A stretch of DNA of 39,824 nucleotides, taken from assembly GCA_028865345.1 (NCBI GenBank), contig JAGWKL010000013.1, positions 1 through 39,824 of the forward strand, given 5' to 3'. Every line of letters starts with the position of its first letter. Within the stretch, counting starts at the first letter, position 1. The DNA comes from Candidatus Omnitrophota bacterium. GTDB lineage: Bacteria; Omnitrophota; Gorgyraeia; Zapsychrales; Fredricksoniimonadaceae. The notes below the pieces were generated by a model, which was not told the origin of the DNA, did not search any database, and was given only the letters and a program-made list of their open reading frames with translations. Shown piece after piece: positions 1-39,824 of this stretch. The position numbers were made by a program, and so were the translations under genes.

Positions 1-510
1 GGCATTTAAAATATGGTCCCTGTAAACCTTGGCGATCACCGAGGCGCAGGCAATGGATAGGGATTTACAATCACCATCGATGATGGTCTTATAAGCGTAG
101 GTTGATTGGGTACGAAAAATATTGCCATCCACTAAAAGCATGACCCGGCCCTCGAAATCGGCTTGGCCGCTGATCTCCGGCGGCATGCCGGCCACCAGAT
201 GGTTGACCGCCATGTCCATGGCCATGTGGGAGGCATTGAGGATATTGACCATATCAATGGCCGCTTCGCTGATGATGCCGATGCCCACGTAAGCTTTTTC
301 AAAAATCTCATGGAAGGCAGCTTCCCGGGCGCCGGGTGTCATTTGCTTGGAATCATTGATAAGGTTCTTTAAATGAAAGGTCTTAAGGCAGACGGCGGCC
401 GCCACCACCGGTCCGGCCAAAGGCCCCCGGCCGGCCTCATCCAATCCCAAAACGAAACGCAAGCCTTTGTTTCTGGCTTGCGTTTCATGATAAAGCATTT
501 TAGATGACAT
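1..510 (-). CDS. rnhB: Ribonuclease HII (3'-truncated by window edge)
   Basis: Minus-strand translation from 510 reads MSSKMLYHETQARNKGLRFVLGLDEAGRGPLAGPVVAAAV...DGDCKSLSIACASVIAKVYRDHILNA; the GLDEAGRGPLAGPVV and ASVIAKVYRD motifs are diagnostic. Alternative start at 498. Confidence 0.93.
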   Translation of the reverse strand, partial: MSSKMLYHETQARNKGLRFVLGLDEAGRGPLAGPVVAAAVCLKTFHLKNLINDSKQMTPGAREAAFHEIFEKAYVGIGIISEAAIDMVNILNASHMAMDMAVNHLVAGMPPEISGQADFEGRVMLLVDGNIFRTQSTYAYKTIIDGDCKSLSIACASVIAKVYRDHILNA

Positions 511-514
511 CAAT

Positions 515-880
515 TTAAGAGGCTGATTGGTCTACTTGAACGCGAGACTTCTTGCCTAAACGATCGCGCAGGTAATACAATTTTGAGCGCTTGACCACAC
601 CCTTGGCGACAATTTCGATTTTATCAATGACCGGCGAATTGATGGGAAAAGTCCTTTCCACACCCTCGCCGAAGGAAATCTTGCGCACGGTGAAGGCAGC
701 GGCCACACCGACACCGGTCTTCTTGATCACGGTCCCTTCAAAGGGGTGAATGCGCACCTTGTCGGCTTCCTTGACCTTGATCTTCATCTTGATGGTGTCG
801 CCGACATCAAAAGCCGGCAGGTCGCGGCGCAGGCTTTTTTCGTTGACTGCTGCAATTTTTTCAATGCTGCTGGCTATCAT
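515..880 (-). CDS. rplS: 50S ribosomal protein L19
   Basis: FDVGDTIKMKIKVKE...RIHPFEGTVIKKTGVGVAAAFTVRKISFGEGVERTFPINSPVIDKIEIVAKGVVKRSKLYYLRDRLGKKSRV. Confidence 0.97.
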   Translation of the reverse strand: MIASSIEKIAAVNEKSLRRDLPAFDVGDTIKMKIKVKEADKVRIHPFEGTVIKKTGVGVAAAFTVRKISFGEGVERTFPINSPVIDKIEIVAKGVVKRSKLYYLRDRLGKKSRVQVDQSAS

Positions 881-1572
881 TTCGAACTTCCTTTCTTAAA
901 CAACAAATCAGGCCGGACTTTTTTTGTCTTGGCCAAAGATTCAGACTTATGCCAGGCTTCGATGGCTCTGTGGTTGCCAGATAATAGCACATCCGGTACC
1001 TTTATGCCACGAAAATCTGCCGGCCGGGTGTACTGGGGAGCTTCCAATAAATTATCTTCAAAAGTCTCCCTCAACAGGGATTCTTCCTTGCCCAGAACGC
1101 CCGGGATCAGGCGGGAGACGGCATCGACGATCACCATGGCCGGTATTTCTCCGCCGGTCAGGACATAGTCCCCCACCGAAATCTCTTCATCGACCAGGCA
1201 GTCGATCGCCCGCTGGTCAATGCCTTCGTAATGACCACAAATAATAATCAAATTTTTGTATCTCGTCAAGCCCTTGGCGTGATTTTGTGTAAAAGGCCTG
1301 CCGGAGGCACAGGTACAGATCACCCTGGCCCGGCGCCTGCCCTTGATCGCACGGACAGCGTCAAATAACGGCTGGGGCATCATGACCATCCCCGGCCCCC
1401 CGCCAAAGGGACGGTCATCGACCTTCCGGTGTTTTTTATCATCGGTGTAATCGCGCAGGTCGTGCACATGGATACAAATCTTCTTCTTTTCCTGGGCGCG
1501 CTTGAGAATGGATTGATGAAAAATGGCCCCAAACATTTCTGGAAAAATAGTGATAATATCGAAACGAAGCAT
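877..1572 (-). CDS. trmD: tRNA (guanine37-N1)-methyltransferase TrmD
   Basis: MLRFDIITIFPEMF...RKVDDRPFGGGPGMVMMPQPL...CGHYEGIDQRAID...SVGDYVLTGGE; overlaps rplS by 4 nt. Confidence 0.97.
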   Translation of the reverse strand: MLRFDIITIFPEMFGAIFHQSILKRAQEKKKICIHVHDLRDYTDDKKHRKVDDRPFGGGPGMVMMPQPLFDAVRAIKGRRRARVICTCASGRPFTQNHAKGLTRYKNLIIICGHYEGIDQRAIDCLVDEEISVGDYVLTGGEIPAMVIVDAVSRLIPGVLGKEESLLRETFEDNLLEAPQYTRPADFRGIKVPDVLLSGNHRAIEAWHKSESLAKTKKVRPDLLFKKGSSK

Positions 1573-1579
1573 GCGTTCC

Positions 1580-3855
<2,276 letters not shown>

Positions 3856-5008
3856 GGTAATTGATCAGTACGGACCTGGGATAATAGTACGCAAGGATTT
3901 GTTTATAATTGAACCCCTGCTTGGCCATGCCCAAGGCGCCCCACTGGCACATCCCCACCCCATGGCCCCATCCTCGGCCGTAAAAATCCACATAATAGCC
4001 TTTCATCACGATTTTATAATTGTTACTGTCAACCACATTGGGGCCCATGATATTGCGAAAATCCACACCCTTGATGACAAGTTCGTTGCCGTTTCTCTGG
4101 GTAATCTTCAAATTCTTGATACGGCCGCTGCGGTCGCGGTCGATGATGGAAATGCCCTTGATAAGGCCTACCTTATACCCGTGGAGATCCAGCGCCTCCT
4201 GGATGTCCTTAAGGCGGAAATTCCTTTTCCAATAATAATGCGGCGACATTTTGCAAAAGGAACACGGCACCCCCATGAGCGGAGGTATGTCAGGCGCCTG
4301 CGGCCACACTTCACGGGCATCCTCGGTCATGCCTGCGCAGGTGGCGTGAAAATAGGTCGGAAAAATCTTGCCGCGATAGGTCAAGACCTGGCCTCTGGTG
4401 TAATCAACCGCCAAATCCGTCCTGTAGCGTTCAGACCCCCTGCCCCCGTAAACCTGGGAATAAATATCATTGGTCACGTCATAAGGTTGGGCAGGATTGA
4501 GGGAATACAACGCATAGGTGCGGGAGGCCACGGCCTGGGCCTTCAGCGCTTCCATGGGCCAACGGTGTGAAACTTCATGATAAAGGATGCCCTTGACGTA
4601 ATCTTCCACATCGATATCATTGACGACGGTGATGTGGTTGTCCGGAGTCCGGATAAAGGTAACCTCACCTCTGAAAGGACGTCCGTCGATGACGGCAAAG
4701 GAATCCCTGTCAGGCTCGATGGTCAGACGCGTAACATGATAAACATCCAGTCCCATGAGAATGCCCCGCTTAAGCAGCCTGACCTTGGTGTCCTCAAGAA
4801 AATCACCCCTGCCTATCACCCTGCCAGTTGTCATATCGCGCACCGCGTAGCGGCCGTGAATATTCAAGTCCACTTCCCTGGAATCACGGACGATGGCGAC
4901 CCTTATCTTCTCAGGATAATAAGACTTGGCCCCATTGGACTCTTTGGCCGCCACAGCGGCAACCACGCCCGTAGTCAAAATAAGGGCAAGCAGGATATTC
5001 CTTCTCAT

Positions 5009-5224
5009 TTATTTTTTCCCCCAAAAATACATAACGATACTGATGATGATACTCAACAAAATACACGTGGTCAAAGGAAAATAAAAGCTGAAATTTTCTT
5101 TTTTGATAAAAATGTCCCCCGGCAGGCGGCCGACGCCCGGGACCTTGCCGGCAACCATGACCAAAATCCCGATCACGATCAAAATAATACCGGCTATGAT
5201 GATGGTTTTGCCTATCTCACCCAT
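5009..5224 (-). CDS. DUF2905 small membrane protein
   Basis: GEIGKTIIIAGIILIVIGILVMVAGKVPGVGRLPGDIFIKKENFSFYFPLTTCILLSIIISI; GRLPGDI between two TM helices is typical of DUF2905. Confidence 0.88.
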   Translation of the reverse strand: MGEIGKTIIIAGIILIVIGILVMVAGKVPGVGRLPGDIFIKKENFSFYFPLTTCILLSIIISIVMYFWGKK

Positions 5225-6212
5225 TCAAATGCTCCAGCGCTAAGGGGGTCAACTCCCTGCCCCGCGAGGTCCTGCGCAAAAATCCGGCTTTTAAAAGATA
5301 GGGCTCAACGACGTCCTCGATGGTGTCTATTTCCTCGTTCAAAGTCGCGGCCAAAGCCTCAATGCCCACCGGTCCTTTATTATACTGGGTCTTGATGACC
5401 GTCAACAGGCGCCTGTCCAGTTCATCCAGGCCTTCTGTGTCGATCTTTAAGGCGGACATGGCGTCATTTACGACTTTTAAATCGATATGGTTTTTGCCCG
5501 CATTGACCTGAGCGTAGTCGCGGCAACGGCGTAAAAGCCGGTTGGCGATGCGCGGGGTGCCGCGGGAGCGGCGGGCCAGGGCCAAACAGGCGTCCTGGTC
5601 AACGGCCACACCCAGCTTTTGCGCCGAGTTCATTACGATGCGGCCCAAATCAGTTTCGCCGTAAAATTCCAAATGATAGAAGATCCCGAAACGGTCCCTC
5701 AACGGTGTGGTCAACAGGCCGCTGCGGGTGGTGGCGCCGATCAGCGTGAAGGGTTTTAAATTAAAATTAATGGTTTTGGCATAAGGGCCTTTGTCCACGA
5801 TAAAATCGATCTTAAAATTCTCCATGGCCGGGTAGAGAAACTCTTCAACGGTCTTGGAAAGGCGATGGATCTCGTCGATGAACAGCACGTCCCCCTGCTC
5901 AAGATTGGTAAGAATGCCGATAAAATCGCCGGCTCGGTCAATGGCCGGCCCGGAGGTGACGGTGATGCTGCCCTTCATTTCAGAGGCAATGATGTGGGCC
6001 AGGGAGGTTTTTCCAAGACCCGGCGGCCCTGAGAAAAGCGTATGTTCCAGCGGTTCCCCCCGCTTTTGGGCGGCGGCCATGGCCACCCGCAGGCCCTTGA
6101 CCAAATCCTGCTGGCCTACAAAATCATCCAGGCGCTGCGGACGCAAGGACAGGCTGACGACCCTGTCCTCTTCGCTTTCCTGGTTTAATACGATCCTTTT
6201 GATCTCTTCCAT
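5217..6212 (-). CDS. ruvB: Holliday junction DNA helicase RuvB
   Basis: LRPQRLDDFVGQ...LFSGPPGLGKTSLAHIIASEM...GDVLFIDEIHRL...FTLIGATTRSGLLTTPLRDRFG. Confidence 0.97.
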   Translation of the reverse strand: MEEIKRIVLNQESEEDRVVSLSLRPQRLDDFVGQQDLVKGLRVAMAAAQKRGEPLEHTLFSGPPGLGKTSLAHIIASEMKGSITVTSGPAIDRAGDFIGILTNLEQGDVLFIDEIHRLSKTVEEFLYPAMENFKIDFIVDKGPYAKTINFNLKPFTLIGATTRSGLLTTPLRDRFGIFYHLEFYGETDLGRIVMNSAQKLGVAVDQDACLALARRSRGTPRIANRLLRRCRDYAQVNAGKNHIDLKVVNDAMSALKIDTEGLDELDRRLLTVIKTQYNKGPVGIEALAATLNEEIDTIEDVVEPYLLKAGFLRRTSRGRELTPLALEHLNG

Positions 6213-6262
6213 AGTATTCGTAAACCCGATTCCAGGAATTGACGGCTATAGCCGATTAACCG

Positions 6263-7018
6263 TCACGCGTGATCACCGGCAGGTTTTTCATTGACCGCAT
6301 TGCGTACGATCTCAATGTCTTCAAAATGCCGGTGCTGGACGACCGTGATCTCCTTTTGACGGGTCAATTCCAGGACAGCTACAAAGGTGCAAACGATCTC
6401 ATCCTTGCTCCTGGCACGGCGAAACAGGTCCATGAGAGAAAGGCGCTGATTTTCCACCAAAAGATGCAGCAGCTCGTGGATTTTACCTTCAACGCTGAAG
6501 ACTTCCCGGGTGATCTGATAATCTTTCTTTTCAGGGACCTGTTTGAGCGCCTCAGAAAGGGCCGTGATCAAGTCGAAAAGGGTCGCTTCCACAAGGACTT
6601 CCTGGGCATCTTCTTTGATGGCGTCCAAGCTTTCTTCGTCCACAAGGCGGGTGAATAAATTCTGCCTGAAAAGTTCCTTATGTTTAAGTTCCCCGGCGAC
6701 CAATTTGAACTGTTCGTATTCCTTCAGGCGGTCGACCAATTCCTGGCGGGGGTCGGCAGTCTCTGGGCCTGCCAGGGGGTCCGGCGGCAAAAGCATCCTG
6801 GATTTGATCTGCATCAGGGTGGCGGCCATGACCAGAAAATCCCCCACCACATCCAGATCCAGCATCTTCATCATTTCGATATATTCCATGTACTGGTCCG
6901 TGACCGTGGCAATGGGGATATCGCAGATATCGATGTCATTTTTTTTGATCAAATACAGCAGAAGGTCCAAGGGCCCTTCAAATTTCTCAAGATGAATTTT
7001 GTAATTCATATCAACCAA
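6263..7018 (-). CDS. scpA: Segregation and condensation protein A
   Basis: YKIHLEKFEGPLDLLLYLIKKNDIDICDIPIATVTDQYMEYI...DVVGDFLVMAATLMQIKSRMLLP. Confidence 0.93.
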   Translation of the reverse strand: MVDMNYKIHLEKFEGPLDLLLYLIKKNDIDICDIPIATVTDQYMEYIEMMKMLDLDVVGDFLVMAATLMQIKSRMLLPPDPLAGPETADPRQELVDRLKEYEQFKLVAGELKHKELFRQNLFTRLVDEESLDAIKEDAQEVLVEATLFDLITALSEALKQVPEKKDYQITREVFSVEGKIHELLHLLVENQRLSLMDLFRRARSKDEIVCTFVAVLELTRQKEITVVQHRHFEDIEIVRNAVNEKPAGDHA

Positions 7019-8000
7019 AAACGGCGTCTTTGACTTGAGCGATGGTCTTCTGGGCCATGCCGCGGGCTTTCAAGGCGCCTTCCTTAAGAATATCGTTGAC
7101 AGCGTCTTTGTCTTTTTCCAACTGCGCCCTCTTTTCCCTGATGGGGGCAAGGGTTTTATTGATATGCCTGCTCAAATTCTTTTTGCAATCGACACAACCT
7201 TTAAGCGCCCGGGAACACCATTCATAACATCCCGCCGCCTCCTGGGGGGCGAAGACCTTATAATAACTGTAGACATTGCATTCCTCGGGATGGCCGGGGT
7301 CGGACATCTTTATCCGCCGCGGATCGGTGATCATGGACACGGCTTTTTTTTCGACATCTTTTTCAGTGTCCGAGAGATTGATGGTATTGCCGTAGCTTTT
7401 GCTCATCTTGCGGTTGTCCGTGCCTAAAAGCCTGGGGGTCTCGGTCAAGATGGCCTTGCAATCGGAAAAAACCTCTTTTTTGTAGATTGAATTAAACCGC
7501 CGGGCGATTTCCCGGCACAATTCCAGGTGAGGGAGCTGGTCTTCACCGATGGGAACGCCATCGGCTTTATACAGCAAAATGTCCGCAGCCTGCAGCACCG
7601 GATAACCTAAAAAGGCATACGTCTGCAGGTCCCGGGCGGTGATCTCCCTTAATTGTTCTTTATAGGTAGGGTTGCGCTCAAGCCATCCCAAGGGCGTCAG
7701 GCAGGAGAGAAACATCTGCAGCTCCAGATGTTCAACGACATCGGACTGCAGGTAAATGACGGATTTCCGGGGGTCGATTCCGCAAGCCATCCAGTCGACG
7801 GCCATTTCTACGCCGTAAGTGCGAAGTTCCCTGCTGTTTTCATACTCGCTCATCAGGGCATGCCAGTCGGCAATGCTAAAAATACAACTATAGTCCCCCT
7901 GCAGCTGGGCCCAACTTTTGAGGGCGCCCAATAAATGCCCCAGATGCAATTTGCCCGTCGGGCGCATGGCTGAAAAGACTTTTTTGGTCATACTTTTCAA
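7011..8000 (-). CDS. trpS: Tryptophanyl-tRNA synthetase
   Basis: FSAMRPTGKLHLGHLLGALKSW (HIGH-type) ... DNRKMSKSYGNTI (KMSKS). Confidence 0.97.
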   Translation of the reverse strand: MKSMTKKVFSAMRPTGKLHLGHLLGALKSWAQLQGDYSCIFSIADWHALMSEYENSRELRTYGVEMAVDWMACGIDPRKSVIYLQSDVVEHLELQMFLSCLTPLGWLERNPTYKEQLREITARDLQTYAFLGYPVLQAADILLYKADGVPIGEDQLPHLELCREIARRFNSIYKKEVFSDCKAILTETPRLLGTDNRKMSKSYGNTINLSDTEKDVEKKAVSMITDPRRIKMSDPGHPEECNVYSYYKVFAPQEAAGCYEWCSRALKGCVDCKKNLSRHINKTLAPIREKRAQLEKDKDAVNDILKEGALKARGMAQKTIAQVKDAVFG

Positions 8001-10516
8001 AGTTTACGGGCGATGGACTCGATATCGAAAACTTCGATAATATCGCCGACGGCAATGGTGTCAAAATGGGAAACCGTGATCCCGCACTCAAAACCCTCGG
8101 CGACTTCCTTGACATCGTCTTTAAAGCGTTTCAACGTGCTGATGTGGCCTGTGTGGGCGACTTCACCGTTTCGAAGGACTTCCGCCTGGGCCTTATTGCG
8201 CACCTTGCCCTTTTGGACATAACAGCCGGCCACGATACCGGACCTGCTCAACTTGAACACATTACGCACTTCCACCCGCCCCACAAAATGACGTTTGAGT
8301 TTGGGGGCCAGAAGTCCTTCCAGGGCCTTTCTTAAATCCTCGACGGCATCATAGATGATGCGGTACTCGCGCACGTCCACGGGGTTCTTGTCCAGTTCCT
8401 GGCGGGCCTTGACATCCACCCCGACCTGGAAAGCGATGATAATGGCATTCGAGGCCTGGGCCAGGACCACATCAGACGCATTCACGTCCCCAACTGCCGC
8501 GTGGATAAAACGCAGTTTGACCTCGTCCGACGGTATTTTACTTAAGGATTCCTTGAGCGCTTCCAGGGAGCCCTGCACATCGGCCTTGATCACCACGCGC
8601 AGCTCCTTGATCTCGCCCTGCTGGATCTGGGAATAAAGCTCTTCCAAAGAGACCTTGGCGGTCCCTGAAAGTTTCTCATTCTTTAACCGTTCCTGACGGT
8701 TCTCGGCGATTTCCTTGGCCTTCTTGTCATCTTCCACGGCATAAAAAATCTCCCCTGCGGCGGCAACTTCCGACAACCCCAGGATCTCCACAGGCATTGA
8801 CGGGCCGGCTTCCTTGATGGGGCGGCCGTTATCGAAAAGGGCCTTGACCTTGCCGTGCAAAGGACCGATGACGATGGGATCCCCTTCGCGCAGAGTCCCG
8901 TTTTGTACGATCAATGTGGCAATGGCCCCCTTGCCCTTGCTCATATGGGCCTCAATGACGATCCCTGTCGCTTTTTTGTCCGGATTGGCGCGCAATTCCA
9001 GGATCTCCGCTTCCAGTAAAATGCGCTGCTGTAAATCCTCGATCCCTTCACCTGTTAAAGCAGACACGGGGACAACGCCCACCTTCCCTCCCCAATCTTC
9101 GGAAGCCAGATCAAGCTCGGAAAGCTGTTTTTTAACGCGGTCCGGATTGGCGCCTTTCTTATCGATCTTATTCAAGGCCACCACAATCGGCAAATTTGCG
9201 GCCCGGGCATGGGCAATGGCCTCCTGGGTCTGGGGCATGACGCCGTCGTCGGCAGCCACGACCAGGACCACCACGTCGGTGATATGGGCACCGCGCGCGC
9301 GCATGGCCGTGAATGCCTCATGGCCTGGCGTATCCAGGAAGGTGATGGTGCTCTGATGGGGAGTATTGACGCAATAGGCCCCGATGTGCTGGGTGATGCC
9401 CCCATGCTCGCTATCGGCCACCTTGGCCCCGCGGATACGGTCCAGCAACGAGGTCTTGCCATGATCCACATGCCCCATAAAGGTGACCACGGGCGCACGC
9501 GATTTCAAAAGAGACGGATCATCTTTTTGCTGATATACATCGATAAGCTCTTCCTCGTTGGTCTTGGCTTTAATGACATTAAACCCGAACGAGTTTGCCA
9601 GTTTTCCGACGATGTCATCACCCAGGTTCTGATTGATGTTGGCAAAGACACCCATGCCTAAAAGCTTCTTTAAGACCACGTTCATTTTCTGGTTGATGCG
9701 CACGGCAAAATCTTTGACGCTGATGGGAATGGGCAGTTCAATATCCGAAAGCGGGCCTGCGGGTTGGGCCTCCGGCACTACCGCCGCTTCGATGGAGGCG
9801 GACGGTTTATGATCGCGGCCGCGCCCGGCCGCAAAGTCTTCATGGGATTTCTTACGCTTCTTAACCAAAGGCTTGATTGAAATAAACGGCTGGTCGTAGC
9901 GTTTCTTCTTGGCCGCCTCCACAGGTAAGATCTCTTTAGAAACATCTATCCTGCTGACATCAATCACAGGGGCCGCCGGCTTGGGGCTGGCGACCGGGGC
10001 CTGAGGAGCTTGCGGCTTAGGCTTGGCCTTGAGAATTTCAGGCACAGACGGCTGCAGAGCTTCGGGCTTGGGCGCTTCCGGTTTGGGGGCTTCAGGTTTG
10101 GGGGCATCAGGTTGGGGCGCAACTTCAGCTTTAGGCTGGGCCGTGGGGGCATGGGCCTTGAGCCGGGCGACTGGTTGGGCCTCCTCGAGGCCAGGTTCCT
10201 CATCGGACTCAAGGGCCGTTTTCTTCCTGGCCGGTGTTTTAGATTTTTTCGCTTTGGGGGTCGTTGCCTTAGGCTTAGATTTTTCAGCACTCGCCGCGGT
10301 TTTCGCCTTTTTAACCGGCTTTTTGGGGGTTTCGGGCTCGTCCACCGGCCTGGTGCCGATCCCTTCATCGGCCAATGCGTCACGCAGGATCATCTCGACG
10401 CCGGCGGTCAATTCGCCGCCTTCCTTGAAACGCAATTTCAAGGCATGGACCTTATCCGTGATATGTTGCTCGGTGATCTTTAACTCTTTGGCTAATTCCG
10501 CTATTTTCATATACAA
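7997..10516 (-). CDS. infB: Translation initiation factor IF-2
   Basis: VVTFMGHVDHGKTSLLDRIRGAKVADSEHGGITQHIGAY...TFLDTPGHEAFTAMRARGA...ALNKIDK; N-terminal low-complexity A/P/K-rich region. Confidence 0.98.
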   Translation of the reverse strand: MYMKIAELAKELKITEQHITDKVHALKLRFKEGGELTAGVEMILRDALADEGIGTRPVDEPETPKKPVKKAKTAASAEKSKPKATTPKAKKSKTPARKKTALESDEEPGLEEAQPVARLKAHAPTAQPKAEVAPQPDAPKPEAPKPEAPKPEALQPSVPEILKAKPKPQAPQAPVASPKPAAPVIDVSRIDVSKEILPVEAAKKKRYDQPFISIKPLVKKRKKSHEDFAAGRGRDHKPSASIEAAVVPEAQPAGPLSDIELPIPISVKDFAVRINQKMNVVLKKLLGMGVFANINQNLGDDIVGKLANSFGFNVIKAKTNEEELIDVYQQKDDPSLLKSRAPVVTFMGHVDHGKTSLLDRIRGAKVADSEHGGITQHIGAYCVNTPHQSTITFLDTPGHEAFTAMRARGAHITDVVVLVVAADDGVMPQTQEAIAHARAANLPIVVALNKIDKKGANPDRVKKQLSELDLASEDWGGKVGVVPVSALTGEGIEDLQQRILLEAEILELRANPDKKATGIVIEAHMSKGKGAIATLIVQNGTLREGDPIVIGPLHGKVKALFDNGRPIKEAGPSMPVEILGLSEVAAAGEIFYAVEDDKKAKEIAENRQERLKNEKLSGTAKVSLEELYSQIQQGEIKELRVVIKADVQGSLEALKESLSKIPSDEVKLRFIHAAVGDVNASDVVLAQASNAIIIAFQVGVDVKARQELDKNPVDVREYRIIYDAVEDLRKALEGLLAPKLKRHFVGRVEVRNVFKLSRSGIVAGCYVQKGKVRNKAQAEVLRNGEVAHTGHISTLKRFKDDVKEVAEGFECGITVSHFDTIAVGDIIEVFDIESIARKL

Positions 10517-10546
10517 CCCGACCTTCCCCTTTGATCCTTGTCTTTT

Positions 10547-11593
10547 TTACTCCTGCTCCTCTTCTTCCTTGGAATCTTCATCGGAAGGTGTCACATCAGC
10601 GGCAGGCGCCTCGACGGATGTTTCCGGGACCTCGGCGGTTTTCTGCTTTTCTTCCCATTGTTTGGCGGAATAGATGTCCAGTTCCCAGCCCACCAGCTTG
10701 CTGGCCAGGCGCACATTCTGGCCGTATTTGCCGATGGCAAGGGACAACTGGTCTTCATCCACGATAATATTAACTCTCTTTTCATCCGCGATCAACTGCA
10801 TCTGCGAAATTTCCGCCGGAGACAAAGCGGCCTGGATATATTCCTTGATGTCCTCGGAATGGCGCACGATATCGATCTTTTCACCATGCAGTTCCGTGAC
10901 GATATTTTTGACACGGCTGCCGCGCATGCCGACACAGGCGCCCACGCAATCTATTTTGTCATCTTTCGAATAGACCGCGATCTTGGTGCGCTCGCCGGCG
11001 TCGCGGGCAATGCCTTTGACCTCAATGATGCCTTCATAGATCTCAGGCACTTCCAGTTCAAAAAGACGCTTGACGAAATTAGGATGGGCGCGGGACAGGA
11101 TGATCTGGGGGCCGCGGTTTTCCCGGCGGACTTCCAGCACATAGGCCCGGATGCGCTCGCCCTGGCGGAACTCTTCCTTATTGCTCTGTTCGCTTTTAGG
11201 GATGAGGGCTTCGGACTTGCCTAAATCCACGATGATATTGCCGCGTTCAAACCGGTAGACGCTGCCGCTGATGATCTGGCCGATACGGGCATTGTATTCA
11301 CCGAAGACCACGTCTTTTTCCGCTTCACGGATCTTCTGGATGACCACCTGCTTGGCGGTCTGGGCGGCAATGCGGCCGAACTCGCTGGAATGGATCTCCT
11401 CGTCACCGGCCCAGGCCTTGATCTTGCCTGTCTTGCGGTCCAAGACCACCTTGACATCCACTTCCTTGTCCACGGTCCATATTTTCTTGGCTGCGGAAGC
11501 CACCGCCGCTTCAACGGCCGCGATCAAGGTCTCTTTATCAATGCCCTTGTCCCGCTCCAATTGTTCCAAAATAATCATTAATTCACTATCCAT
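10547..11593 (-). CDS. nusA: Transcription termination/antitermination protein NusA
   Basis: S1 and KH motifs: SRAHPNFVKRLFELEVPEIYEGIIEVKGIARDAGERTKIAVYS...VGACVGMRGSRVKNIVTELHGEKIDIV...ALSPAEI...AIGKYGQNVRLASKLVGWELDI. Confidence 0.97.
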   Translation of the reverse strand: MDSELMIILEQLERDKGIDKETLIAAVEAAVASAAKKIWTVDKEVDVKVVLDRKTGKIKAWAGDEEIHSSEFGRIAAQTAKQVVIQKIREAEKDVVFGEYNARIGQIISGSVYRFERGNIIVDLGKSEALIPKSEQSNKEEFRQGERIRAYVLEVRRENRGPQIILSRAHPNFVKRLFELEVPEIYEGIIEVKGIARDAGERTKIAVYSKDDKIDCVGACVGMRGSRVKNIVTELHGEKIDIVRHSEDIKEYIQAALSPAEISQMQLIADEKRVNIIVDEDQLSLAIGKYGQNVRLASKLVGWELDIYSAKQWEEKQKTAEVPETSVEAPAADVTPSDEDSKEEEEQE

Positions 11594-11614
11594 GACCTAA
11601 CCTCTCATTGCCTG

Positions 11615-11662
11615 CCCCCGGAGCTGTCTCCAGATCTGTCTCCAGAATCGGGGACCCGGGGG
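11615..11662. repeat. GC-rich REP-like element with internal 12-nt tandem repeat between nusA and rimP
   Basis: Terminal inverted repeats cccccgg (11615-11621) and ccggggg (11656-11662) flank a direct repeat ctgtctccaga (11624-11634, 11636-11646). Confidence 0.55.
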
Positions 11663-11677
11663 AACTGATGTTAAACT

Positions 11678-12139
11678 TCAAATGACTAATTTCCCTTTAA
11701 TGATCAAAGACAAAGGCAAGACCATCTGGGAATCCTTGACCTCAACGATCAAACTGTTTTCCGTTACCCGCTTAAGCCTTCCTTGCAGTTCCTTTTTTCC
11801 GTCCACAGGCTCGCCGAGCCAAAAACGCAGCTCCTGGTCCATGCAACGCATAAAGTCCTTGCGCGTGACCAATGGTCTGTCCAATCCCGGCGATGATAAT
11901 TCCAGGGAAAAAACCTCAGGAGGCAAGAAATTTTCCTGATCAATGGCGGATCTTAAAACTTTGTTTATTATAGCACATTCATCAAGAGTTATACCACCTA
12001 AAGGTTTGTCCGCGATGATCACGATCTGCACGTCGTTGGCGTGCCCCGTGACCCTGGTTTCGATCAAATCCACCCCCCGCGCTTCCAGGATGCCGGCGGT
12101 GATCTCTTCGATTTCTTTCTGTATCTGTTCAAGGGTCAT
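11678..12139 (-). CDS. rimP: Ribosome maturation factor RimP
   Basis: Position upstream of nusA-infB; ARGVDLIETRVTG...SLELSSPGLDRPLVTRKDF...GRLKRVTENSLIVEV. Confidence 0.9.
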   Translation of the reverse strand: MTLEQIQKEIEEITAGILEARGVDLIETRVTGHANDVQIVIIADKPLGGITLDECAIINKVLRSAIDQENFLPPEVFSLELSSPGLDRPLVTRKDFMRCMDQELRFWLGEPVDGKKELQGRLKRVTENSLIVEVKDSQMVLPLSLIIKGKLVI

Positions 12140-13374
12140 AAAGAAAGCAGCCTCAAAACCTCTTGGGAAACCTTATTGGCATCAACAACGGTCACCTGTC
12201 CGTTACGGCGCAGCTTTATTTCCACCTGGTTTTGGGCCAGCATGCGTTTGCCGATGATGATGCGCAGCGGTATGCCGATAAGATCCGCATCGTTGAATTT
12301 GCGTCCGGCGCTTTCGTCACGGTCGTCCAAAAGCACATCCAGCCCCGCCTGGGCCAGCTCCTGATAATACTTCTGGGCCAGGCCCATGGAAACACCGTCG
12401 CCGGCCTGTACCGGCAGGATTTCCACGTCAAAAGGGGCGATCTCTTTAGGCCATATGATGCCGGCAGGGTCATTATTGACTTCAATGACCGCGGCGATCA
12501 GCCGGCTGACACCGATACCGTAACAACCCATGATGATGGGTTTTTGGCTGCCGTTCTCATCCAGGTAAACGGCGCCGAGACTTTCCGAATATTTTGTCCC
12601 CAATTGGAAAATATGCCCCAGTTCTATGGCCACCTTGCGCTCCCACTCGCTGCCCTGGGGCGTTTTTCCTTCTTCATCCTTGAGGATCTGGCCGCTGTCC
12701 TTATTGATCCATACGGCGTCTTCGCCGATGGGTGCTGCCACCAGAAACTCGTGGGAGACACTTCCGCCCATCGCCCCGCTGTCCGCCGTCACGACGATCA
12801 TGTCCAGGCCGCAGCGTTTAAAGATCTTATGGTAGGCCTGCAGCTGCAAATCGTAATTTTTCTTAAGGCCCTCCCAATCGCGGTCAAAACTATAGGCGTC
12901 CTTCATGATGAACTCGCAGGCGCGGACGATACCGAAACGCGTGCGGATCTCGTCACGGAATTTGGTCTGTATCTGGTAGAGGGTAACCGGCAGATGGCGG
13001 TAACTCTTGACGAATTGTTTGGCGATGTCGGTGATGATCTCTTCATGGGTCGGCCCCAGGCACATGCGCTGGGCTTTTTTGTTGTCAAAACTGAACATCA
13101 CTTCTTTCATTGTGACATCGCGCCCGGTCTTTTTCCAAATATCGATGGGTTGGAGTGCCGGCATCAATAACTCATGGCAGCCGATGGCGTCCATCTCCTG
13201 GCGGATGATGTTCTCCACCCGCCGCAGCACCCTATGCCCCAATGGCAGATAAGAATACACGCCCGAAGTCAGCATATTGACCAGTCCCGCGCGCAGGGAA
13301 AGCTGATGGCTGATAGCCTCGGTCCCCGCGGGGACCTCTTTTAAAGTGGGAAGAAAATATTTGGACCAATACAT
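12136..13374 (-). CDS. proS: Prolyl-tRNA synthetase, short form lacking the INS editing insertion
   Basis: MYWSKYFLPTLKEVPAGTEAISHQLSLRAGLVNMLTSGVYSYLPLGHRVLRRVENIIRQEM...LGPTHEEIITDIAK...GAMGGSVSHEFLV...ELGHIFQLGTKYSE..MGCYGIGVSRL; only 412 aa. Confidence 0.95.
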   Translation of the reverse strand: MYWSKYFLPTLKEVPAGTEAISHQLSLRAGLVNMLTSGVYSYLPLGHRVLRRVENIIRQEMDAIGCHELLMPALQPIDIWKKTGRDVTMKEVMFSFDNKKAQRMCLGPTHEEIITDIAKQFVKSYRHLPVTLYQIQTKFRDEIRTRFGIVRACEFIMKDAYSFDRDWEGLKKNYDLQLQAYHKIFKRCGLDMIVVTADSGAMGGSVSHEFLVAAPIGEDAVWINKDSGQILKDEEGKTPQGSEWERKVAIELGHIFQLGTKYSESLGAVYLDENGSQKPIIMGCYGIGVSRLIAAVIEVNNDPAGIIWPKEIAPFDVEILPVQAGDGVSMGLAQKYYQELAQAGLDVLLDDRDESAGRKFNDADLIGIPLRIIIGKRMLAQNQVEIKLRRNGQVTVVDANKVSQEVLRLLSL

Positions 13375-14648
13375 TATTGAAAAAACTCCTGAGGCAGTTG
13401 GACATTGCGCTTGACGAATTTATCATAAAAGGACGGCTTTTGTTTGTTCTGCGTCCATGAACCGATAACACGCCCCTGCTCATCGATCTTTTCCTGCTTA
13501 TAAGTAAAAATATCATTGAGCGTGCTTGTGCCCGTGGCCTTGTCAAACCACAGGTCCGTGATGTTGGCGACCCTGCGCACACCGTCCATATAAAGCTCGA
13601 GATAAACGAGCAGGTCGACGGACGTGGCCAATTGCTTTTGGATCTCCTGGCCGTTTAACCGGATGCCGGACATGAGCATCATCGTGACCATGCGGTTAAA
13701 GCATTCCTGGGGCGAATCGGCATGCACAATGGCCAGAGAGCCCGAATGCCCGGAAGAAATGGACTGTACCAGATCCAGGATTTCCTGACCGCGCACCTCG
13801 CCGATAATAATGCGGTCGGGCCGCATGCGAAGGCTGTTGACGAACAAATCACGGATGGTCACCTCGCCCTTGCCTTCCATATTGGCCGGCTTGGCCTGCA
13901 AGGAAACCACGTGCTCCTGCATCAATCGAAGCTCGGAAGTGTCCTCGATGGTGATGATGCGTTCATGACCGGGAATGTGGCTGGAGAGCACGTTGAGCAT
14001 GGTGGTCTTGCCGCAGCCGGTCGACCCGCAAAAAACGATATTCAGTTTGGCCTTGATGGCGGCGGTCAAGAAAACGGCCATCTGCTTGTTGAGAGTGTTG
14101 TGCTGGATCAAATCATCGATGGTGGCCAATTCACGGGAAAACTTTCTGACCGTCAGGATGGGGCCCAGCAGGGAACAGGGCGGTAAAATGACATTCACGC
14201 GCGACCCGTCGGCCATGGAAAAATCCACATAGGGGGAGGATTCATCCACCCGTCGGCTGGTGCCGGACGCCGCCAGGATCTTTTGGATGGTGTGCATCAA
14301 ATTGGTATTGTCCGGAAACTTGACCGCGGTCTTTTCAATCTTCCCGGCGCGCTGGATATAAACCGATTTGTGCCCGTTGACCATGATCTCAGTGACAGCG
14401 GGGTCTTCAATGAAAGGACGCAGCGGGCCCACGCTGACTATGGAAGAGGCCAGTTCCCTGACAATGGCAAGCCTCTCTTCCTTGGTGATGATCAGCTTGG
14501 CATCCTGGCAAAGGTTATCAATGGCCGTGTTCACAAAAGCGCGCATCTCGTCGCCCTGCATGTTGTCTTTGACTTCCAGAAAGTTGGTCTTGGAAACCAA
14601 ATAATGGTGGATGCGGGCCTTGATCTCATCGTGTTCGAAACTTGACAT
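13374..14648 (-). CDS. CpaF/TadA-like type II/IV secretion system ATPase
   Basis: Walker A FCGSTGCGKTTMLN; SSPYVDFSMADGSRVNVILPP; TIEDTSELRL; NSLRMRPDRIIIGEVRGQEILDLVQSISSGHSGSLAIVHADSPQE. Confidence 0.92.
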   Translation of the reverse strand: MSSFEHDEIKARIHHYLVSKTNFLEVKDNMQGDEMRAFVNTAIDNLCQDAKLIITKEERLAIVRELASSIVSVGPLRPFIEDPAVTEIMVNGHKSVYIQRAGKIEKTAVKFPDNTNLMHTIQKILAASGTSRRVDESSPYVDFSMADGSRVNVILPPCSLLGPILTVRKFSRELATIDDLIQHNTLNKQMAVFLTAAIKAKLNIVFCGSTGCGKTTMLNVLSSHIPGHERIITIEDTSELRLMQEHVVSLQAKPANMEGKGEVTIRDLFVNSLRMRPDRIIIGEVRGQEILDLVQSISSGHSGSLAIVHADSPQECFNRMVTMMLMSGIRLNGQEIQKQLATSVDLLVYLELYMDGVRRVANITDLWFDKATGTSTLNDIFTYKQEKIDEQGRVIGSWTQNKQKPSFYDKFVKRNVQLPQEFFQ

Positions 14649-14668
14649 AAGTCACCTCTTAAGACGGG

Positions 14669-15790
14669 TTAAAGTCCCATTCCTTTAAATAGATGGACTA
14701 TTTTGTCGATCCATCCGACACGTTCAAAATCCGAATAAAATACAAATACCATCAGCATGATGATCAAGGTAAAGCCGGTCCTCGCCATGAACAGGTCGGT
14801 CCTCTCAGACAGGGCCCTGCCGCGCCATTTTTCCAGGCCCAACAAAAACAAATGCCCGCCGTCCAAGGGGACGACCGGCAATAAATTGATCAGGGCCAGG
14901 GAGGCGCTGATGATCCCTACGATATGCAAAACAAAAGAAAAACCGATGGTCAACGCAAATTTGATCACAAAAAACATGCCTATAATGCCCATGGCCTCTT
15001 TAGGAGAACGCTCGCCGATGGCCATTTGATAAAGGGCCGCATAAGTCTTGACGGTAATGTCCCATAATTCCTGGCCGGCCTTGACAAAAGATTCAAAAAA
15101 ACCGTATCGCCTGATCACAAGGTCATCGGCGCTGTTAATGGCCATGGGCGCAACACCGATCCGCCGCGTTTCATGCGTACGGCCGAATATGTCCTGGGTC
15201 TTTGTTTCCTGCGGCGTCACATCGACCGTAATATCGTGCTTGCCGCGTTCGACGGTCAGGGCCAATTGGCGGCCGGTAAAAGCGGTCGTGATGTCCTGAA
15301 GCTGGGACCAATGCTCAATCGGTTTACCGTTGACCTTCAGGATCCTGTCCCCCACCTTTAACCCCGCCTGCCGGGCCGGCGATTGCGCCAGGACCTGGCC
15401 TATGACCGGGGCGATCTTCTGGGTGGAGAGGTCCATGTCTACATAGCCGATCTTAAAGACGCACCAAAAACATAAATAGGCAAAAACCAAATTGACCACC
15501 GGCCCCATCAAAACAATCAAAGCACGGCGCCCAGGCGGCTGGGTGAAATATTCATCTTTGGCGCCCACGCATTTATCGCGTTCATCGCCGGCCATCTTGA
15601 CAAAGCCGCCCAGAGGAAAAAGGCTTAAACAATATTCCGTATCTCCGCGTTTCCAGGAAAACAATTTGGGCCCGAAGCCCATGGAAAACTGTTCCACCCT
15701 GACCCCGCACTTTCTGGCTACGATAAAATGTCCCCACTCATGCACGAGGATCAAGATGCTCAATATAATGATAAAAACGAACAGTGCCAT
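14669..15790 (-). CDS. rseP: RIP metalloprotease RseP (site-2 protease)
   Basis: MALFVFIIILSILILVHEWGHFIVARKCGVRVEQFSMGFGPKLFSW (HExxH-type HEWGH), PDZ region, NLLPVVPLDGGHLFLLGLE. Start set at internal ATG 15790 to avoid overlapping dxr. Confidence 0.95.
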   Translation of the reverse strand: MALFVFIIILSILILVHEWGHFIVARKCGVRVEQFSMGFGPKLFSWKRGDTEYCLSLFPLGGFVKMAGDERDKCVGAKDEYFTQPPGRRALIVLMGPVVNLVFAYLCFWCVFKIGYVDMDLSTQKIAPVIGQVLAQSPARQAGLKVGDRILKVNGKPIEHWSQLQDITTAFTGRQLALTVERGKHDITVDVTPQETKTQDIFGRTHETRRIGVAPMAINSADDLVIRRYGFFESFVKAGQELWDITVKTYAALYQMAIGERSPKEAMGIIGMFFVIKFALTIGFSFVLHIVGIISASLALINLLPVVPLDGGHLFLLGLEKWRGRALSERTDLFMARTGFTLIIMLMVFVFYSDFERVGWIDKIVHLFKGMGL

Positions 15791-15797
15791 AAATTGT

Positions 15798-16946
15798 TTA
15801 TATAGTACGAATGATTTCTTGGGCCTTCTGTCTCGCCCATTTGTCCGCCTCCAATATTGCCTCAAGGCAAGGAGTTTTCACTATTCTATGGGCCAAAAAT
15901 ACTTTTTCAACGACTTTGTAAATTTGTGAAAAGCCGATGGTGCCGTTTAAAAAAGCTTCCACTGCCACTTCATCCGCCGCATTAAGCACAGCCGGCTGGC
16001 TTCCCGCCCGACGCGCCGCTTCAAATGCAAGTCCCAATGAGGGAAACTTCCTGAGATCGGGCTTTTGGAAATGAAGCCTCCCCCATTGGACAAGATCGAG
16101 GTCTTTCAGGCCCGTATTCAAACGCTCGGGGTAGGTCAAAGCATATTGGATAGGCAGGCGCATGTCCGTGACACCTAACTGGGCAAGACAGGCCCCATCC
16201 TCAAATTCCACCATGGAATGGATGATCGCCTCCGGGTGTACCAGCACCTTGATTTGATCATCGCGTAAATTAAACAAATGCCCGGCTTCAATGACCTCAA
16301 AACCTTTGTTCATCATGGTGGCTGAATCCACGGTGATCTTGGGCCCCATTTTCCACCGGGGATGCCGCAATATGTCCTTAGGCCCCATTTTCCTGAAATC
16401 TCTTGAGGCGACCGTCCTTAAAGGGCCTCCGGAAGCCGTCAAATGGACAGACTTCGGTTTTGATCTTTGGCCGTCCAGACATTGAAAAATAGCGCTCTGC
16501 TCGCTGTCGATCGGGATGATGCGCCCGCCGTGCCGTTGAGCCTGGCGCATGATCAAGTCTCCGGCGATGACCAGCGCTTCTTTATTGGCCGGCGCAACTC
16601 GTTTACCGGCACGTAAGCCTGTCAAAAAAGGCATCAGGGCGCTGGTCCCCCGCATGGCCAGCACGACCACGTCCACATCGGGCAGGGCCGCCAACCCGCT
16701 GCAATCCTTGCCGGGGTAAAATTTAATGCCCTTAAATCCTGCCTTTAAAAAGTACGCCAACCCTTCAGGACCGACAGCCACATGCCCGGGACGATACTTT
16801 TTTATCTGTCCTTCCAGCAGTTTAAAATTATTGTGAGCGCTCAGGACCTTTACCTGAAAACGTTGTGGATGTTGGTCCACCACCTTCAAGGTATTAAGGC
16901 CTATGGAACCGGTCGAGCCTAAAATAGCTATGCGGCAAGGTTTCAT
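15798..16946 (-). CDS. dxr: 1-deoxy-D-xylulose 5-phosphate reductoisomerase
   Basis: IAILGSTGSIGLNTLKVVDQHPQRF...PIDSEQSAIFQCL...LTASGGPLRT...HPRWKMGPKITVDSATMMNKGFEVIEA. Confidence 0.97.
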   Translation of the reverse strand: MKPCRIAILGSTGSIGLNTLKVVDQHPQRFQVKVLSAHNNFKLLEGQIKKYRPGHVAVGPEGLAYFLKAGFKGIKFYPGKDCSGLAALPDVDVVVLAMRGTSALMPFLTGLRAGKRVAPANKEALVIAGDLIMRQAQRHGGRIIPIDSEQSAIFQCLDGQRSKPKSVHLTASGGPLRTVASRDFRKMGPKDILRHPRWKMGPKITVDSATMMNKGFEVIEAGHLFNLRDDQIKVLVHPEAIIHSMVEFEDGACLAQLGVTDMRLPIQYALTYPERLNTGLKDLDLVQWGRLHFQKPDLRKFPSLGLAFEAARRAGSQPAVLNAADEVAVEAFLNGTIGFSQIYKVVEKVFLAHRIVKTPCLEAILEADKWARQKAQEIIRTI

Positions 16947-17779
16947 CAGTGCATGGTCAGGGCCGAACTTATGTATAAATAAAATGCCGGCGCCGAGAAC
17001 AACAAACTGTCAATGACATCCAGGACCCCTCCCATGGCGGGTAATAATTTACCGGAATCTTTGACCCCGCAATCACGCTTGATCAATGACTCGGAAAGGT
17101 CGCCTAATTGTCCTAAGCCCCCGAAGAAAGCGCCCATCAGGAATATCTGCCAGCGCGGCAGATCCAGTGCCGGAGGCAAAAATGAACGGAAGATCAGGGC
17201 GACACAAGCCGACACCAAGACCCCGCCCACCGTGCCTTCGATGGACTTGTTCGGGCTTACCTTGGACAACAGGGGGTGCTTACCGAAATTAGTCCCGATG
17301 AGCAAAGCCCCCATATCGGCACTTTTGGTCACCAACAGGATGAATCCCACCAATTTGACCCCATCCATCCCCGGGAGCAAATTACGGATCTTCACCAAAA
17401 ATGAAAAGAACCAGGCCACATACAAGACCCCAAAGAGCGTTGTTGATAACCCCAGGATCGCATGGCGGTTGTCTTGCCTCGCAAATTGCATAAACAAAAT
17501 CAGCAAAAACCCGATAACGATAAAAAGCAATTCCCAGTTATGCGTCGGCTCAAAATGGGTGAAAATGGAAATGGGGATCAGGACCCCTATAAAAATACCG
17601 GTATAACTGTAAATCGGCACATCTTTCTTTTTTACCATGTAAAAAAACTCATAAAGCCCGCCCGCGGTCAGCAACACCACGACCACAATGAACAAATAAC
17701 TGTAAACAATAGCCAGAGCCGTCAAAACGATCAGGAGGCTTGAGGATAGAAACCTCGACCAGGACATGGTTTCCTTCAT
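16946..17779 (-). CDS. cdsA: Phosphatidate cytidylyltransferase
   Basis: Multi-TM; KVSPNKSIEGTVGGVLVSACVA...GQLGDLSESLIKRDCGVKDSGKLLPAMGGVLDVIDSLLFSAP. Confidence 0.95.
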   Translation of the reverse strand: MKETMSWSRFLSSSLLIVLTALAIVYSYLFIVVVVLLTAGGLYEFFYMVKKKDVPIYSYTGIFIGVLIPISIFTHFEPTHNWELLFIVIGFLLILFMQFARQDNRHAILGLSTTLFGVLYVAWFFSFLVKIRNLLPGMDGVKLVGFILLVTKSADMGALLIGTNFGKHPLLSKVSPNKSIEGTVGGVLVSACVALIFRSFLPPALDLPRWQIFLMGAFFGGLGQLGDLSESLIKRDCGVKDSGKLLPAMGGVLDVIDSLLFSAPAFYLYISSALTMH

Positions 17780-17789
17780 AAAAACCCCT

Positions 17790-18524
17790 TCAAGAGACCT
17801 TCACCCCGCCCCAGCGGCGCTCCCTTTGGGCGTAGGTGGACAATGCTTTTAAAAACTCTTGTTCATTAAATTCCGGCCAGCATTTGTCCGTAAAGTACAG
17901 TTCGGCATAAGAAAGCTGCCATAATAAAAAGTTGCTGATGCGCACTTCGCCGGAGGTACGGATCAACAAGTCAGGATCAGGCTGGTCCTTCGTGTACAAA
18001 AAGGAGCTGACTGTCTTTTCTTCGATATCGTCGGGTTTGACAAGGCCCGCCGCGACCCGCTGTGCGATGGACTTTACGGCATCAACGATCTCGCCCCGGG
18101 CACCGTAATTAAAGGCGATATTGAGCGTCATCCCGGCATTGTCCCGGGTCAGCAAAGCCGCTTTGTCCATGGCCTTTAATACCTCCTGCGGTATTCCCTG
18201 ACGGCGGCCTATGAAATTGATACGCACACCGTTTTTATCCAGGTCCCGGGCCTTTTGCCCCAAAACCTGGATGAAGGTCCGCATGATCATGGATACTTCT
18301 TCGCTGGGTCTCGTCCAATTCTCCGTCGAGAAAGCATAGATGGTCAAAAACTTGATACCAGCGTCACGGGCGGCTTTGATGATCTCTTCGACCCTCTTGA
18401 CGCCTTCCAAATGACCCTGGGTGCGGGGCATCCCCCGTTCCATCGCCCAACGGCCGTTGCCGTCCATAATGATGGCGACGTGGACCGGAAGATGCTCACT
18501 TCTTTGCTGGATATCTTTCTCCAT
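17790..18524 (-). CDS. uppS: Isoprenyl (undecaprenyl) diphosphate synthase
   Basis: HVAIIMDGNGRWAMERGMPRTQGHLEGVKRVEEI...LTIYAFSTENWTRPSEEV...DLLIRTSGEVRISNFLLWQLSYAELYFTDKCWPEF. Confidence 0.97.
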   Translation of the reverse strand: MEKDIQQRSEHLPVHVAIIMDGNGRWAMERGMPRTQGHLEGVKRVEEIIKAARDAGIKFLTIYAFSTENWTRPSEEVSMIMRTFIQVLGQKARDLDKNGVRINFIGRRQGIPQEVLKAMDKAALLTRDNAGMTLNIAFNYGARGEIVDAVKSIAQRVAAGLVKPDDIEEKTVSSFLYTKDQPDPDLLIRTSGEVRISNFLLWQLSYAELYFTDKCWPEFNEQEFLKALSTYAQRERRWGGVKVS

Positions 18525-18543
18525 AAGAAAGGATTCTAAAATT

Positions 18544-18567
18544 AAAAGGGGGATATTTCATCCCCCT
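18544..18567 (-). terminator. Intrinsic terminator candidate downstream of the coiled-coil gene
   Basis: gggggat(18548-18554)-atttc-atccccc(18560-18566); on the minus strand the stem AGGGGGAT-GAAAT-ATCCCCCT is followed by TTTAATTTTAG. Confidence 0.65.
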
Positions 18568-18594
18568 ATGATATACATTAGGCCACAGCCAGAA

Positions 18595-19023
18595 TCAATG
18601 CCCTGTTGATGCGGCGGTCGGTTGCACAGCAGCAGGCGCAGGCGGCTGCGCTTGTCCGGCGACCGCCTGAGCGGCTTGCGCTGCCGTAGCTTTTACCTGA
18701 AGTGCCGCCTGCAATTTCGCTTCCAGGACCGTCTTGGCCTGGCTCAACGCATCGTACTTCTTCTTTAAATCCAAATTCGTGGTTTTTTCCTGGTTCATGG
18801 CATCCTGGATTTGGGCCATTTTATCATTCGCGTCTCTTAACTCCTGCTGAAATGTGATCAATTTTGCCTCATTTTTCTGCAAGGTTTCTTCAGCCACCAT
18901 ACGGCTGTAACGTTCTTCCTGCAGACTTTTTGAGGCTTTATCGGCCTTTTGGGCCAATTGCACCACTCCCAGCAGCAAAGCGATAGCCACCAAGACAGAT
19001 ATAATAAGAATAGTGTCTTTCAT
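18595..19023 (-). CDS. Membrane-anchored coiled-coil protein, function unknown
   Basis: N-terminal TM (ILIISVLVAIALLLGVVQLA), heptad-rich K/E/Q middle, A/P/Q-rich tail. Confidence 0.7.
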   Translation of the reverse strand: MKDTILIISVLVAIALLLGVVQLAQKADKASKSLQEERYSRMVAEETLQKNEAKLITFQQELRDANDKMAQIQDAMNQEKTTNLDLKKKYDALSQAKTVLEAKLQAALQVKATAAQAAQAVAGQAQPPAPAAVQPTAASTGH

Positions 19024-19031
19024 CCGGAACC

Positions 19032-19655
19032 TTATTGTCCCTGCCCGGCATCAGTTGTCGTTCCATTCTTTGGAAAAACGACTATTTCTACACGACGATT
19101 AGCCTGGCGGCCTGCCGCGGTCGCATTGGAAGCAACGGGCCTGAATTCACCATAACCAATCGCCGACAGACGCGGCTGTGCAACGTCCTTGCTGACCAAA
19201 TAATGCAAAACAGACAAGGCGCGGGCAGTGGACAATTCCCAATTGGATTTCCAGTGCGAATGCTTGATGGGTACGTTGTCCGTATGACCTTCGATGCCTA
19301 TATCCAAATCGGAAACGGTCGTATTAAGGACATTGGCGACTTTATCCAATTTAGCATAGGAGTCCCTGCGCAATTTCGCTTTCCCTGAATTAAACAACAC
19401 TTCCGAGACGAAGGTAATGACGAGGCCCTTATTCTCCATCTCCACCTTCACCTGCTTATTATTGATCTCATTTTGAAGGCGTTTTTCAAGTTCATCCTTG
19501 GCGCGCTGCAACTCGTCCATATCATTTCTCATTTTGGCGATCTTTTCGATGTCCGTACGGCGGCCCTTTTGCAGGATGATCGTACAACCGGAAAGCCCCA
19601 GGGTAAACATCAGGGCCATGGAGATGTTCATAAGAAACACTTTATTATAACGCAT
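19032..19655 (-). CDS. OmpA/MotB-domain lipoprotein with coiled-coil linker
   Basis: Lipobox LGLSGC; coiled coil; OmpA C-domain LFNSGKAKLRRDSYAKLDKVANVLN...IEGHTDNVPIK...STARALSVLHYLV...AIGYGEFRPVASNATAAGRQANRRVEIVV. Confidence 0.9.
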   Translation of the reverse strand: MRYNKVFLMNISMALMFTLGLSGCTIILQKGRRTDIEKIAKMRNDMDELQRAKDELEKRLQNEINNKQVKVEMENKGLVITFVSEVLFNSGKAKLRRDSYAKLDKVANVLNTTVSDLDIGIEGHTDNVPIKHSHWKSNWELSTARALSVLHYLVSKDVAQPRLSAIGYGEFRPVASNATAAGRQANRRVEIVVFPKNGTTTDAGQGQ

Positions 19656-19738
19656 TACCTTCCTCCTTCTTTGATACAGCCTTTATTTAAAGTTAAAATT
19701 ATCATAGCCAATTATGAAAGTCAAGCAATGAAAACATT

Positions 19739-21016
<1,278 letters not shown>

Positions 21017-21022
21017 TTATCT

Positions 21023-21679
21023 TTATTTGAATAATAACATGACGCACGACGATGCCGTAAAGAAAACCGAGGCGCAAACGATTTTAAGCCAGGACAGGCG
21101 CAAATTTTTAACGCTTAAAAATGCCCATACCAGCCACAGCGGCCACATGCCCACAAGCGCATAACTGATAAGCAAAGGTAATCCCGTCTGCCATTGCCCC
21201 CTGAGAACGGCCATGTTCCCCAGAAGCAGCATATATTTATTGACCGGCCAAAGAGTGGCCAACGCGCTTAGGGCGGCGGCCAAAACAACCGTGACAAGCC
21301 AGATGATGATCCCTTGCGGCCATGACAGTTTCTTTCCATCCGCCGGCTGGGCAAGAACGACTCCCCGGCTCAACAAAAACCAGTCTTTTAAAAATAAGGC
21401 CCCCCAGACAAAAACCCAAACGCTTAAAAGCAAATACGCAACCTGGGCCGTGAGTATAAACACCTTATTTAAAATGAAGAGCTGGCCAAAGGTAAAATTA
21501 AAAAACAGTATACCCAAAAAATAGACCAGGGCGAAAACAACAGGCGAGCCGGCTAGGGACAAGAACCTCTGCTTAAGCCAAAGGCCATGGATGATAAAAA
21601 GAGCACACCCCATAAACATGCACGGATTAAGCCCATCCCGCAAGCCTGCCCCGCAAGCAATGAGAAGAAGGTCGTTCAT
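21023..21679 (-). CDS. Polytopic membrane protein of unknown function with GLNPC motif near the N-terminus
   Basis: About six hydrophobic segments; begins MNDLLLIACGAGLRDGLNPCMFMGCALFI. Confidence 0.6.
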   Translation of the reverse strand: MNDLLLIACGAGLRDGLNPCMFMGCALFIIHGLWLKQRFLSLAGSPVVFALVYFLGILFFNFTFGQLFILNKVFILTAQVAYLLLSVWVFVWGALFLKDWFLLSRGVVLAQPADGKKLSWPQGIIIWLVTVVLAAALSALATLWPVNKYMLLLGNMAVLRGQWQTGLPLLISYALVGMWPLWLVWAFLSVKNLRLSWLKIVCASVFFTASSCVMLLFK

Positions 21680-21685
21680 GGCCTC

Positions 21686-23272
21686 TTACACCTTGATGGC
21701 TTTGACAAAAAGGATATTTTGAGTATGCCGTAATTTTTCGATAAGGCTTTCCGGAATTTCGCTGTCGACGTTCACAACGCTCACCGCCACCCCCTGCTGG
21801 TCCTCACGCCCCAGGGTGATGCCGGCGATGTTGATATTTTCCGAGGCCAGAAGCGTGCCGATCGTGCCCACAATGCCGGGTTTGTCGTTGTTGTTGATGA
21901 ACAACATATGCCCTTGCGGGACGGTCTCCACATACACATTGTTGATCTTGACGATGCGCGGCTGTTTGTTGCCCGACAAGGTGCCCAGCAGGAAAAACGG
22001 TTCTTTGTCGGTGGCAATGTCCAGAGCAATGGCATTGACATATTCGCCTTCCTGATTGGAGACGATTTCCTTGATATTGATGCCGCGTTCCTTCATCACA
22101 TTCAGGGCATTGATGGTATTGACGCCTTCACCCAGCACCGGGCTCAAAAGCCCGTGGGCCAGGGCCATGGTCACGGCCGTGACTTTTTCCTGGGCCAGGG
22201 CCCCGCTGTAAGTGATGGTCACCCGGGAGATCCGGCCTTGCACCAGCTGGCCGGCGAATTTGCCCATCCTCTGGGCCAGACCCAGATACGGTTCTATGAC
22301 TTTGTATGATTCCGGAGACAGCGACGGGAAATTAGCGGCATTGCGGATACCGGCGCCGGTCAAAGCGTCCTTGACCGCATGAGCGATCTCGATGGCCACG
22401 TTCAGCTGGGCCTCGGAGGTAGATGCGCCCAGATGCGGTGTAGTAATGCAATTGTCCAGCTTGAACAACGGAGAATTAAAATCCGGCGGCTCGACTTCAT
22501 AAACGTCCAGGGCGGCGCCGGCGATGCGCTTTTCCTGCAAAGCCTTGATCAAAGCGGCCTCATCGATGATGCCGCCGCGGGCGGCGTTGATAAGCCTCGC
22601 TGTTTTCTTCATCAAAGCGATCTGGGCCTCGCCGATCATGTGGGTCGTCTCCTCGGTCTTGGGAATATGCACCGTGATGTAATCCGCGGTCTTATAAATA
22701 TCCTTGAGCTCGAGCAGTTTAATTCCGTTTTTGGCGGCGATCTCGGCGGACAAATACGGGTCATAGCCGACGGTGACCATGCCGAAGGCCTGGGCCATTT
22801 TGGCCACCGTCGAGCCGATGCGGCCCAAACCGATGATGCCAAGCACCTTGCCGTAAAGCTCGACGCCGGTAAATTTCGAACGCTCCCATTTGCCGCCCTT
22901 TAGGGAAGCCACAGCCTGAGGGATATTGCGGGAAAGCGCCATAATGAGGCTCATGGTGTGCTCGGCCGTGGAAGTGGTGTTGCCCGCCGGGGTGTTCATG
23001 GCCACCACCCCTTTTTGGGTGGCGGCCGGCAGGTCCACATTGTCCAGGCCGACACCGGCGCGGCCGATCACCTTCAATCTCCCGGCCGCTTCCAGGATTT
23101 TAGCGGTGACCTGGGTGCCTGAACGCACGATCAAGGCGTCGTAATCCTTGATGACTTTTTGCAACTCGTCCGCGGGGACGCCGAATTTGCACTCAACAAC
23201 AAAGCGCTTGTCCGCGGTCAAAATGTCCAGGCCTTCTTTTTCCAGTTTGTCGCTGACTAAGATCTTAAACAT
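21686..23272 (-). CDS. serA: D-3-phosphoglycerate dehydrogenase
   Basis: VIGRAGVGLDNVDLPAATQKGVVAMNTPAGNTTSTAEHTMSL...GIIGLGRIGSTVAKMAQAFGM...LINAARGGIIDEAAL...; C-terminal ACT (KPGIVGTIGTLLASENINIAGITLGRE). Confidence 0.97.
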   Translation of the reverse strand: MFKILVSDKLEKEGLDILTADKRFVVECKFGVPADELQKVIKDYDALIVRSGTQVTAKILEAAGRLKVIGRAGVGLDNVDLPAATQKGVVAMNTPAGNTTSTAEHTMSLIMALSRNIPQAVASLKGGKWERSKFTGVELYGKVLGIIGLGRIGSTVAKMAQAFGMVTVGYDPYLSAEIAAKNGIKLLELKDIYKTADYITVHIPKTEETTHMIGEAQIALMKKTARLINAARGGIIDEAALIKALQEKRIAGAALDVYEVEPPDFNSPLFKLDNCITTPHLGASTSEAQLNVAIEIAHAVKDALTGAGIRNAANFPSLSPESYKVIEPYLGLAQRMGKFAGQLVQGRISRVTITYSGALAQEKVTAVTMALAHGLLSPVLGEGVNTINALNVMKERGINIKEIVSNQEGEYVNAIALDIATDKEPFFLLGTLSGNKQPRIVKINNVYVETVPQGHMLFINNNDKPGIVGTIGTLLASENINIAGITLGREDQQGVAVSVVNVDSEIPESLIEKLRHTQNILFVKAIKV

Positions 23273-23276
23273 ATTC

Positions 23277-24431
23277 CTATCCTTTACTGTTTAAAACTTT
23301 CTGCGCGGCCGTTAAAGCGGCGCCCAATTCAAATTTATGCCCCATCTGATGCAATACTTTTTCCAGGCAGGCCAGGCCCGTCAGGATGTCGTATTCATCC
23401 AAGGCACCCATGTGAGCCATGCGGATGACCTTGCCCTTAAGGTGGTCCTGCCCCCCGGCAAAAGTGATGCCGTGGGTATCGCGCATGGTCTTGGTCAATT
23501 TTTCTCCGTCGATACCGGAAGGCACCTTGACCGCGGTCAGCACATTGGTGGAGCAGGACGGATCGGGAAAAAGTTCCAGGCCGATGGCCGCGCATCCGGT
23601 GCGTACGGCGCGGGCCAGAAGCGCATAACGGGCGAACATGTTGTTCAAGCCGTCCTTCTTGATCATGTTCAGGCTTTCCACCATGGCGATCATGACCCCG
23701 ATGGCCGGAGTAAACGGCGTGTCGGTTTTGGCCATCGCCGCCTTACATTCGCGCAAATCAAAATAGTATCGGGGTGTTGTGCATTTATTGATCAACTCAA
23801 TGGCTTTAGGAGAGGCGCTCACAAAAGCCAACCCCGGGGAAAGCATGAAACCTTTATGCGAGGCTGAGACCACACAATCGCAAAACCATTCATCCGTCTT
23901 GATCTCCTGCACGGCCAGCCCTGAAACAGCATCGACGACCAAAACAGCCGGGGTATTCTTGACGACCTCGCCGATGGCCTTGACATCCGGGGTCACACCG
24001 GTTGAGGTTTCCGCCAGGGTGATGAACACGGCCTTGGTGTCAGGATGGGCGTCCAACAATGATTTGATTTCCGCCGCCGTGGGCGCCTTGCCCCATTGCA
24101 CCTTATGCACGATGGTGTTGGCTTTATATGTTTGGCAAAGTTCCACCCAGCGTTCGCCGAATTTGCCGCCATCGACGGCAATGGCCTTGTCTCCGGGAGA
24201 AAGCAAATTGGTGACCGCTGCCTCCATGGCGCCGGAACCTGAAGAAGTCAGGATATAAACATCGTTTTTGGTCTGGAAAACTTCTTTCAATCCCTCCACC
24301 ACCTGCTTGATATTGTCTTGAAACTGCGGGGTGCGGTGATGGATGATGGGCCTGCCTAAGGCCTCACAAAGCTGGGGCGGCACCTGGGTCGGCCCCGGGG
24401 TCAACAACAAATTGCGTTTCATGGCGCACAC
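23277..24431 (-). CDS. Class V aminotransferase (serine/alanine-glyoxylate type; possible phosphoserine transaminase)
   Basis: LLTPGPTQVPPQLCEALGRPIIHHRTPQF...ILTSSGSGAMEAAVTNLLSPGDK...VVDAVSGLAVQEIKTDEWFCDCVVSASHKGFMLSPGLAFVSAS. Confidence 0.92.
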   Translation of the reverse strand: MCAMKRNLLLTPGPTQVPPQLCEALGRPIIHHRTPQFQDNIKQVVEGLKEVFQTKNDVYILTSSGSGAMEAAVTNLLSPGDKAIAVDGGKFGERWVELCQTYKANTIVHKVQWGKAPTAAEIKSLLDAHPDTKAVFITLAETSTGVTPDVKAIGEVVKNTPAVLVVDAVSGLAVQEIKTDEWFCDCVVSASHKGFMLSPGLAFVSASPKAIELINKCTTPRYYFDLRECKAAMAKTDTPFTPAIGVMIAMVESLNMIKKDGLNNMFARYALLARAVRTGCAAIGLELFPDPSCSTNVLTAVKVPSGIDGEKLTKTMRDTHGITFAGGQDHLKGKVIRMAHMGALDEYDILTGLACLEKVLHQMGHKFELGAALTAAQKVLNSKG

Positions 24432-24440
24432 TGCCTTTCT

Positions 24441-25067
24441 TTATTTGATGGCTTGGCCAAAATGGGTTATCACACCGTCGATCAAACCGTAATCCTTGGA
24501 CTCCTGGCCGGACATGAAATAATCCCTGTCCGTGTCCTTGACGACCCTTTCGAGGGGCTGGCCGCTATGCTTGGCCAAAATCTTGTTGAGTTCGTCCTTC
24601 ATCCGTAAAATTTCCTGGGCCTGGATGTGAATGTCGCTGGCCGTACCCTGGGTGCCGCCCCACGGCTGGTGGATCATGATGCGCGCGTTGGGAAGCGCGT
24701 AGCGTTTGCCCTTGGCGCCGGCCGTCAATAATACCGCCCCCATGCTCGCGGCCTGGCCGATGCAGCAGGTCACCACATCAGGTTTGACATATTGCATCGT
24801 GTCATAAATAGCCAGACCCGCGGTCACCGAGCCACCGGGCGAATTAATATAAAGAAAAATGTCTTTGTCCTTGTCCTCGGACTGCAAGTGCAAAAGCTGG
24901 GCGATGATCAAATTGGCCACATGATCATCCACCGCAGTACCCAAAAAAACAATACGCTCTTTTAAAAGCCTGGAATAAATGTCATAAGCGCGCTCGCCCT
25001 GACCTGTTTTCTCGACAACCATCGGGACTAATATCTGCGATTTTTCCATAAATAAACTCCTGTTCAT
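24441..25067 (-). CDS. clpP: ATP-dependent Clp protease proteolytic subunit
   Basis: [62 protein letters not shown]...[37 protein letters not shown]. Confidence 0.97.
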
Positions 25068-25069
25068 CG

Positions 25070-25963
25070 TTATTTTGCGTCTTTCCAAGCGGCCTCTTTG
25101 AGCAGGAACTCAATGACCTTGACAGGTAAACTGTCGTTAGGATCGGCGACCGTTATGTTTTCACGCTTGGCGATCTCTTCCAAAATCAAATAAACTTTCA
25201 CTTCGCGTTCAACCACGGGCTGCAGCTGCTCCCGAAGTTCTTCGGCTTTTTTCTTTAACTCCTCATCCTTTGCGCCCTGGGATTTAAGCCGGCGCAAAGC
25301 GTCATTCAACCGGTACTGCAATTGCCGCTTGACCAGGGATTGAGGAACAACCAGTTTAGCATTTTTAAGCAAATCTTCCACTATTTGATTTTCGACATCC
25401 ATGCGGTTATTGCGGTCTTTATCAAACTCCAGCTGGTGCTTGAGGGCTTTTTTGAATTCTTCCAGATTGGGAAATCCCATACCCTTGGCAAAATTATCGT
25501 CGATGACCACATCCCCTTCGCCCTTGCCTTTTTTAAAAAACTCCATGGCCTTGGAGAGCTCTTCCTCGCTCGCTTCGCTTGTTTGACGGACGACGCTGAT
25601 CGCTTTATAGCGGCCCACCTCAACGGAGGGACGGACATCCAGTGTGGCTGTAAAAGTCAGCACGCCGTCTTTAAGATTAACGTCGGTGATTTCCGGCAAA
25701 TCGACGGGGTCCAACTGATGCTGGCTTAATCCTTCATGATAGGCCTCGGGGATGATCTTTTTAATGGTCTCGTCCTTGGCCAATTGCCCGTGGGAGGAGG
25801 CTAAAATATGGCGCGGCACCTTGCCGGTGCGAAACCCCCTGACCTTGGCATGCTTGCCGATCTCTTCATAGACGGCATCCATGGCCTCGGTGACTTTCTG
25901 GCGGGGGACCTCAAATTTCATTTCACGTTTTAATGCATCCACTTTCTTGACTTCAACTTTCAT
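25070..25963 (-). CDS. tig: Trigger factor, apparently lacking the FKBP-type PPIase domain
   Basis: [54 protein letters not shown] (ribosome-binding signature); [18 protein letters not shown]-domain [16 protein letters not shown]...[15 protein letters not shown]. About 297 aa. Confidence 0.88.
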
Positions 25964-25982
25964 GCCGCTTCCTTTCTGATGT

Positions 25983-26705
25983 TCACATACTGAACTTTTC
26001 ACCTAAATAAATTTTGCGCGCTTTGGGATCGTTGATCAATTCGCCGGCGGTGCCGGAAATAAGTACACGGCCCTCGGCAACCAGATAGGCCCTATCGGTG
26101 ATGGACAACGTCTCACGGACGTTATGGTCCGTCAATAAAATACCCAGACCTTTCCTTTTTAAATCCTTGATGATCTCCTGAGCCTCGGCCACCACAATGG
26201 GGTCGATGCCTGAAAACGGCTCATCCAACAGCAGAAATGAAGGATTGGTCACCAAGGCCCTGGTAATTTCCAGGCGCCGGCGTTCTCCTCCGGAAAGCGT
26301 ATAGGCCTTTGCCCTGGCCAAATGTGCGATATTAAGCTCTTCGAGCAATGACTCCAGGCGCCGCCGGCGCTCGGTCGCAGAGATATTCAGGGTTTCCAAA
26401 ATCGCCATGATGTTCTCTTGCACGGTCAGCTTGCGGAAAATAGAACTCTCCTGCGCCAGATAGCCCATGCCCAGACGGCAGCGCTCATGGATTGGTTTTC
26501 TGGTAATGTCTTCCTGGTCAAAGATCACCTGGCCCTCTTCCGGATTGATGATGCCCACCACCATATAAAAACTGGTGGTCTTTCCGGCGCCGTTGGGACC
26601 CAGCAGGCCCACGATCTCGGAACGGCCGACGGTGATGCTCAAACCGTCCACCACCCGGCGGCTGCCGTAAATTTTGACCAGATTTTTAGCTTCCAGTAAA
26701 CGCAT
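25983..26705 (-). CDS. lptB: LPS export ABC transporter ATP-binding protein LptB
   Basis: GLLGPNGAGKTTSFYMVVGIINPEEGQVIFDQEDITRKPIHERCRLGMGYLAQESSIFRKLTVQENI...LSGGERRRLEITRAL...LLLDEPFSGIDPI. Confidence 0.96.
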   Translation of the reverse strand: MRLLEAKNLVKIYGSRRVVDGLSITVGRSEIVGLLGPNGAGKTTSFYMVVGIINPEEGQVIFDQEDITRKPIHERCRLGMGYLAQESSIFRKLTVQENIMAILETLNISATERRRRLESLLEELNIAHLARAKAYTLSGGERRRLEITRALVTNPSFLLLDEPFSGIDPIVVAEAQEIIKDLKRKGLGILLTDHNVRETLSITDRAYLVAEGRVLISGTAGELINDPKARKIYLGEKFSM

Positions 26706-26716
26706 ATTTTAAAGAC

Positions 26717-27574
26717 TTACTTCCCCATCGGCTGGAACATGCCGTTGCCTTTGGTGCTGCCGGTGTCAAAAACGATCTTGGGCCGGCCGATCATGGTCAG
26801 CACCTGGGTGTCCCCGTCGTAAATCATTTTGTCCGCGTAACTGACGTTGGGCCCCTGGATCACCTTGACATGGCCGGTGCAGATGGCCTTCTTGATTTTC
26901 TTGGTGGCCTGATTAAACCATATTTCCATTTTATCACAATGAAGTTCGCGGCCGGTGGAAGCCTCCACGGCCACCACATTGGTCGTGAATACGGCATACA
27001 TGGCCGCCTGGTTCATTTGCATGGGCCCGTCCGATGTGATGGTGATCACTTGGCCCTCACCATCGCTCTTTGGAGCATGGACAACGGCTTTCACATGGCT
27101 TTTGATCCTGGCTTTTCTCAAATTAGGATGGGCAACCAGCCCCTGGCCCGTCACGACACCCTGCGGGTCGACGATCTTGACCGGGTCCGGGGTCGTGACC
27201 AGGTCTTTATTACGGTTGTAATCCAGCGCGTCGGTCGTCATTTGAGTGCCGCGGTTATCCGAGGTGATCACCACATGGTCCCGCAGGTGGATGTCCCCGC
27301 TGGTCTTATTAATGGTGCCGTGGTCCGCCTTCAAATTGGCCTGTTGCTTGCCGTAAAAATTGGCATCCACGTTGGTGATCTGGATATTGGAGTCCGTAAT
27401 GTCCGCCTTGCTGCCGTTGACATTCCAGGTTTTCTGGCCGTTGTTGTTATATCCGTCGAGATTGAATCCCTGCAGCTGCTGCGTGGGCGAGGACGTTTCC
27501 GTGGACTCATCCGCGCGTACAACGGCAGCGCAGGCAAAAACAGCGAACAGGCAAAAAAAGATTTTAATGTTCAT
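26717..27574 (-). CDS. LptA/LptC (OstA-like) LPS transport periplasmic protein
   Basis: Signal peptide; OstA-type beta-repeat pattern (ADHGTINKTSGDIHLRDHVVITSDNRGTQMTTDALDYNRNKDLVTTPDPVKIVDPQGVVTGQGL); adjacent to lptB/kdsC. Confidence 0.8.
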   Translation of the reverse strand: MNIKIFFCLFAVFACAAVVRADESTETSSPTQQLQGFNLDGYNNNGQKTWNVNGSKADITDSNIQITNVDANFYGKQQANLKADHGTINKTSGDIHLRDHVVITSDNRGTQMTTDALDYNRNKDLVTTPDPVKIVDPQGVVTGQGLVAHPNLRKARIKSHVKAVVHAPKSDGEGQVITITSDGPMQMNQAAMYAVFTTNVVAVEASTGRELHCDKMEIWFNQATKKIKKAICTGHVKVIQGPNVSYADKMIYDGDTQVLTMIGRPKIVFDTGSTKGNGMFQPMGK

Positions 27575-28076
27575 ACAATTGAGGGCTCCATAGTCCCTTT
27601 GCTTTTAAGATCAGTTCCACCGTTTCCCTGACAGCGCCCCTGCCGCCGCTTTTTCGGGTCACATAATCCGCGAGGCGCTTGACCTCAAAAACAGCATTGG
27701 CCGGCGCCACCGCAAAACCGCAGCGGCGCATGACGGCCAGATCCGCCACATCATCACCTATAAAACACACTTCTTCATCTTGCACTTTGAATTCTTCCAA
27801 GCAAGTGTCGTACGCGCCCAGCTTAGGATACACGCCCACACAGACCTTGTCGATTTTTAAATCTTTGGCACGATGGGCCACGACCCCTGATTCACGCGCT
27901 GAGATGATCGCAGTCCTGATCCCGCATTTATGCAGGAACACGATCCCGAAACCATCCTGCACGTCAAAATTCTTGGTCTCAACGCCATGGGCATCCACAA
28001 TAATAAGGCCGTCGGTAAGCACCCCATCGACATCCATCATGACCACCTTGATCTTTTTGAGCGACTCCTTCATCAA
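27564..28076 (-). CDS. kdsC: 3-deoxy-D-manno-octulosonate 8-phosphate phosphatase
   Basis: IKVVMMDVDGVLTDGLIIVDAHGVETKNFDVQDGFGIVFLHKCGIRTAIISARES...CFIGDDVADLAVMRRCGFAVAPANA. Confidence 0.94.
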   Translation of the reverse strand: MMKESLKKIKVVMMDVDGVLTDGLIIVDAHGVETKNFDVQDGFGIVFLHKCGIRTAIISARESGVVAHRAKDLKIDKVCVGVYPKLGAYDTCLEEFKVQDEEVCFIGDDVADLAVMRRCGFAVAPANAVFEVKRLADYVTRKSGGRGAVRETVELILKAKGLWSPQLYEH

Positions 28077-29029
28077 ACCAGCCCCGCCTTCAGCAGGTCC
28101 TGCACGTCCAGAAGGCCCACCACACGCCCCCGCTGGTCCACCACGGGCAGCTCATCGATCTTTTTGGTCTTCAATAAATCAAAAGCCTGGGCCGCCAGTT
28201 TTTCCTTGCGGATGGAAGCGGGATTCTTTGTCATGATCTCGGCGACCGGCCTTTGCAAAACCGCGCCATCGGCCTCCAGGTGCCGGCGCAGGTCCCCATC
28301 CGTAAAAATACCCAAAAGTTTGTTCTTGCCGTCCACCACACAGGCACAGCCGCAGCGCGCCCTGGTGATGGTCCACAAGACATCCTTGACTAGCATTTTT
28401 CCAGGCACCTTGGCGAAATATGTTTCCCGGCGCATGATATCTTCCACCCGCAGCAAAAGCCTTTTGCCAAGGCTTCCGCCCGGGTGGTACATGGCAAAGT
28501 CTTCTTTCTTGAACTTCTTGCGGTCGATGAGGCAGGCCGCCAAGGCATCGCCCAGGGCCATGGTCACCGTTGTGGAAGCCATCGGCGCCAGGCCCAATGG
28601 ACAACCTTCGGAATCAACGGCAATATTTAAAACCACGTCCCCGTTTATGCCTAAGGTGGACTTGGAATTGCCTGTCATCACAATCACCTTTGCCCCGATT
28701 TTCTTAACCAAAGGCAACAGCCGCACGGTCTCGTCTGTTTCCCCGCTCTGGGAAATGACGATCACAACGTCTTCGGATTTGACCTGGCCCAAATCCCCGT
28801 GCAGGCCCTCGGCGCTGTGCAGGAAAATGCTGGGCGTTCCCGTCGAAGACAAGGTGGCAGCCATCTTGCGGGCCACGAGGCCGGATTTGCCCATGCCGCA
28901 GACGATCACACGGCCGCGCGTATGGGCGATCATATCGACGCCGGCCTTGAAATCAGCCCCCAGACGGCGCATCATCGCCTGGATGGCTTTGGCTTCAATG
29001 GTCAGGACTTGTTTGGCGCGTTTAAGCAT
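28073..29029 (-). CDS. kdsD: Arabinose-5-phosphate isomerase (SIS + tandem CBS)
   Basis: GRVIVCGMGKSGLVARKMAATLSSTGTPSIFLHSAEGLHGDLGQV...SQSGETDE...; CBS DGDLRRHL..., DELPVVDQRGRVVGLLDVQDLLKAGLV. Confidence 0.95.
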   Translation of the reverse strand: MLKRAKQVLTIEAKAIQAMMRRLGADFKAGVDMIAHTRGRVIVCGMGKSGLVARKMAATLSSTGTPSIFLHSAEGLHGDLGQVKSEDVVIVISQSGETDETVRLLPLVKKIGAKVIVMTGNSKSTLGINGDVVLNIAVDSEGCPLGLAPMASTTVTMALGDALAACLIDRKKFKKEDFAMYHPGGSLGKRLLLRVEDIMRRETYFAKVPGKMLVKDVLWTITRARCGCACVVDGKNKLLGIFTDGDLRRHLEADGAVLQRPVAEIMTKNPASIRKEKLAAQAFDLLKTKKIDELPVVDQRGRVVGLLDVQDLLKAGLV

Positions 29030-29849
29030 TTTTATCCCTGATACGGTCGATGGCGACCAGCTCCTTTAAAAGATTTTCCAAATTCCTTAAGCGGAGGCTG
29101 TTGGGCCCGTCGGAAAGGGCCCGGGACGGATCAGGATGGGTTTCCAGGAATACAGCGTCGACTCCTGCCGCCACAGCGCAACGGGCCAACAAGGGGATAT
29201 ACCGGCTTTCCCCTCCCGAGGAGTCCCCAAGGCCGCCCGGCTTCTGCACGCTGTGGGTGGCGTCAAAAATGACCGGGTACCCATAAGCCCTCATGATGGA
29301 AAGGGCCCTGAAATCAGTGACCAGGTTATTGTAGCCGAAGGTCACCCCCCGTTCCGTCAAAAGCAATTTATGGTTTCCCGCTTCCTGCATTTTCTTGACG
29401 ATGCCGCCGGCATCCCAGGGCGCCATGAACTGCCCCTTTTTGACGTTCACGGCCTTGCCCGTTCTGGCCGCAGCGACGATCAAATCCGTCTGCCGGCATA
29501 AAAAAGCCGGTATCTGCACGATGTCCAGGATCTCGCCGGCCATCTGGGCCTGATCGACATCATGCACATCGGATAAAACCGGCACTCCCAATTTGGACTT
29601 GATTTGAGAAAGGACTTTAAGCCCTTCATAAACCCCGGGGCCGCGAAAAGACTTGATCGAGGTGCGGTTGGCTTTATCATAACTGGCTTTAAAGACAAAG
29701 GGTATCCTCAGCCTCGAGGTGATTTTTTGGATGGCTTCAGCGATCTTCAGGGTGCCGGAGGCAGACTCAATCACGCAAGGCCCGGCAATAAGCACCAGAT
29801 CCCTGCCGCCGAAGATCACTTTGTCGCTGATTTTAACTTTGCGTACCAT
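29022..29849 (-). CDS. kdsA: 3-deoxy-8-phosphooctulonate synthase
   Basis: LVLIAGPCVIESASGTLKIAEAIQ...FVFKASYDKANRTSIKSFRGPGVYEGL...FDATHSVQKPGG...GVDAVFLETHPDPSRALSDGPNSL. Confidence 0.97.
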   Translation of the reverse strand: MVRKVKISDKVIFGGRDLVLIAGPCVIESASGTLKIAEAIQKITSRLRIPFVFKASYDKANRTSIKSFRGPGVYEGLKVLSQIKSKLGVPVLSDVHDVDQAQMAGEILDIVQIPAFLCRQTDLIVAAARTGKAVNVKKGQFMAPWDAGGIVKKMQEAGNHKLLLTERGVTFGYNNLVTDFRALSIMRAYGYPVIFDATHSVQKPGGLGDSSGGESRYIPLLARCAVAAGVDAVFLETHPDPSRALSDGPNSLRLRNLENLLKELVAIDRIRDKNA

Positions 29850-30565
29850 GCATTGGCTTTCTGTAAGTCTTCAGGCGTGTCCACCGCCATGGATTCATGT
29901 TCAGTCACAGTTGTTTTTATCCTCACTCCGTGCTCAAGGGCGCGCAACTGCTCAAGTTCTTCCGCCGATTCCAATGCGCCTTTAGGCCACCTGGTGAATT
30001 CTATCAGGAAACTCTTGCGATACGCATAAAGCCCCAGGTGTTTATAATTCTTAGGTGTCAACGCAAAAGTTTTGCCGCGATGGTGCGGGATCGGCGCCCT
30101 GGAAAAATACAAGGCATTCCCCTGCCCGTCCACCACACATTTGACCACGTTGGGATTCAGGAAATCCGCTTCGCAAGATATTTCCTTGATCACCGTGGCC
30201 ATCAAGATCGCTGCATCCTGCTTTAAAAGGACTGCCAGCGCATCAATGGCGGCAGGATCAATAAAAGGCTCATCTCCCTGGATATTGACCACAACATCAA
30301 CTTCCCTCTCCTTGACCGCTTCGGCAATGCGGTCAGAGCCGGAAGGGTGATGAGGGTCGGTCATCACTGCCTGTGCCCCGAAGAGCCGGGCTGTTTTAAA
30401 AACTTCGTCGTGATCGCAAGCGATCAGCACTTCATCCAACTGCCGGCAAAGGCAAGCTTTCTCCCAGACATGTCTGACCAACGGTTTGCCTCCGATTTGC
30501 CCCAAGACTTTCATCGGAAACCGGGTGGATCCGAAACGCGCGGGAATGACCCCGATTGTTTTCAT
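29816..30565 (-). CDS. kdsB: 3-deoxy-manno-octulosonate cytidylyltransferase
   Basis: GVIPARFGSTRFPMKVLGQIGGKPLVRHVWEKA...MTDPHHPSGSDRIAEAV...VVNIQGDEPFIDP; overlaps kdsA by 34 nt. Confidence 0.96.
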   Translation of the reverse strand: MKTIGVIPARFGSTRFPMKVLGQIGGKPLVRHVWEKACLCRQLDEVLIACDHDEVFKTARLFGAQAVMTDPHHPSGSDRIAEAVKEREVDVVVNIQGDEPFIDPAAIDALAVLLKQDAAILMATVIKEISCEADFLNPNVVKCVVDGQGNALYFSRAPIPHHRGKTFALTPKNYKHLGLYAYRKSFLIEFTRWPKGALESAEELEQLRALEHGVRIKTTVTEHESMAVDTPEDLQKANAWYAKLKSATK

Positions 30566-31587
30566 CAGATGGCCCCCACGGCACGCTTCAACTCATCCAA
30601 CTCAACGGCCACGGCGCCCATCTTACCGACGACTACACCGGCCGCGTAATTGGCGATCCTGGCCGCCGTCGATTTATCCGCGCCCGCAGCCAGGCACAAA
30701 GCAAACGCCGCAATGACCGTATCTCCGGCGCCGGAAACATCAAAAACCTGGCGCGCCACTGTCCCAACGGCCAAAGGTTTTTTGTCCCGCTCAAAAAGGT
30801 ACATACCATGCTCGCCCAAGGTGATCAACAGGGATTGTATGCCCAAGAAATTTAAAAGTCCGCAGCCATTGGCTTCGATGTCATTGACCGCGTCCAACCT
30901 GGTTGAACATATGCCAAAAGCCTTGCGTGTCTCTGTTGAAATGCTCTTTAATGCCGCCTCCGCCTCTTTTTTATTTGGGGTAATGCAGGTGACCTGCCCG
31001 TATTCGCGCAAATCTTCCAGCTTGGGATCGACCACCACGGGTAAATGATACCGTAACGCCAATTCATGCACCTGGGCCAATGTCCCGGGATCAATCATGT
31101 CCTTACCATAGTCAGATATAACGACCACTTCAAAGTCCTTTAGATGGCGGCGGAGAAAAGGCAGAATTTTGCCTTCCTTGACCACATCCAGCCCTGTCCT
31201 GTTTGGTTTTTCCCTGTCCAAACGCACGATCTGCTGGTGCTGGGCAATGATCCGCGCTTTAAAAATCGTACTGGTGCGGCTGTCTATAAAAATGCCCTTG
31301 GTATGGATGCGGCGCTTAATAAGCTCGCGCCTGAGGATGGCCCCCTCAAGATCGTCGCCGATCCTGCCGACCAAGGTGACATCAGCCCCTAAACTGGCCA
31401 GGTTATTGGCCACATTAGCAGCCCCGCCGGGCGTATAAAAGGACTCTTCCTGAAGGACTATCGGCACAGGCGCCTCCGGGGAAATGCGCGATACGCTTCC
31501 CTTGATATACTGGTCAAGCACCACATCCCCGATGACCAGCAATCGCCTGCCTTTAAACCGCCTTATAATGCTGTTATATTTGGACAA
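30565..31587 (-). CDS. D-glycero-beta-D-manno-heptose-7-phosphate kinase (RfaE1/HldE N-domain type, standalone)
   Basis: LLVIGDVVLDQYIKGSVSRISPEAPVPIVLQEESFYTPGGAANVANNLASLGADVTLVGRIGDD...VFDVSGAGDTVIAAFAL. Confidence 0.9.
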   Translation of the reverse strand: MSKYNSIIRRFKGRRLLVIGDVVLDQYIKGSVSRISPEAPVPIVLQEESFYTPGGAANVANNLASLGADVTLVGRIGDDLEGAILRRELIKRRIHTKGIFIDSRTSTIFKARIIAQHQQIVRLDREKPNRTGLDVVKEGKILPFLRRHLKDFEVVVISDYGKDMIDPGTLAQVHELALRYHLPVVVDPKLEDLREYGQVTCITPNKKEAEAALKSISTETRKAFGICSTRLDAVNDIEANGCGLLNFLGIQSLLITLGEHGMYLFERDKKPLAVGTVARQVFDVSGAGDTVIAAFALCLAAGADKSTAARIANYAAGVVVGKMGAVAVELDELKRAVGAI

Positions 31588-31695
31588 AACCTGCGCCTTC
31601 CTTTAAAAAAGCCTGCTAAAAAAATGATAATATTTTAAAGAAAGGGCATTCTAACACAGATTGTAAGGGGCGTCAACTTGAAGGGATAGAGAGGG

Positions 31696-31881
31696 TTACC
31701 ACAGATTTTCCCGTATCCAGGCGTCCGCATTTTCGATGGCGTTCCAGCCGTTTTTATCGGGATTGGAAAGGTTTTGCATATCCTGCCCAAAGCCGTTGGA
31801 CGCACCTTTGACGGTTTCACAGCCGGTCAAAACAAGCAGTGACATGAACAAAATCAAGTAAACAGCGTTTTTTGACTTCAT
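31696..31881 (-). CDS. Small entericidin-like lipoprotein
   Basis: MKSKNAVYLILFMSLLVLTGCETVKGASNGFGQDMQNLSNPDKNGWNAIENADAWIRENLW: lipobox LTGC plus entericidin-like CETVKG..xxGQD. Confidence 0.65.
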   Translation of the reverse strand: MKSKNAVYLILFMSLLVLTGCETVKGASNGFGQDMQNLSNPDKNGWNAIENADAWIRENLW

Positions 31882-31935
31882 ATATTAAATAGTATGCCCT
31901 ATAAACAGGTTAAAAACAAGAATTTATGGAAAATT

Positions 31936-33756
31936 TTAATGAAGGATCTTGCCCAACAGCCCGTCGCTTGAGCCGTTGCCCAGGACAGAGTTCAAAATGT
32001 TTGCCACTTGCGGGTTCTTTTGAAAAACTTTCTGTAACTGTTGGCTCCCTTCAGAAACGGCGACTTTTTTTGTTATGTAAGCCGTCTGCGGCTTGTACGT
32101 GACAGAGGGAAAATTACCGGAGACCTCGCCGGGAATGTACAAACGGTTTTGCCCGTCTAAAAGGCCTTGCAATGGCGCGACCGCCTGGGTCAGAGCGGTT
32201 GAGATATCAGGGGCCAGATAGGTTTTGACATCGATGTCCGTTTTTAAATCAAAGCCGATCGTGCCCTGTGCCGCTATAGAAAAAAGTTTCGACTCGACCT
32301 GGCCTTCCTGAAGGGTCATGACCTTATTTTCCACTTTAACTGTTCCTTCGGCTTTGTCCAGCACCGTCGTATCCGTATCCAGTTCAGTTTTTATATTGGA
32401 AGGCATTGCCGTTTCAAGCGCATTTTGGACAAGCCCGCCCAGACCGGGGATAAAATCCAATTTGCCCACAACGGTTTTAAGAATGTTAAGCTTTTCTATT
32501 TTGGCATTATTTAAAGCAAGCTGACCCTGTCCTTTAAAATTCTGAAGCATAAGCCTTGGATCAAAACTTTTTCCTGAACCTGAAAATCGGCCGTCAACCT
32601 CTCCCTCCAATTCCGCCGGGGCCTTGCTTTGATCAATGAGGTCCTGCACCTTGACAGCTTTGGTTTGAATTTTGAAATCATAGGCCGGCGAAGACATAAG
32701 CCCGTGGATATCTCCCTGAAAGTCAACGGTGCCCTGCCCTATTTCAGCCTGCAATTTTTTAATCGACAAATCATTTAAATCCGATTCTACCTGCAAGGAG
32801 ATCTGCTCAATGGGACTTAAAAGTTCTTTGAGGCGGACATAGCCTTCATTGAGGGAGATCAATAATGAAAGGCCTTGCACTCCTTGAGCGGAAGCATTCA
32901 ATTGCGCCACGTCGATGGATGCATGGCCTTTGATTTCCAGGGGCCAGACAGGCAGGTTGACGAGCAAAGGCGTCACCTTTCTTAGCGCATTCCAATCCCA
33001 TTGACTCAAATCACTTTTTATTTGAAGACCGCTGATGTGGATCGCCGACTTTGCCAAATCCAGACGGCCATGGCCGCTTATGTTGATGTTGTCCTGCTTT
33101 CGGCCCCAAGCGTCAACACTCGCGGTAAAATCAAACGGGCCGGTTAAGGAAAAATGATTGATATCAATTTCAGCATTGGGAATAAACACATGCAAAGGCA
33201 TTTGCGGATTCTGGTCCTCAAAAGAAAATTGGGCATGGCTGATGGAAACAGATCCGATAGTCAGAAGTCCGGCCATGGCCATGGCCGGATTGGACGCTGC
33301 ATTTGCGGCAGCAACCTTGTCCCCGGAGGAATTTGCCCCTTGAGGAAGCGAAACCGGCGCCATAGTCTGAACATTGAGCGTGCCATCCGCTAAACGAACG
33401 ATCGATATCTTGGGGGAATCGAGAAGGATCCGGGTGATATGAATTTGCCTTTTTAACAGCAGCGCCATCACATCCAACCTGAGCTGGGCTTCTCTAAGCT
33501 GCAGAAAGTGATTGCGGCCAAAGCGCGGGTCATCGCTGACGGCAATGTTCCTTACATCCAAGGAAAGGCCGCTAAGATCAAAATCCAGCCCCGCATGGCC
33601 GATAGTCACCTTTCTGTTGACGGCGGTTCCAATCTGTCGGGTGATCTGCGGCAGGTAATGGTTGACATTAAAGGTCTTTATAAAAACAAAAAGCCCCAAA
33701 ACAATGAGGACGATTAAACCAAGCAAACCAAAAAAGATAACTTTTAATATTTTCAT
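31936..33756 (-). CDS. AsmA-family protein
   Basis: MKILKVIFFGLLGLIVLIVLGLFVFIKTFNVNHYLPQITRQIGTAVNRKVTIGHAGLDFDLSGLSLDVRNIAVSDDPRFG; C-terminal AsmA-like FKGQGQLALNNAKIEKLNILK. Start at internal ATG 33756. Confidence 0.85.
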   Translation of the reverse strand: MKILKVIFFGLLGLIVLIVLGLFVFIKTFNVNHYLPQITRQIGTAVNRKVTIGHAGLDFDLSGLSLDVRNIAVSDDPRFGRNHFLQLREAQLRLDVMALLLKRQIHITRILLDSPKISIVRLADGTLNVQTMAPVSLPQGANSSGDKVAAANAASNPAMAMAGLLTIGSVSISHAQFSFEDQNPQMPLHVFIPNAEIDINHFSLTGPFDFTASVDAWGRKQDNINISGHGRLDLAKSAIHISGLQIKSDLSQWDWNALRKVTPLLVNLPVWPLEIKGHASIDVAQLNASAQGVQGLSLLISLNEGYVRLKELLSPIEQISLQVESDLNDLSIKKLQAEIGQGTVDFQGDIHGLMSSPAYDFKIQTKAVKVQDLIDQSKAPAELEGEVDGRFSGSGKSFDPRLMLQNFKGQGQLALNNAKIEKLNILKTVVGKLDFIPGLGGLVQNALETAMPSNIKTELDTDTTVLDKAEGTVKVENKVMTLQEGQVESKLFSIAAQGTIGFDLKTDIDVKTYLAPDISTALTQAVAPLQGLLDGQNRLYIPGEVSGNFPSVTYKPQTAYITKKVAVSEGSQQLQKVFQKNPQVANILNSVLGNGSSDGLLGKILH

Positions 33757-33773
33757 GCCGTTAATGATCTTAA

Positions 33774-34295
33774 TTATGCCAGGTACTTTAACCAAAGATC
33801 ATGCAGTTCGCCAAGCTTGATCCTGACAACCTCCCTCAATTTTTTGGGCCTGGTGGGTGCTTTGATCAATTTCATACCGGCCTGCGCCAGGGTCAGGTTG
33901 TCCTTCAACAAGTTACAGGGCTTGCAACAGGTCACCGTATTCTCCCAGGAATCCACCCCGCCCTTGGATTCAGGAATAATGTGGTCGATGGTGGCCTCAT
34001 CGCCTTTGCACCGTATCGAACAATATTGGCACACATAAGCGTCGCGCAAATGGACATTTCTCTTGGTGTAGGAAATATAACTTATCCTCTCGTACACGAC
34101 GCGGACATACTTTCTGAGCCTGATCACGGCCGGCACGCGCATCTGAGTGGAAGAAGAACGGATGACCTCGTCGTAGCTTTCTTCCACGATGACCTTGTTG
34201 GTATAGACGGCGCAAACAGCGTCCTTCCAGTCGCACACGCCGAGAAAGGTGTAATCCATGTTAAGGACCAGACATCTGCTCATGGGAAACCTCAA
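33774..34295 (-). CDS. HNH endonuclease family protein
   Basis: CLVLNMDYTFLGVCDWKDAVCAVYTNKVIVEE...RDAYVCQYCSIRCKGDEATIDHIIPESKGGVDSWENTVTCCKPCNLLKDN. Confidence 0.92.
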   Translation of the reverse strand: MRFPMSRCLVLNMDYTFLGVCDWKDAVCAVYTNKVIVEESYDEVIRSSSTQMRVPAVIRLRKYVRVVYERISYISYTKRNVHLRDAYVCQYCSIRCKGDEATIDHIIPESKGGVDSWENTVTCCKPCNLLKDNLTLAQAGMKLIKAPTRPKKLREVVRIKLGELHDLWLKYLA

Positions 34296-34392
34296 TAATG
34301 ATTTTTATACCATAATTCAGGGGTTGTAAACATAAAATTATGAGCTTTTTGGGGCTGACTTATTGCGGGTGCTGCGGTATGCATAAAAACAA

Positions 34393-34484
34393 TGGCGGAG
34401 AGGTCGGGATTCGAACCCGAGGACCCAGTTACCCAGGTCAATTGCTTAGCAGGCAATTGCATTCAGCCACTCTGCCACCTCTCC
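34393..34484 (-). tRNA. tRNA-Ser(GCU), CCA encoded
   Basis: Minus strand GGAGAGGTGGCAGAGTGGCTGAATGCAATTGCCTGCTAAGCAATTG...GGTTCGAATCCCGACCTCTCCGCCA; 7-bp acceptor GGAGAGG/CCTCTCC, loop CTGCTAA, long variable arm. Confidence 0.95.
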
Positions 34485-34488
34485 AAAT

Positions 34489-34965
34489 CTAATTCTCCAA
34501 AAACCTTTTTGCCTGGCGCTTTTTTTGGAAAAATTCGCTGAGAACACCGGAACATTCCTCGGTTAAAATGCCGCCTTTCACATCCACGCGGTGATTTAAA
34601 CCTTTATGATTGGCAATGTTGACCACCGAGCCGCAGGCACCGGTCTTAGGATCGCGGGCCCCAAAACAAACCCTCGAAATACGGGACAAAACCAACGCTC
34701 CGGCGCACATGGAACAAGGCTCGATTGTAACATAGAGGGTACAATCCTGCAACCACTTAAGATGCAGATAATTGGCCGCCTGCGTGATGACGATCATTTC
34801 AGCATGGGCCGTCGGGTCTTTTAATGTTTCTATCTGATTATGGCCCTTGGCGATGATTTTACGCTCATGGACAATGACGGCCCCCACCGGCACTTCATCC
34901 TCTTCGGCCGCCATCCTGGCCTGTTGGATGGCGTACTTCATAAACATTTCATCAGCGTCGGGCAT
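34489..34965 (-). CDS. tadA: tRNA-specific adenosine deaminase
   Basis: MKYAIQQARMAAEEDEVPVGAVIVHE...DPTAHAEMIVI...LYVTIEPCSMCAGALVLSRISRVCFGARDPKTGACGSV. Confidence 0.96.
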   Translation of the reverse strand: MPDADEMFMKYAIQQARMAAEEDEVPVGAVIVHERKIIAKGHNQIETLKDPTAHAEMIVITQAANYLHLKWLQDCTLYVTIEPCSMCAGALVLSRISRVCFGARDPKTGACGSVVNIANHKGLNHRVDVKGGILTEECSGVLSEFFQKKRQAKRFLEN

Positions 34966-34967
34966 AT

Positions 34968-35696
34968 TTATTTGGATTTATAAACAGGAAGGGAGATTTG
35001 GACCGTAGTTCCTTTGCGCAGGGAACTTTTGATATGAATGGATCCGCCGGCCGCATTGATAATGGAATAAATGATCGAAAGGCCCAGTCCGGCGCTTTTT
35101 TCGACGCCGCGCTCCTTGGTGGTAAAAAACGGCTCAAACACCTTGGGCAGATGGTCGGGCGTGATGCCCACCCCTTCGTCAGTGACATCAATATCGACAA
35201 GCCCGTAAGCTTTATCTAAAGACGTTTTGACCTTTATGGTACCGCCGCCCGGCATGGCCTGCACGGCATTGATGATGACATTATGGATGATCTGGTGGCA
35301 CTCAATTGGACCGACGGTCACCTTGGGCAGGTCTTTGCCAAGCCGCGCCGTCAATTTAATGCGGCTGGATTCCAATTGCCGGCCCATTTCATTAATGACA
35401 CTCCTGATGATATCGTTGATCCGGCAGTTGTTCTCTCCCAGAAGGGCCTGGCGCTTGCCTACGAACATCATGCGGCTGGTCGTCTGCGAACAATGTTCCA
35501 GCTGGCGTTCTATTTGTTCCAGGGTGGCGATAATGACCTTAAAATCCTTGTACGAGATAAATTCAAAATCACGGCTTTTATAATCATTGATAAGCTTGCG
35601 GGTACGCGCCAGGATGGATTTTAAGGGTGAATCCAGCTCGTGGGCCAGGCCGGAGATCAACGTAAAAGAATCGGATGTTTGAGGATTGTTTCTCAT
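34968..35696 (-). CDS. Soluble histidine kinase (HisKA-like + HATPase_c), no obvious sensor domain
   Basis: ISGLAHELDSPLKSILART; HQIIHNVIINAVQAMPGGG; DIDVTDEGVGITPDHLPKVFEPFFTTKERGVEKSAGLGLSIIYSIINAAGGSI. Confidence 0.9.
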   Translation of the reverse strand: MRNNPQTSDSFTLISGLAHELDSPLKSILARTRKLINDYKSRDFEFISYKDFKVIIATLEQIERQLEHCSQTTSRMMFVGKRQALLGENNCRINDIIRSVINEMGRQLESSRIKLTARLGKDLPKVTVGPIECHQIIHNVIINAVQAMPGGGTIKVKTSLDKAYGLVDIDVTDEGVGITPDHLPKVFEPFFTTKERGVEKSAGLGLSIIYSIINAAGGSIHIKSSLRKGTTVQISLPVYKSK

Positions 35697-35713
35697 TATT
35701 TAGAATTGCTATA

Positions 35714-36940
35714 TTACATGAAATATCGACGAGTGAAAAGTAAATTTTCAAATCTCAAAAGCTTTTTCCAGTTTTGCCTGACTTCTGTTGCGTAAATGTC
35801 ATACTCAGGGCCCATTGAACGCAGGTTGGCCTCCTCCGTTTTGGCTCTCAAATAATAAATCCCTCCCAATAATCCCCACAGAAAACAATTGCGAAGGATG
35901 ACAATAATGTTGGTCCCCATAAAAGGGACATAAATCAAAAAAAACGAGCACATCTTACCGATATATGCCGGATGACGCATATAAGCATACGGCCCCCCGG
36001 TTAAAATCCCCCTATGCGTTAAATTTGAGAAACGGGTGCCAAATGAAATTGTCGCCCAAACATATAGCGTCAAACACAAACCGATTAGAACGGCCCAAAT
36101 AATTTGTAATGCAGGACGGAAATAAAACCATAATCCCCAGGCGCTGCCGTAAGACAAAAATTTTGCACCGAAAAGCGTCCAAAAAGGATCATAACAAATT
36201 AACGTGCACGCCCACCCCAGCAAAGTCGGGTCAGCGGAGCGGACATGCGTATCTGTCAAATTGTTTGCAAATAGATAACCGACAGACGCAAAAGCCGTAT
36301 CAATAAAAAAAATAAAACCACAAAATGTATTGTAGGAGGCGCAGGCATTATTAATATTGAAGTAAAAATTGACATGATCGGCCAAAGCAACAAACATTAA
36401 AGGAAGAAAATATATTTTAATTAACCACTCCAGAATGTGTTGTTTTAAGTTTGTGTTCTTAAGCAATTTAAATTTAAAGTTAAAAACAGCATAAGCGATC
36501 CAATAATTAGCGTCTTCATGTTCATCACTGCGCTGATCCGACCATACGATGCAAAAAATAAAAAAAGCGGCCAAATACGGCCACCCCACCGCTAAAGCTT
36601 GAAAGTAAGGCTTGTATAAATGATTATAATATCCATAAAAAACCCAATAAATGGATGAGAGGCACAGGACTGTAATGATTAACCCGCTGATCTTAAAAAG
36701 TACGCGCCTCACATCAATCCTGCGTTGACTTGGAGCGGCAATCAATCCAAAATTCCCGCGGATACATAAAAACACTTCGGCACAAAACATCACCATAAAG
36801 ATCGATCCGATGGTGATCGCCGCCTTGATATAAGGCTCATCATTCGTGAAATGCAAGACCCAAATGGAGAAAAAAAAGCCTCCTAAACCACACCACCCTG
36901 GCAGTGTCGTTCTAACTAGGTTTTGAGACTTTACAGACAT
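35714..36940 (-). CDS. Polytopic membrane protein with C-terminal isoprenylcysteine/PEMT-type methyltransferase motif
   Basis: Many TM segments; C-terminus GILTGGPYAYMRHPAYIGKMCSFFLIYVPF...RAKTEEANLRSMGPEYDIYATEVRQNW. Confidence 0.75.
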   Translation of the reverse strand: MSVKSQNLVRTTLPGWCGLGGFFFSIWVLHFTNDEPYIKAAITIGSIFMVMFCAEVFLCIRGNFGLIAAPSQRRIDVRRVLFKISGLIITVLCLSSIYWVFYGYYNHLYKPYFQALAVGWPYLAAFFIFCIVWSDQRSDEHEDANYWIAYAVFNFKFKLLKNTNLKQHILEWLIKIYFLPLMFVALADHVNFYFNINNACASYNTFCGFIFFIDTAFASVGYLFANNLTDTHVRSADPTLLGWACTLICYDPFWTLFGAKFLSYGSAWGLWFYFRPALQIIWAVLIGLCLTLYVWATISFGTRFSNLTHRGILTGGPYAYMRHPAYIGKMCSFFLIYVPFMGTNIIVILRNCFLWGLLGGIYYLRAKTEEANLRSMGPEYDIYATEVRQNWKKLLRFENLLFTRRYFM

Positions 36941-36966
36941 AGGGGATATACAACGTGGGGTAAAAA

Positions 36967-37040
36967 CGCGCCTGACAGGATTCGAACCTGTAACCCTCAG
37001 TTCCGTAGACTGATGCTCTATCCAGTTGAGCTACAGGCGC
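36967..37040 (-). tRNA. tRNA-Arg(ACG), CCA not encoded
   Basis: Minus strand GCGCCTGTAGCTCAACTGGATAGAGCATCAGTCTACGGAACTGAGGGTTACAGGTTCGAATCCTGTCAGGCGCG; loop CTACGGA. Confidence 0.95.
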
Positions 37041-37058
37041 AAATAACACAAGTTATTT
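37041..37058. repeat. 7-bp inverted repeat abutting the tRNA-Arg 5' end
   Basis: AAATAAC (37041-37047) ACAA GTTATTT (37052-37058). Confidence 0.6.
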
Positions 37059-37070
37059 ATTTACAGCATG

Positions 37071-38249
37071 TTATGAAATATATAGATTCGGCGAACTTTC
37101 CGCTTTTTGCTCCGGTGTCCAAAAAGTGTCTATCTTTTTGGCCAATAAATCCACCGCCTGCTTCCTGTGGTCCGGGGATAAATGAGCGTATCTTAAAGTC
37201 ATATCCATGCTTTTATGGCCTAAAATCTCGCGAACAGTATTCAGAGCCACACCATTCATAACCAGGTAACTGGCACAACAGTGCCGCAGGTCATGAAAGT
37301 GAAAATCTTTTATACCAGACTTCGTAATGGCTGTAAAGAAGGATTTTTTAATATCTTTGATCTGGGCCCCGTCCTTATGGCAGAAAATATACTCGCTTTG
37401 GGGATTTCTCCTGACTCTAATGAGCGCGGTCTTGACCGCCTCATTCATAGGAACTTCCCTTCTCTGGCCATTCTTGGTATCCAGCAAGTAAATAATGCTT
37501 CTTCTGAAGTCGCAATCCCTCCATTTAAGCCCTAAAATCTCCCCTTTTCTCATTCCTGTGTGCAACGCAACCAGGACAATCGGCTTTAAAATCCCCCGGC
37601 AAAATGACAATAACTTCACCAATTCATTAGGCTCAAGAAAACGAACACGCGTATTGTTCTCCTTGAAAAATTTAACCTTCCTGACCGGATTCTGTCCCTG
37701 GAACTTGCCCCAATCAATAGCGCGGTTAAAAAGGCTTTTGAGCACTATCAACTGCCGGTTGACCGTGGCCGGCTTTAAGCCTTTTTTCTTACGCGTGGTG
37801 TCCTGCAGGCGATCGGCTTTAAACTTCTCGATCAGGTGGGGAGTAATCTCATGCAGGCATTTGCCTGAAAAATATCTCTTAAGAATGTTAAGGTTGTTTG
37901 CGCTAAAGCGGTCCCACGATTTGAGATTGGGTTTACAGTAGACTTCGAGAAATTCATCGGCAAAATCTTCGAACTTGATCCTTTGTTCTTTTTTCTTATC
38001 AAGAAATTTTCCTTCGGCAATTTCGACCTTGCGCTTGTCATCAGCGATTTCCGCAAGCCTCCTGTCCGGACCAACCTTTTCCCTTATTCGTCGGCCATTA
38101 AAATAACGCTCCATGAAAAAATTGCCTTTGCGCGGATCAACGGCAATTTTCCTATCACAGCCTTTACAGCAGATCTTCCGTATCTGTTTGTCATATACGT
38201 TGTGGTAATGTCCGCAATCCGGGCAGCTGACGCGATTAAAAACAGCCAT
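37071..38249 (-). CDS. Tyrosine recombinase/integrase with N-terminal zinc-ribbon-like domain
   Basis: Catalytic set: ALHTGMRKGEILGLKW (R), TKNGQRREVPM (K), HFHDLRHCCASYLV (HxxR), EILGHKSMDMTLRYAHL (H...Y). N-terminus CPDC-x13-15-CCKGC. Confidence 0.93.
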   Translation of the reverse strand: MAVFNRVSCPDCGHYHNVYDKQIRKICCKGCDRKIAVDPRKGNFFMERYFNGRRIREKVGPDRRLAEIADDKRKVEIAEGKFLDKKKEQRIKFEDFADEFLEVYCKPNLKSWDRFSANNLNILKRYFSGKCLHEITPHLIEKFKADRLQDTTRKKKGLKPATVNRQLIVLKSLFNRAIDWGKFQGQNPVRKVKFFKENNTRVRFLEPNELVKLLSFCRGILKPIVLVALHTGMRKGEILGLKWRDCDFRRSIIYLLDTKNGQRREVPMNEAVKTALIRVRRNPQSEYIFCHKDGAQIKDIKKSFFTAITKSGIKDFHFHDLRHCCASYLVMNGVALNTVREILGHKSMDMTLRYAHLSPDHRKQAVDLLAKKIDTFWTPEQKAESSPNLYIS

Positions 38250-38254
38250 AATAT

Positions 38255-38668
38255 TTATCCATTTTTAGGGAACCGTTTCACGCCACACTGGTAGAATCTC
38301 TCTGCCTGTTGGGCGATTTCAGCCGCTTCGCTTGGACGAAACTCACGCCCTTCATAAGCAATCATATGTTTTTTAGCTATAATTTTCTCAAAATTACGCC
38401 CCTGTTGGACAACATTATCAGCGGGAATACGAGATAGTAAATCGGAAGCTTGCCTGTGATCTTCACCGCTGAATCTCTTCGCAAGAAAATAGATGGCCAG
38501 AGCATCGCTTAAAGATATCGCGCAATGCACAGCATTTAATCCGGTAGAATGCCACAAACCCTGCTCTTGCGATAACTTCATGCCTTGATAAAAATCGGTC
38601 GCTTTATTCAAGTGCGAAATATATTCAGTCTGTTTAACGCTGACAGTTTTTAAAATTTTAGCGGTCAT
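38255..38668 (-). CDS. HEPN-domain-like protein
   Basis: All-alpha; STGLNAVHCAISLSDALAIYFLAKRFSGEDHRQASDLL...KKHMIAYEGREFRPSEAAEIAQQAERFYQCGVKRF resembles SAV_6107-like HEPN; ATGA overlap with upstream nucleotidyltransferase. Confidence 0.7.
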   Translation of the reverse strand: MTAKILKTVSVKQTEYISHLNKATDFYQGMKLSQEQGLWHSTGLNAVHCAISLSDALAIYFLAKRFSGEDHRQASDLLSRIPADNVVQQGRNFEKIIAKKHMIAYEGREFRPSEAAEIAQQAERFYQCGVKRFPKNG

Positions 38669-39282
38669 TCAATTTTTTCCAGTTTTTCTCCCCAAATTAT
38701 CCGGTGGGATTTAAAAATTGATTTGATCACAGCCAATTCACGGTCCCTCTTTAACTCGGCAATTGATTTGACATACGGCTCCATCCCCATTCCAACCCAT
38801 GATTGCAAATTGTTCATTGAAAAGAACAAATTCTCAACTGGATTTTTATATCTTGCTTCTTTAACAACGGCAAATATATCAATATCGCTGCCCGGCTTTT
38901 CCCTTTGTTCATGAACACTGCCAAACAGGGCAACAGACACTATTTGTTCAGAAAGCGGGGAATGCTCTATTTCTTGGGAAACATGTCCTAAAAACGAGTC
39001 AAAAAGCTTCTTTTCTTCTTTGAATAGCGGCTCCAACAACCTTGTCACGATCCATCTGTTCCTGTTTAACTCATAGATATTGGCTTTCCCCGCTCCCCGC
39101 ACCAGAATGAGTTGCTCGTCAACCAGAACATTCAATGCTTCGTTTACCGTTGTCCGGTTGATTTTGATAAATTGAGCCAATTGCCGGCCTGTTACAAAAG
39201 TCCGGTAATGGCATAAAAATCTTAAAATGGCAACCTTTGTCCGGCTGTCCAAAATTTGGCTAAGAGGGTCATGAAGTCTCAT
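38665..39282 (-). CDS. Winged-HTH + nucleotidyltransferase (MNT-type) fusion
   Basis: N-terminal wHTH (VAILRFLCHYRTFVTGRQLAQFIKINRTTVNEALNVLVDEQLILVRGAGKANIYELN); NTase motif VALFGSVHEQREKPGSDIDIFAVV (GSx..DxD). Confidence 0.85.
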   Translation of the reverse strand: MRLHDPLSQILDSRTKVAILRFLCHYRTFVTGRQLAQFIKINRTTVNEALNVLVDEQLILVRGAGKANIYELNRNRWIVTRLLEPLFKEEKKLFDSFLGHVSQEIEHSPLSEQIVSVALFGSVHEQREKPGSDIDIFAVVKEARYKNPVENLFFSMNNLQSWVGMGMEPYVKSIAELKRDRELAVIKSIFKSHRIIWGEKLEKIE

Positions 39283-39287
39283 ATACT

Positions 39288-39328
39288 ATGTCCGGATTGT
39301 CTGACATATGTCATAAATTACTGACATA
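39288..39328. promoter_or_regulatory. Candidate operator: overlapping TGACAT/ATGTCA repeats upstream of the wHTH-MNT gene
   Basis: ATGTC (39288-39292), perfect 12-nt palindrome TGACATATGTCA (39302-39313), TGACATA (39322-39328). Confidence 0.55.
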
Positions 39329-39428
39329 AGAATACCTCACATTTAACCCCCTGTCAATTTAAAATTCAGAAAGCCTATTGTCAAAGATCCAAACAATCTT
39401 CCTATTAATCCTTATAAACCCCACGCTT

Positions 39429-39457
39429 ATTATACGATGTAATTGATTATTAATCAA
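39429..39457 (-). promoter_or_regulatory. Sigma70-like promoter for the wHTH-MNT/HEPN/integrase operon
   Basis: Minus strand TTGATT (39457-39452), 17-nt spacer, TATAAT (39434-39429); the -35 lies in a 17-nt palindrome (39442-39458). Confidence 0.5.
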
Positions 39458-39508
39458 TATATAATTAACTATTAATGAAACACCTCCCTCAAATTACAAC
39501 CTTTTCCA

Positions 39509-39626
39509 CTCCCATTTGCTACGGTTTAGTTCGAGACCCCTATCTCCCGTTAAACCTATGGTTGGGAGAGAGGGGTCTCGAACGTTTTTGGCCGCTTTGC
39601 GCCAAAAAAACCGTTGCAAATGGGAG
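39509..39626. repeat. Compound palindrome with three-way-junction geometry
   Basis: P1 39509-39527/39608-39626 (19 nt, one T-T mismatch); P2 39529-39548/39564-39583 (20 nt, one A-G mismatch); P3 39585-39592/39601-39608 (8 bp). Confidence 0.75.
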
Positions 39627-39643
39627 GGTTACAGCACAAAAAA

Positions 39644-39683
39644 ATTACGGTAGGCATTACAAATCTGTAATGGCTACCGTAAT
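39644..39683. repeat. Long imperfect hairpin
   Basis: attacggtaggcattaca (39644-39661) - aatc - tgtaatggctaccgtaat (39666-39683); 17 of 18 paired, one G-G mismatch. Confidence 0.75.
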
Positions 39684-39708
39684 GCCATCCGTAACGACAA
39701 AATAGATA

Positions 39709-39756
39709 CCGGCACAACGCCGGGAGCATTTCGGAGGTGCTCCCGCAGTGTGCCGG
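39709..39756. repeat. GC-rich hairpin with internal loop
   Basis: ccggcaca/tgtgccgg (39709-39716/39749-39756) enclosing cgggagca/tgctcccg (39721-39728/39738-39745). Confidence 0.75.
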
Positions 39757-39824
39757 ATCATATTTACGGCATGCCAATCAGCGTTTAAAAGTGTACCAAA
39801 TATCAGCACGAAAATGACCTCCCC

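Follow-up and report, generated by a model that had tools for sequence, protein, structure and literature searches.

Near one end of the window (the whole 39,824-nt stretch that was analysed, which is one entire contig, C1, of a draft assembly with 65 contigs and 94.7% completeness), three minus-strand genes encode a wHTH-nucleotidyltransferase (MNT), a HEPN-domain protein and a tyrosine recombinase (INT). The locus raises the question of whether this trio is an undescribed addiction-plus-mobility system, as the original prediction had it, or part of a larger element. The tight coupling of the three genes had been placed correctly, including the 4-nt ATGA overlap of MNT and HEPN at 38665–38668 and the 5-nt gap between the HEPN stop and the INT start. 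A tRNA-Arg(ACG) gene, absent from the earlier description, lies on the same strand 30 bp downstream of the INT stop, and the contig end cuts the element 542 bp upstream of MNT. The features are collected in Table 1. In the labels used below, C stands for contigs of the source assembly, G for related genomes and L for loci.

The explanation that best joins these features, to which we assign a probability of about 0.75, is that the trio forms the attR end of an integrative element, that the MNT-HEPN pair occupies an exchangeable toxin–antitoxin (TA) slot, that MNT represses the unit and that a promoter embedded in int serves the captured tRNA.

Table 1. Features at the integrase end of the window and their coordinates.
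Feature	Position	Strand	Remarks
wHTH-nucleotidyltransferase (MNT), 205 aa	38665..39282	(-)	intact GSX10DXD; putative autorepressor and antitoxin; PDC-M05A match
HEPN-domain protein, PF05168 type, 137 aa	38255..38668	(-)	conserved K100-x4-Y105, no RX4H; putative toxin/effector
INT, tyrosine recombinase (integrase), 392 aa	37071..38249	(-)	N-terminal CxxC/CxxC zinc-ribbon-like segment
tRNA-Arg(ACG)	36966..37041	(-)	made whole by the element's 5′ half
Predicted sigma-70 promoter of the MNT-HEPN-INT unit, TTGACA-17-TATTCT	39329..39357	(-)	
Operator-like palindrome TATGTCA-N8-TGACATA, directly after the -10	39307..39328	(-)	
Promoter-like site within the INT CDS, facing the tRNA, TTTACA-N17-TATAAA with TG extension	37309..37337	(-)	
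Arm-type integrase site AGATAGACACTTTTTGGACAC, int 3′ end	37115..37135	(-)	repeated inside the left ends of elements
attR core, 41 bp, tRNA 5′ end to anticodon loop	37001..37041	(-)	perfect attL copy at C59:11610-11650

INT matched Phage_integrase with E=4e-34, and the catalytic R, HxxR, H and Y of tyrosine integrases were present in its translation (GMRKGE, HDLRH, LGHK and RYAHL, respectively). An intact same-strand tRNA started −130 to +310 bp from the INT stop in 32 of 44 integrase loci. Upstream of related integrases we observed direct repeats of the tRNA 5′ half, 37–41 bp long and ending at the anticodon loop, at a distance of 27.7 kb in G011, ~23–26 kb in G138, G110 and G186, and 7.6–8.9 kb in L128, L132 and L154. 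An arm-type repeat (TGGACACTTTTTGGACAC-like) accompanied them, at the int 3′ end and again inside the left end. The left end of the window element was predicted from the structure of these related elements and then found on contig C59, as a perfect copy of the 5′ half of the window tRNA with an arm site 114 bp further in, 421 bp from the contig end. A left end for the related integrase on C50 was likewise found, on C48. The window and C59 together hold an intact tRNA, a direct 5′ fragment and the integrase between them on two separate contigs; the same arrangement was present on single contigs in G011, G138, G110, G186, L128, L132 and L154. Judged from the sequence, the window trio is the right (attR) end of an integrative element inserted in a tRNA gene, and we infer the join of C59 to C1 from the att repeat. 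Insertion would have occurred through recombination within the anticodon loop of tRNA-Arg(ACG), with the element bringing its own tRNA 5′ half at the int end so that an intact tRNA lies directly behind INT; the original promoter and 5′ half of the host gene would then be left at the far end, on C59.

The complete counterpart is the 27.7 kb element of G011, where the trio and the att structure lie on a 116-kb contig. It carries T4SS genes (VirB4/6/8/9/10-like), a coupling protein, an HTH_17 Xis-type gene, MNT, HEPN, INT and tRNA-Pro, in addition to a possible relaxation-type gene and a PLD-helicase/methylase pair. Conjugation, coupling and possible relaxation-type genes lie inside the att bounds, as in an integrative and conjugative element (ICE), by homology and size. 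By analogy with G011 the window element is most likely also an ICE; its contig ends before the Xis and T4SS genes. Sister genomes have the tRNA-Pro site unoccupied; G022 is one example, its left flank running directly into the tRNA. This empty-site test was made at tRNA-Pro in place of tRNA-Arg; an empty tRNA-Arg site, sought via the ICMT gene, was not found, and the neighbourhood differs in the relatives. The G011 cargo (L041/L167, G011:C5 28525-36512) comprises PLD-helicase, large methylase, ImmA-type protease and PIN-like genes and is possibly a defence system on the ICE.

The MNT protein combined a wHTH with a nucleotidyltransferase domain (Polbeta and NTP_transf_2 above the gathering score), and its GSX10DXD motif (G121-S122-x10-D133-x-D135) was invariant in 23 members of the family. 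The HEPN domain was not detected from the window protein by itself, and single-sequence structure prediction gave a pLDDT of 42. Of the HEPN families, members of the window family matched only PF05168 (22 of 26 members, best E=1.6e-10), with no match to PF01934 or PF08780. K100 and Y105 were invariant in this family, in which the RX4HXY motif was looked for and was absent, as was RX4H. Homologs of the pair occurred in 44 of 191 relative genomes. As nearly every HEPN homolog lay directly downstream of MNT, the pairing is far from chance. Single-protein searches of genome and viral collections returned no relatives, and a plasmid search returned none for HEPN and weak matches only for MNT. Two pairs without INT (L047 and L042) lie 232 and 605 bp before same-strand tRNA-Ser and tRNA-Pro genes, respectively, and are possibly element remnants. 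Long proteins of 384–492 aa (L086–L089), mostly encoded as adjacent pairs, also matched the HEPN family profile.

The pair had been assigned to MntA/HepT, and this exact class did not hold, since its HEPN lacks the class-defining RX4HXY. Like MntA/HepT (type VII TA) and the Class II pairs (PMC7641770), the window pair has MNT upstream of HEPN, GSX10DXD and a tight overlap. It differs from MntA/HepT in the fusion of MNT to a wHTH, in the missing RX4HXY, and in a score of 23.5 bits on the NCBIfam MntA model, far below the 60-bit cut-off. A PF05168 HEPN beside a PF01909 MNT, with no RX4H and with a conserved tyrosine, is what defines the Class II HEPN/MNT modules of PMC7641770, and on these sequence features the pair fits that class rather than MntA/HepT proper. 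The toxicity of the HEPN protein is uncertain because the RX4H RNase motif is missing.

The wHTH fusion itself is not new, since PADLOC already holds a wHTH-MNT as PDC-M05A, which was matched by the window MNT (E=1.6e-13) and by all 23 MNT members. This match is one ground for reading the pair as defence cargo (abortive infection or anti-conjugation, as in the candidate PDC-M05) in place of an addiction module. The restriction-like look of the PLD-helicase/methylase pair in the G011 element points the same way, as does AbiE, a TA system that also acts in abortive infection and sits in the slot of sister elements. The second component, PDC-M05B, was weakly matched by 2 of 26 HEPN family members (best E=0.004). 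PDC entries are candidates with no assigned mechanism, and this one, to the extent that the available description tells, does not include placement beside int in an integrative element. Defence is also compatible with addiction and does not exclude it. We regard the defence reading as a serious possibility that nevertheless falls short of even odds.

Returning to the preferred reading, in which the pair is a TA module with MNT as its repressor, a promoter scoring at least 10/12 was found within 150 bp of 39 of 46 homologous MNT genes (3% of control stretches). An inverted repeat after the -10 was found at p<0.05 in 21 of the 46, with ~2 expected. Because promoter and inverted repeat recur upstream of MNT homologs, the wHTH of MNT likely autorepresses its own unit, by binding the palindrome over the promoter and so holding down the MNT-HEPN-INT transcript. 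The proposal of a self-regulated module is therefore consistent with the operator-like palindrome, which is seen in homologs too. As no gap apart from the 5 nt separates HEPN from INT, the pair could also set recombinase expression, and autorepression of the unit probably does so, in line with the further idea of the original prediction. If MNT dropped, for example after excision or element loss, HEPN would become more active and more integrase would be made at the same time, and loss would be penalised.

Integration into tRNA genes normally retains the native promoter. The tRNA-Pro genes at homologous, mostly unoccupied sites had a mean promoter score of 9.6/12 and a perfect TATAAT in 20 of 23 cases, while the 120 bp before captured tRNAs scored 8.1, against 7.9 for the control. 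The left junction in G011 retained TTTCCA-17-TATAAT. Comparison of these sites shows that capture of the 5′ half separates the tRNA from its native promoter. In the window this concerns tRNA-Arg(ACG), of which no second copy was found in the assembly.

A candidate replacement was found in int itself. Close integrases carry TT(T/G)ACA-N17-(TGG)TATAA(A/T) inside the gene, immediately ahead of the HDLRH motif; its form in the window is TTTACA-N17-TGGTATAAA, with the -10 ending 267 bp before the tRNA. A site scoring at least 9/12 was present in 24 of 32 tRNA-abutting integrases and in 1 of 10 others (Fisher p=0.0004), in a discovery set where this association is confounded by phylogeny. For most integrases with the site, it was the unique best promoter in the gene. 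The codons S311 (TCT), G312 (GGT) and I313 (ATA) were the top three of 206 codon columns in synonymous constraint (p 3e-13 to 2e-11), closely followed by T306 (ACA, the -35) and the arm-site codons. In new genomes the site was found in 8 of 8 close INT relatives, and the same register was empty in more distant ones. Over all hold-out loci the association with the tRNA configuration was not significant (7/23 vs 0/4, p=0.55), and the proposal that an embedded promoter goes with the 5′ configuration in integrases at large, unsupported by the hold-out, was narrowed to the close subfamily. Many distant integrases have a perfect TATAAT 101–109 bp (8 loci) or 313–315 bp (6 loci) before the tRNA, a post hoc observation that was partly rechecked. 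An earlier candidate, dependence of the tRNA on the TA promoter alone, was dropped once the embedded site was found. In L141 and L133, of the same integrase family, a tRNA-Asp 3′ fragment lies behind int and the embedded site is absent; L141 has the intact tRNA at the left end. The tRNA configuration has switched in these two loci within one integrase family.

The embedded site is, by this evidence, a putative promoter for the captured tRNA, which would be transcribed from ~267 bp upstream, independently of the operon, in place of the displaced promoter. The same site could be read as a binding site for Int, Xis or a host factor, with the tRNA transcribed by operon read-through. Arm-type sites in int are likewise under DNA-level constraint, and the distance from the site to the att core is fixed at 264–272 bp in 24 of 33 loci, as for an att-complex site. 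Read-through has a parallel in archaeal pTN3, where the tRNA is separated from its promoter, int is disrupted and expression from the integrase promoter was proposed (PMC8371274, PMC5495485). Against a binding site speak the match to the sigma-70 consensus at exactly 17-bp spacing with an extended -10, the rank of the site as the unique best promoter in most such genes, its absence from the relatives that have a tRNA 3′ fragment behind INT, and the perfect TATAAT boxes at other fixed distances in more distant 5′-capturing integrases. We consider the binding-site and read-through reading unlikely, at perhaps one chance in a few. For the promoter reading in its wider form the balance tips slightly in favour: a bacterial integrase family would capture tRNA 5′ halves and carry within int a tRNA promoter maintained by selection on its codons, with separate subclades having evolved it at different positions, and int loss without excision would silence the tRNA, an addiction on top of the TA pair.

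Among known systems, tRNA-targeting islands with a 5′ tRNA fragment number 159 of 3919 in Islander (PMC4383910). These islands and the pTN3-like integrases resemble the window element in having attB in the tRNA 5′ half and an intact tRNA, off its original promoter, beside int. The window family differs from the pTN3-like integrases in being bacterial, in keeping int intact on integration and in a conserved promoter-like site inside int. In ICEKp1 the host tRNA promoter drives int in a state-dependent manner (PMC13023037), also a transcriptional link between target tRNA and int, with the opposite direction to the one proposed here, where the int site would drive the tRNA. In tRNA-dependent lysogeny (PMC10865867) the element likewise takes over supply of the targeted tRNA, but those phages carry a whole tRNA gene, whereas the window element reconstitutes the tRNA and would supply a substitute promoter. 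A literature search of incomplete coverage found no description of an int-internal promoter serving a captured bacterial tRNA.

Elements that capture 5′ halves must make up for the promoter loss, and the bacterial solution is seemingly not worked out in the literature found. A promoter inside the integrase reading frame, if true, would solve the problem simply and generally, could be recognised by its synonymous constraint, and would add a second kind of addiction to such elements. The int gene would then be both a recombinase gene and the promoter of a host tRNA, here the sole tRNA-Arg(ACG) found. The locus is not an undescribed system as to element type and TA class, which are known; what is new is the variant, with its candidate int-embedded tRNA promoter.

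The dedicated system of the original prediction, in which MNT, HEPN and INT evolved as one unit with toxin/antitoxin status controlling the integrase, can be weighed against the contents of the slot. Members of the integrase family sit behind a ~60-aa HTH_17 (Xis-type) gene, often also with a coupling-protein gene. The slot between the Xis-type gene and int was empty in some loci, held MNT1-HEPN1 in the window and G011, a different wHTH-MNT with a small gene on C50 of the same assembly, and AbiEi-AbiEii on its contig C47 and in G026. In the window the slot would hold MNT-HEPN, and the excisionase-type gene known from G011 would lie past the point where the contig stops. In the integrase tree the C50 integrase and the G011 integrase were sisters (100/99), both at tRNA-Pro(GGG), and the window integrase was placed elsewhere. 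As these sisters carry different pairs and G011 shares its pair with the window, the cargo has been exchanged.

Linkage of the integrase to the pair, the co-occurrence on which the dedicated system depended, was found twice, in the window and in G011, with the same gene order and closest-relative proteins. This is well in excess of a rough neighbour expectation, as ~46 pairs in ~380,000 gene positions (191 genomes) predict far fewer than 2 beside ~28 integrases, and the promoter with its operator-like palindrome is common to the unit. Nevertheless INT adjoined the pair in only 2 of ~46 pair loci, and the second-closest pair (L040) had no INT start in the 493 bp downstream. In most of its loci the integrase family is without the pair, and other two-gene nucleotidyltransferase modules take the slot. 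Since sister integrases thus carry other modules, the integrase is, from these gene neighbourhoods, not dedicated to the MNT-HEPN pair, and it works at many tRNA sites in the pair's absence. A dedicated three-gene system is thus improbable; what survives of the addiction-plus-mobility proposal is a mobile unit that carries an MNT-HEPN pair. Chance neighbourhood or an assembly artefact, for which the 65 contigs and the nearby contig end might speak, is very improbable given that the trio and att structure recur on the long G011 contig.

TA pairs on integrative elements are known from mosAT of the SXT ICE, which promotes SXT maintenance (PMC2654960), and from HipAB of a Shewanella genomic island (PMC8978831). 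Those belong to other families, and the window pair differs in sharing one transcription unit with int, between int and the Xis-type gene. The exchangeable slot offers a natural series on how TA autoregulation might tune integrase supply.

Several smaller observations concern the surroundings of the element. Two long palindromes lie upstream of MNT at 39520–39705 of the window; part of them (39636–39700) is repeated at C48:171-235 with 88% identity, and they may be small repeats or terminators close to where the contig breaks off. An integrase-like DNA fragment is present in the source genome just before tRNA-Lys(CTT) (L092, C41 8310–8390). Directly left of the window's attL, a fragment at C59 11543–11600 (L093) resembles an integrase 3′ region, which suggests an earlier element at the same tRNA-Arg. 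In L135 (G026:C46) a second, partial integrase and a 65-bp repeat of 91% identity lie 3.3 kb upstream, apparently tandem elements at one tRNA-Pro(CGG).
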